Assembly: GCA_021018995.1 (NCBI GenBank)
Contig: CM037593.1
Coordinates: 8,832,088-8,896,087 of the forward strand
DNA: 64,000 bases
Direction: 5' to 3'
Source: Chloranthus sessilifolius
Taxonomy: Eukaryota; Streptophyta; Magnoliopsida; Chloranthales; Chloranthaceae
Shown: in pieces, positions 1 through 64,000 of the stretch
How the letters are laid out: every line of letters starts with the position of its first letter
How positions within the stretch are numbered: position 1 is the first letter of the stretch
The notes under the pieces: generated by a model
Databases searched by the model: none
Told to the model about the DNA's origin: nothing
Seen by the model: only the letters and a program-made list of their open reading frames with translations
Translations under genes and position numbers: made by a program

Positions 1-348
1 TGGGTCAACGGTATGTACTTGATCAACCCAAAAACTCAACCCAACTTGACGCTCAACAAAATACCCTCTTATTATTCATGTTTTTATATAAAATATTGGG
101 GACCTGACCCAACCAGAAATTAGGGTCAGATGCTTCATGCCCGACCGATGGGTCAAGTTTATGTTCCCAAACCAATAAAAATTTGAATCAGGCTGACCAG
201 CAGGGCCTGTTCTGCAAGTAGGTCCTATTCCTATTAATTAATCCTTTATTGTGAAAATATTAGTTTATTTGGTTCCAACTTCCAAGTAATATAGGAACAA
301 AGAACCACAATGTAAGTGCTAATATAATATGTCATTTTAAATTTTCAG

Positions 349-1548
349 CGGAAGCTTTTGGTCTTCCATTTTTACCTCCATATTTATCAGCACTGAGAGC
401 CCAAGATTATAGAAAAGGAGCCAATTTTGCAGTTGTAGGAGCTACTGCGATGGATACTCCTTATTTTTATGATAGAACAGAAGTAGCAACAAATAGCACT
501 CTTCTAGTTCAACTCGACCGGTTCAAGAAGTTGTTACCTTCTCTATGCTCTACTGAGACAGGTGATTCTCATATCCATTCTCTTTATTTCATTTCTAAGT
601 TAAATAAATAGTCATTCTTTTAAGTAATATATTTGTTAGATCTGCCATCTAATTTGTCTATTTGATTGCCCACTAGATTGCCATGAATATCTAAAGAGAT
701 CGCTACTAGTAGTTGGAGAGATTGGAGAAAGAGATTACAAGTTTACGGGGATTAACACAGATGTGGTTCGTGATGTAGTCAATGTTATCACCCAAACCAT
801 CATGGTAAGAAATCCTCTATTTTGCTATGCTAAATCGATACGTGCTATTTGTTGTCATCACTATTATTAATGAATATAGTTTTTATTTTATTTTCTTTAA
901 TTCCAGGAATTGATTACTATTGGAGCGACTAATATTATGGTGCCTGGGATGTTTCCAATGGGATGTCTTCCATACTATTATGGAAATCCAGCTTTTGTTA
1001 GGGGTAGCGCTCTTGGCATTGATCCCCAAAATGGGTGTCTAAGAGATAAAAATGATCAGGCAGAGTACCACAACACGCTACTCCAATACAATATCCAACT
1101 GCTAAGAGATGTGTATCCCTATGTTAAGATCATGTATGCAGACAACTACAATGCAGCCATGCGTTTATTCAACAACCCTATTCAATATGGTAAGCTTTGT
1201 TTATAGACTTAATTTTTGAGAATTATAGCGTGCTGCCTCAGAAAGCATTAACATATTCTTCAATTTTGTCATTAATCAGGTTTCTCAAGTGATGTGCTAT
1301 CAGTGTGCTGCGGAGAAAGCGCTGCCAAATTCAACTATGACACAGGGATCGGTCATTGTGGGCAAGGAGGTTTCGTGTGTGACAAGCCAGAATTATTTGT
1401 TAATTGGGATGGAGAGTATTTCAGTGAAGCTGCTTATAAATCGATTGCCTCTGCTCTGATTTTCGAGAATTACACCACCCCTCTATTCAATCAAGACAAC
1501 TTTCGAGGACGTTGCACCATCCCCATATTGAACTCACTTTGCTTCTAA
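349..1548 (+). CDS. GDSL (SGNH) esterase/lipase-like pseudoenzyme, copy 1 (5' partial)
   Basis: Exons 2-5 are visible: 349-561, 677-804, 907-1189 and 1280-1548 (stop TAA). Exon 1 lies left of the window. All introns have GT-AG ends and phases that join in frame. The product belongs to the plant secreted GDSL family (acetylajmalan-esterase-like clade, by motif pattern). The block II glycine region (FAVVGATA) is present. Block III reads GEIGERDY where the family has GEIGGNDY, so the oxyanion Asn is Arg. Block V reads WDGEY where the family has WDGxH, so the catalytic His is Tyr and the Asp is kept. No frameshift is seen in the visible exons. The block I residue cannot be judged here. The family assignment is strong; lack of activity is inferred from the residues. 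Confidence 0.9.
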
Positions 1549-1942
1549 TAAGTGGCTTGTTCTGTTTTTTTTTTTTTTTTCACTTTGTACTCCATTTTGT
1601 TTGTAAGTACTATATGATAGATTTTGCAATTAGCATGCATTCTGTTTTTTTGCATGTTTTTTGTTTCCTTTTAGTAAAATTATGTACAAATGTCTACATG
1701 CTTTTCATGGTAGGGGAGGCAATAATTTCTAATTGATTATTGCTTAGCATGTAAGGATGAACGATGAATCGAGATCGTCCATTATTGCACTCGATGAATG
1801 GAAACACTATTTTAAAAGTTATGGATTAATTGAGTGCCACCCACACCCATAGATAAAAACGCTCGCAAGTAAATTCCCTAATCATTTCCATCAGTCCTAG
1901 AGTTAATACATTGGAATTTTTTTTTAAATTTTTTTTTTTTTT

Positions 1943-2090
1943 ATAACATAGGGTATCCCAAATTTGGGCTTGGACTAAGCCATATGGGTGACATCGTCCC
2001 GTCCCTGCACCTGTTTATCGCAGAGGGGAGTCGTCTTGAACCCGTGACCTTAGGGAGTAAACCCAAGTCGCTAAACCGTTGCGACAACTC
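1943..2090 (-). mobile_element. tRNA-derived SINE, unit 1
   Basis: Read on the minus strand it starts GTCGCAACGGTTTAGCGACT and carries a box-B-like GGTCACGGGTTCAAG about 30 bp later, as in the Au-type plant SINEs. It ends CCCAAATTTGGGATACCC then TATGTTAT and an A-rich tail (the T-run at 1918-1942 on +). It lies about 395 bp after the GDSL stop. One insertion, copied with the array. Confidence 0.7.
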
Positions 2091-2198
2091 TTTTCTGGGT
2101 AATAGCATTCGAAAGATAATTTATATTTGGTGAATGGCAACTCTGGCAACTCTTTTCTGGGTAATAGCATTTGAAAGATAATTTATATTTGGTGAACA
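2084..2198 (+). repeat. ~55-bp direct repeat behind the SINE
   Basis: The stretch AACTCTTTTCTGGGTAATAG through TATTTGGTGAA occurs twice in a row. It is double in units 1, 2 and 4 (about 14617 and 39405) and single in units 3 and 5. Confidence 0.8.
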
Positions 2199-2557
2199 GG
2201 GCTGTGTTCTTAGGGCAGTGCATGGGTCAATTTCTCTCCGCGAAACCGATCAAACCTAGCGAGAGGTACACGCCTCTTTGACATGGTGTGATTGACCTGT
2301 GATCTTAATGCCAGATATTGACTGCACAGGTCATTCTATTAGACTGCACAGCCGTGCAACACTATAGTGGCTCACCAGCTTCATCAATTGAGATGTATGA
2401 CAGGCTAACATGTTGATGAACTGAGGTCAAACTTTATGTTGACCAGAAGTTCTAATAATGGCACTTTTTTTGCCTCATTGTGGCAATGGCAGTCTTTGAG
2501 CCGAATTTAGTCCGTGGACACTACAACTTGCAAGGGAGATATATACTGTGGCCTAAA

Positions 2558-2866
2558 GTTTAAAAGGCTTGATATTTCGGGATTTGTATCTCGTGGAATA
2601 CCATCGAAGCACCTGTTTTGAAGGCCACGATGTAAATATCTTTGAAGGTAAAATTGACACAAAACATGATCTCTACCATCTGATTCGTGAACATAAACTA
2701 TTGAATCAGATGATAGGGTTTGACTGTGTTGAGTAAGATGATAGAAATCACACTTTGTGCCAATCTTTGGCACTACAAATCTTTACATTAAGCCTTCAAA
2801 TCAGAAGACTTAGATGGTGTTCCTAGTGGCAAAGATCCAAAAAATACCAAGTCTCTCTTTTAAAAT
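2558..2866. mobile_element. Long-armed foldback MITE (family FB-A), unit 1
   Basis: The left arm (CTTGATATTTCGGGATTTG through CATCTGATTC) pairs with the right arm read in reverse (AGACTTGGTATTTTTTGGAT through CATCTGATTCAATAG). Each arm is roughly 150 bp and imperfect. A transcript would form a long hairpin. The ORFs seen on both strands here come from this symmetry and are not genes. Confidence 0.65.
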
Positions 2867-2952
2867 TATGTGTTACTCTAGGCTACTTGTGAAAGGAGAA
2901 CTGTCACTAGTAAAATAACCTAATATCCTAACTCTTGATGTTTAATGGAAAA

Positions 2953-3090
2953 TTATAAACGGTGGACAGTTTTTGATGGACAAGTTTGCAGACAGCTTAT
3001 ATGACTGACTATAATGCTTGGGCCCCACTATGTGTGCAGGCAGTTGCGCCACATAAGCTGTCTGTAAAATTGTCTATAACACTGTCCCTA
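2953..3090. mobile_element. Short TIR MITE (GTGGACAG family), unit 1
   Basis: Left end ATAAACGGTGGACAGTTTTT through GCAGACAGCTTAT is inverted as ATAAGCTGTCTGTAAAATTG at the right. The right end is shortened compared with unit 5. The end sequence GTCCACCGTTTATAATTTTCC also occurs alone at 7807-7829, a second relic of the family. Confidence 0.6.
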
Positions 3091-3211
3091 TTTAAGTGCA
3101 ACTTCATTTATGTCTTCTAACTCAAGAGTTGGTATTGGGTATCTAACCGACTCCCAATCTTTATTGGAGCAAGTCATAGATTGGAGGTCATAGGTACATC
3201 ACTATTGTTCA

Positions 3212-3522
3212 CGCGGTGACAAATGTCTCCGTGACTTTCCAAATAGGTGAAATTTACCGAAACAGGGGTTGGGCGAAACTTTCGGTGAAATTTTGATGAT
3301 TTCTCCGAAATCACTGAAATTTCATTAAGTTTGACGGAATTAATAAATCTTTTCTAATTTTTGTCATTTTAAAAATAATAAATAAAATTTTTATGAAGTT
3401 TAAATAAAATTTATATTTAATATTTTTGTACTCCTCGAAATTTTTCAAAATTTTTTCGAATCTTTCTCGAAATTTATCCAAAATGAACCGAAATGTTGCC
3501 GACAACGAAATTTGTCACTATG
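3212..3522. mobile_element. hAT-like MITE (CATAGTGAC family), unit 1
   Basis: A 311-bp element between two copies of ATTGTTCA (3204-3211 and 3523-3530), an 8-bp target duplication of hAT size. The right end is GAAATTTGTCACTATG; the left end is a mutated inverse, CGCGGTGACAAATGTC. The interior is rich in CGAAATTTC motifs. Unit 5 has a single ATTGTTCA at the matching place (53149-53156), which is a clean empty site. Confidence 0.85.
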
Positions 3523-3804
3523 ATTGTTCATCAGGGGTACGACTTAATGCAAAGGGTCTATTATAAAGATATGGAGGATAGAAGATTGCATTAAAATAAA
3601 GGGGGTGGATGGAAGATTGCATTAAAATATCGTCATCTTGTGATTAAAAGTGGTCAAACACCTTTAAAGTGAATGGCTAAAACATATTTTGAGTTTTATA
3701 TGGTAACCATTTGCTATAAAGCCGTTTGATTGATATGAATCAATCAATTTTGTGCCACATGTATCTAGTTAGTAAACCGTTCCAATCTAAAAATAGTTCA
3801 ACCG

Positions 3805-3880
3805 ATTGAGAAGTAGCTCAGTTTGTATCCTCACTCATTTGTGAGGCTTGAGGTGGTGGGCTCTAATCTCCACCTTCGTC
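3805..3880 (+). repeat. tRNA-like SINE head relic, unit 1
   Basis: GTAGCTCAGTTTGTATCC resembles box A and GGTGGGCTCTAATCTCC, about 40 bp on, resembles a decayed box B. The unit 5 copy (about 53434) reads GAGTGGTAGCTCAGTT, closer to a tRNA. It has no cloverleaf and no CCA-type end, so it is not a tRNA gene. It recurs at about 16333, 28693 and 41133. Confidence 0.4.
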
Positions 3881-3927
3881 CAATGATCAAAACAAAAGAT
3901 AATTCATACAATATTCAATACTAGTCT

Positions 3928-4064
3928 TCTCTGTTGGGGCTTCTTTATTTTTAGTTTTTGGTTTTTTCTTGTTTGCATAGTTTTTCCTTTTGGTCGGCTC
4001 TTTGTTGTATTTTTCTAGCTCCTCGCTGCTTCGTAATACATTCTGATTTACTAATAAAAAATAA
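3928..4064 (+). mobile_element. 5'-truncated LINE fragment with 17-bp TSD, unit 1
   Basis: About 137 bp ending GATTTACTAATAAAAAATAA, the form of a plant L1 3' end. It is flanked by ATATTCAATACTAGTCT (3911-3927) and ATATTCAATACTTGTCT (4065-4081), a 17-bp target duplication with one change. The insertion is in all five units and so predates the array. Confidence 0.75.
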
Positions 4065-4276
4065 ATATTCAATACTTGTCTAAAGAAGAAACATCTTTGA
4101 AGCTTGATCCCTTTCTTTTGTAACGACCCAAAATCCCGTTCAAGAAACAATGGAATTCCGCATCGTTATCCCCATCACCAGGGAGTTATCGTCGAATATC
4201 TATCGGCATATTTCCAGGATCCCTACAGGCAAATGCGTATCCGATACATCCAATATCTATCGGCCAATCAAGCCAA

Positions 4277-4457
4277 CACTACAAAAAATAAGACTATTAG
4301 CGACAGTTTTTTATTAAAATATTGCCGCTATTAGTCCTGTCGCTACAAAAAACTGTCGTTACAAAAATAATAGCTGCAATTTTTTATAGCGATAGGACTA
4401 ATAGCGACAGTTTTTTATTAAAAAAAACTGCCGCTAATAGTCTTATTTTTTGTAGTG
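4277..4457. mobile_element. CACTA-type MITE, unit 1
   Basis: 181 bp with ends CACTACAAAAAATAAGACTA and TAGTCTTATTTTTTGTAGTG, perfect inverted repeats extended by TTAGCGACAG/CTGCCGCTAA. Flanking 3-bp duplication CAA (4274-4276 and 4458-4460), the size expected of CACTA elements. Subterminal AGCGACAG motifs recur on both strands. Unit 5 shows the intact pre-insertion site with one CAA (53910-53912 region). Confidence 0.88.
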
Positions 4458-4486
4458 CAATATATATTCAAGCACTTTTTTTATTT

Positions 4487-4491
<5 letters not shown>

Positions 4492-4531
<40 letters not shown>
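4492..4531. repeat. (TA)n tract, unit 1
   Basis: About 40 bp of alternating TA just after the CACTA MITE. It is only about 12-16 bp long in units 2-4. Confidence 0.95.
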
Positions 4532-4535
<4 letters not shown>

Positions 4536-4545
4536 AAAAATATGA

Positions 4546-4690
4546 AAAAAGGTATTATTGGTATTTTGTCTGGGTCATATCCAATTCATATCAACTGATA
4601 TGACCTATATATATATATATTATTGGTATTTTGTCTGGGTCATATCCAATTCATATCAACTGATATGACCCGATATGGGCTGATATGATT
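4546..4690 (+). repeat. Duplicated ~62-bp segment split by (TA)n, unit 1
   Basis: TATTATTGGTATTTTGTCTG through CAACTGATATGACC occurs twice, separated by a (TA)n stretch. Unit 2 has the same doubling (17055-17215) with a longer 42-bp (TA)n at 17108-17149. Units 3 and 4 have one copy. Confidence 0.85.
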
Positions 4691-7302
4691 CAATATTTGA
4701 CTATTTTGACCTCATATTAAATAGGGGTGTATATTTGTATTGGCCGTTGCTTATACAAGCAACTATTGTAATCGATGGATGTCTGACCCAGCCCAAACCA
4801 TCTTGTGAAAAATTAACAGCACGACCCCTCGGAATTTGTGCACACCAACCCATAGACCCAGACTTTGTAAAAAGCTCGTATACCTAGATTTGGACTTAAT
4901 GAAGGCCCAAGAGACCTAGGAAATGACCCACAGACCTCTATGTTGAGAACTTCGAAGAGATTAAGGCTGATGGCCTGGCCCAAAAACATGACATGGGTTG
5001 TACTACTAGCATTCTCATGCTTACGAAAGACTATAAGTAGATAATTAAGTGGACCACCCTTATAATCTTAGCCTGCTGGGTCCTAAGCCCAACTTAATTA
5101 ATTCTAGAACCTCAGGTATGGACTCGACATTCCCACCTGAATTAATAATCACGACTTATAATTCATACGAGAGCTTATAGATGCTCTAAGAGCATTTAGC
5201 CAAATTTTTAAGGAAATAATATTAAGTCACTGACTCAATAATTGAACAAAAATTGAGAATAAGTTAGTATACCCGTTAGGAGGGGATACACTCGATGAAC
5301 ACCATAAATAGTATCCCAATATTATGATTAGTTGGAAATGTTCAACTATCATACTGATAGGAGTTATAGTCAACGATTGACTCGACTAAGGTGTTAGCAA
5401 AAATATAGGAAATAAGAAAGCACCTTAGGATAACTGGAAATGGGCACCTTAAGGATAACTCAATGTAGGACAAATACTTCTTCCTTATGAATAACGATAA
5501 ATATAAGTCCAATGGGGACTCTAAACTAGATGACATAGTGTGAATTGATCCTATGCAATCCTCCCTAAGGATTGAGTTTTGATTGAGATTGATATAAATG
5601 AATGATGATTGATTGATATAGATAGATATGGATTTGGATAGATAATGATGATTGATATAGATAAATAATGATTGAGAATTTAATTGATATAAGACATCCA
5701 ATAATGATATTGAACAATGAAACACACATTGAAAAATGATTAGCGAGCTCACAAAGATAGAGTAACCAAATCGACACCGAATAATGATCTAAGCTGATTA
5801 TCGAAATTCTAAAAAAAATATGAGGTAATGGAAACTTGTTGAATATCGAACCCAATTTTGGGATAAATTGAATAATATCGAATTGAAAAAGGGTGATGAA
5901 ATTACGGAAAATTGATATTGATGATTGAATATTGAAATCGAATATAATTACCGAAATCGTACTAAAGAAATTTGATTTGAAATCAAAATATCAAATATTG
6001 ATATAGAAAATTGAAAGTGGAAAGATGATACTGCATTGAATATTGAACCTCGCATAGCTAACCACTGTTCTTGCGAACGGGCTCGTTATGGGCGACTCAT
6101 ATTCTTACAAGTTTGAAATATCAGTTGAAAATTGGGTCTCGTTAGACTAATATGGTTATTGATCATGGTCTTGATTGACTAAATTGCGAAAAGTGTCAGC
6201 CTTTGTTTGCGCAATATTGATAATTGATATTGATATCAGATTATGGTTGGTGTCTAGTATCGCACTGAATTAATTTAAAAGACACTTAATAAATCATTTA
6301 ATTGATAAATAAATAAATAATTTAAAAAAAAGACACTTAATAGACCAGTAAATTGGTGACCAATGAACTAATAATTTGATTAGCAACCTCGTAAACCTCA
6401 TAAACTTAATAATTCCACAATTCTTGCTAAATTTCAAATTTATAGTATGTTGTTTTCTATCATAGTAATGGTAGTTGCAATTAAATATTTCCTGTGTAGA
6501 TATTATTTCTATATTGTGTTTATACATCATACTTTCCTGCTTAAGATTGATTGTGAATTATCTTTATTATTTTGTTGATATCACGACACAATGTGAAACC
6601 CTCTTATGCATATGAACTATAAGCTTAGCTACATTAAATTATACTGAAAATCATAATTCAAAATAATTAAGACTTTATTAAACTTCACTGCTTACGGTCC
6701 TTTCTTGACCCAAAAATTTCAGAGGCAAGCCAGCAACTACTCAGTCAGAGCTAGGGAGTAGGATGAGGAGAGATCCAGGAGCGATCACTGAGCTGATAGT
6801 TTGAGCTCGCTTTGTTTATAGAGCTACCAGTACCTGCACACGTGACTAATTCGCATGTTTATTGGATATTTTCCTTGAGTTGTTTTGTTAAGTCCAGTGG
6901 TTTTGAAATCACTGATGAAATTTTGTAATTGGACTTATTGTAAATATTTGTTTTTAAAGGTTGAACTTTTAACTATATTTCATAGGTCTTATAATTCCGC
7001 GATAAGTAAGATTTTTACGTTTTGAATTTTGAAAATTGAAATAGCTCGATCTGGTTAACGAAAATGAAAAATCTTTTCGCAAAACGCTTCTGTAATTATT
7101 ATAAATTCTTTCAAGAATAGAAGAATGATTTAATCGAAATTGAATGGGCCTATGTCGCGCCGACCCAGCTCGTGGATCGGAACATACGGATCGCGAGAGT
7201 TGTCCCAAACGTGCTAGGCCAAGGGCTGAGGGCATGACAAGAAAACCCATCGAATTGATCGTACCCATTTGTAGCCTTAGCTCACATGTACTTTTGTAAC
7301 AT

Positions 7303-7470
7303 TTAGGGCTGTCAATCGGCCTTGTTAATTGCGACTTCGTCTAGCTCGGAATGGGCCTGGTTTGGGCCAAGTTTGTAAGCCCAATTTTTGATTGGACAAT
7401 TATGCAAGCAGGTTGGGTTCGGGTTTGGGCAACACAGCCCATCGGGTCCTTGCTATAGGGTTTGCAAACA
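7303..7470 (+). repeat. hAT-type terminal relic AGGGCTGTCAATCGG, unit 1
   Basis: TTAGGGCTGTCAATCGGCC followed by GGGCC-rich sequence has the look of a widespread non-autonomous plant element end. Related ends occur at 56147 (AGGGCTTTCAATGGGCC) and 60157 (AGGGCTACAACCGAGCC). No second end or target duplication could be fixed. It recurs in units 2-4 (about 19820, 32135 and 44553). Confidence 0.4.
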
Positions 7471-7924
7471 AGCTCGCCTGGAATCTAGCTTAAAGAATAT
7501 GTAAACTTGGTTTGAACCAGAATGGAAACCCAACCCAAACCTATAAGCTGGGTTCAAACACAAAACTTGGCTTGAATATATCTAGGGGAACTTCGGGCCA
7601 AGCTTAGACTCACTGCATTAAACCCATCCCATTTACTAATTCAGTAGGTATTATTACTTAAACAAGGCCTTGGGTCTCAACACTAATCCTAAACTTAAAA
7701 TTGGCTACAAGTACAGTGGAGCTTAATTAATGCAGGTCGGTGCTCAACTAGTGCAGCCAATCACGTCGCGCCACGTCAGCCGCTTGCACTTTGTCTGCAT
7801 CAAATTTGTCCACCGTTTATAATTTTCCTTAGATAAATGTGTCACGTAAGGGCTGGCTGGGGTCAACCTCATTCGACCCTAGGTCCTCAAGGCTGCCATA
7901 TAGTTAGCTCTATGCCGGGACTGA

Positions 7925-8379
7925 AAAAATTTCAAAATAACCCCTGAACTTACACCCCGTTATTAATAACGCACCTAAACTATTAATAATATCAAATGGG
8001 CACTCAAAGTACACTTAAGTTCATCAATTAAACCCCTACTATCACCTTCCGTTAAAGGTTGTTGAGTTGGCAGACAACTCAGCAAAATAGCGTGCGTGGC
8101 ACCCAACATTTTTGTGAGTTTATTAATGACGGGGTGAAAGTTCAGGGGTTATTTTGAAATTTTCCAAAGCCAAGTCATCGCCAAGTTGCGTGCCGCGCAT
8201 GCTATTTTGCTGAGTTGCTTGCCAACTTAGCGTTTTTCGTTCAACCATTAACGGAAGTTGACGGTAGGGCTTAGTTGATGAACTTAAGTGTACTTTGGAT
8301 AAATATTTGATATTATCAATAGTTTATGTGTGTTATTGATAACGAGGTATAAGTTCAGGGGTTATTTTGAAATTTTTCC
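7925..8379. mobile_element. Foldback element FB-C (AACCCCTGAACTT arms), unit 1
   Basis: The left arm AAATTTCAAAATAACCCCTG through TTCCGTTAA is matched in reverse by the right arm (TTAACGGAAGTTGACGG through GGGGTTATTTTGAAATTT), with a third, inner reverse copy of the terminus at about 8110-8163. Total about 455 bp. The pattern suggests one foldback with an internal terminus duplication or two nested elements. Confidence 0.65.
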
Positions 8380-8872
8380 TAAAAGTATAATTTTAATGGT
8401 ATAAAATCAATTAGGTACGACCAATTATTTTTTTACCTAATGGAATAAAATCATTTTGGTGTTTAAATATCAGTCAGAAGCCATTATTCCATTCTTTTTA
8501 GGTACGGCCAATTTTTTTTTACCTAAGGGGAAAATGGCATATGCTCGACTTGACCCGACCAGGCAAGAAAACCAAGCCTGACTAGAAGCCCGACCTGAAA
8601 ACCTGACTTGACCTAGTAAAAAATTCCTTTAGACATCTATCGGGTGATTTGAACATAAAAAAAAACTAACAAATAAGTATAATCCAGAAATTTTAATTAA
8701 GTATTTATTCCTTCTTGACTTTAACTTTCTTGAGGATTTTATTGTCTTCATCATCTGTAGTCTTATATTTAATACTTTGACATATCTACGATCTTGTAGG
8801 ACGATTTTAGTAAATTGTATCTTGCACTTTGACTTGAAAGAGATACTCATTTATGAAATATTGACACTAAAT

Positions 8873-9275
8873 TTGATTTTATGGTCACTTTTTTGGCATC
8901 TGTGTCATGTCAAATCAATGCTAACCATTTGATGGTACACCCATTATCTCGAGATCAAGTGTGTGAAAGGTTGGAACGAAAAACATTCTCCATCATTTGG
9001 TTCAAAACTATCAATTGGTTTGAACATGGGCACCTTAATAGATTTGGTGGACGTAATAATAGGTAAAATCACATTTAATAAAATAGCGTGTCATTCATTT
9101 CGTTTAAATTTGATTTTAAGGTCACTCTGGAATTTGTGCACGTCAAATCAATATCTGACCGTCTGATGGTACGCCCATAATCTCAAGATCAAGTGTGTGA
9201 AAGATTAGAATGAAAAACGATGTTATCATCCAATTTAAAGCATTAATGGGTTGTAACATGAGCGCCCTCAAAAAT
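8873..9275 (+). repeat. Diverged ~235-bp tandem duplication, unit 1
   Basis: The block from TTGATTTTATGGTCACT, through GATGGTACACCCATTATCTC and GATCAAGTGTGTGAAAG, recurs from 9110 as TTGATTTTAAGGTCACT, GATGGTACGCCCATAATCTC and GATCAAGTGTGTGAAAG. A third partial match (GTACGCCATGGTCTCAAGAT) is at about 10698. The same block is in units 2-4 (about 21402, 33700 and 46130). Short ORFs here differ between the two halves and are not conserved as protein. Confidence 0.7.
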
Positions 9276-9279
9276 TCAG

Positions 9280-9940
9280 TTGGGGTATTTAAAATCATAA
9301 TCATATATTATCAGTCAATCACTAAAAAACTAATAACAATTATTGTTAAATATTAGATTGATTCGAGTATTTTGTAGAACTTATTCTTTTATAATATCTA
9401 AAATTTAATTAAAATCTGTCTTACTCACTGGTACGCATGTCATAATATTAGTTTTGACCGATGAAAACAATAAAATCAATAAAATTGGCGAAATAATAAA
9501 TCCAATCTTTTATCCAATTAAATTATCAAAATTATTTGGTTTCAGTAGTTTCTTATTTTTTCTTTATTTTTCCATTTACAGTAAATACTATATTTTTATT
9601 TATGTATAATCATATATAGTTATATCTATTTACTATGTTTAAATATTTATTTTGTACTATAGATACATGTTTCTATCCTATCACGTTCAATTAATTCGAT
9701 GATATATTAATTATTAATTTCTACTTTAATTTTATAATAACTAATATAACTAAATCAATAGGCTTCGAATTTTCATACCCTACGTATTTATTAATTATTA
9801 TTAAAAAGATGAATAGTAATGTCCATCCATACATAGGAGTCCAAGTTTTGACTCGAAACCCAAACTGAAAATCGGCGAATCGAATTGGTCTAAACAAACC
9901 CGAAAACTGATACTGAAGCTATTCTTGACCCGTTTCGGTT
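9280..9940. other. AT-rich spacer with no recognised feature
   Basis: About 660 bp of AT-rich sequence with no open frame, no clear TIRs and no RNA motif that I can see. It is nearly identical in units 2-4 (about 21800, 34100 and 46530). Confidence 0.6.
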
Positions 9941-9941
9941 T

Positions 9942-9961
9942 GGGGGAGGGGGGGGAGGGGG
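9942..9961 (+). other. G-quadruplex-type G tract, unit 1
   Basis: GGGGGAGGGGGGGGAGGGGG, 18 G in 20 bases, in an otherwise AT-rich spacer about 1.5 kb upstream of the GDSL start. It fits the G3+N1-7 pattern on the + strand. Confidence 0.75.
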
Positions 9962-10099
9962 TCAAAAATCGAGAATTTATTAGGTAGGATGAGAAAACCG
10001 AAAAAGTAGCTTAAAATAATAAAATGGTGATTGCATCCCTTTCAAATCCATGATTGCTTGAAATTAGGTGATGGAGGTCATTTTTCACCCCAATCTTTT

Positions 10100-10529
10100 G
10101 TAGAAGGGAGTCATTACTTGCACACACTTTTCAAGTGATTGCACCGGATTGCACCAAATTTAAAAGAACGACTTGCAAGTTTGACGACCCCTACTACGTA
10201 AAAACACCACCTAAGCCGTTTGATTTGAAGGTCATGATTTAAAGATATCAATTGCAAAAGATTAGAACAAAATATAATTTTCATCAGCTGATTAAATGGA
10301 GTCAAAGGATATTATATAATTCAACAGTTCACTACAATAGATCATATGAAAAATATGGCTTTTTACTCCAATTTTATATACAAGAGATCTATTGATCATG
10401 AACATCAAATCAGACGGCTCAAATTGAATTTTTATATATCACATGTCCCTAAAATATCAAATCTTTCTTTAAATTTGGTGCAATCACTTAAAAAACGTGT
10501 GGAAGTAATGGCTCCCTTTGTAGAATAGA
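10100..10529. mobile_element. Long-armed foldback MITE FB-D, unit 1
   Basis: The left end GTAGAAGGGAGTCATTACTT and GTGATTGCACC...AAATTTAAA are matched in reverse at the right end (AAGTAATGGCTCCCTTTGTA). Arms run about 180-200 bp with decay. Small ORFs on both strands (10114-10305 minus, 10346-10528 plus) are products of the symmetry. Confidence 0.65.
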
Positions 10530-10573
10530 TCTTGAGACCACGATCTTATCCTTAGATGGCTAGTTTATTATTC

Positions 10574-10672
10574 TATATGACACATATCACAAAAAGAGGT
10601 CCTACAATCACGTTTGAGCGTGATGTGTATCATTTGACTTCAGACAATATTTTTGTGATTTATGTCACATAA
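10574..10672. mobile_element. Short TIR MITE (TATGTGACA ends), unit 1
   Basis: About 99 bp with ends TATATGACACATATCACAAA and TTTGTGATTTATGTCACATA, imperfect inverted repeats of about 24 bp. It sits between FB-D and the GDSL promoter, and the same position holds it in units 2-4. Confidence 0.55.
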
Positions 10673-10875
10673 AATAAAAAAATGATTATTTGATCGTACG
10701 CCATGGTCTCAAGATCCATTAGTGAAAAAAAATAAAATTATTTGATGGTACACCTGCTCGGCCCGTTGATACCCCTACTCTCTCTCTCTCTCCCATCGTC
10801 TCATTTAATGCCATTGAAGGACTATTTCATATCTCATATACTCCTCTTTTTTAGAGTGGTTGTTGATGATAATGG

Positions 10876-10960
10876 TAAGTATCGGCCAATACTGAAAAAA
10901 AAAATTTATATCGATAAGTATCGGCCAATACCAATCGATCTTTCATCTGATTGGTCTTGA
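10876..10960 (+). repeat. TATCGG-rich patch upstream of GDSL copy 2
   Basis: AGTATCGGCCAATACTG then AAGTATCGGCCAATACCAAT. It belongs to a dispersed TATCGG/CCGATA-rich family also found in GDSL intron 1, in the LTR-like block, at 54040-54150 and at 61110-61215. It is often next to a (TA)n tract. Confidence 0.6.

Positions 10961-10963
<3 letters not shown>

Positions 10964-11023
<60 letters not shown>
10964..11023. repeat. (TA)n tract upstream of GDSL copy 2
   Basis: About 60 bp of alternating AT, ending roughly 320 bp before the TATA box. The tract is present before copies 2-5 with slightly different lengths. Confidence 0.97.
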
Positions 11024-11025
<2 letters not shown>

Positions 11026-11341
11026 GGTTGATAGCCCTAGTGGTTGGGCTATTCGTTTCCACCATTAAACAGCAAAGCCTTAACGTCGGACCCAAGCTAG
11101 ACCCATCCCAAACCGCGAAAGTAAGGGGTACAGCTGGCCGCTATAAGTAGACATCGCGTTGAATTAGTCCCTTTCATTACCTGAAGTTCTATCTCCAAGT
11201 ATCTATTTTGTTCGTATCTGAAAATAAAAAGGTTTCTATTTTGTTCTGTTACAACTTATAACTGCCCCAAAGCTAATTACTGATACTTATCTCGGATTAT
11301 GACTTTGGACTCATAATGAAACTCTAACTACAACCACTTAC

Positions 11342-11349
11342 TATAAATA
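11342..11349 (+). promoter_or_regulatory. TATA box of GDSL copy 2
   Basis: TATAAATA lies 114 bp upstream of the ATG at 11456, with a pyrimidine-rich leader (TCTCCCATTCTTTTTCTCG) between them. The same box and spacing recur before every copy whose promoter is in the window. Confidence 0.65.
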
Positions 11350-12044
11350 AGAACATCTCCCATTCTTTTTCTCGTTAGAAATTTCATACGTTCCTCTCTG
11401 CTTGCGCTGCACTTCATTTTCTTTACCCTCCCTTCTCCTATCTCAAATTATCAATATGATCTTTATTGGTTTTCGATTTTCTCCTCCAATCTTAGGCTTT
11501 ATAGTTCTTCTTCTCATATTTCATGCTGTGAATGGTTATGAATCAATATTCAATTTCGGGGATGCGTTTTCAGATACGGGAAACTACTTAATTGAGGATT
11601 ATGATTACTCTATTCGGCAGCCCAATATTGGCAAATTACCCTATGGCGAAACCTATTTTAATAGGTCAACAGGCCGCTTCTCTAATGGACGATTAATCAT
11701 TGATTTCATGGGTATGCTTTATAAAGTTTTAGATTAATTATTTTCATATTTCTTTTGATCTTTTAATTTTTTTTTGTCTCGTATATGTCACTAATGAAGA
11801 TAAAGACCTTATAATGGATGAGGTTAAGTGGATTCCTTAAGTACATATAACCGGTTATTTTACTCTGCGTTCCCATATGTTTTTTCTGTTTTCTTTTTGT
11901 AAATGAGTAAACTAGGGTTGAAAATATTGTCAACCTTCCATTCTGCTACAAGACCAAACCCTAGTGAGTAGTGACTCAATTGACTTGATGAATCTTCCGT
12001 TTGGATGTCCTATGAACCATGGTTAAACAAATAGGGCTATGAGC

Positions 12045-12310
12045 ATGGTATCAAGTCTCAGTCGATACTGGTACGTATCGGCAGTAGTATTGATTTTTGT
12101 AAACTGAGATGCTAATACCGCCCCGAAAGCATTATCGGGGTGGTATCAGTGTCAGTATCGGTTTCAGACCGATACGGGTCTGTATGGGCCGATACTGTCT
12201 CGGTATAGGCCCATGCTGACCAATAAAAAATTAAATTTGTGTTTATCTTTCAAAAAAAATTATACTGGCAGAGGCTGACACCCTTTAACGATACCGAGTT
12301 TGATACCTTG
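12045..12310. repeat. TATCGG-rich element in intron 1 of GDSL copy 2
   Basis: Begins ATGGTATCAAGTCTCAGTCG and ends GAGTTTGATACCTTGG, so GGTATCAA and TTGATACC form short inverted ends around CGATAC/GTATCGG-rich sequence. Copies 3-5 carry it with a deletion of about 25 bp near the right end. A TIR origin is an inference. Confidence 0.5.
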
Positions 12311-12625
12311 GTTTTGAGACTGCTCACTTGCAGCTCATGATAGGAACATCTTTGATCAATTAACGCAATTGGTCTATCAGCTCATTATTGGCATGTCTCA
12401 ACAGAAAATCATGCTTACCAAAGCATTAGAATTTTAGAATCATCAATCGATGTAGGGCTTTCAACAAATTGGGTCTCGCAAAAATTTTGGTTGCCCAGGG
12501 TATGTCCAACCCGACCTGATGGGTCAACGGTATGTACTTGATCAACCCAAAAACTCAACCCAACTTGACGCTCGACCAAAATACCCTCTTATTATTCATG
12601 TTTTTTATATAAAATATTGGGCTGG

Positions 12626-12648
12626 GCTGGGCTGGGCTAACCCGACCT
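12626..12648 (+). repeat. (GGGCT)n in intron 1
   Basis: TTGGGCTGGGCTGGGCTGGGCTAAC in copies 2 and 3. Copies 4 and 5 have one repeat fewer, and copy 1 (about position 100) has lost the tract. It lies in a CCCGACC/GGGTC-rich stretch. Confidence 0.85.
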
Positions 12649-14474
12649 GACCCAACCAGAAATTAGGGTCAGATGCTTCATGCCCGACCCGATGGGTCAA
12701 GTTTATGTTCCCAAACCAATAAAAAATTTGAATCAGGCTGACCAGCAGGGCCTGTTCTGCAAGTAGGTCCTATTCCTATTAATTAATCCTTTATTGTGAA
12801 AATATTAGTTTATTTGGTTCCAACTTCCAAGTAATATAGGAACAAAGAACCACAATGTAAGTGCTAATATAATATGTCATTTTAAATTTTCAGCGGAAGC
12901 TTTTGGTCTTCCATTTTTACCTCCATATTTATCAGCACTGAGAGCCCAAGATTATAGAAAAGGAGCCAATTTTGCAGTTGTAGGAGCTACTGCGATGGAT
13001 ACTCCTTATTTTTATGATAGAACAGAAGTAGCAACAAATAGCACTCTTCTAGTTCAACTCGACCGGTTCAAGAAGTTGTTACCTTCTCTATGCTCTACTG
13101 AGACAGGTGATTCTCATATCCATTCTCTTTATTTCATTTCTAAGTTAAATAAATAGTCATTCTTTTAAGTAATATATTTGTTAGATCTGCCATCTAATTT
13201 GTCTATTTGATTGCCCACTAGATTGCCATGAATATCTAAAGAGATCGCTACTAGTAGTTGGAGAGATTGGAGAAAGAGATTACAAGTTTACGGGGATTAA
13301 CACAGATGTGGTTCGTGATGTAGTCAATGTTATCACCCAAACCATCATGGTAAGAAATCCTCTATTTTGCTATGCTAAATCGATACGTGCTATTTGTTGT
13401 CATCACTATTATTAATGAATATAGTTTTTATTTTATTTTCTTTAATTCCAGGAATTGATTACTATTGGAGCGACTAATATTATGGTGCCTGGGATGTTTC
13501 CAATGGGATGTCTTCCATACTATTATGGAAATCCAGCTTTTGTTAGGGGTAGCGCTCTTGGCATTGATCCCCAAAATGGGTGTCTAAGAGATAAAAATGA
13601 TCAGGCAGAGTACCACAACACGCTACTCCAATACAATATCCAACTGCTAAGAGATGTGTATCCCTATGTTAAGATCATGTATGCAGACAACTACAATGCA
13701 GCCATGCGTTTATTCAACAACCCTATTCAATATGGTAAGCTTTGTTTATAGACTTAATTTTTGAGAATTATAGCGTGCTGCCTCAGAAAGCATTAACATA
13801 TTCTTCAATTTTGTCATTAATCAGGTTTCTCAAGTGATGTGCTATCAGTGTGCTGCGGAGAAGACGTTGCAAAATTCTACTATGACACAGGGATCGGTCA
13901 TTGTGGGCAAGGAGGTTTCGTGTGACAAGCCAGACTTATTTGTTAAGTGGGATGGAGAGTATTTCAGTGAAGCTGCTTATAAATCGATTGCCTCTGCTCT
14001 GATTTTCGAGAATTACACCACCCCTCTATTCAATCAAGACAACTTTCGAGGACGTTGCACCATCCCCATATTGAACTCACTTTGCTTCTAATAAGTGGCT
14101 TGTTCTGTTTTTTTTTTTTTTTTCACTTTGTACTCCATTTTGTTTGTAAGTACTATATGATAGATTTTGCAATTAGCATGCATTCTGTTTTTTTGCATGT
14201 TTTTTGTTTCCTTTTAGTAAAATTATGTACAAATGTCTACATGCTTTTCATGGTAGGGAGACAATAATTTCTAATTGATTATTGCTTAGCATGTAAGGAT
14301 GAACGATGGAATCGAGATCGTCCATTATTGCACTCGATGAATGGAAACACTATTTTAAAAGTTATGGATTAATTGAGTGCCACCACACCCATAGATAAAA
14401 CGCCGCAAGTAAATTCTAATCATTTCCATCAGTCCTAGAGTTAATACATTGGAATTTTTTTAAATTTTTTTTTT

Positions 14475-14622
14475 ATAACATAGGGTATCCCAAATTTGGG
14501 CTTGGACTAAGCCATATGGGTGACATCGTCCCGTCCCTGCACCTGTTTATCGCAGAGGGGAGTCGTCTTGAACCCGTGACCTTAGGGAGTAAACCCAAGT
14601 CGCTAAACCGCTGCGACAACTC
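14475..14622 (-). mobile_element. tRNA-derived SINE, unit 2
   Basis: Same element and position as in unit 1, with a shorter A-tail and CCGCTGCG for CCGTTGCG in the box A area. Confidence 0.7.
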
Positions 14623-15092
14623 TTTTTCTGTAATAGCATTCGAAAGATAATTTATATTTGGTGAATGGCAACTCTGGCAACTCTTTTCTGGGTAATAGCA
14701 TTTGAAAGATAATTTATATTTGGTGAACAGGGCTGTGTTCTTAGGGCAGTGCATGGGTCAATTTCTCTCCGCGAAACCGATCAAACCTCGCAAGAGGTAC
14801 ACACCTCTTTGACATGGTGTGATTGACCTGTGATCTTAATGCTAGATATTGACTGCACAGGTCATTCTATTAGACTGCACAGCCGTGCAACACTATAGTG
14901 GCTCACCAGCTTCATCAATTGAGATGTATGGCAGGCTAACATGTTGATGAACTGAGGTCAAACTTTATGTTGACCAGAAGTTCTAATAATGGCACTTTTT
15001 TTGCCTCATTGTAAGGCAATGGCAGTCTTTGAGCTGAATATAGTCCACGGACACTACAACTTGCAGGGGAGATTTGTACTGTGGCCCAAAGT

Positions 15093-15400
15093 TTAAAACA
15101 CTTAATATTTTGGGATTTGTATCTCGTGGAATACCATCTAAGCACTTGATTTGAAGGTCACAGTGTAAATATCTTTGATATGGTAAAAATTGGCACAAAA
15201 CATGATCTCTACCATCTGAGTCGTGACCATAAACCATTGAATCAGATGATAGGGTTTGACTGTGTTGAGTAAGATGATAGAAATCACACTTTGTGCCAAT
15301 CTTTGGCACTACAAATCTTTACATTAAGCCTTCAAATCAGAAGACTTAGATGGTGTTCCTAGTGGCAAAGATCCAAAAAATACCAAGTCTCTCTTTTAAA
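15093..15400. mobile_element. Foldback MITE FB-A, unit 2
   Basis: Same element as at 2558, but its left arm carries unit-5-like variants (CAGGGGAGATTT, TTTTGGGATTT, AAAAATTGGCAC) whereas the right arm matches unit 1. Confidence 0.65.
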
Positions 15401-15485
15401 ATTATGTGTTACTCTAGGCTACTTGTGAAAGGAGAACTGTCACTAGTAAAATAACCTAATATCCTAACTCTTGATGTTTAATGGA

Positions 15486-15623
15486 AAATTATAAACGGTG
15501 GACAGTTTTTGATGGACAAGTTTGCAGACAGCTTATATGACTGACTATAATGCTTGGGCCCCACTATGTGTGCAGGCAGTTGCGCCACATAAGCTGTCTG
15601 TAAAATTGTCTATAACACTGTCC
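15486..15623. mobile_element. Short TIR MITE (GTGGACAG family), unit 2
   Basis: Same element as at 2953. Confidence 0.6.
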
Positions 15624-15747
15624 CTATTTAAGTGCAACTTCATTTATGTCTTCTAACTCAAGAGTTGGTATTGGGTATCTAACCGACTCCCAATCTTTAT
15701 TGGAGCAAGTCATAGATTGGAGGTCATAGGTACATCACTATTGTTCA

Positions 15748-16058
15748 CGCGGTGACAAATGTCTCCGTGACTTTCCAAATAGGTGAAATTTACCGAAACA
15801 GGGGTTGGGCGAAACTTTCGGTGAAATTTTGATGATTTCTCCGAAATCACTGAAATTTCATTAAGTTTGACGGAATTAATAAATCTTTTCTAATTTTTGT
15901 CATTTTAAAAATAATAAATAAAATTTTTATGAAGTTTAAATAAAATTTATATTTAATATTTTTGTACTCCTCGAAATTTTTCAAAATTTTTTCGAATCTT
16001 TCTCGAAATTTATCCAAAATGAACCGAAATGTTGCCGACAACGAAATTTGTCACTATG
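15748..16058. mobile_element. hAT-like MITE (CATAGTGAC family), unit 2
   Basis: Same 311-bp element with ATTGTTCA duplications at 15740-15747 and 16059-16066. Confidence 0.85.
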
Positions 16059-16455
16059 ATTGTTCATCGACTTAATGCAAAGGGTCTATTATAAAGATAT
16101 GGAGGATAGAAGATTGCATTAAAATAAAGGGGGTGGATGGAAGATTGCATTAAAATATCGTCATCTTGTGATTAAAAGTGGTCAAACACCTTTAAAGTGA
16201 ATGGCTAAAACATATTTTGAGTTTTATATGGTAACCATTTGCTATAAAGCCGTTTGATTGATATGAATCAATCAATTTTGTGCCACATGTATCTAGTTAG
16301 TAAACCGTTCCAATCTAAAAATAGTTCAACCGATTGAGAAGTAGCTCAGTTTGTATCCTCACTCATTTGTGAGGCTTGAGGTGGTGGGCTCTAATCTCCA
16401 CCTTCGTCCAATGATCAAAACAAAAGATAATTCATACAATATTCAATACTAGTCT

Positions 16456-16592
16456 TCTCTGTTGGGGCTTCTTTATTTTTAGTTTTTGGTTTTTTCTTGT
16501 TTGCATAGTTTTTCCTTTTGGTCGGCTCTTTGTTGTATTTTTCTAGCTCCTCGCTGCTTCGTAATACATTCTGATTTACTAATAAAAAATAA
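16456..16592 (+). mobile_element. LINE fragment, unit 2
   Basis: Same insertion with the same 17-bp flanking repeats. Confidence 0.75.
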
Positions 16593-16804
16593 ATATTCAA
16601 TACTTGTCTAAAGAAGAAACATCTTTGAAGCTTGATCCCTTTCTTTTGTAACGACCCAAAATCCCGTTCAAGAAACAATGGAATTCCGCATCGTTATCCC
16701 CATCACCAGGGAGTTATCGTCGAATATCTATCGGCATATTTCCAGGATCCCTACAGGCAAATGCGTATCCGATACATCCAATATCTATCGGCCAATCAAA
16801 CCAA

Positions 16805-16985
16805 CACTACAAAAAATAAGACTATTAGCGACAGTTTTTTATTAAAAAATTGCCGCTATTAGTCCTGTCGCTACAAAAAACTATCGTTACAAAAATAATA
16901 GCTGCAATTTTTTATAGCGATAGGACTAATAGCGACAGTTTTTTATTAAAAAAAACTGCCGCTAATAGTCTTATTTTTTGTAGTG
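16805..16985. mobile_element. CACTA-type MITE, unit 2
   Basis: Same 181-bp element with complete ends. Confidence 0.87.
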
Positions 16986-17105
16986 CAATATATATTCAAG
17001 CACTTGTTTTATTTTTATAATATATATATATATAATAAAAAATAAGAAAAAAGGTATTATTGGTATTTTGTCTGGGTCATATCCAATTCATATCAATTGA
17101 TATGA

Positions 17106-17107
<2 letters not shown>

Positions 17108-17149
<42 letters not shown>
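17108..17149. repeat. (TA)n tract, unit 2
   Basis: 42 bp of alternating TA between two copies of the GGTATTTTGTCTGGGTCATA segment. Confidence 0.95.
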
Positions 17150-17153
<4 letters not shown>

Positions 17154-20100
17154 GTATTTTGTCTGGGTCATATCCAATTCATATCAACTGATATGACCCG
17201 ATATGGGCTGATATGATTCAATATTTGACCATTTTGACCTCATATTAAATAGGGGTGTATATCTGTATTGGCCGTTGCTTATACAAGTAACTATTGTAAT
17301 CGATGGATGTCTGACCCATCTTGTGAAAAAATAACAGCACGACCCCTCGGAATTTGTGCACACCAACCCATAGACCCAGACTTTGTAAAAAGCTCCTATA
17401 CCTAGATTTGGACTTAATGAAGGCCCAAGAGACCTAGGAAATAACCCACAGACCTCTATGTTGAGAACTTCGAAGAGATTAAGGCTGATGGCCTGGCCCA
17501 AAAACATGACATGGGTTGTACTACTAGCATTCTCATGCTTACGAAAGACTATAAGTAGATAATTAAGTGGACCACCCTTATAATCTTAGCCTGCTGGGTC
17601 CTAAGCCCAACTTAATTAATTCTAGAACCTCAGGTATGGACTCGACATTCCCACCTGAATTAATAATCACGACTTATAATTCATACGAGAGCTTATAGAT
17701 GCTCTAAGAGCATTTAGCCAAATTTTTAAGGAAATAATATTAAGTCACTGACTCAATAATTGAACAAAAATTGAGAATAAGTTAGTATACCCGTTAGGAG
17801 GGGATACACTCGATGAACACCATAAATAGTATCCCAATATTATGATTAGTTGGAAATGTTCAACTATCATACTGATAGGAGTTATAGTCAACGATTGACT
17901 CGACTAAGGTGTTAGCAAAAATATAGGAAATAAGAAAGCACCTTAGGATAACTGGAAATGGGCACCTTAAGGATAACTCAATGTAGGACAAATACTTCTT
18001 CCTTATGAATAACGATAAATATAAGTCCAATGGGGACTCTAAACTAGATGACATAGTGTGAATTGATCCTATGCAATCCTCCCTAAGGATTGAGTTTTGA
18101 TTGAGATTGATATAAATGAATGATGATTGATTGATATAGATAGATATGGATTTGGATAGATAATGATGATTGATATAGATAAATAATGATTGAGAATTTA
18201 ATTGATATAAGACATCCAATAATGATATTGAACAATGAAACACACATTGAAAAATGATTAGCGAGCTCACAAAGATAGAGTAACCAAATCGACACCGAAT
18301 AATGATCTAAGCTGATTATCGAAATTCTAAAAAAAATATGAGGTAATGGAAACTTGTTGAATATCGAACCCAATTTTGGGATAAATTGAATAATATCGAA
18401 TTGAAAAAGGGTGATGAAATTACGGAAAATTGATATTGATGATTGAATATTGAAATCGAATATAATTACCGAAATCGTACTAAAGAAATTTGATTTGAAA
18501 TCAAAATATCAAATATTGATATAGAAAATTGAAAGTGGAAAGATGATACTGCATTGAATATTGAACCTCGCATAGCTAACCAACATTCTTGAGCGAAGTT
18601 ATGACTCATATTCTTACAAGTTTGAAATATCAGTTGAAAATTGGGTCTCGTTAGACTAATATGGTTATTGATCATGGTCTTGATTGACTAAATTGCGAAA
18701 AGTGTCAGCCTTTGTTTGCGCAATATTGATAATTGATATTGATATCAGATTATGGTTGGTGTCTAGTATCGCACTGAATTAATTTAAAAGACACTTAATA
18801 AATCATTTAATTGATAAATAAATAAATAATTAAAAAAAAAGACACTTAATAGACCAGTAAATTGGTGACCAATGAACTAATAATTTGATTAGCAACCTCG
18901 TAAACCTCATAAACTTAATAATTCCACAATTCTTGCTAAATTTCAAATTTATAGTATGTTGTTTTCTATCATAGTAATGGTAGTTGCAATTAAATATTTC
19001 CTGTGTAGATATTATTTCTATATTGTGTTTATACATCATACTTCAAATCTTTCCTGCTTAAGATTGATTGTGAATTATCTTTATTATTTTGTTGATATCA
19101 CGACACAATGTGAAACCCTCCTATACATATGAACTATAAGCTTAGCTACATTAAATTATACTGAAAATCATAATTCAAAATAATTAAAACTTTATTAAAC
19201 TTCACTGCTTACGGTCCTTTCTTGACCCAAAAATTTCAGAGGCAAGCCAGCAACTACTCAGTCAGAGCTAGGGAGTAGGATGAGGAGAGATCCAGGAGCG
19301 ATCACTGAGCTGATAGTTTGAGCTCGCTTTGTTTATAGAGCTACCAGTACCTGCACACGTGACTAATTCGCATGTTTATTGGATATTTTCCTTGAGTTGT
19401 ATTGTTAAGTCCAGTGGTTTTGAAATCACTGATGAAATTTTGTAATTGGACTTATTGTAAATATTTGTTTTTAAAGGTTGAACTTTTAACTATATTTCAT
19501 AGGTCTTATAATTCCGCGATAAGTAAGATTTTCACGTTTTGAATTTTGAAAATTGAAATAGCTCGATCTGGTTAACGAAAATGAAAAATCTTTTCGCAAA
19601 ACGCTTCTGTAATTATTATAAATTCTTTCAAGAATAGAAGAATGATTTAATCGAAATTGAATGGGCCTATGTCGCGCCGACCCAGCTCGTGGATCGGAAC
19701 ATACGGATTGCGAGAGTTGTCCCAAACGTGCTAGGCCAAGGGCTGAGGGCATGACAAGAAAACCCATCGAATTGATCGTACCCATTTGCAGCCTTAGCTC
19801 ACATGTACTTTTGTAACATTTAGGGCTGTCAATCGGCCTTGTTAATTGCGACTTCGTCTAGCTCGGAATGGGCCTGGTTTGGGCCAAGTTTGTAAGCCCA
19901 ATTTTTTATTGGGAAAAATTGGGCCCAATTATGCAAACAGGTTGGGTTCGGGTTTGGGCAGCACAGCCCATCGGGTCCTTGCTATAGGGTTTGCAAACAA
20001 GCTCGCCTGGAATCTAGCTTAAAGAATATGTAAACTTGGTTTGAACCAGAATGGAAACCCAACCCAAACCTATAAGCTGGGTTCAAACACAAAACTTGGC

Positions 20101-20454
20101 TTGAATATATCTAGGGGAACTTCGGGCCAAGCTTAGACTCACTGCATTAAACCCATCCCATTTACTAATTCAGTAGGTATTATTACTTAAACAAGGCCTT
20201 GGGTCTCAACACTAATCCTAAACTTAAAATTGGCTACAAGTACAGTGGAGCTTAATTAATGCAGGTCGGTGCTCAACTAGTGCAGCCAATCACGTCGCGC
20301 CACGTCAGCCGCTTGCACTTTGTCTGCATCAAATTTGTCCACCGTTTATAATTTTCCTTAGATAAATGTGTCACGTAAGGGCTGGCTGGGGTCAACCTCA
20401 TTCGACCCTAGGTCCTCAAGGCTGCCATATAGTTAGCTCTATGCCGGGACTGAA

Positions 20455-20909
20455 AAAATTTCAAAATAACCCCTGAACTTACACCCCGTTATTAATAACG
20501 CACCTAAACTATTAATAATATCAAATGGGCACTCAAAGTACACTTAAGTTCATCAATTAAACCCCTACTGTCACCTTCCGTTAAAGGTTGTTGAGTTGGC
20601 AGACAACTCAGCAAAATAGCGTGCGTGGCACCCAACATTTTTGTGAGTTTATTAATGACGGGGTGAAAGTTCAGGGGTTATTTTGAAATTTTCCAAAGCC
20701 AAGTCATCGCCAAGTTACGTGCCGCGCATGCTATTTAGCTGAGTTCCTTGCCAACTTAGCGTTTTTCGTTCAACCATTAACGGAAGTTGACGGTAGGGCT
20801 TAGTTGATGAACTTAAGTGTACTTTGGGTGAATATTTGATATTATCAATAGTTTATGTGTGTTATTGATAACGAGGTATAAGTTCAGGGGTTATTTTGAA
20901 ATTTTTCCT
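20455..20909. mobile_element. Foldback element FB-C, unit 2
   Basis: Same structure as at 7925. Confidence 0.63.
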
Positions 20910-22470
20910 AAAAGTATAATTTTAATTGTATAAAATCAATTAGGTACGACCAATTATTTTTTTACCTAATGGAATAAAATCATTTTGGTGTTTAAATATC
21001 AGTCAGAAGCCATTATTCCATTCTTTTTAGGTACGACCAATTTTTTTTTACCTAAGGGGAAAATGGCATATGCTCGACTTGACCCGACCAGGCAAGAAAA
21101 CCAAGCCTGACTAGAAGCCCGACCTGAAAACCTGACTTGACCTAGTAAAAAATTCCTTTAGACATCTATCGGGTGATTTGAACATAAAAAAAAACTAACA
21201 AATAAGTATAATCCAGAAATTTTAATTAGGTATTTATTCCTTCTCGACTTTAACTTTCTTGAGGATTTTATTGTCTTCATCATCTGTAGTCTTATATTTA
21301 ATACTTTGACATATCTACGATCTTGTAGGACGATTTTAATAAATTGTATCTTACACTTTGACTTGAAAGAGATACTCATTTATGAAATATTGACACTAAA
21401 TTTGATTTTATGGTCACTTTTTTGGCATCTGTGTCATGTCAAATCAATGCTAACCATTTGATGGTACACCCATTATCTCGAGATCAAGTGTGTGAAAGGT
21501 TGGAACAAAAAACATTCTCCATCATTAGGTTCAAAACTATCAATTGGTTTGAACATGGGCACCTTAATAGATTTGGTGGACGTAATAATAGGTAAAATCA
21601 CATTTAATAAAATAGCGTGTCATTCATTTCGTTTAAATTTGATTTTAAGGTCACTCTGGAATTTGTGCACGTCAAATCAATATCATCGTCTCGATAAAAT
21701 AATCTCAAGATCAAGTGTGTGAAAGATTAGAATGAAAAACGATGTTATCATCCAATTTAAAGCATTAATGGGTTGTAACATGAGCGCCCTCAAAAATTCA
21801 GTTGGGGTATTTAAAATCATAATCATATATTATCAGTCAATCACTAAAAAACTAATAACAATTATTGTTAAATATTAGATTGATTCGAGTATTTTGTAGA
21901 ACTTATTCTTTTATAATATCTAAAATTTAATTAAAATCTGTCTTACTCACTGGTACGCATGTCATAATATTAGTTTTGACCGATGAAAACAATAAAATCA
22001 ATAAAAAATTGGCTTGGCGAAATAATAAATCCAATCTTTTATCCAATTAAATTATCAAAATTATTTGGTTTCAGTAGTTTCTTATTTTTTCTTTATTTTT
22101 CCATTTACAGTAAATACTATATTTTTATTTATGTATAATCATATATAGTTATATCTATTTACTATGTTTAAATATTTATTTTGTACTATAGATACATGTT
22201 TCTATCCTATCACGTTCAATTAATTCGATGATATATTAATTATTAATTTCTACTTTAATTTTATAATAACTAATATAACTAAATCAATAGGCTTCGAATT
22301 TTCATACCCTACGTATTTATTAATTATTATTAAAAAGATGAATAGTAATGTCCATCCATACATAGGAGTCCAAGTTTTGACTCGAAACCCAAACTGAAAA
22401 TCGGCGAATCGAATTGGTCTAAACAAACCCGAAAACTGATACTGAAGCTATTCTTGACCCGTTTCGGTTT

Positions 22471-22490
22471 GGGGGAGGGGGGGGAGGGGG
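22471..22490 (+). other. G-quadruplex-type G tract, unit 2
   Basis: Identical 20-mer to that at 9942. Confidence 0.75.
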
Positions 22491-22628
22491 TCAAAAATCG
22501 AGAATTTATTAGGTAGGATGAGAAAACCGAAAAAGTAGCTTAAAATAATAAAATGGTGATTGCATCCCTTTCAAATCCATGATTGCTTGAAATTAGGTGA
22601 TGGAGGTCATTTTTCACCCCAATCTTTT

Positions 22629-23049
22629 GTAGAAGGGAGTCATTACTTGCACACACTTTTCAAGTGATTGCACCGGATTGCACCAAATTTAAAAGAACGA
22701 CTTGCAAGTTTGACGACCCCTCCTACGTAAAACACCACCTAAGCCGTTTGATTTGAAGGTCATGATTTAAAGATATCAATTGCAAAAGATTAGAACAAAA
22801 TATAATTTTCATCAGCTGATTAAATGGAGTCAAAGGATATTATATAATTCAACGATTCACTACAATAGATCATATGAAAATATGGCTTTTACTCCAATTT
22901 TATATACAAGAGATCTATTGATCATGAACATCAAATCGACGGCTCAAATTGAATTTTATATATCACATGTCCCTAAAATATCAAATCTTTCTTTAAATTT
23001 GGTGCAATCACTTAAAAACGCGTGGAAGTAATGGCTCCCTTTGTAGAAT
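22629..23049. mobile_element. Foldback MITE FB-D, unit 2
   Basis: Same element as at 10100, with several single-base losses in homopolymers. Confidence 0.63.
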
Positions 23050-23481
23050 AGATCTTGAGACCACGATCTTATCCTTAGATGGCTAGTTTATTATTCTATA
23101 TGACACATATCACAAAAAGAGGTCCTACAATCACGTTTGAGCGTGATGTGTATCATTTGACTTCAGACAATATTTTTGTGATTTATGTCACATAAAATAA
23201 AAAAATGATTATTTGATCGTACGCCATGGTCTCAAGATCCATTAGTGAAAAAAAATAAAATTATTTGATGGTACACCGCCGGCCCGTTGATACCCCTACT
23301 CTCTCTCTCTCTCCCATCGTCTCATTTAATGCCATTGAAGGACTATTTCATATCTCATATACTCCTCTTTTTTAGAGTGGTTGTTGATGATAATGGTAAG
23401 TATCGGCCAATACTGAAAAAAAAAATTTATATCGATAAGTATCGGCCAATACCAATCGATCTTTCATCTGATTGGTCTTGA

Positions 23482-23484
<3 letters not shown>

Positions 23485-23542
<58 letters not shown>
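23485..23542. repeat. (TA)n tract upstream of GDSL copy 3
   Basis: 58 bp of alternating AT in the same place as before copy 2. Confidence 0.97.
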
Positions 23543-23544
<2 letters not shown>

Positions 23545-23870
23545 GGTTGATAGCCCTAGTGGTTGGGCTATTCGTTTCCACCATTAAACAGCAAAGCCTT
23601 AACGTCGGACCCAAGCTAGACCCATCCCAAACCGCGAAAGTAAGGGGTACAGCTGGCCGCTATAAGTAGACATCGCGTTGAATTAGTCCCTTTCATTACC
23701 TGAAGTTCTATCTCCAAGTATCTATTTTGTTCGTATCTGAAAATAAAAAGGTTTCTATTTTGTTCTGTTACAACTTATAACTGCCCCAAAGCTAATTACT
23801 GATACTTATCTCGGATTATGACTTTGGACTCATAATGAAACTCTAACTACAACCACTTACTATAAATAAG

Positions 23871-23878
23871 AACATCTC
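23871..23878 (+). promoter_or_regulatory. TATA box of GDSL copy 3
   Basis: TATAAATA is 104 bp upstream of the ATG at 23975 and is identical in context to the copy 2 promoter. The promoter is unbroken although the reading frame downstream is broken. Confidence 0.62.
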
Positions 23879-23974
23879 CCATTCTTTTTCTCGTTAGAAA
23901 TTTCATACGTTCCTCTCTGCTTGCGCTGCACTTCATTTTCTTTACCCTCCCTTCTCCTATCTCAAATTATCAAT

Positions 23975-26582
23975 ATGATCTTTATTGGTTTTCGATTTTC
24001 TCCTCCAATCTTAGGCTTTATAGTTCTTCTTCTCATATTTCATGCTGTGAATGGTTATGAATCAATATTCAATTTCAGGATGCGTTTTCAGATACGGGAA
24101 ACTACTTAATTGAGGATTATGATTACTCTATTCGGCAGCCCAATATTGGCAAATTACCCTATGGCGAAACCTATTTTAATAGGTCAACAGGCCGCTTCTC
24201 TAATGGACGATTAATCATTGATTTCATGGGTATGCTTTATAAAGTTTTAGATTAATTATTTTCATATTTCTTTTGATCTTTTAATTTTTTTTTGTCTCGT
24301 ATATGTCACTAATGAAGATAAAGACCTTATAATGGATGAGGTTAAGTGGATTCCTTAAGTACATATAACCGGTTATTTTACTCTGCGTTCCCATATGTTT
24401 TTTCTGTTTTCTTTTTGTAAATGAGTAAACTAGGGTTGAAAATATTGTCAACCTTCCATTCTGCTACAAGACCAAACCCTAGTGAGTAGTGACTCAATTG
24501 ACTTGATGAATCTTCCGTTTGGATGTCCTATGAACCATGGTTAAACAAATAGGGCTATGAGCATGGTATCAAGTCTCAGTCGATACTGGTACGTATCGGC
24601 AGTAGTATTGATTTTTGTAAACTGAGATGCTAATACCGCCCCGAAAGCATTATCGGGGTGGTATCAGTGGCAGCATCGGGTTCAGACCGACGGGTCTGTA
24701 TGGGCCGATACTGTCTCGGTATAGGCCCATGCTGACCAATAAAAATTAAATTTGTGTTTATCTTTCAAAAAAAAATATACTGGCAGAGGCTGATACCTTG
24801 GTTTTGAGACTGCTCACTTGCAGCTCATGATAGGAACATCTTTGATCAATTAACGCAATTGGTCTATCAGCTCATTATTGGCATGTCTCAACAGAAAATC
24901 ATGCTTACCAAAGCATTAGAATTTTAGAATCATCAATCGATGTAGGGCTTTCAACAAATTGGGTCTCGCAAAAATTTTGGTTGCCCAGGGTATGTCCAAC
25001 CCGACCTGATGGGTCAACGGTATGTACTTGATCAACCCAAAAACTCAACCCAACTTGACGCTCGACCAAAATACCCTCTTATTATTCATGTTTTTTATAT
25101 AAAATATTGGGCTGGGCTGGGCTGGGCTAACCCGACCTGACCCAACCAGAAATTAGGGTCAGATGCTTCATGCCCGACCTGATGGGTCAAGTTTATGTTC
25201 CCAAACCAATAAAAATTTGAATCAGGCTGACCAGCATGGCCTATTCTACAAGTAGGTCCTATGCCTATTAATTAATCCTTTATTGTGAAAATATTAGTTT
25301 ATTTGGTTCCAACTTCCAAGTAATATAGGAACAAAGAACCACAATGTAAGTGCTAATATAATATGTCATTTTAAATTTTCAGCGGAAGCTTTTGGTCTTC
25401 CATTTTTACCTCCTTATTTATTAGCACTGAGAGCCCAAGATTATAGAAAAGGAGCCAATTTTGCAGTTGTAGGAGCTACAGCAATGGATACTCCTTATTT
25501 TTATGATAGAACAGAAGTAGCAACAAATAGCGCTCTTCTAGTTCAACTCGACCGGTTCAAGAAGTTGTTACCTTCTCTATGCTCTACTGAGACAGGTGAT
25601 TCTCATATCCATTCTCTTTATTTCATTTCTAAGTTAAATAAATAGTCATTCTTTTAAGTAATATATTTGTTAGATCTGCCATCTAATTTGTCTATTTGAT
25701 TGCCCACTAGATTGCCATGAATATCTAAAGAGATCGCTACTAGTAGTTGGAGAGATTGGAGAAAGAGATTACAAGTTTATGGGGATTAACACAGATGTGG
25801 TTCGTGATGTAGTCAATGTTATCACCCAAACCATCATGGTAAGAAATCCTCTATTTTGCTATGCTAAATCGATACGTGCTATTTGTTGTTATCACTATTA
25901 TTAATGAATATAGTTTTTATTTTATTTTCTTTAATTCCAGGAATTGATTACTATTGGAGCGACTAATATTATGGTGCCTGGGATGTTTCCAATGGGATGT
26001 CTTCCATACTATTATGGAAATCCAGCTTTTGTTAGCGGTAGCGCTCTTGGCATTGATCCCCAAAATGGGTGTCTAAGAGATAAAAATGAACAGGCAGAGT
26101 ACCACAACACGCTACTCCAATACAATATCCAACTGCTAAGAGATGTGTATCCCTATGTTAAGATCATGTATGCAGACAACTACAATGCAGCCATGCGTTT
26201 ATTCAACAACCCTATTCAATATGGTAAGCTTTGTTTATAGACTTAATTTTTGAGAATTATAGTGTGCTGCCTCAGAAAGCATTAACATATTCTTCAATTT
26301 TATCATTAATCAGGTTTCTCAAGTGATGTGCTATCTGTGTGCTGCGGAGAAACCGTTGCAAAATTCAACTATGACACAGGGATCGGTCATTGTGGGCAAG
26401 GAGGTTTCGTGTGTGACAAGCCAGAGTTATTTGTTAATTGGGATGGAGAGTATTTCAGTGAAGCTGCTTATAAATCGATTGCCTCTGCTCTGATTTTCGA
26501 GAATTACACCACCCCTCTATTCAATCAAGACAACTTTCGAGGACGTTGCATCATCCCCATATTGAACTCGCTTTGCTTCTAA
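23975..26582 (+). pseudogene. GDSL esterase-like copy 3, frameshifted in exon 1
   Basis: Exons: 23975-24229, 25383-25595, 25711-25838, 25941-26223 and 26314-26582. Where the other copies read TTCGGGGATGCG, this copy reads TTCAGGATGCG (24074-24084). One base is lost inside the block I motif and the frame ends at TGA/TAA-type stops by 24109, after about 44 codons. Exons 2-5 remain fully open, with GERD in block III and WDGEY in block V. Protein-level differences from the other copies include LLALRAQ for LSALRAQ, FMG for FTG after block III, and CIIPIL for CTIPIL near the C-terminus. Promoter and TATA box are the same as in the intact copies, so a non-coding transcript is likely. Confidence 0.88.
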
Positions 26583-26890
26583 TAAGTGGCTTGTTCGTTT
26601 TTTTTTTTTTTTTTTTCACTTTGTACTCCATTTTGTTTGTAAGTACTATATGATAGATTTTACAATTAGCATGCATTCTGTTTTTTTGTATGTTTTTTGT
26701 TTCCTTTTAGTAAAATTATGTACAAATGTCTACATGCTTTTCATGGTAGGGGAGACAATAATTTCTATTTTAAAAGTTATGGATTAATTGAGTGCCACCC
26801 ACACCCATAGATAAACACGCTCGCAAGTAAATTCCCTAATCATTTCCATCAGTCCTTGAGCTAATACATTGGAATTTTTATTTTTTTTTT

Positions 26891-27035
26891 GTATAACATA
26901 GGGTATCCCAAATTTGGGCTTGGACTAAGCCATATGGGTGACATCGTCCCTACACCTATTTATCGCAGGGGGGAGTCGTCTTGAACCCGTGACCTTAGGG
27001 AGTAAACCCAAGTCGCTAAACCGTTGCGACAACTC
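26891..27035 (-). mobile_element. tRNA-derived SINE, unit 3
   Basis: Same element. It lacks the CCGT/CCTG duplication of units 1, 2 and 4 (reads CGTCCCTACACC), a variant shared with unit 5. Confidence 0.7.
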
Positions 27036-27439
27036 TTTTCTGGGTAATAGCATTTGAAAGATAATTTATATTTGGTGAACAGGCTGTGTTCTTAGGGCAG
27101 TGCATGGGTCAATTTCTCTCGGCGAAACCGATCAAACCTAGCGAGAGGTACACGCCTCTTTGACATGGTGTGATTGACCTGTGATCTTAATGCCAGATAT
27201 TGACTGCACAGGTCATTCTATTAGACTGCACAGCCGTGCAACACTATAGTGGCTCACCAGCTTCATCAATTGAGATGTATGACAGGCTAACATGTTGATG
27301 AACTGAGGTCAAACTTTATGTTGACCAGAAGTTCTAATAATGGCACTTTTTTTGCCTCATTGTGGCAATGGCAGTCTTTGAGCCGAATTTAGTCCGTGGA
27401 CACTACAACTTGCAAGGGAGATATATACTGTGGCCTAAA

Positions 27440-27745
27440 GTTTAAAAGGCTTGATATTTCGGGATTTGTATCTCGTGGAATACCATCGAAGCACCTGTTT
27501 TGAAGGCCACGATGTAAATATCTTTGAAGGTAAAATTGACACAAAACATGATCTCTACCATCTGATTCGTGAACATAAACTATTGAATCAGATGATGGGG
27601 TTTGACTGTGTTGAGTAAGATGATAGAAATCACACTTTGTGCCAATCTTTGACACTACAAATCTTTACATTAAGCCTTCAAATCAGAAGACTTAGATGGT
27701 GTTCCTCGTGGCAAAGATCCAAAAAATACCAAGTCTTTCTTTTAA
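27440..27745. mobile_element. Foldback MITE FB-A, unit 3
   Basis: Same element and arm structure as in unit 1. Confidence 0.63.
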
Positions 27746-27833
27746 AATTATGTGTTACTCTAGGCTACTTGTGAAAGGAGAACTGTCACTAGTAAAATAA
27801 CCTAATATCCTAACTCTTGATGTTTAATGGAAA

Positions 27834-27970
27834 ATTATAAACGGTGGACAGTTTTTGATGGACAAGTTTGCAGACAGCTTATATGACTGACTATAATGCT
27901 TGGGCCCCACTATGTGTGCAGGCAGTTGCGCCACATAAGCTGTCTGTAAAATTGTCTATAACACTGTCCC
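27834..27970. mobile_element. Short TIR MITE (GTGGACAG family), unit 3
   Basis: Same element as at 2953. Confidence 0.6.
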
Positions 27971-28093
27971 TATTTAAGTGCAACTTCATTTATGTCTTCT
28001 AACTCAAGAGTTGGTATTGGGTATCTAACCGACTCCCAATCTTTATTGGAGCAAGTCATAGATTGGAGGTCATAGGTACATCACTATTGTTCA

Positions 28094-28404
28094 CGCGGTG
28101 ACAAATGTCTCCGTAACTTTCCAAATAGGTGAAATTTACCGAAACAGGGGTTGGGCGAAACTTTCGGCGAAATTTCGATGATTTCTCCGAAATCACTGAA
28201 ATTTCATTAAGTTCGACGGAATTAATAAATCTTTTCTAATTTTTGTCATTTTAAAAATAATAAATAAAATTTTTATGAAGTTTAAATAAAATTTATATTT
28301 AATATTTTTGTACTCCTCGAAATTTTTCAAAATTTTTTCGAATCTTTCTCGAAATTTATCCAAAATGAACCGAAATGTTGCCGACAACGAAATTTGTCAC
28401 TATG
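28094..28404. mobile_element. hAT-like MITE (CATAGTGAC family), unit 3
   Basis: Same 311-bp element with ATTGTTCA at 28086-28093 and 28405-28412. Confidence 0.85.
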
Positions 28405-28825
28405 ATTGTTCATCAGGTGTACGGCTTAATGCAAAGGGTCTATTATATAGATATGGTGGATAGAAGATTGCTTGAAAATAAAGGGTCTATTGTAAAGATC
28501 TGGTGGATAGAAGATTGCATTAAAATATCGTCATCTTGTGATTAAAAGTGGTCAAACACCTTTAAAGTGAATGGCTAAAACATATTTTGAGTTTTATATG
28601 GTAACCATTTGCTATAAAGCCGTTTGATTGATATGAATCAATCAATTTTGTGCCACATGTATCTAGTTAGTAAACCGTTCCAATCTAAAAATAGTTCAAC
28701 CGATTGAGAAGTAGCTCAGTTTGTATCCTCACTCATTTGTGAGGCTTGAGGTGGTGGGCTCTAATCTCCGCCTTCGTCCAATGATCAAAACAAAAGATAA
28801 TTCATACAATATTCAATACTAGTCT

Positions 28826-28962
28826 TCTCTGTTGGGGCTTCTTTATTTTTTGTTTTTTGTTTTTTCTTGTTTGCATAGTTTTTCCTTTTGGTCGGCTCTG
28901 TGTTGTACTTTTCTAGCTCCTCGCTGCTTCGTAATACATTCTGATTTACTAATAAAAAATAA
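28826..28962 (+). mobile_element. LINE fragment, unit 3
   Basis: Same insertion. The right flank has CTTGTGT for CTTGTCT. Confidence 0.73.
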
Positions 28963-29016
28963 ATATTCAATACTTGTGTAAAGAAGAAACATCTTTGAAG
29001 CTTGATCCCCTTCTTT

Positions 29017-32000
29017 TGTAACGACCCAAAATCCCGTTCAAGAAACAATGGAATTCCGCATCGTTATCCCCATCACCAGGGAGTTATCGTCGAATATCTA
29101 TCGGCATATTTCCAGGATCCCTACAGGCAAATGCGTATCCGATACATCCAATATCTATCGGCCAATCAAACCAACACTACAAAAAATAAGACTATTAGCG
29201 ACAGTTTTTTATTAAAAAATTGCCGCTATTAGTCCTGTCGCTACAAAAAACTGCCGTTACAAAAATAATAGCGGCAATTTTTTATAGCGACAGATAATTG
29301 TGACGATTTTTTATTAAAAAACCCTGCCGCTAATAGTCTTATTTTTTGTATTCCAATATATTTTCAAGCACTTGTTTTATTTTTATAATATATATATATA
29401 TAATAAAAAATAAGAAAAAAGGTATTATTGGTATTTTGTCTGGGTCATATCCAATTCATATCAATTGATATGACCCGATATATATATATATATGATTCAA
29501 TATTTATATTAAATATATATTCAATATTTGACCATTTTGACCTCATATTAAATAGGGGTGTATATCTGTATTGGCCGTTGCTTATACAAGTAACTATTGT
29601 AATCGATGGATGTCTGACCCATCTTGTGAAAAAATAACAGCACGACCCCTCGGAATTTGTGCACACCAACCCATAGACCCAGACTTTGTAAAAAGCTCCT
29701 ATACCTAGATTTGGACTTAATGAAGGCCCAAGAGACCTAGGAAATAACCCACAGACCTCTATGTTGAGAACTTCGAAGAGATTAAGGCTGATGGCCTGGC
29801 CCAAAAACATGACATGGGTTGTACTACTAGCATCCTCATGCTTACGAAAGACTATAAGTAGATAATTAAGTGGACCACCCTTATAATCTTAGCCTGCTGG
29901 GTCCTAAGCCCAACTTAATTAATTCTAGAATCTTAGGTATGGACTCGACATTCCCACCTGAATTAATAATCACGACTTATAATTCATACGGAGAGCTTAT
30001 AGATGCTCTAAGAGCATTTAGCCAAAATTTTAAGGAAATAATATTAAGTCACTGACTCAATAATTGAACAAAAATTGAGAATAAGTTAGTATACCCATTA
30101 GGAGAGGATATACTCGATGAACACCATAAATAGTATCCCAATATTATGATTAGTTGGAAATGTTCAACTATCATACTGATAGGAGTTATAGTCAACGGTT
30201 GACTCGACTAAGGTGTTAGCAAAAATATAGGAAATAAGAAAGCACCTTAGGATAACTGGAAATGGGCACCTTAAGGATAACTCAATGTAGGACAAATACT
30301 TCTTCCTTATGAATAACGATAAATATAAGTCCAATGGGGACTCTAAACTAGATGACATAGTGTGAATTGATCCTATGCAATCCTCCCTAAGGATTGAGTT
30401 TTGATTGAGATTGATATAAATGAATGATGATTGATTGATATAGATAGATATGGATTTGGATAGATAATGATGATTGATATAGATAAATAATGATTGAGAA
30501 TTTAATTGATATAAGACATCCAATAATGATATTGAACAATGAAACACACATTGAAAAATGATTAGTGAGCTCACAAAGATAGAGTAACCAAATCGACACC
30601 GAATAATGATCTAAGCTGATTATCGAAATTCTAAAAAAAATATGAGGTAATGGAAACTTGTTGAATATCGAACCCAATTTTGGGATAAATTGAATAATAT
30701 CGAATTGAGAAAGGGTGATGAAATTACGGAAAATTGATATTGATGATTGAATATTGAAATCGAATATGATTACCGAAATCGTATTAAAGAAATTTGATTT
30801 GAAATCAAAATATCAAATATTGATATAGAAAATTGAAAGTGGAAAGATGATACTGCATTGAATATTGAACCTCGCATAGCTAACCATTGTTCTTGCGAAC
30901 GGGCTCGTTATGGGCGACTTATATTCTGACAAGTTTGAAATATCAATTGAAAATTGGGTCTCGTTAGACTAATATGGTTATTGATCATGGTCTTAATTGA
31001 CTAAATTGCGAAAAGTGTCAGCCTTTGTTTGCGCAATATTGATAATTGATATTGATATCAGATTATGGTTGGTGTCTAGTATTGCACTGAATTAATTTAA
31101 AAGACACTTAATAAATCATTTAATTGATAAATAAATAAATAATTTAAAAAAAAGACACTTAATAGACCAGTAAATTGGTGACCAATGAACTAATAATTTG
31201 ATTAGCAACCTCGTGAACCTCATAAACTTAATAATTCCACAATTCTTGCTAAATTTCAATTTTATAGTATGTTGTTTTCTATCATAGTAATGGTAGTTGC
31301 AATTAAATATTTCCTGTGTAGATACTATTTGTATATTGTGTTTATACATCATACTTCAAATCTTTCCTGCTTAAGATTGATTGTGAATTATCTTTATTAT
31401 TTTTTTGATATCACGACACAATGTGAAACCGTCTTATGCATATGAACTATAAGCTTAGCTACATTAAATTATACTGAAAATCATAATTCAAAATAATTAA
31501 GACTTTATTAAACTTCACTGCTTACGGTCCTTTCTTGACCCAAAAATTTCAGAGGCAAGCCAGCAACTACTCAGTTAGAGCTAGGGAGTAGGATGAGGAG
31601 AGATCCAGGAGCGATCACTGAGCTGATAGTTTGAGCTCGCTTTGTATATAGAGCTACCAGTACCTGCACACGTGACTAATTCGCATGTTTATTGGATTTT
31701 TTCCTTGAGTTGTTTTGTTAAGTCCGGTGGTTTTGAAATCACTGATGAAATTTTGTAATTGGACTTATTGCAAATATTTGTTTTTAAAGGTTGAACTTTT
31801 AACTATATTTCATAGGTCTTATAATTCCGCGATAAGTAAGATTTTTACGTTTTGAATTTTGAAAATTGAAATAGCTCGATCTGGTTAACGAAAATGAAAA
31901 ATCTTTTCGCAAAACGCTTTTGTAATTATTATAAATTCTTTCAAGAATAGAAGAATGATTTAATCGAAATTGAATGGGCCTATGTCGCGCCGACCCAGCT

Positions 32001-32069
32001 CGTGGATCGGAACATGCGGATCGCGAGAGCTGTCCCAAACGTGCTAGGCCAAGGGCTGAGGGCATGACA
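29017..32069 (+). mobile_element. Solo-LTR-like block, unit 3
   Basis: Same block, same termini. It has a single copy of the GGTATTTTGTCTGGGTCATA segment that is duplicated in units 1 and 2. Confidence 0.55.
29175..29355. mobile_element. CACTA-type MITE, unit 3, damaged right end
   Basis: Left end intact. The right terminus reads TTTTGTATTCC where the family has TTTTGTAGTG, and the interior is more diverged (GACAGATAATTGTGACG). Confidence 0.82.
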
Positions 32070-32766
32070 AGAAAACCCATCGAATTGATCGTACCCATTT
32101 GTAGCCTTAGCTCACATGTACTTTTGTAACATTTAGGGCTGTCAATCGGCCTTGTTAATTGCGACTTCGTCTAGCTCGGAATGGGCCTGGTTTGGGCCAA
32201 GTTTGTAAGCCCAATTTTTGATTGGGCTAAATTGGGCCCAATTATGCAAGCAGGTTGGGTTCGGGTTTGGGCAACACAGCCCATCGGGTCCTTGCTATAG
32301 GGTTTGCAAACAAGCTCGCCTGGAATCTAGCTTAAAGAATATGTAAACTTGGTTTGAACCAGAATGGAAACCCAACCCAAGCCTATAAGCTGGGTTCAAA
32401 CACAAAACTTGGCTTGAATATATCTAGGGGAACTTCGGGCCAAGCTTAGACTCACTGCATTAAACCCATCCCATTTACTAATTCGGTAGGTATTATTACT
32501 TAAACAAGGCCTTGGGTCTTAACATTAATCCTAATCTTAAAATTGGCTACAAGTACAGTGGAGCTTAATTAATGCAGGTCGGTGCTCAACTAGTGCAGCC
32601 AATCACGTCGCGCCACGTCAGCCGCTTGCACTTTGTCTGCATCAAATTTGTCCACCGTTTATAATTTTCCTTAGATAAATGTGTCACGTAAGGGCTGGCT
32701 GGGGTCAACCTCATTCGACCCTAGGTCCTCAAGGCTGCCATATAGTTAGCTCTATGCCGGGACTGA

Positions 32767-33221
32767 AAAAATTTTAAAATAACCCCTGAACTTGCACCCC
32801 GTTATTAATAACGCACCTAAACTATTAATAATATCAAATGGGCACTCAAAGTACACTTAAGTTCATCAATTAAACCCCTACCATCACCTTCCGTTAAAGG
32901 TTGTTGAGTTGGCAGACAACTTAGCAAAATAGAGTGCGTGGCACCCAACATTTTTGTGCGTTTATTAATGACGGGGTGAAAGTTCAGGGGTTATTTTGAA
33001 ATTTTCCAAAGCCAAGTCATCGCCAAGTTGCGTGCCGCGCATGCTATTTTGCTGAGTTGCTTGCCAACTTAGCGTTTTTCGTTCAACCATTAACGGAAGT
33101 TGACGGTAGGGCTTAGTTGATGAACTTAAGTGTACTTTGGGTGAATATTTGATATTACCAATAGTTTATGTGTGTTATTGATAACGAGGTATAAGTTCAG
33201 GGGTTATTTTGAAAATTTTCC
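32767..33221. mobile_element. Foldback element FB-C, unit 3
   Basis: Same structure as at 7925, with a few changes in the arms. Confidence 0.63.
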
Positions 33222-34772
33222 TAAAAGTATAATTTTAATGGTATAAAAACAATTAGAATGCGACCAATTATTTTTTTACCTAATGGAATAAAATCATTTG
33301 GGTGTCTAAATACCAGTCAGAAGCCATTATTCCATTCTTTTTAGGTACGGCCAATTTTTTTTTACCTAAGGGGAAAATGGCATATGCTCGACTTGACCCG
33401 ACCAGGCAAGGAAACCAGGCCTGACTAGAAGCCCGACCGAAACCTCGACAGTAAAAATTCCTTTAGACATCTATGATTTGAACATAAAAAAAAACTAACA
33501 AATAAGTATAATCCAGAAATTTTAATTAAGTATTTATTCCTTCTCGACTTTAACTTTCTTGAGGATTTTATTGTCTTCATCATCTGTAGTCTTATATTTA
33601 ATACTTTGACATATCTACGATCTTGTAGGACGATTTTAGTAAATTGTATCTTGCACTTTGACTTGAACGAGATACTCATTTCTGAAATATAGACACTAAA
33701 TTTGATTTTATGGTCACTTTTTTGGAATCTGTGTCATGTCAAATCAATGCTAACCATTTGATGGTGCACCCATTATCTCGAGATCAAGTGTGTGAAAGGT
33801 TGGAACGAAAAACATTCTCCATCATTTGGTTCAAAATTATCAATTGGTTTGAACATGGGCACCTTAATAGATTTGGTGGACGTAATAATAGGTAAATCAC
33901 ATTTAATAAAATAAGCATTCATTTCGTTTAAATTTGATTTTAAGGTCACTCTGGAATTTGTGCACGTCAAATCAATATCTGACCGTCTGATGGTACGCCC
34001 ATAATCTCAAGATCAAGTGTGTGAAAGATTAGAATGAAAAACGATGTTATCATCCAATTTAAAGCATTAATGGGTTGTAACATGAGCGCCCTCAAAAATT
34101 CAGTTGGGGTATTTAAAATCATAATCATATATTATCAGTCAATCACTAAAAAACTAATAACAATTATTGTTAAATATTAGATTGATTCGAGTATTTTGTA
34201 GAACTTATTCTTTTATAATATCTAAAATTTAATTAAAATCTGTCTTACTCACTGGTACGCATGTCATAATATTAGTTTTGACCGATGAAAACAATAAAAT
34301 CAATAAAAAATTGGCTTGGCGAAATAATAAATCCAATCTTTTATCCAATTAAATTATCAAAATTATTTGGTTTCAGTAGTTTCTTATTTTTTCTTTATTT
34401 TTCCATTTACAGTAAATACTATATTTTTATTTATGTATAATCATATATAGTTATATCTATTTACTATGTTTAAATATTTATTTTGTACTATAGATACATG
34501 TTTCTATCCTATCACGTTCAATTAATTCGATGATATATTAATTATTAATTTCTACTTTAATTTTATAATAACTAATATAACTAAATCAATAGGCTTCGAA
34601 TTTTCATACCCTACGTATTTATTAATTATTATTAAAAAGATGAATAGTAATGTCCATCCATACATAGGAGTCCAAGTTTTGACTCGAAACCCAAACTGAA
34701 AATCGGCGAATCGAATTGGTCTAAACAAACCCGAAAACTGATACTGAAGCTATTCTTGACCCGTTTCGGTTT

Positions 34773-34792
34773 GGGGGAGGGGGGGGAGGGGG
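34773..34792 (+). other. G-quadruplex-type G tract, unit 3
   Basis: Identical 20-mer to that at 9942. Confidence 0.75.
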
Positions 34793-34930
34793 TCAAAAAT
34801 CGAGAATTTATTAGGTAGGATGAGAAAACCGAAAAAGTAGCTTAAAATAATAAAATGGTGATTGCATCCCTTTCAAATCCATGATTGCTTGAAATTAGGT
34901 GATGGAGGTCATTTTTCACCCCAATCTTTT

Positions 34931-35360
34931 GTAGAAGGGAGTCATTACTTGCACACACTTTTCAAGTGATTGCACCGGATTGCACCAAATTTAAAAGAAC
35001 GACTTGCAAGTTTGACGACCCCTACTACGTAAAAACACCACCTAAGCCGTTTGATTTGAAGGTCATGATTTAAAGATATCAATTGCAAAAGATTAGAACA
35101 AAATATAATTTTCATCAGCTGATTAAATGGAGTCAAAGGATATTATATAATTCAACAGTTCACTATAATAGATCATATGAAAAATATGGCTTTTTACTCC
35201 AATTTTATATACAAGAGATCTATTGATCATGAACATCAAATCAGACGGCTCAAATTGAATTTTTATATATCACATGTCCCTAAAATATCAAATCTTTCTT
35301 TAAATTTGGTGCAATCACTTAAAAAACGTGTGGAAGTAATGGCTCCCTTTGTAGAATAGA
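34931..35360. mobile_element. Foldback MITE FB-D, unit 3
   Basis: Same element as at 10100. Confidence 0.63.
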
Positions 35361-35778
35361 TCTTGAGACCACGATCTTATCCTTAGATGGCTAGTTTATT
35401 ATTCTATATGACACATATCACAAAAAGAGGTCCTACAATCACGTTTGAGCGTGATGTGTATCATTTGACTTCAGACAATATTTTTGTGATTTATGTCACA
35501 TAAAATAAAAAAATGATTATTTGATAAATGACGCCATGGTCTCAAGATCCATTAGTGAAAAAAATAAAATTATTTGATGGTACACCGCCGCCCGTTGATA
35601 CCCTACTCTCTCTCTCTCCCATCGTCTCATTTAATGCCATTGAAGGACTATTTCATATCTCATATACTCCTCTTTTTAGAGTGGTTGTTGATGATAATGG
35701 TAAGTATCGTATCGAAAAAAAATTTATATCGATAAGTATCGGCCAATACCAATCGATCTTTCATCTGATTGATCTTGA

Positions 35779-35781
<3 letters not shown>

Positions 35782-35839
<58 letters not shown>
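35782..35839. repeat. (TA)n tract upstream of GDSL copy 4
   Basis: 58 bp of alternating AT in the same place as before copy 2. Confidence 0.97.
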
Positions 35840-35841
<2 letters not shown>

Positions 35842-36156
35842 GGTTGATAGCCCTAGTGGTTGGGCTATTCGTTTCCACCATTAAACAGCAAAGCCTTAAC
35901 GTCGGACCCAAGCTAGACCCATCCCAAACCGCGAAAGTAAGGGTTACAGCTGGCCGCTATAAGTAGACACCGCGTAGAATTAGTCCCTTTCATTACCTGA
36001 AGTTCTCTCTCCAGGTATCTATTTTGTTCGTATCTGAAAATAAAAGGTTTCTATTTTGTTCTGTTACAACTTATAACTGCCCCAAAGCTAATTACTGATA
36101 CTTATCTCGGATTATGACTTTGGACTCATAATGAAACTCTAACTACAACCACTTAC

Positions 36157-36164
36157 TATAAATA
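36157..36164 (+). promoter_or_regulatory. TATA box of GDSL copy 4
   Basis: TATAAATA upstream of the ATG at 36271, in the same sequence context as the other copies. Confidence 0.65.
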
Positions 36165-36270
36165 AGAACATCTCCCATTCTTTTTCTCGTTAGAAATTTC
36201 ATACGTTCCTCTCTGCTTGCGCTGCACTTCATTTTCTTTACCCTCCCTTCTCCTATCTCAAATTATCAAT

Positions 36271-38870
36271 ATGATCTTTATTGGTTTTCGATTTTCTCCT
36301 CCAATCTTAGGCTTTATAGTTCTTCTTCTCATATTTCATGCTGTGAATGGTTATGAATCAATATTCAATTTCGGGGATGCGTTTTCAGATACGGGAAACT
36401 ACTTAATTGAGGATTATGATTACTCTATTCGGCAGCCCAATATTGGCAAATTACCCTATGGCGAAACCTATTTTAATAGGTCAACAGGCCGCTTCTCTAA
36501 TGGACGATTAATCATTGATTTCATGGGTATGCTTTATAAAGTTTTAGATTAATTATTTTCATATTTCTTTTGATCTTTTAATTTTTTTTTGTCTCGTATA
36601 TGTCACTAATGAAGATAAAGACCTTATAATGGATGAGGTTAAGTGGATTCCTTAAGTACATATAACCGGTTATTTTACTCTGCGTTCCCATATGTTTTTT
36701 CTGTTTTCTTTTTGTAAATGAGTAAACTAGGGTTGAAAATATTGTCAACCTTCCATTCTGCTACAAGACCAAACCCTAGTGAGTAGTGACTCAATTGACT
36801 TGATGAATCTTCCGTTTGGATGTCCTATGAACCATGGTTAAACAAATAGGGCTATGAGCATGGTATCAAGTCTCAGTCGATACTGGTACGTATCGGCAGT
36901 AGTATTGATTTTTGTAAACTGAGATGCTAATACCGCCCCGAAAGCATTATCGGGGTGGTATCAGTGTCAGTATCGGTTTCAGACCGATACGGGTCTGTAT
37001 GGGCCGATACTGTCTCGGTATAGGCCCATGCTGACCAATAAAAAATTAAATTTGTGTTTATCTTTCAAAAAAAAATATACTGGCAGAGGCTGATACCTTG
37101 GTTTTGAGACTGCTCACTTGCAGCTCATGATAGGAACATCTTTGATCAATTAACGCAATTGGTCTATCAGCTCATTATTGGCATGTCTCAACAGAAAATC
37201 ATGCTTACCAAAGCATTAGAATTTTAGAATCATCAATCGATGTAGGGCTTTCAACAAATTGGGTCTCGCAAAAATTTTGGTTGCCCAGGGTATGTCCAAC
37301 CCGACCTGATGGGTCAACGGTATGTACTTGATCAACCCAAAAACTCAACCCAACTTGACGCTCGACCAAAATACCCTCTTATTATTCATGTTTTTTATAT
37401 AAAATATTGGGCTGGGCTGGGCTAACCCGACCTGACCCAACCAGAAATTAGGGTCAGATGCTTCATGCCCGACCTGATGGGTCAAGTTTATGTTCCCAAA
37501 CCAATAAAAAATTTGAATCAGGCTGACCAGCATGGCCTATTCTACAAGTAGGTCATATTCCTATTAATTAATCCTTTATTGTGAAAATATTAGCTTATTT
37601 GGTTCCAACTTCCAAGTAATATAGGAACAAAGAACCACAATATAAGTGCTAACATAATATGTCATTTGAATTTTTCAGCGGAAGCTTTTGGTCTTCCATT
37701 TTTACCTCCATATTTATCAGCACTGAGAGCCCAAGATTATAGAAAAGGAGTCAATTTTGCAGTTGTAGGAGCCACAGCAATGGATACACCTTATTTTTAT
37801 GATAGAACAGAAGTAGCAACAAATAGCACTCTTCTAGTTCAACTCGACTGGTTCAAGAAGTTGTTACCTTCTCTATGCTCTACTGAGACAGGTGATTCTC
37901 ATATCCGTTCTCTTCATTTCATATCTAAGTTAAATAAATAGTCATTCTTTTAATTTGTTAGATCTGCCATCTAATTTGTCTATTTGATTCCCCACTAGAT
38001 TGTCATGAATATCTAAGGAGATCGCTACTAGTAGTTGGAGAGATTGGAGAAAGAGATTACAAGTTTACGGGGATTAACACAGATGTGGTTCGTGATGTAG
38101 TCAATGTTATCACCCAAACCATCATGGTAAGAAATCCTCTATTTTGCTATGCTAAATCAATAAGTGCTATTTGTTGTTATCACTATTATTAATGAATATA
38201 GTTTTTATTTTATTTTCTTTAATTCCAGGAATTGATTACTATTGGAGCGACTAATATTATGGTGCCTGGGATGTTTCCAATGGGATGTCTTCCATACTAT
38301 TATGGAAATCCAGCTTTTGTTAGCGGTAGCGCTCTTGGCATTGATCCCCAAAATGGGTGTCTAAGAGATAAAAATGATCAGGCAGAGTACCACAACACGC
38401 TACTCCAATACAATATCCAACTGCTAAGAGATGTGTATCCCTATGTTAAGATCATGTATGCAGACAACTACAATGCAGCCATGCGTTTATTCAACAACCC
38501 TATTCAATATGGTAAGCTTTGTTTATAGACTTAATTTTTGAGAATTATAGTGTGCTGCCTCAGAAAGCATTAACATATTCTTCAATTTTGTCATTAATCA
38601 GGTTTCTCAAGTGATGTGCTATCAGTGTGCTGCGGAGAAAGCGCTGCCAAATTCAACTATGACACAGGGATCGGTCATTGTGGGCAAGGAGGTTTCGTGT
38701 GTGACAAGCCAGAATTATTTGTTAATTGGGATGGAGAGTATTTCAGTGAAGCTGCTTATAAATCGATTGCCTCTGCTCTGATTTTCGAGAATTACACCAC
38801 CCCTCTATTCAATCAAGACAACTTTCGAGGACGTTGCACCATCCCCATATTGAACTCACTTTGCTTCTAA
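36271..38870 (+). CDS. GDSL (SGNH) esterase/lipase-like pseudoenzyme, copy 4 (intact frame)
   Basis: Exons: 36271-36526, 37679-37891, 37999-38126, 38229-38511 and 38602-38870. Together they give 382 codons plus TAA, the usual length for secreted plant GDSL enzymes. Exon phases join as ATG G|CG GAA, ACA G|AT TGC, ATG|GAA and TAT G|GT TTC. The signal peptide is residues 1 to about 27. Block I is FGDAFSDTGN (Ala37, family Ser). The block II region is FAVVGATA. Block III is GEIGERDY (Arg175, family Asn). Block V is WDGEYFSEAAY (Asp337 kept, Tyr340 for family His). N-glycosylation-type sequons include NRS in exon 1 and NYT near the C-terminus. The fold is probably kept, but ester hydrolysis by the standard SGNH mechanism should be impossible. 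The frame is intact despite the active-site loss. The ATG was chosen because a signal peptide starts there; an in-frame upstream extension has no ATG. Confidence 0.93.
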
Positions 38871-39261
38871 TAAGTGGCTTGTTCTGTTTTTTTTTTTTTT
38901 TTCACTTTGTACTCCATTTTGTTTGTAAGTACTATATGATAGATTTTACAATTAGCATGCATTCTGTTTTTTTGTATGTTTTTTGTTTCCTTTTAGTAAA
39001 ATTATGTACAAATGTCTACATGCTTTTCATGGTAGGGGAGACAATAATTTCTAATTGATTATTGCTCAGCATGTAAGGATGAACGATGAATTGAGATCGT
39101 CCATTATTGCACTCGATGAATGGAAACACTATTTTAAAAGTTATGGATTAATTGAGTGCCACCCACACCCATAGATAAAAACGCTCGCAAGTAAATTCCC
39201 TAATCATTTCCATCAGTCCTAGAGTTAATACATTGGAATTTTTAAAATTTTTTTTATTTTT

Positions 39262-39411
39262 TTATAACATAGGGTATCCCAAATTTGGGCTTGGACTAAG
39301 CCATATGGGTGACATCGTCCCGTCCCTGCACCTGTTTATCGCAGAGGGGAGTCGTCTTGAACCCGTGACCTTAGGGAGTAAACCCAAGTCACTAAACCGT
39401 TGCGACAACTC
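39262..39411 (-). mobile_element. tRNA-derived SINE, unit 4
   Basis: Same element and position. The tail is interrupted (AAATAAAAAAAATTTT on minus). Confidence 0.7.
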
Positions 39412-39879
39412 TTTTCTGGGTAATAGCATTCGAAAGATAATTTATATTTGGTGAACGGCAACTCTGGCAACTCTTTTCTGGGTAATAGCATTTGAAAGAT
39501 AATTTATAGTTGGTGAACAGGGCTGTGTTCTTAGGGCAGTGCATGGGTCAATTTCTCTCGGCGAAACCGATCAAACCTAGCGAGAGGTACACGCCTCTTT
39601 GACATGGTGTGATTGACCTGTGATCTTAATGCCAGATATTGACTGCACAGGTCATTCTATTAGACTGCACAGCCGTGCAACACTATAGTGGCTCACCAGC
39701 TTCATCAATTGAGATGTATGACAGGCTAACATGTTGATGAACTGAGGTCAAACTTTATGTTGACCAGAAGTTCTAATAATGGCACTTTTTTTGCCTCATT
39801 GTGGCAATGGCAGTCTTTGAGCCGAATTTAGTCCGTGGACACTACAACTTGCAAGGGAGATATATACTGTGGCCTAAAG

Positions 39880-40185
39880 TTTAAAAGGCTTGATATTTCG
39901 GGATTTGTATCTCGTGGAATACCATCTAAGCACCTGTTTTGAAGGCCACGATGTAAATATCTTTGAAGGTAAAATTGACACAAAACATGATCTCTACCAT
40001 CTGATTCGTGAACATAAACTATTGAATCAGATGATGGGGTTTGACTGTGTTGAGTAAGATGATAGAAATCACACTTTGTGCCAATCTTTGACACTACAAA
40101 TCTTTACATTAAGCCTTCAAATCAGAAGACTTAGATGGTGTTCCTCGTGGCAAAGATCCAAAAAATACCAAGTCTTTCTTTTAAA
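39880..40185. mobile_element. Foldback MITE FB-A, unit 4
   Basis: Same element and arm structure as in unit 1. Confidence 0.63.
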
Positions 40186-40272
40186 ATTATGTGTTACTCT
40201 AGGCTACTTGTGAAAGGAGAACTGTCACTAGTAAAATAACCTAATATCCTAACTCTTGATGTTTAATGGAAA

Positions 40273-40410
40273 ATTATAAACGGTGGACAGTTTTTGATGG
40301 ACAAGTTTGCAGACAGCTTATATGACTGACTATAATGCTTGGGCCCCACTATGTGTGCAGCCAGTTGCGCCACATAAGCTGTCTGTAAAATTGTCTATAA
40401 CACTGTCCCT
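40273..40410. mobile_element. Short TIR MITE (GTGGACAG family), unit 4
   Basis: Same element as at 2953. Confidence 0.6.
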
Positions 40411-40532
40411 ATTTAAGTGCAACTTCATTTATGTCTTCTAACTCAAGAGTTGGTATTGGGTATCTAACCGACTCCCAATCTTTATTGGAGCAAGTCATAG
40501 ATTGGAGGTCATAGGTACATCACTATTGTTCA

Positions 40533-40843
40533 CGCGGTGACAAATGTCTCCGTAACTTTCCAAATAGGTGAAATTTACCGAAACAGGGGTTGGGCGAAAC
40601 TTTCGGCGAAATTTCGATGATTTCTCCGAAATCACTGAAATTTCATTAAGTTCGACGGAATTAATAAATCTTTTCTAATTTTTGTCATTTTAAAAATAAT
40701 AAATAAAATTTTTATGAAGTTTAAATAAAATTTATATTTAATATTTTTGTACTCCTCGAAATTTTTCAAAATTTTTTCGAATCTTTCTCGAAATTTATCC
40801 AAAATGAACCGAAATGTTGCCGACAACGAAATTTGTCACTATG
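40533..40843. mobile_element. hAT-like MITE (CATAGTGAC family), unit 4
   Basis: Same 311-bp element with ATTGTTCA at 40525-40532 and 40844-40851. Confidence 0.85.
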
Positions 40844-41265
40844 ATTGTTCATCAGGTGTACGACTTAATGCAAAGGGTCTATTATAAAGATATGGAGGAT
40901 AGAAGATTGCATTAAAATAAAAGGGTCTATTTTAAAGATCCGGTGGATGGAAGATTACATTAAAATATCGTCATCTTGTGATTAAAAGTGGTCAAACACC
41001 TTTAAAGTGAATGGCTAAAACATATTTTGAGTTTTATATGGTAACCATTTGCTATAAAGCCGTTTGATTGATATGAATCAATCAATTTTGTGCCACATGT
41101 ATCTAGTTAGTAAACCGTTCCAATCTAAAAATAGTTCAACCGATTGAGAAGTAGCTCAGTTTGTATCCTCACTCATTTGTGAGGCTTGAGGTGGTGGGCT
41201 CTAATCTCCGCCTTCGTCCAATGATCAAAACAAAAGATAATTCATACAATATTCAATACTAGTCT

Positions 41266-41401
41266 TCTCTGTTGGGGCTTCTTTATTTTTTGTTTTTTGT
41301 TTTTTCTTGTTTGTATAGGTTCTCCTTTTGGTCGGCTCTGTGTTGTATTTTTCTAGCTCCTCGCTGCTTCCTAATACATTCTGATTTACTAATAAAAATA
41401 A
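41266..41401 (+). mobile_element. LINE fragment, unit 4
   Basis: Same insertion; the A-rich end is one base shorter. Confidence 0.73.
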
Positions 41402-41455
41402 ATATTCAATACTTGTCTAAAGAAGAAACATCTTTGAAGCGTGATCCCCTTCTTT

Positions 41456-44400
41456 TGTAACAACCCAAAATCCCGTTCAAGAAACAATGGAATTCCGCAT
41501 CGTTATCCCCATCACCAGGGAGTTATCGTCAAATATCTATCGGCATATTTCCAGGATCCCTACAGGCAAATGCGTATCCGATACATCCAATATCTATCGG
41601 CCAATCAAGCCAACACTACAAAAAATAAGACTATTAGCGACAGTTTTTTATTAAAAAATTGCCGCTATTAGTCCTGTCGCTACAAAAAACTGCCGTTACA
41701 AAAATAATAGCGGCAATTTTTTATAGCGACAGGACTAATAGCGACAGTTTTTTATTAAAAAAAACTGCCGCTAATAGTCTTATTTTTTGTAGTGCAATAT
41801 ATATTCAAGCACTTTTTTTATTTTTATAATATATATATATATAATAAAAAATATAAAAAAAGGTATTATTGGTATTTTGTCTGGGTCATATCCAATTCAT
41901 ATTAACTGATATGACCCGATATGGGCTGATATGATTCAATATTTGACCATTTTGACCTCATATTAAATAGGGGTGTATATCTGTATTGGCCGTTGCTTAT
42001 ACAAGCAACTATTGTAATCGATGGATGTCTGACCCAGCCCAAACCATCTTGTGAAAAATTAACAGCACGACCCCTCGGAATTTGTGCACACCAACCCGTA
42101 GACCCAGACTTTGTAAAAAGCTCGTATGCCTAGATTTGGACTTAATGAAGGCCCAAGAGACCTAGGAAATGACCCACAGACCTCTATGTTGAGAACTTCG
42201 AAGAGATTAAGGCTGATGGCCTAGCCCAAAAACATGACATGGGTTGTACTACTAGCATCCTCATGCTTACCAAAGACTATAAGTAGATAATTAAGTGGAC
42301 CGCCCTTATAATCTTAGCCTGCTGGGTCCTAAGCCCAACTTAATTAATTCTAGAACCTCAGGTATGGACTCGACATTCCCACCTGAATTAATAATCACGA
42401 CTTATAATTCATACGAGAGCTTATAGATGCTCTAAGAGCATTTAGCCAAATTTTTAAGGAAATAATATTAAGTCACTGACTCAATAATTGAACAAAAATT
42501 GAGAATAAGTTAGAATACCCGTTAGGAGGGGATACACTCGATGAACACCATAAATAGTATCCCAATATTATGATTAGTTGGAAATGTTCAACTATCATAC
42601 TGATAAGAGTTATAGTCAACGGTTGACTCGACTAAGGTGTTAGCAAAAATATAGGAAATAAGAAAGCACCTTAGGATAACTGGAAATGGGCACCTTAAGG
42701 ATAACTCAATGTAGGACAAATACTTCTTCCTTATGAATAACGATAAATATAAGTCCAATGGGGACTCTAAACTAGATGACATAGTGTGAATTGATCCTAT
42801 GCAATCCTCCCTAAGGATTGAGTTTTGATTGAGATTGATACAAATGAATGATGATTGATTGATATAGATAGATATGGATTTAGATAGATATGGATTTAGA
42901 TAGATAATGATGATTGATATAGATAAATAATGATTGAGAATTTAATTGATATAAGATATCCAATAATGATATTGAACAATGAAACACACATTGAAAAATG
43001 ATTAGTGAGCTCACAAAGATAGAGTAACCAAATCGACACCGAATAATGATCTAAGCTGATTATCGAAATTCTAAAAAAAATATGAGGTAATGGAAACTTG
43101 TTGAATATCGAACCCAATTTTGGGATAAATTGAATAATATCGAATTGAGAAAGGGTGATGAAATTACGGAAAATTGATATTGATGATTGAATATTGAAAT
43201 CGAATATGATTACCGAAATCGTATTAAAGAAATTTGATTTGAAATCAAAATATCAAATATTGATATAGAAAATTGAAAGTGGAAAGATGATACTGCATTG
43301 AATATTGAACCTCGCATAGCTAACCATTGTTCTTGCGAACGGGCTCGTTATGGGCGACTTATATTCTGACAAGTTTGAAATATCAATTGAAAATTGGGTC
43401 TCGTTAGACTAATATGGTTATTGATCATGGTCTTAATTGACTAAATTGCGAAAAGTGTCAGCCTTTGTTTGCGCAATATTGATAATTGATATTGATATCA
43501 GATTATGGTTGGTGTCTAGTATTGCACTGAATTAATTTAAAAGACACTTAATAAATCATTTAATTGATAAATAAATAAATAATTTAAAAAAAAGACACTT
43601 AATAGACCAGTAAATTGGTGACCAATGAACTAATAATTTGATTAGCAACCTCGTGAACCTCATAAACTTAATAATTCCACAATTCTTGCTAAATTTCAAT
43701 TTTATAGTATGTTGTTTTCTATCATAGTAATGGTAGTTGCAATTAAATATTTCCTGTGTAGATACTATTTGTATATTGTGTTTATACATCATACTTCAAA
43801 TCTTTCCTGCTTAAGATTGATTGTGAATTATCTTTATTATTTTTTTGATATCACGACACAATGTGAAACCGTCTTATGCATATGAACTATAAGCTTAGCT
43901 ACATTAAATTATACTGAAAATCATAATTCAAAATAATTAAGACTTTATTAAACTTCACTGCTTACGGTCCTTTCTTGACCCAAAAATTTCAGAGGCAAGC
44001 CAGCAACTACTCAGTTAGAGCTAGGGAGTAGGATGAGGAGAGATCCAGGAGCGATCACTGAGCTGATAGTTTGAGCTCGCTTTGTATATAGAGCTACCAG
44101 TACCTGCACACGTGACTAATTCGCATGTTTATTGGATTTTTTCCTTGAGTTGTTTTGTTAAGTCCGGTGGTTTTGAAATCACTGATGAAATTTTGTAATT
44201 GGACTTATTGCAAATATTTGTTTTTAAAGGTTGAACTTTTAACTATATTTCATAGGTCTTATAATTCCGCGATAAGTAAGATTTTTACGTTTTGAATTTT
44301 GAAAATTGAAATAGCTCGATCTGGTTAACGAAAATGAAAAATCTTTTCGCAAAACGCTTTTGTAATTATTATAAATTCTTTCAAGAATAGAAGAATGATT

Positions 44401-44490
44401 TAATCGAAATTGACCGACTTTCGTGGATCGGAACATGCGGATCGCGAGAGCTGTCCCAAACGTGCTAGGCCAAGGGCTGAGGGCATGACA
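41456..44490 (+). mobile_element. Solo-LTR-like block, unit 4
   Basis: Same block, same termini. It lacks about 20 bp near 44412, in the GACCCAGCTCG region of the other units. Confidence 0.55.
41614..41794. mobile_element. CACTA-type MITE, unit 4
   Basis: Same 181-bp element. Its interior AGCGGCAATT and TAGCGACAGG make the two halves match better than in units 1 and 2, so it may be nearest the founder. Confidence 0.87.
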
Positions 44491-45183
44491 AGAAAACCCA
44501 TCGAATTGATCGTACCCATTTGCAGCCTTAGCTCACATGTACTTTTGTAACATTTAGGGCTGTCAATCGGCCTTGTTAGTTGCGACTTCGTCTAGCTCGG
44601 AATGGGCCTGGTTTGGGCCAAGTTTGTAAGCCCAATTTTTGATTGAGGTAAATTGGGCCCAATTATGCAAACAGGTTGGGTTCGGGTTTGGGCAGCACAG
44701 CCCATCGGGTCCTTGCTATAGGGTTTGCAAACAAGCTCGCCTGGAATCTAGCTTAAAGAATATGTAAACTTGGTTTGAACCAGAATGGAAACCCAACCCA
44801 AGCCTATAAGCTGGGTTCAAACACAAAACTTGGCTTGAATATATCTAGGGGAACTTCGGGCCAAGCTTAGACTCACTGCATTAAACCCATCCCATTTACT
44901 AATTCGGTAGGTATTATTACTTAAACAAGGCCTTGGGTCTTAACATTAATCCTAATCTTAAAATTGGCTACAAGTACAGTGGAGCTTAATTAATGCAGGT
45001 CGGTGCTCAACTAGTGATAATCACGTCACCATCGCCACCGCTTGCACTTTGTCTGCATCAAATTTGTCCACCGTTTATAATTTTCCTTAGATAAATGTGT
45101 CACGTAAGGGCTGGCTGGGGTCAACCTCATTCGACCCTAGGTCCTCAAGGCTGCCATATAGTTAGCTCTATGCCGGGACTGAA

Positions 45184-45638
45184 AAAATTTTAAAATAACC
45201 CCTGAACTTGCACCCCGTTATTAATAACGCACCTAAACTATTAATAATATCAAATGGGCACTCAAAGTACACTTAAGTTCATCAATTAAACCCCTACCAT
45301 CACCTTCCGTTAAAGGTTGTTGAGTTGGCAGACAACTTAGCAAAATAGAGTGCGTGGCACCCAACATTTTTGTGCGTTTATTAATGACGGGGTGAAAGTT
45401 CAGGGGTTATTTTGAAATTTTCCAAAGCCAAGTCATCGCCAAGTTGCGTGCCGCGCATGCTATTTTGCTGAGTTGCTTGCCAACTTAGCGTTTTTCGTTC
45501 AACCATTAACGGAAGTTGATGGTAGGGCTTAGTTGATGAACTTAAGTGTACTTTGGGTGAATATTTGATATTATCAATAGTTTATGTGTGTTATTGATAA
45601 CGAGGTATAAGTTCAGGGGTTATTTTGAAAATTTTCCT
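45184..45638. mobile_element. Foldback element FB-C, unit 4
   Basis: Same structure as at 7925. Confidence 0.63.
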
Positions 45639-47205
45639 AAAAGTATAATTTTAATGGTATAAAATCAATTAGGTACGACCAATTATTTTTTTACCTAATG
45701 GTATAAAATCATTTTGGTGTTTAAATATCAGTCAGAAGCCATTATTCCATTCTTTTTAGGTACGGCCAATTTTTTTTTACCTAAGGGGGAAATGGCATAT
45801 GCTCGACTTGACCCGACCAGGCAAGAAAACCAAGCCTGACTAGAAGCCCGACCTGAAAACCTGACTTGACCTAGTAAAAAATTCCTTTAGACATCTATCG
45901 GATGATTTTAACATAAAAAAAAACTAACAAATAAGTATAATCCAGAAATTTTAATTAAGTATTTATTCCTTCTCGACTTTAACTTTCTTGAGGATTTTAT
46001 TGTCTTCATCATCCGTAGTCTTATATTTAATACTTTGACATATCTACGATCTTGTAGGACGATTTTAGTAAATTGTATCTTGCACTTTGACTTGAACGAG
46101 ATACTCATTTCTGAAATATAGACACTAAATTTGATTTTATGGTCACTTTTTTGGAATCTGTGTCATGTCAAATCAATGCTAACCATTTGATGGTGCACCC
46201 ATTATCTCGAGATCAAGTGTGTGAAAGGTTGGAACGAAAAACATTCTCCATCATTTGGTTCAAAATTATCAATTGGTTTGAACATGGGCACCTTAATAGA
46301 TTTGGTGGACGTAATAATAGGTAAATCACATTTAATAAAATAACGTGTCATTCATTTCGTTTAAATTTGATTTTAAGGTCACTCTGGAATTTGTGCACGT
46401 CAAATCAATATCTGACCGTCTGATGGTACGCCCATAATCTCAAGATCAAGTGTGTGAAAGATTAGAATGAAAAACGATGTTATCATCCAATTTAAAGCAT
46501 TAATGGGTTGTAACATGAGCACTCTCAAAAATTCAGTTGGGGTATTTAAAATCATAATCATATATTATCAGTCAATCACTAAAATACTAATAACAATTAT
46601 TGTTAAATATTAGATTGATTCGAGTATTTTGTAGAACTTATTCTTTTATAATATCTAAAATTTAATTAAAATCTATCTTACTCACTGGTACGCATGTCAT
46701 AATATTAGTTTTGACCGATGAAAATAATAAAATCAATAAAAAATTGGCTTGGCGAAATAATAAATCCAATCTTTTATCCAATTAAATTATCAAAATTATT
46801 TGGTTTAAGTAGTTTCTTATTTTTTGTTTATTTTTCCAGTTACAGTAAATACTATATTTTTATTTATGTATAATCATATATAGTTATATCTATTTACTAT
46901 GTTTAAATATTTATTTTTTACTATAGATACATGTTTCTATCCTATCACGTTCAATTAATTCGATGATATATTAATTATTAATTTCTACTTTAATTTTATA
47001 ATAACTAGTATAACTAAATCAATAGGCTTCGAATTTTCATACCCTACGTATTTATTAATTATTATTAAAAAGATGAATAGTAATGTCCATCCATACATAG
47101 GAGTCCAAGTTTTGACTCGAAACCCAAACTGAAAATCGGCGAATCGAATTGGTCTAAACAAACCCGAAAACTGATACTGAAGCTATTCTTAACCCGTTTC
47201 GGTTT

Positions 47206-47225
47206 GGGGGAGGGGGGGGAGGGGG
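47206..47225 (+). other. G-quadruplex-type G tract, unit 4
   Basis: Identical 20-mer to that at 9942. Confidence 0.75.
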
Positions 47226-47361
47226 TCAAAAATCGAGAATTTATTAGGTAGGATGAGAAAACCGAAAAAGTAGCTTAAAATAATAAAATGGTGATCGCAT
47301 CCCTTTCAAATCCATGATTGCTTGAAATTAGGTGATGGAGGTCATTTTTCACCCCAATCTT

Positions 47362-47793
47362 TTGTAGAAGGGAGTCATTACTTGCACACACTTTTCAAGT
47401 GATTGCACCGGATTGCACCAAATTTAAAAGAACGACTTGCAAGTTTGACGACCCCTACTACGTAAAAACACCACCTAAGCCGTTTGATTTGAAGGTCATG
47501 ATTTAAAGATATCAATTGGAAAAGATTAGAACAAAATATAATTTTCATCAGCTGATTAAATGGAGTCAACGGATATTATATAATTCAACAGTTCACTATA
47601 ATAGATCATATGAAAAATATGGCTTTTTACTCCAATTTTATATACAAGAGATCTATTGATCATGAACATCAAATCAGACAGCCCAAATTGAATTTTTATA
47701 TATCACATGTCCCTAAAATATCAAATCTTTCTTTAAATTTGGTGCAATCACTTAAAAAACGTGTGGAAGTAATGGCTCCCTTTGTAGAATAGA
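47362..47793. mobile_element. Foldback MITE FB-D, unit 4
   Basis: Same element as at 10100. Confidence 0.63.
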
Positions 47794-48223
47794 TCTTGAG
47801 ACCACGATCTTATCCTTAGATGGTTAGTTTATTATTCTATATGACACATATCGCAAAAAGAGGTCCTACAATCACGTTTGAGCATGATGTGTGTCATTTG
47901 ACTTCAGACAATATTTTTGTGATTTATATCACATAAAATAAAAAAATGATTATTTGATGGTACGCCATGGTCTCAAGATCCATTAGTGAAAAAAATAATA
48001 ATTATTTGATGGTACACCTGCTCGGCCCGTTGAGACCCCTACTCTCTCTCTCTCTCCCATCGTCTCATTTAATGCCATTGAAGGACTAGTTCATATCTCA
48101 TATACTCCTCCTTTCTAGAGTGATTGTTGATGATAATGGGAAGTATCGGCCAATACTGAAAAAAAAAATTATATCGATAAGTATCGGCCAATACCAATCG
48201 ATCTTTCATCTGATTGGTCTTGA

Positions 48224-48226
<3 letters not shown>

Positions 48227-48280
<54 letters not shown>
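48227..48280. repeat. (TA)n tract upstream of GDSL copy 5
   Basis: 54 bp of alternating AT in the same place as before copy 2. Confidence 0.97.
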
Positions 48281-48282
<2 letters not shown>

Positions 48283-48598
48283 GGTTGATAGCCCTAGTGG
48301 TTGGGCTATTCGTTTCCACCATTAAACAGCAAAGCCTTAACGTCGGACCCAAGCTAGACCCATCCCAAACCGCGAAAGTAAGGGTTACAGCTGGCCGCTA
48401 TAAGTAGACACCGCGTAGAATTAGTCCCTTTCATTACCTGAAGTTCTCTCTCCAGGTATCTATTTTGTTCGTATCTGAAAATAAAAAGGTTTCCATTTTG
48501 TTCTGTTACAACTTATAACTGCCCCAAAGCTAATTACTGATACTTATCTCGGATTATGACTTTGGACTCATAATGAAACTCTAACTACAACCACTTAC

Positions 48599-48606
48599 TA
48601 TAAATA
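48599..48606 (+). promoter_or_regulatory. TATA box of GDSL copy 5
   Basis: TATAAATA upstream of the ATG at 48715. The leader here reads CTCGTTACAGAAATT, with two extra bases compared with the other copies. Confidence 0.65.
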
Positions 48607-48714
48607 AGAACATCTCCCATTCTTTTTCTCGTTACAGAAATTTCATACGTTCCTCTCTGCTTGCGCTGCACTTCATTTTCTTTACCCTCCCTTCTCCTAT
48701 CTCAAATTATCAAT

Positions 48715-51314
48715 ATGATCTTTATTGGTTTTCGATTTTCTCCTCCAATCTTAGGCTTTATAGTTCTTCTTCTCATATTTCATGCTGTGAGTGGTTATGA
48801 ATCAATATTCAATTTCGGGGATGCGTTTTCAGATACGGGAAACTACTTAATTGAGGATTATGATTACTCTATTCGGCAGCCCAATATTGGCAAATTACCC
48901 TATGGCGAAACCTATTTTAATAGGTCAACAGGCCGCTTCTCTAATGGACGATTAATCATTGATTTCATGGGTATGCTTTATAAAGTTTTAGATTAATTAT
49001 TTTCATATTTCTTTTGATCTTTTAATTTTTTTTTGTCTCGTATATGTCACTAATGAAGATAAAGTCCTTATAATGGATGAGGTTAAGTGGATTCCTTATG
49101 TACATATAACCGGTTATTTTACTCTGCGTTCCCATATGTTTTTTCTGTTTTCTTTTTGTAAATGAGTAAACTAGGGTTGAAAATATTGTCAACCTTCCAT
49201 TCTGCTACAAGACCAAACCCTAGTGAGTAGTGACTCAATTGACTTGATGAATCTTCCGTTTGGATGTCCTATGAACCATGGTTAAACAAATAGGGCTATG
49301 AGCATGATATCAAGTCTCAGTCGATACTGGTACGTATCGGCAGTAGTATCGATTTTTGTAAACTGAGATGCTAATACCGCCCAGAAAGCATTATCGGGGT
49401 GGTATCAGTGTCAGTATCGGTTTCAGACCGATACGGGTCTGTATGGGCCGATACTGTCTCGGTATAGGCCCATGCTGACCAATAAAAAATTAAATTTGTG
49501 TTTATCTTTCAAAAAAAAATATACTGGCAGAGGCTGATACCTTGGTTTTGAGACTGCTCACTTGCAGCTCATGATAGGAACATCTTTGATCAATTAACGC
49601 AATTGGTCTATCAGCTCATTATTGGCATGTCTCAACAGAAAATCATGCTTACCAAAGCATTAGAATTTTAGAATCATCAATCGATGTAGGGCTTTCAACA
49701 AATTGGGTCTCGCAAAAATTTTGGTTGCCCAGGGTATGTCCAACCCGACCTGATGGGTCAACGGTATGTACTTGATCAACCCAAAAACTCAACCCAACTT
49801 GACGCTCGACCAAAATACCCTCTTATTATTCATGTTTTTTATATAAAATATTGGGCTGGGCTGGGCTAACCCGACCTGACCCAACCAGAAATTAGGGTCA
49901 GATGCTTCATGCCCGACCTGATGGGTCAAGTTTATGTTCCCAAACCAATAAAAAATTTGAATCAGGCTGACCAGCATGGCCTATTCTACAAGTAGGTCAT
50001 ATTCCTATTAATTAATCCTTTATTGTGAAAATATTAGCTTATTTGGTTCCAACTTCCAAGTAATATAGGAACAAAGAACCACAATATAAGTGCTAACATA
50101 ATATGTCATTTGAATTTTTCAGCGGAAGCTTTTGGTCTTCCATTTTTACCTCCATATTTATCAGCACTGAGAGCCCAAGATTATAAAAAAGGAGTCAATT
50201 TTGCAGTTGTAGGAGCCACAGCAATGGATACACCTTATTTTTATGATAGAACAGAAGTAGCAACAAATAGCACTCTTCTAGTTCAACTCGACTGGTTCAA
50301 GAAGTTGTTACCTTCTCTATGCTCTACTGAGACAGGTGATTCTCATATCCGTTCTCTTCATTTCATATCTAAGTTAAATAAATAGTCATTCTTTTAATTT
50401 GTTAGATCTGCCATCTAATTTGTCTATTTGATTCCCCACTAGATTGTCATGAATATCTAAGGAGATCGCTACTAGTAGTTGGAGAGATTGGAGAAAGAGA
50501 TTACAAGTTTACGGGGATTAACACAGATGTGGTTCGTGATGTAGTCAATGTTATCACCCAAACCATCATGGTAAGAAATCCTCTATTTTGCTATGCTAAA
50601 TCGATACGTGCTATTTGTTGTTATCACTATTATTAATGAATATAGTTTTTATTTTATTTTCTTTAATTCCAGGAATTGATTACTATTGGAGCGACTAATA
50701 TTATGGTGCCTGGGATGTTTCCAATGGGATGTCTTCCATACTATTATGGAAATCCAGCTTTTGTTAGCGGTAGCGCTCTTGGCATTGATCCCCAAAATGG
50801 GTGTCTAAGAGATAAAAATGAACAGGCAGAGTACCACAACACGCTACTCCAATACAATATCCAACTGCTAAGAGATGTGTATCCCTTTGTTAAGATCATG
50901 TACGCAGACAACTACAATGCAGCCATGCGTTTATTCAACAACCCTATTCAATATGGTAAGCTTTGTTTATAGACTTAATTTTTGAGAATTATAGTGTGCT
51001 GCCTCAGAAAGCATTAACATATTCTTCAATTTTATCATTAATCAGGTTTCTCAAGTGATGTGCTATCAGTGTGCTGCGGAGAAAGTGCTGCCAAATTCAA
51101 CTATGACACAGGGATCGGTCATTGTGGGCAAGGAGGTTTCGTGTGTGACAAGCCAGAATTATTTGTTAATTGGGATGGAGAGTATTTCAGTGAAGCTGCT
51201 TATAAATCGATTGCCTCTGCTCTGATTTTCGAGAATTACACCACCCCTCTATTCAATCAAGACAACTTTCGAGGACGTTGCACCATCCCCATATTGAACT
51301 CACTTTGCTTCTAA
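48715..51314 (+). CDS. GDSL (SGNH) esterase/lipase-like pseudoenzyme, copy 5 (intact frame)
   Basis: Exons: 48715-48970, 50123-50335, 50443-50570, 50673-50955 and 51046-51314, with 382 codons plus stop. It shares LRRS in exon 3 and LDWFKK and KGVNF in exon 2 with copy 4, so it is the closest relative of copy 4. Private differences include DYKKG for DYRKG, PFVK for PYVK and a Ser for Asn change just before the mature N-terminus. The same three active-site replacements are present (Ala37, Arg175, Tyr340), with Asp337 kept. It is the last gene of the array. Its upstream promoter region matches the others, while its downstream flank diverges from about 51740. Confidence 0.93.
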
Positions 51315-51552
51315 TAAGTGGCTTGTTCTGTTTTTTTTTTTTTTTTTTACTTTGTACTCCATTTTGTTTGTAAGTACTATATGATAGATTTTACAATTAG
51401 CATGCATTCTGTTTTTTTGTATGTTTTTTGTTTCCTTTTAGTAAAATTATGTACAAATGGCTACATGCTTTTCATGGTAGGGGAGACAATAATTTCTAAT
51501 TGATTATTGCTCAGTCCTTGAGCTAATACATTGGAATTTTTTTTTTTCTTTT

Positions 51553-51697
51553 GTATAACATAGGGTATCCCAAATTTGGGCTTGGACTAAGCCATATGGG
51601 TGACATCGTCCCTACACCTATTTATCGCAGAGGGGAGTCGTCTTGAACCCGTGACCTTAGGGAGTAAACCCAAGTCGCTAAACCGTTGCGACAACTC
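51553..51697 (-). mobile_element. tRNA-derived SINE, unit 5
   Basis: Same element in the terminal unit. It shares the CGTCCCTACACC form with unit 3, so the insertion is older than the whole array. Confidence 0.7.
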
Positions 51698-52164
51698 TTT
51701 TCTGGGTAATAGCATTTGAAAGATAATTTATATTTGGTGAACAAGGCTGTGTTCTTAGGGCAGTGCATGGGTCAATTTCTCTCCGCGAAACCGATCAAAC
51801 CTCGCGGGAGGTACACACCTCTTTGACATGGTGTGATTGACCTGTGATCTTAATGCTAGATATCGATGCACGGGTCATTCTATAAGACTGCACAGCCGTG
51901 CAACACTGTAGTGCACAGGTTATCTATTTTTGTACAGTGGCTCACCAGCTTCATAAATGGAGATGTATGGCAGGCCAACATGTTGATGGATTGAGGTCAA
52001 ACTTTATGTTGGCCAGAAGTTCTAATAAAGGCACTTCATTGTGGCCTCTCCATATGTTATAGCCTCCATTTCAAGGGGGTAAGAATTTCAATGGCAGTCT
52101 GTGAGCTTAATTTAGTCCATGTACACTCCAACTTGCAGGGGAGATTTATACTGTGGCGCAAAGT

Positions 52165-52475
52165 TTAAAAGACTTGATATTTTGGGATTTTTATCTCGTG
52201 GAATACCATCTAAGCATTTGATTTGAAGGCCACGATGTAAATATCTTTGATGGTAAAAATTGGCACGAAACATGATCTCTACCATCTGATTCATGATCAT
52301 AAACCATTGAATCAGATGATAGGGTTTGAATGTGTTGAGTCAGATGTTAGAAATCACACTTTGTGCCAGTCTTTGGCAGTAAAGATCTTTACATTAGGCC
52401 TTCTAATCAGAAGACTTAGATGGTGGAAGTTTCACCTAGCAAAGATCCAAAAAATACCAAGTCTTTCTTTTAAAA
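52165..52475. mobile_element. Foldback MITE FB-A, unit 5
   Basis: Diverged copy. Its arms match each other better than in unit 1 (for example CATCTAAGCATTTGATTTGAAGG against the right arm), so it is closer to the ancestral element. Confidence 0.6.
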
Positions 52476-52655
52476 TTATGTGTCACGGTACAAATCTCAT
52501 GTACAAGTTGTAGCTCCGTTAATCATATGGAACACAATCATTCTAGTTACTCTAGGCTACTCGCTTTCATCCTCAAGCGATTATTGTTGGGTTTGGAAAG
52601 GTGAATTATCACTAGTAAAATAACGTAACATCCTAACTCTTGCTATTTAATGAAA

Positions 52656-52800
52656 AATTATAAATGGTGGACAGTTTTTGATAGACAAGTTTGAAGACTG
52701 CTTATATGACTGACTGTAATGCTTGAGCCCCACTATGTGTGCAGCCAGTCGCGCCATATAAGTTGTCTGTAATATTGTCTATCAAATATTGTCCACTATA
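52656..52800. mobile_element. Short TIR MITE (GTGGACAG family), unit 5, fuller right end
   Basis: This copy keeps a right terminus TTGTCTATCAAATATTGTCC then ACTATA that pairs with the left TATAAATGGTGGACAG. Units 1-4 have lost about 24 bp there, again marking unit 5 as an outgroup. Confidence 0.6.
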
Positions 52801-52853
52801 TAACACTGTCCCTATTTAAGTGCAACTTCCTTTATGTCTTCTAATTGAGTTGG

Positions 52854-53069
52854 CAAGGATCAAAATTTCGGCCAAAATGACCAAAATTTTGATCCAAATT
52901 ATCGGTTTTGGTCCTCACTGAAACGATAATTTGGACCAAAATTTCGATCATATTTTATATGGGACTCAAAATTTTGGCCAAATTATCGGTTTTCGGCCAA
53001 ACTTTTGGCCCAAATTTTCTATTTCGGTCATGCTCGAAACCAAAATTTTTCCCGATATTTTGATCCTTG
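52854..53069. mobile_element. Private 216-bp MITE in unit 5 (CAAGGATC family)
   Basis: Ends CAAGGATCAAAATTTCGG and CCGATATTTTGATCCTTG are inverted repeats. The flanks TGAGTTGG (52846-52853) and AGAGTTGG (53070-53077) form an 8-bp duplication with one change. Units 1-4 have a single AGAGTTGG there (for example in TCTAACTCAAGAGTTGGTAT at about 3117-3136), so the empty site is present in the same window. Confidence 0.85.
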
Positions 53070-53562
53070 AGAGTTGGTATTGGGTACCTAACCGACTCCC
53101 AACCTTTATTGGAGCAAGTCATATATTGGAGGTCATAGGTACATCACTATTGTTCAAGTGTACGGCTTAATGCAAAGGGTCTATTATATAGATATGGTGG
53201 ATAGAAGATTGCTTTAAAATAAAGGGTCTATTTTAAAGATCTGGTGGATAGAAGATTGCATTAAAATATCATCATCTTGTGATTAAAAGTGGTCAAACAC
53301 CTTTAAAGTGAATGGCTAAAACATATTGAGTTTTATATGGTAACCATTTGTTGTAAAGCCGTTTGATTGATATGAATCAATCAAGTTTGTGCCACATGTA
53401 TCTAGTTAGTAAACCGTTCCAATTTAGAAATGGTTTAACCGATTGAGTGGTAGCTCAGTTTATATCCTCCCTCCTTTGTGAGGCTTGAGGTGGTGGGCTC
53501 TAAACTCTACCTTTGTCCAATGATCAAAACAAAAGATAATTCATACAATATTCAACTAGCCT

Positions 53563-53701
53563 TATCCGTTGTAGGGCTTCTTTATTTTTTGTTTTTTATT
53601 TCTTCTCTTTTGTGTAGTTTCTCCTTTTGGTCGACTTCGTATTGTATTTTTCCAACTCCTCGCTTCTTTTTAATACATTCTAATTTACTGATAAAAAATA
53701 A
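53563..53701 (+). mobile_element. LINE fragment, unit 5
   Basis: Diverged version of the same insertion. The left flank has decayed to ATATTCAACTAGCCT while the right flank keeps ATATTCAATACTTGTCT. Confidence 0.7.
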
Positions 53702-53755
53702 ATATTCAATACTTGTCTAATGAAGAAACATCTTTGAAGTTCGATCCCCTTCTTT

Positions 53756-53925
53756 TGTAACGACCCAAAATTCCATTCAATAAACAATAGAATCTTGCGT
53801 TGTTATCCCCATAACCAGGGAGTTATCGTCGAATATCTATCGGCATATTTGCAGGATCCCTACAGGCAAATGCATATCCGATACATCCAATATCTATCGG
53901 CCAATCAAGCCAATATATATTCAAG

Positions 53926-54006
<81 letters not shown>

Positions 54007-54105
54007 GTATTTTGTCTGAGTTATATCAAATTCATATCGGCTGATACGGCCTGATATGATTCAATATTTGACCATTTTGACCTCATATTAAATAGGGGTA
54101 TATAT
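53756..54105 (+). mobile_element. Left end of the LTR-like block, unit 5 (truncated)
   Basis: Begins TGTAACGACCCAAAATTCC and follows the other units up to about 54105, where homology stops. Only the first ~350 bp remain. It has no CACTA MITE. Confidence 0.6.
53929..54001. repeat. (TA)n tract near the array end
   Basis: About 73 bp of alternating AT, just before the TTATTGGTATTTTGTCTGAG segment. It lies about 100 bp left of the point where homology to the array ends. Confidence 0.97.
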
Positions 54106-55390
54106 TGGTATCGGATGAGGCCTAACCCAATATGTAACTAATATGGTCGATATTTAAAATCATAGCTATAACCACAAACATAAAAAGTGGCTACTACTAA
54201 ATGATGGCAAAATGTGACAATTCAGACCCACATGCTACAATATTGTTTGGTTCTGGGCTTAAGTTTCTCCACTCCGATTTTGTTTCTGACATGAACTTAA
54301 CTTTTCACCCAAAACGCGTCATGACATATAGTGTTTACAATCACCTATAGCCTAGGGTCGAACTTTTTCACCATCCGATGTGGGACTATTACAAATCCCC
54401 CCACCTTATAAAAGAGCCGTCCTTGACTCTGATACCATTCTGTAATGACCCAGACCCACAGGATCAGGACTTTTCTCTATCTATGTGAGACTATTACACA
54501 AAACCTAAGAGAAAGATAAACAAATTTATGTGTTAAACCACTATAAACATGCAATGAAGATTTTACTTAATGATAAGGATTACACTCAATATAAAAAATC
54601 AACTATTCCCTCAAACTGAAATAAAATGACTCAAAAAATTAATCCAATTGGAAAATATGCCCAAGAACTATGAAAGTCATAAAGAGGATATTTGCCATTA
54701 CATGATATCAAACTCATAATAATAAAATAAATCTCCAAATAAAATCCTACTCTAAAAAATAATCAAACCAAAAGAAAAGCAAGCTAATGAAAAAAGTAAT
54801 CCTGACCATATAATATTTTTATATATAAGTGCATAACTTAAATCATAACTTATGAATCAAGTCTTCATCACATAATATTTATTATATGTAAATGTATGAC
54901 TTAAATTATATTCTAAAATAACTCTACTTGGTTATAGGCATTAGAGTTCTTGTCAAATCGATGAGAATTCTGATCATCGTTGTTCATGAATAATGTTCTT
55001 ATCAAGACTTATGATAATTCCTGCGTATAAGAGGTAACATGCAAGATTTTATCAATTCATAAATATAATTTCTACCAAACTTTGTAGCAATTCGAGTCAT
55101 ATCACAAACTAGATCTTATCATTTTTATCAAGCCTTATCAGTCTTAAGAGAGTTCTTATTTCATATCAATCTTAGAATGTGTTTATGACATTAATTTGAC
55201 GGGAAAAAAATACATTTTAAACGAGTTTTTTTTTCCAAAATGCTTATTTTAGTAATGACTATCTATGCGAGTTGAACTGCACCATGATGGTTCACATGAC
55301 CATCACTGTATTCGTTTTCATCATACATTCAAAGTAAAGCACATTTTAAAATACAATAATATTTTAGAACTCGTGAAATACTCGTTACAT
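54106..55390. other. Single-copy region after the array, with a minus-strand LTR relic
   Basis: AT-rich, no coding frame that I can support. It contains the primer-binding-site-like motif listed separately at 54430-54441. A degraded LTR on the minus strand probably spans part of 54441-55400, but its far end could not be fixed. Confidence 0.4.
54430..54441 (-). mobile_element. Primer-binding-site-like motif and LTR edge (minus strand)
   Basis: On the minus strand it reads GTCATTACA|GAA|TGGTATCAGAGTCAAGG. The TGGTATCAGAG core matches the initiator-Met tRNA binding site of plant LTR elements and follows a CA-ending LTR edge by 3 bp. The internal side continues leftwards with GGTGGGGGGATTTG. No reverse transcriptase region is visible. 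Confidence 0.5.
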
Positions 55391-55391
55391 G

Positions 55392-55477
55392 GTGGGAGCG
55401 AGGACATCCCTTAGGGATTAGTCCAAGCTTTACGCTTGGGACTACCCTAAGTTATCCAAAAAAAAAAAAAAAAAAGC
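55392..55477 (+). mobile_element. A-tailed retroposon fragment
   Basis: GGGATTAGTCCAAGC...GGGACTACCCTAAGTTATCC followed by 18 A. The TTAGTC...ACACC-like order and A-tail resemble the 3' halves of several plant SINEs. The tRNA-like head is missing or unrecognised. Confidence 0.4.
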
Positions 55478-55540
55478 TTTACAACGGTAAAAGTGAGGGC
55501 ATAAGAGCACATGTAACTAAATTGAATGCTTAGTCATGAC

Positions 55541-55870
55541 CATAGTGACAAATTTCTCCAAAATTCACCGACACATGGGTCGGATGAAACTTACGTCGAA
55601 ATTTCAGTGATTTCTTCGAAATTACCGAAATTTCATGAATTTCGGCAAAATTAATGAGATTCTGTTGAAATTAATGATTTTTTTTTAATACCAGCCATTT
55701 TAAAATAATAAATAAGATTTTATGAATATTAAATCATAAAAATAATAAACGACATTTGTACTCCCCGAAAATTTCCCCAAACATTTTCAAATTTTTCTCA
55801 AAATTTATCTCAAATGAACATCAATGACCCCATACCGAAATATTTTTCAAAAATGAAATTTGTCACTATG
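55541..55870. mobile_element. hAT-like MITE (CATAGTGAC family), dispersed copy
   Basis: 330 bp with perfect 16-bp terminal inverted repeats, CATAGTGACAAATTTC and GAAATTTGTCACTATG, flanked by exact 8-bp duplications GTCATGAC (55533-55540 and 55871-55878). The interior (CGAAATTTCAGTGATTTCTT and so on) is homologous to the 311-bp element in the array. This copy defines the family ends. Confidence 0.9.
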
Positions 55871-55993
55871 GTCATGACAATAGTTACCAATTATAGCATT
55901 GACGAGAATAATATGCCCGATGTTATTGTGGATGGTCGGGCCTCATTTTCGACAAAAAATTCATAAGCACTGCCGTGACAGGCCGATAATAAT

Positions 55994-56016
55994 TCATCAT
56001 CATCATCATCATCATT
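55994..56016 (+). repeat. (TCA)n microsatellite
   Basis: Seven uninterrupted TCA repeats in AATTCATCATCATCATCATC. Confidence 0.9.
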
Positions 56017-56186
56017 AATTTATCCACCAATTTGGGGTCAGTTAAAGGCAGTCATCAGTTAGGCATCTCAAATTGAAATGAGCCTTTCCTAATTGGCGGA
56101 TAGAAAAAAAATATGATATTAATATTTCCATTGATTAGGGCTTTCAATGGGCCAGGATTGAACTTTTAACAATCAATTTTTCTTTT

Positions 56187-56240
56187 TTTTAGGTAAGCTG
56201 GGATTGAACCTCAGACCTTGAGGTTGCACAGTTACCAAAT
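56187..56240 (-). mobile_element. SINE-like fragment, minus strand
   Basis: On the minus strand it reads GGTAACTGTGCAACCTCAAG then GTCTGAGGTTCAATCCC, a good box B, then CAGCTTACCTAAAAAAAAG. The box A side is truncated. Confidence 0.4.
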
Positions 56241-57535
56241 TCTATGATTTTTGAAAAAAATTGCAAATTTAGGATTCTACAAATTAATCACAAATTATTT
56301 GAGAATTTTTTAAAAATTAGTACATTATTTAAAAATTCATGAACTTCACGAATAATTCATATATTTCAATAAATCTAATTAAAATTTTTGTTTTCTCCGA
56401 AATGTACCCTGAACCTGTCGAATTTTAACCTTCCCGAATTATTATTCATAGTCGAAATGAGAGCTCAGACCTAACTAATTGGGCTGATCTATCTATTAAA
56501 CAGGCGTACGTCACTTGAGACATATCCAATCCATTGAGAGCTAGTCTGCTATTTGTTAAATGAGCTGGGCCGGGCCAGGCCTCAACAGACTGATTCATAA
56601 ACACGGCTTATAAGCCAATCAAACTATGGACCAACTAGCTAACCGGGCCAATTCTGCCCATTTATTAAATTGACCTAACTTAAAACATACTCAGCTCACA
56701 GTAAGCCAGAGCTAGGCCCAGGCCCAAGCCCAGTTCATTGAGACTCATAGCTTTGATTATGTTGATCATCATCCTACCATTAATCTTTTTCTTAATGATG
56801 ATGACAAACCTAGTTTCAAATAGTTGTGGGAGTCTCCAATTATGGGATGTGATGGTCTTAGATTTTATGCCATGATCGACTACTTATCAGGGCACGTAGC
56901 AAAATGCTTTAAGCAATCTAAGTAGTTAAAATTGTAATTCATCTAATAAACTATATTGGGCCCAAAAATCACTCATTGGGGATCTAAACCATCTTATTCA
57001 TGCATTATAAAATAAATGAAATTAGCATGAACCAATGGGATCATTAGAATCGTCTACGGTAAAGTGTTTGGATTGGATGGTACAAATCTTCTTATAGGAT
57101 TTTTTTTTTATAACTTCAACCGCTGACCTTACCAATCACCATCTCTCTCTTACCCTACTTGTACATAACTTTGATGTAAGTTAAAACTTATTGTATCCCT
57201 AGCGGACCAGGTTCACTCAGCTCCGACAAACCGTGAACCCGAATCCGAAACGAGTGAACCAGGTAACATTGGTTTAACGTGCTATTTCAATCAGGCAAGA
57301 TAACCTTAAAAAACAAAGGACAATTATAAAATAAGACCCGTTTTATAAACAAAATAGAATTTACCCAACCTGCTGCGGCCCTTTCAAAATAGCCCAGGTG
57401 AAGTAACTTTGTATGCAAAATGCACCTTTCCCAATTAGCTGTGTGTAGAGAGAGAGAAGTAACTGGGGCAACGGGTTTGAACCCATATTGTGAGCGGTGA
57501 GTTAGAACTTTCGGATCAGATCACATGCCACATGG

Positions 57536-57635
57536 TTCCAAAAACATCACCCGTTTTGGGATCACATGATTCCAAAACATCACCCGTTTTGGGATCACGT
57601 GATTCCAAAACAACACCCGTTTTGGGATTATGTGT
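57536..57635 (+). repeat. Three tandem ~33-bp repeats
   Basis: TTCCAAAACATCACCCGTTT then TGGGATCACRTGA is repeated three times. Each repeat contains the inverted pair CCAAAAC/GTTTTGG and a CACRTG core (CACATG, CACGTG). The CACGTG at about 57596 is a perfect G-box-type hexamer. Confidence 0.85.
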
Positions 57636-57639
57636 CATG

Positions 57640-58378
57640 TAGCATGTGATTTAAAGAAAATTTCAAAAAAATTGTTCCTTATGGCATTCAAACTAGTGAT
57701 CAAAATTTGGGTACCCCACATCTAGTGCATTGTATATTTTCCCCTTGGACCACAATTTGACCTTAGTTACCAAGTCGAAAATAAGGAAAATTGCAGAAAA
57801 TTTTCATCAAAAAACGTGCTTAAAACATAAAAATCTTGATATTTTGTAAAATATGAGTATTTTTTAAAATATGCATTTTAAGCTTGTTTCAACATTTTAT
57901 AAAAAAACCCATTTTAAACAAGCTTATTTTTTAAAATTGCAAATTTTGCTAACTATGGCTTGAGCGGTGTATATGAATCAGAGCCTGCCCAAATTTTTTG
58001 GTAGCCGCTGATCGTCCTTGGGAAAATTGGCGTAGAACCCGATCCCTCGAATGAATGCCACATAGCCTCCAACTGACTCTAACCTAACGGCTCGAGGTGG
58101 GTTTGAAACAAGGATCTTTATAGGAAGTAATGAGAAAAGTCCTCTTGCATATAGAAAGAAGGGTGAAATGACAAAAATGCCCACCACATTTATAAAATGA
58201 CAGGATTCTCTCAATCCAGAGGGTGGTCCAGTACAAATACCCTTAATTCTAAAATTACAAAACTAAGACAACCCATTTTAAAAATTACAGATACCAGCTC
58301 TGCTTTCACAAGGATACAAACATAAGAATACTTCTCTATTGTAATTATATTTTTTTTTAAAATGGCAGGTGAGAATTC
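57640..58378. other. No gene recognised
   Basis: AT-rich sequence. The + stretch around 58362 can be read as an open frame but this is the antisense of the better-supported minus-strand exon. A minus ORF at 57978-58214 has no family features and a non-coding look (runs of L/I/F from T-rich DNA). Confidence 0.5.
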
Positions 58379-58549
58379 TTACTCATCCTCTATCTCAAGC
58401 CCCCGAATGCGCTGTCGCCTTCTATCAAATACGGCTTTAAAGGACTCGCGCTCAGCTCGTAGTTGCTCAAGGAACACGTTCCGTCTGCTGTCACCACTGT
58501 TACGCTCAATTGCATCCACATTCTCATCCTTTGCTATTGGATTGGAGTC
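58379..58549 (-). CDS. Isolated terminal coding exon on the minus strand (or gene fragment)
   Basis: Reading the minus strand from 58549 there is a GATAG| acceptor, then 56 codons ending in TAA at 58381-58379. The peptide begins DSNPIAKDENVDAIER and ends RRRQRIRGLEIEDE. It is highly charged, with an amphipathic helical middle (FLEQLRAERESFKAVFDRR). Composition is much richer in GC than the flanks, and codon use looks coding. I do not recognise the family. No further exon is seen upstream (right) before a LINE-like A-tail at about 58620 and other insertions, so it may be the last exon of a gene with a long intron, or a captured or retroposed fragment. An A-rich run follows the stop (58350-58360 on +). 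Confidence 0.55.
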   Translation of the reverse strand, partial: DSNPIAKDENVDAIERNSGDSRRNVFLEQLRAERESFKAVFDRRRQRIRGLEIEDE

Positions 58550-58621
58550 CTATCAAAGCATCAAAAGTTCACAGGTTAACAATTGTCCCCCACCCACACA
58601 AATAAATTGATGCATCTAGAA

Positions 58622-58855
58622 CAATTTTTTTTTTAATTTTTTGCCTTTTTTATTATCAGTAAAGGTGGAATTCTTTGAACAAGATTACAGTAAGATCAAA
58701 GACTAAGCAAGGTGCTTAGTGAGAAATGGATAAGAAAAAAAAAGGCACCAAGGCAATACCAAGCACAAAGCAGCAACCAAAGTCTATGAGCAGCAGCTAA
58801 TTAACATAGACAAGTAATCTTCAGCTTCTTTGGACAATCCAGCCAATGAGAGCAG
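58622..58855 (-). mobile_element. LINE-like 3' end, minus strand
   Basis: On the minus strand the text GTGCTTGGTATTGCCTTGG, a T-run, CTTATCCATTTCTCACTAAG and CTGATAATAAAAAAGGC runs into an A-rich tail at 58622-58640. This is the form of a 5'-truncated plant L1 3' UTR. No target duplication was found. Confidence 0.35.
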
Positions 58856-58938
58856 GCAGTTTGTTTTTTCGTTTTTTGATTGGTGAGAGCAGGCAGTTTT
58901 TTTTTTCGTTTTTTGATCGGTGGGAGCAGGCAGTTTTT
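58848..58938 (+). repeat. ~37-bp tandem repeat, 2.4 copies
   Basis: GAGCAGGCAGTTTG then T/CGTTTTTTGATTGGTGA-type sequence repeated, differing mainly in T-run length and TTGG/TCGG. Confidence 0.8.
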
Positions 58939-59265
58939 CTCGTAATTCTAACAGAAATTTTTACGTGAAATGATTATTGCAGTATTTTTCGTTGGAAGTT
59001 GACAAAAAATGAGAAAGGGTAGATATATCAACAGCTTAAACATAGAGTTGTTCGTAAAAAAAAAAAAAGAAAAAATCAGACAGAAATCTGACGACCTTGC
59101 ACAAAACAGATTTCCAAAAATTATGTTTGGAATAAGATAGTTGTCAGTCCAGTGCAAAGTGAGAAATTTCGTTTTCAGCAATATTTCGGTAGAGGGTCAT
59201 TCTGGTTCATTTCGGATAAATTTTAGGAAGAAATCGAAAAAGTTTCAGCAGAATTTCAGGGAGTG

Positions 59266-59269
<4 letters not shown>

Positions 59270-59314
<45 letters not shown>
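59270..59314. repeat. (TA)n tract, left of nested element
   Basis: 45 bp of alternating TA that directly abuts GGGCCCTCTCCTGACC. Confidence 0.97.
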
Positions 59315-59317
<3 letters not shown>

Positions 59318-59765
59318 CCCTCTCCTGACCATCATTTAAACACCAAAATGGTGTTTAAATGATCATACACCATCCATGGTTTAAGATGTGGATGATCTGT
59401 AGTCTAGACCATCAAAGTGATAGATCATAGATTGAATGCAACATGCCCGAAAATGGTGCTTTAGGGAGATTTAAACCATCTGATATATGGACTTTTATGT
59501 CAACCATTGTTTTCAGTTTTAATGGCTGATATCAAAAATCAACAATCGCATGGTGCACATCCACTTATAGGAATGTTTCTTTGGTCTAAGTCATTTTCCA
59601 ATTATAGATTGCCACTTGGACAATTTAGATTGATCACAAATGTTCACCACATGGCAAAATGAGAATCACATCGCAATGGTATGAGATTTAAAGTCTAGCT
59701 TTAATGGTATAAGATCATTTAAGCATCACTCTGGTGTTTAAATGTTGGTCAGGACCCATTATCCC
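59315..59765. mobile_element. TIR element bounded by two (TA)n tracts
   Basis: Left end GGGCCCTCTCCTGACCATCA then TTTAAACACCA; right end TGGTGTTTAAATGTTGGTC then AGGACCCATTATCCC. The ends are imperfect inverted repeats of about 35-50 bp. About 450 bp, no coding capacity. (TA)n lies on both sides, so the element sits in, or carries, TA microsatellite. A right-end relic of the same family is in each array unit (8445-8497: TGGTGTTTAAATATCAGTC then AGAAGCCATTATTCC). Confidence 0.7.

Positions 59766-59768
<3 letters not shown>

Positions 59769-59831
<63 letters not shown>
59769..59831. repeat. (TA)n tract, right of nested element
   Basis: 63 bp of alternating AT directly after the element end CCCATA. 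Confidence 0.97.
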
Positions 59832-59834
<3 letters not shown>

Positions 59835-60155
59835 TTTGATATTTATAAAAAAATTATTTATTATTTAAAAATGGAGAAAATATATCATTAATTTCGGCAA
59901 AATTTCACTAATTTCGCTGAAATTATGATTTTTTGGTAATTTGGGAGAAATCACCAAAATTCCGTTGAAAGTTTTGTCCGACGACTCTGACCACTGTTTC
60001 AGGGAATTTCATAGATTCTCGGAAAAATTTATCACTATGGTCCAGCAAGCAAGACGATTTTATCGTTGGCAAACTAATACCAGTTTTAAAACTGACTGTA
60101 ATGTTCCAACCTAAACAGTTGAATAACTTTTCTAAAAATGACCACAACATACCAA

Positions 60156-60925
60156 GTAGGGCTACAACCGAGCCGGACCAAGCCTGAGCTTGGGTCAGCT
60201 CTAGCTCGGCTCTACTTTATACGAGCCGAGTTGACACTTGGTTCTGGCCCTTCGAGCTTGAAAAGTCTAAGCTCTAGCTCGGCTCTATCGAGTTCGAGTC
60301 GGGCCAAGCTAAGCTTCGAGCTAAATAAGTTTTATTATAAATTTTTTTCCTAATATTGTTTTAAACATTTTCTTTTTTTAATAGATGAAAGTTTTAATAA
60401 AATTTAATAAATGAAAGCCCTAATATCTTTTCATCCTTTAGTTATTTTGGATTTTACGGATCGATTGGAGAAAAAAGTGTTTAAATATAATATGCTAAAT
60501 ATTGATTGAGAGCATAGGTGCTAGACATAGGTGTTGATTGGTTGGTCAATTGTCGTGCTAGTGATTGTTCATTGAGACGAATAAGAAAGAGCTTTAATGG
60601 TTGCAGGGGAGAGAGAGAGAGAGGATTATAAGGATTATTTATCTATTACATATTTATCCATTAAAAGTAACTATTATTATAAGGGAAAAAAGTAAAATAA
60701 AAATAAAATTATATAATATAATATATTTTATTATATATAAAAGTATTATATACTATTAATCAAGCCAAGCCGGGGCCGAGCTTTACAAGCCAACTCTAGC
60801 TCAGCTCCACTTCAACCGAGCTTTAAATAAAAAGCTCGGATCTGGCTCTCGAGCCGAGCTTAAGAGAGCAAAAGCTCTCATTTTCGGGTCAAGCCGAGCT
60901 GGCCCAGCTCTGTTGCAGCCTAGTT
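60156..60925. mobile_element. GAGCCGAGC-rich non-autonomous element
   Basis: Left end TAGGGCTACAACCGAGCCGG and right end GAGCTGGCCCAGCTCTGTTG then CAGCCTA are imperfect inverted repeats. The subterminal parts are dense in AGCTCGGCTC/GAGCCGAGCT and the middle is AT-rich. No target duplication was confirmed. Confidence 0.5.
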
Positions 60926-61109
60926 CGATGACCAAAACAACATCCTATAACATTCCCACTGCCAAACAAAAATTTCTTCAAAACATTAAAAAATAACCAA
61001 CATGCTTAAGAAATACTTGGTGTATGTTGAGAAGTGCACATAAGAACTCGCGAATGTGGTCTCTTGCCAATTATCATCTCAGCATTGAACATCAAAACCA
61101 TGGGTCAAA

Positions 61110-61215
61110 ATCTCGGAAATCCGGTACGTATCATCCACCGGACGATACGTATTGGTGTACCGGCCAATACATTCAATGTATTGTCAATGCATTGAATCAA
61201 TGTATCGGCCAGTAA
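61110..61215 (+). repeat. TATCGG-family patch
   Basis: CGGTACGTATCATCCACCGG, GATACGTATTGGTGTACCGG and a nested ATTCAATGTATTGTCAATGC-type repeat (AATGTATTG, AATGCATTG, AATCAATGTAT). Related to the GTATCGGCC-rich patches in the array. Confidence 0.5.
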
Positions 61216-61496
61216 CAAAGAAAAAAAAACTGAAATTTTCACAAAAAAATCCCTAAAAATGTAATTTTCTTTTAAAAGTTTTGTAAATTTTTGTTCAACA
61301 CATGTACCTTTTTTAATTGTATTTTAATCCTATGTATAGTGCTCCGATCTATAGAAAACAAGTTATTCATGGCGAAAATTGACATACGTGATGGAGGGAT
61401 GCCTAAGAGATATGCGAGCTAGGAGAAGTAATGACGAAATAAGAGAGAGGCGGTAAGTCCAAGGGATTTTCGGATTTTTTCTATTGGGGAAACCAA
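61216..61496. other. No feature recognised
   Basis: A-rich then mixed sequence up to the LTR edge. The minus ORF at 61363-61551 crosses into the LTR and is not supported as a gene. Confidence 0.5.
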
Positions 61497-62325
61497 TGCG
61501 AACTTTAGATCCGCTTATTTGAATCATAGTCAGATAAAGAGGAGACGTCAAAAGAGAAAGTGGACTTACGAATGGGTTTTTAAAAAAGGCCCGTTAAAGA
61601 CCCGTGTGCACATTAATTTAGGCAATATTTTATCTAGGTTTAGTTTCCTTTCTTATTATGATTTTTTTAATAAGTGACTTGTTTTAGGACTAGTTTCCTT
61701 ATTTGAATTATTTAGGGGTCAAGCACATATATGTGATATGTGACTGTTAATCCCGTCACTTTCTACGCAACCATCGAAAAAATAGTCATAAGTCTACCAA
61801 TATGTGTCGGAATTGTGTAATTCTTGTCTTGTTGGAAAGCTACTTCAATAAGCTTTTAAACAGGACCAATTTCACATCGATCGGACATCGTTTGACCCTT
61901 CAAAAGTGATCGCGTAATAAAAAAACGAGATTAATAGTAAAAGTAATTGTGACGGTTAGATTAGAAAGTTTCAATGATTGATTAGGAGTTTTATTTTAAG
62001 TAGTATTCCTAGGTTTTTTTTCCCTTATAAATACACATTGTAATCTCTTATGAGAATTAGTATTGATGATAAATGAAAATTATGAGTTTTGCTTTGTGTG
62101 AATTTTAGAGAACTTGAGATGAGTTTTCGATAGAAGAGTGATTCTTCTCCCGCTTGCGGTTTGGTGTGAGGCCAACTTTCTTCCTTGGAGCGATTCCTTG
62201 GATCTTCTTCTTCTACCCATATTTTTCCTTTTATTTTTTTGTTTTAATTAAAGAGCAAGAACCCTAACCCCTATCTTGTGGAATTTACGCTATTTTAGGG
62301 TTAGCATATGATTTTTCCCGCATCA
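61497..62325 (+). repeat. 5' LTR
   Basis: About 829 bp. It starts TGCGAAC and ends CCCGCATCA, 3 bp before the primer-binding site (CCCGCA is an alternative end). A TATA box TTATAAATACA is at about 62024-62034 and a polyadenylation-like ATGATAAATGAAAATT follows. Confidence 0.85.
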
Positions 62326-62328
62326 AAT

Positions 62329-62340
62329 TGGTATCAAAGC
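62329..62340 (+). other. Primer-binding site
   Basis: TGGTATCAAAGC, one mismatch to the plant initiator-Met tRNA-complementary TGGTATCAGAGC. Confidence 0.8.
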
Positions 62341-62372
62341 CCAAGTTCAACACTCGACACGTGAAGTCCATC

Positions 62373-62795
62373 ATGAGTAAAGAACAATTTATCGAAGCCT
62401 TGCACGAGTTGAATAGATTCATGATGGCTACAATGGGATCATTCGTGGATCGGCGAAAGCTCCCTGATTTGTATCAAACAATTGGTAAGATTAGACAAGC
62501 ATGGGAGGCAGTGAAAATTAGATCGCAGAGTCTGAGGTATTTGAATTCAACACCTCGATATTGGCCAGCTTTATATGATCGAGCGTTTACTCTTGAGATT
62601 AGACGTGAGTTAACAAATACACGTCGGATAGCGAAGGCATTAAACAAGGTTCTCGTTCAAGAATTTCTTGAGGATTTTCTTCTCAAACTACAAGAGGAAA
62701 TCATATCGATGAGACACGAAGCTTTGATATTTAAGCTTTCAAATCCCGTATCCGTTAATCCAACCACATCACCAACCGTCCGTTTAATCCCATAA
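62373..62795 (+). CDS. Retrotransposon internal ORF, 5' segment (gag-like position)
   Basis: 140 codons from ATG at 62373 (MSKEQFIEALHELNRF) to TAA. It is mostly helical and charged: an N-terminal helix, a DRRKLPDLYQTIGK segment, and a C-terminal helix (FLEDFLLKLQEEIISM) before a T/P-rich stretch (NPTTSPTV). It lies 33 bp after the primer-binding site, where gag normally starts, but has no zinc knuckle and I do not recognise a gag family. The same reading frame reopens downstream (62861-63386), so this is probably the front of one longer, now broken protein. Confidence 0.6.
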   Translation: MSKEQFIEALHELNRFMMATMGSFVDRRKLPDLYQTIGKIRQAWEAVKIRSQSLRYLNSTPRYWPALYDRAFTLEIRRELTNTRRIAKALNKVLVQEFLEDFLLKLQEEIISMRHEALIFKLSNPVSVNPTTSPTVRLIP

Positions 62796-62860
62796 CAATT
62801 TATCATCTCATAACTATTGTGACACCTACACCCGTTACGGAATCCATTAACGGTGTAAAC

Positions 62861-63386
62861 TCCGGTTGCAGCCCCCGTAACAACTTACAACCCAAAGCCC
62901 ATTCAAGAAATTAAGCCCGTTACCGTCGTTACCCTAGCCGACCTCATCTCACCTAAAATTGTTATCGATCCTCTTCTTAAACCCGTGATAGCCCCAAAAT
63001 CAGTCGAAGAGTCGGTACTAGTTGATGAGAACCCTCTTCCGGTCAATATCTGTATTAATCCCAACACCGTTGAGGAGCCAGAGACCATTGAAGAGCAAGT
63101 TGCCGCAATCAGTCCTCTCGAGCCCGAGATCGTCGAAGCACAATTATTTGAAATGAAGACTATCGCACCCACGACCCACAGGTTCCAAGATAGTGTTGGT
63201 TGCATGTTGACGTCCATTCTCGTTGGTGAATCGAAGATCAAACAGATCGAGCCCGAGTGGAATCCTGTTTACTTGTTCAAGCCGCTTCCAATCGAGGTTC
63301 CCTGTTTACTTGTCTGTGATCGCAACTGTGAAGATTCATGCCAACCAAAGTTCGAGGTCGAACTTTTTCAAAGTAGAGGGGATTGA
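62861..63386 (+). pseudogene. Retrotransposon internal ORF, 3' segment running through the purine tract
   Basis: Open in the same frame as 62373-62795 after three stops (about 62811-62860). It is Pro/Val/Ile/Glu rich with repeated PVT/PIQ/PKIV-type motifs (TPVAAPVTTYNPKP, EEPETIEEQ). It ends FEVELFQSRGD*, with the last codons made from AGTAGAGGGGATTGA, the purine tract next to the 3' LTR. Plant Ty3/gypsy polyproteins often end in this way, with the last codons drawn from the purine tract, so this may be the fused C-terminus of a deleted gypsy polyprotein. That origin is inference. Confidence 0.5.
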
Positions 63387-64000
63387 TGCGAACTTTAGAT
63401 CCACTTGTTTGAATCATGATCGGATAAAGAAGAGACGTCAAAAGAGAAAGTGGACCTGCGAATGGGTTTTTTAAAAATGTCCGTTAAAGACCCGTGTGCA
63501 AATTAATTTAGACAATATTTTATCTAGGTTTAGTTTCCTTTCTTATTAGGATTATTTTAATAAGTGACTTGTTTTAGGACTAGTTTCCTTATTTGAATTA
63601 TTTAGGGGTCAAGCACATATATGTGATATGTGACTGTTAATCCCGTCACTTTCTATGCAACCATTGAAAAATGGTCATAAGTCTACCAATATCTGTCGGA
63701 ATTGTGTGATTTTGGTCTTGTTGGAAAGCTACTTCAATAAGCTTTCAAACAAGACTAATTTCACGTCAATCGGACATCGTTTGACCCTTCAAAAGAGATC
63801 GCGTAATAAAAAAACGGGATTAATGGTGAAAGTAATTGTGACCGTTAGATTAGAAAATTTTAATGATTGATTTGGAGTTTTAGTTTAAATAGTATTCCTA
63901 GGTTTTTTTCCCTTATAAATACACATTGTAATCTCTTATGAGAATTAATATTGATGATGAATGAAAATTATGAGTTTTGCTTTGTGCGAATTCTAGAGAA
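63387..64000 (+). repeat. 3' LTR (partial)
   Basis: The first ~614 bp of the 3' LTR. It matches the 5' LTR over its length, including the TTATAAATACA box near 63913. The end and the target duplication lie beyond the window. Confidence 0.87.

Follow-up and report, generated by a model that had tools for sequence, protein, structure and literature searches.

GDSL proteins that have lost catalytic residues are known from several plants. ERMO3/MVP1/GOLD36 of Arabidopsis (At1g54030) is described as a vacuole-targeted GDSL pseudoenzyme, and the mutant is still complemented by a version of ERMO3/MVP1 into which the authors introduced a Ser; its role is therefore taken, in the passages of that report used here, to be independent of activity (PMC3498303). 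In a survey of the family in six plants, sequences with a mutated catalytic site or a missing block are called likely pseudoenzymes. The 46 motif-mutated sequences of its consulted sections divide into 41 that miss a block and five with catalytic-site mutations, three of which have one change and two of which have two (PMC4757993). The contribution of the single residues has been probed in a bacterial SGNH lipase, where, in the data excerpted here, Ser10Ala, Asn82Ala, and His216Ala each abolish activity and Gly54Ala does not (PMC10779480). Pieces of host genes can moreover be carried by Pack-CACTA elements, which the consulted part of their description characterizes by CACTA-type termini and by host gene pieces that sometimes derive from several loci (PMC8903248).

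The window analyzed here is the whole stretch C10:8832088-8896087 (64 kb) of a genome of 2.17 Gb, that of a plant to judge by the gene family and the arrangement of its introns, and the same genome served as main source of paralogues. We consider it rather probable that the genes in this window belong to an old, constrained GDSL pseudoenzyme lineage that lost its catalytic residues stepwise, was kept by selection, and probably encodes a secreted binding protein.

Results

A tandem array of five GDSL genes

The window holds five tandem units with a spacing of 12.3-12.5 kb, each containing one five-exon GDSL gene (Table 1). In the whole-genome protein search, at least five exon 1 copies fall at this locus among the matches listed, that of copy 3 being divided by its frameshift; thus, the array appears to comprise five genes. 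Copy 4, the main gene, scores 74.3 bits against Pfam PF00657 (cut-off 23.6), with residues 31-353 covering the whole profile, and is by homology a member of the GDSL esterase/lipase family. The earlier sequence-only reading numbered the residues of this protein correctly, but its start at position 36376 falls inside exon 1, the ATG lying at 36271. It further stated that all copies showing the catalytic positions agree there and that two of them, copies 4 and 5, are intact. The agreement holds, but copy 1 is open as well, so that three of the five copies have open frames and two (2 and 3) are frameshifted, and copy 3 is without an in-frame block I. Spliced with its exon 1, which lies upstream of the window, copy 1 reads as an open frame of 382 residues with four differences from copy 4.

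By eye, the TATAAATA box found before copy 4 is also seen upstream of all five array copies and of L027, a single gene on C2. Scans of the window for tRNAs and Rfam families gave no matches, and Pfam searches with ten other open reading frames (nine in the window, one in an element) gave none above cut-off. Four units contain an inverted repeat with 111-nt arms that are 86-89% complementary and 231 nt apart (7925-8377, 20454-20906, 32767-33219, and 45183-45635). A TA-dinucleotide tract lies at 35800-35840, ~430 bp ahead of the start of copy 4, and a similar run appears in a translated open reading frame upstream of copy 5.

Table 1. Features of the array, of the altered active site, and of the segments shared with dispersed elements (window positions unless a chromosome is named).
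Feature	Position	Strand	Basis or remark
GDSL copy 1, exon 1	C10:8831024-8831279, upstream of window (L048)		copy 4 exon 1 identical; GT donor
GDSL copy 1, exons 2-5	349..1548 (349-561, 677-804, 907-1189, 1280-1548)	+	open frame, splice sites
GDSL copy 2, five exons	11456..14091	+	2-nt deletion in exon 5, frameshift
GDSL copy 3, five exons	23975..26582	+	1-nt deletion within block I (exon 1), frameshift
GDSL copy 4 (main gene), five exons, 382 aa	36271..38870	+	open frame
Copy 4 exons	36271-36526, 37679-37891, 37999-38126, 38229-38511, 38602-38870	+	GT-AG introns
GDSL copy 5, five exons, 382 aa	48715..51314	+	open frame
TATAAATA box	36157..36164, 114 bp upstream of copy 4 ATG	+	read by eye
Ala37 codon, block I nucleophile position (FGDA for FGDS)	36379..36381	+	copy 4 gene model, paralogue comparison
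Exon 3, block III GEIGERDYK (Glu174-Arg175 for Gly-Asn)	37999..38126	+	paralogue comparison
Exon 5, block V WDGEYFSEAAY (Tyr340 for His; Asp337 kept)	38602..38870	+	paralogue comparison
Exons 2-5 with ~1.15 kb downstream	37564..40025	+	same two boundaries at L019-L023 (C10, C15, C8, C3, C1)
End of exon 4 to exon 5	~38353..38868	+	near-identical boundaries at three sites, L024-L026, second element kind

Nucleophile, oxyanion Asn, and base are replaced

The residue scan of paralogues covered 18 loci, one being copy 1 itself and two (L008 and L041) forming a single gene. Where the blocks are covered, the paralogues in this genome read FGDS, GEIGGNDYN (GANDY in the C9 gene), and WDG(I/V)HLT, while exon-by-exon comparison gives FGDA, GEIGERDYK, and WDGEYFS for the window gene. 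Among intact paralogues, the block I Ser is present in all 11 distinct genes with a block I match, the block III Asn in 4/4, and the block V His in 5/5. These comparisons bear out the earlier assignment of Ala37 to the Ser position and of Tyr340 to the His position, with Asp337 kept. For block III, which had been read as GERD for GGND, Arg175 is correct, but the change spans two residues, Gly174-Asn175 having become Glu-Arg. The block II Gly (NFAVVGATAM) is retained in all five copies; thus, of the residues of a catalytic hydrolase checked in the window gene, Ser, Asn, and His are absent, and the block II Gly and the block V Asp are present.

Searching the PDB with phmmer returned three distant matches with weak whole-sequence E values of 0.004-0.1. 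In two of them (5xtu and 8a24) the block I Ser aligns with Ala37, and the 8hwo chain has Ala there; the block V His aligns with Tyr340 in 5xtu and 8hwo, in a further aligned segment that by itself falls short of significance. None of the three is of use for block III.

The window protein is altered at three of the positions (Ser, Asn, and His) tested in the consulted section of PMC10779480. Because of that mutagenesis of a bacterial relative, we infer by analogy that the protein should not hydrolyze esters, its nucleophile, oxyanion Asn, and base all being gone.

Family members across the genome

Exon 5, used as a nucleotide query, gave 28 matches, five of them in the array; two matches on C16 represent one place. 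We analyzed 20 regions around the further exon 5 matches and left out two short ones (C6:149.82 Mb and C10:42.29 Mb). Other exon-level matches were likewise left out, for example at C10:92.57 Mb, C10:100.74 Mb, and C14:20.54 Mb, and counts from the whole-genome protein search are lower bounds.

L027 is full-length, has an open frame, and contains one GC-AG intron. The same lineage forms another tandem array (L031-L034) at C2:3262500-3343000, with four copies ~22-25 kb apart, and the block V His is retained in all four. Open frames, with larger in-frame deletions, are found in L033 and L034; exon 1 of L032 is frameshifted, and L031 is without one intron donor. On C7, L038 carries a large deletion in exon 5 followed by a frameshift, and six loci (L028, L029, L030, L035, L036, and L037) are other partial or decayed copies. 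Thus, there are at least six intact genes, namely copies 1, 4, and 5 together with L033 and L034 in the two arrays, and L027 at a single locus.

The active-looking paralogues (L039, L040, L042, and a cluster on C13) display the motifs GEIGGNDY and WDGIHLTEAAY; we take their subfamily to be of the At1g28600 type. A tblastn search against plasmids returned four distant matches at 23-27% identity, presumably in cyanobacterial genera, which were of no help in placing the lineage.

Ser and Gly-Asn were probably lost before His

Across the family, the block III Glu-Arg occurs in 19 of the 20 rows covering the site, the exception being L035 with GKID. Block I reads Ala in 10 of 11 covering rows (copy 3 read across its frameshift) and Val in L038, and Ser in none. 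Block V is divided: among 25 rows, Tyr is found in 17 and His in six (L031-L034 on C2, L035 on C1, and L038 on C7), the remainder being a stop in L025 and a Phe in L036, whose match extends past the homologous part.

The codon table comprised 34 sequences, that is, 29 loci and the five copies, with L001-L008 left out and L048 contributing exon 1 of copy 1. The tree and the branch models exclude nine loci (L024, L025, L026, L028, L036, L037, L041, L043, and L047), and L044, L045, and L046 were joined by their position into one inferred active C13 gene, which gave 23 rows. Stop codons were treated as gaps, sequence inserted with respect to copy 4 was removed, and codons flanking frameshifts were merged from separate tblastn pieces. 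In the nucleotide tree of these 23 sequences, the pseudoenzyme clade is monophyletic with respect to four active genes (support 100), and neither L038 (support 68 for its position) nor the group of L031-L035 falls within the array lineage. The amino acid tree recovers the same clade with a different, weakly supported inner order.

On the simplest history, Ser and Gly-Asn would have been lost before the clade diversified, and His would have changed to Tyr later, on the branch from which the array, L027, and the fragments descend. As the older paralogues are likewise without the Ser and nearly all have Glu-Arg, yet six of them keep the His, inactivation appears to have been stepwise and older than the array. 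The founder gene had already been proposed to be non-catalytic before amplification. This is upheld by the Ser loss and the Gly-Asn change, which are common to the C2 and C7 paralogues that split earlier, and the inactivation consequently predates what had been proposed. The loss of His after Ser and Asn, and the genome-wide dispersal of the family, lay beyond the view of that reading.

The lineage has been constrained since the losses

Between copy 4 and L033, both intact, pairwise codon likelihood gives an omega of 0.31 (2dlnL 43.4 versus omega 1), and comparisons of copy 4 with L038, L031, L032, and L034 give 0.30-0.32 (2dlnL 38-47). All of these divergences postdate the Ser and Gly-Asn losses on the simplest history. 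The branch models concur, with an omega of 0.33 on the backbone of the clade (2dlnL 52.8 versus 1) and of 0.42 on tips that are already broken (2dlnL 29.9). Active paralogues evolve at an omega of 0.21, compared with which the backbone is less constrained (2dlnL 5.8). Captured fragments of the gene, which provide a roughly neutral control, reach 0.80, a value not different from 1 (2dlnL 0.94) and different from the backbone (2dlnL 11.2), although this control is imperfect, as the fragment pair L021-L023 has an omega of 0.44 (2dlnL 4.7). On its own branch, L027 has an omega of 0.55, not significantly below 1 (2dlnL 2.5), and for the long stem leading to the clade the estimate is 0.12, near saturation.

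The pattern of indels was also compared. All coding indels relative to copy 4 are multiples of three in L027 (2/2) and in L033 (4/4), while introns 2-4 in the same comparisons contain indels of many sizes. Judged by codon substitution, the lineage is under purifying selection after the catalytic losses. Among five family members, the former catalytic blocks are conserved at 28 of 45 columns versus 139 of 239 for the rest. The blocks are thus no clearly better conserved than the remainder, so that protection extends to the whole protein and not visibly to the old pocket, and a repurposed pocket is without direct support from block conservation.

The array today

The dN/dS comparison that the sequence-only reading had proposed gives a divided answer: the lineage is constrained, but for the array itself omega is 0.51, not significantly different from 1 (2dlnL 3.7), and selection is not demonstrable there. 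Consequently, its preference for a pseudoenzyme over a dead family stands for the lineage, on the backbone omega and the frame-keeping indels of L027 and L033, but not for selection in the array now. A minor yet appreciable chance goes to the possibility that the lineage was once a functional pseudoenzyme and that the array is now dying and effectively neutral, its number being maintained by unequal exchange and copies 1, 4, and 5 being open through their youth. Consistent with this, the array omega is inseparable from that of the captured fragments (2dlnL 1.2), but it is equally inseparable from that of the constrained backbone (2dlnL 1.5). In seven of ten copy pairs, divergence is higher in exons than in introns (for example, 1.39% and 1.31% between copies 2 and 4), and frameshifts are present in two of the five copies. 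Against it, introns outdiverge exons in pairs 1-4 (2.68% versus 1.01%) and 1-5 (2.34% versus 1.57%), exon 1 and intron 1 being excluded from the pairs with copy 1; all exons and splice sites are kept in three of the five copies, and the same box precedes every copy. For copies 4 and 5, exon and intron divergence are 0.52% and 0.55%.

Identity between copies 1 and 2 (349-1548 and 12894-14091) is mosaic, introns 2-4 being identical while part of exon 5 differs by 3.5% and a bin further downstream by 11.5%, which suggests gene conversion or unequal exchange.

The region 3′ of copy 5 (51315-54000) differs from the flank of copy 4 by ~4-11% per 200-base bin, with two bins above 40%. This downstream flank is more diverged than the other units are among themselves, as at an old array edge.

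Catalysis through other residues

We regard it as very improbable that the protein is still an enzyme, acting through other residues such as Ser39, two positions after Ala37, or catalyzing another reaction. Ser39 is shared by all five family members compared, whereas the four intact paralogues aligned have Ala and the C9 paralogue has Thr at this position; furthermore, Asp337 is kept, and the older paralogues retain the His. However, 5xtu and 8a24 carry Ser both at the nucleophile position and at +2 (FGDSLSD), which makes Ser39 look like an ordinary neighbor and a replacement nucleophile unlikely. In addition, the oxyanion Asn has become Arg, the array lineage is without the block V His, and the single loss of Ser, Asn, or His abolishes activity of the bacterial relative in the mutagenesis excerpted here (PMC10779480).

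Fragments dispersed by CACTA-type elements

Elements with shared boundaries carry fragments of the gene in eight of the 20 regions, five being of one kind and three of another (Table 1). The fragments of the first kind (L019-L023) sit inside larger shared elements, which exceed 10 kb in L019 and L021. Three of these five (L019, L021, and L023) have a common end base with different, unrelated DNA beyond it, and their right terminus, read on the other strand, is CACTAC(G/A)TGAAAATAACACATAAACC. A similar CACTA-type terminus is found in two of the three elements of the second kind (L025 and L026) and in L036. The end is absent from view in L020, owing to a run of N, and in L022 and L024, which diverge before reaching it. 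With up to two mismatches, the terminal 26-mer occurs 98 times in the genome versus zero for its reversed control. Neither a left element end nor a 3-bp target-site duplication was found within the stretches analyzed. Most simply, these dispersed elements are Pack-CACTA, a known kind, of which the right terminus alone is seen. Capture by Helitrons, an alternative source for the dispersed copies, was rejected, since three copies end at the same CACTA-type terminus. Upstream in L024 and L026, an open stretch reads RTRISDR(I/T)RKLQELVPNMDK, which we assume to be bHLH-like.

The captured fragments account for the dispersal and for the roughly neutral control, and they are not taken as the functional part of the family. 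That the gene copies as a whole have been transposon passengers without host function since the Ser loss is scarcely credible: the carriage of fragments in those eight regions, with the CACTA-type end in 3/5 and 2/3 of the two kinds, points in this direction, but the fragments in elements are without exon 1 or more, and the larger of the two sets evolves near-neutrally, while full-length copies outside elements are constrained and keep their frame, and the backbone omega disfavors it.

Discussion

The preferred reading of an old, non-catalytic lineage under selection would unfold as follows. First, Ser would have changed to Ala and Gly-Asn to Glu-Arg in a plant GDSL lineage; then, in the branch that produced the window array, Tyr would have taken the place of His, with purifying selection retaining the non-catalytic protein. 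The product would most likely be a secreted or vacuolar protein of SGNH fold that acts by binding, its old ester pocket, re-lined with Glu-Arg and Tyr, holding a ligand or partner protein without cleavage. The lineage would now be amplifying and partly decaying. By eye, the N-terminus is hydrophobic in the window protein, L027, and L033, which suggests entry into the secretory pathway. With hydrolysis predicted to be lost, the protein would most likely act by binding, and ERMO3/MVP1 offers a precedent; the binding, inhibitor, or scaffold role proposed in the sequence-only reading is a hypothesis.

A bolder form of the preferred reading, which we put forward as unlikely, is that an esterase fold has been turned stepwise into a secreted binding family, in which Glu-Arg, in place of the oxyanion hole, would hold a charged or acyl ligand without cleavage, with selection continuing after catalysis died and the genome keeping intermediate and dismantled forms alongside its six or more intact genes.

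One genome here presents a graded series: the intact enzyme, the form with Ser and Asn lost and His kept, and the form with all three lost. Both non-catalytic stages are represented by intact genes, and the pieces of the gene carried in elements serve as a built-in, roughly neutral control. Together, these make usually vague questions testable, namely whether a dead enzyme is kept for a job and in which order its residues are lost. They also carry a warning, as annotation by fold could call the five copies esterases, none of which has a complete active site.

How the locus relates to described systems can be stated for each of them. Like ERMO3/MVP1, for which a kept cellular role is described in the passages used here (PMC3498303; PMC4757993), the window lineage is a plant GDSL protein without the block I Ser. 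The two differ in that ERMO3/MVP1 is described there with one catalytic change, Ser to Gly, while in the window lineage Ser, Asn, and His are all gone; unlike ERMO3/MVP1, the lineage forms two tandem arrays, and the two are compared by description, not as orthologues. To myrosinase-associated proteins, the likeness of the window protein is one of analogy.

The active-looking paralogues (L039, L040, L042, and the C13 cluster) share 41-56% protein identity over the aligned part, homologous exon segments, and the WDGxHLT C-terminal region with the window gene. They differ in that Ser, Asn, and His are intact wherever covered, and their activity is presumed.

The dispersed fragments resemble Pack-CACTA, as described in the consulted part of PMC8903248, in combining a CACTA-type end with a host gene piece, and differ from it in that the right terminus alone is seen and the gene from which the piece derives codes for a pseudoenzyme.

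In the open-access papers listed, in some cases the best 15-20 of up to 232 and a scope outside which most subscription papers fall, no lineage was found in which Ser, Asn, and His have all been replaced. In the consulted sections of the six-plant survey, a triple catalytic change is unmentioned among the mutants, while the window lineage has three (PMC4757993). Thus, GDSL pseudoenzymes as such are already known; what is new, relative to the parts of these sources used here, is a lineage in which three catalytic residues have been replaced.
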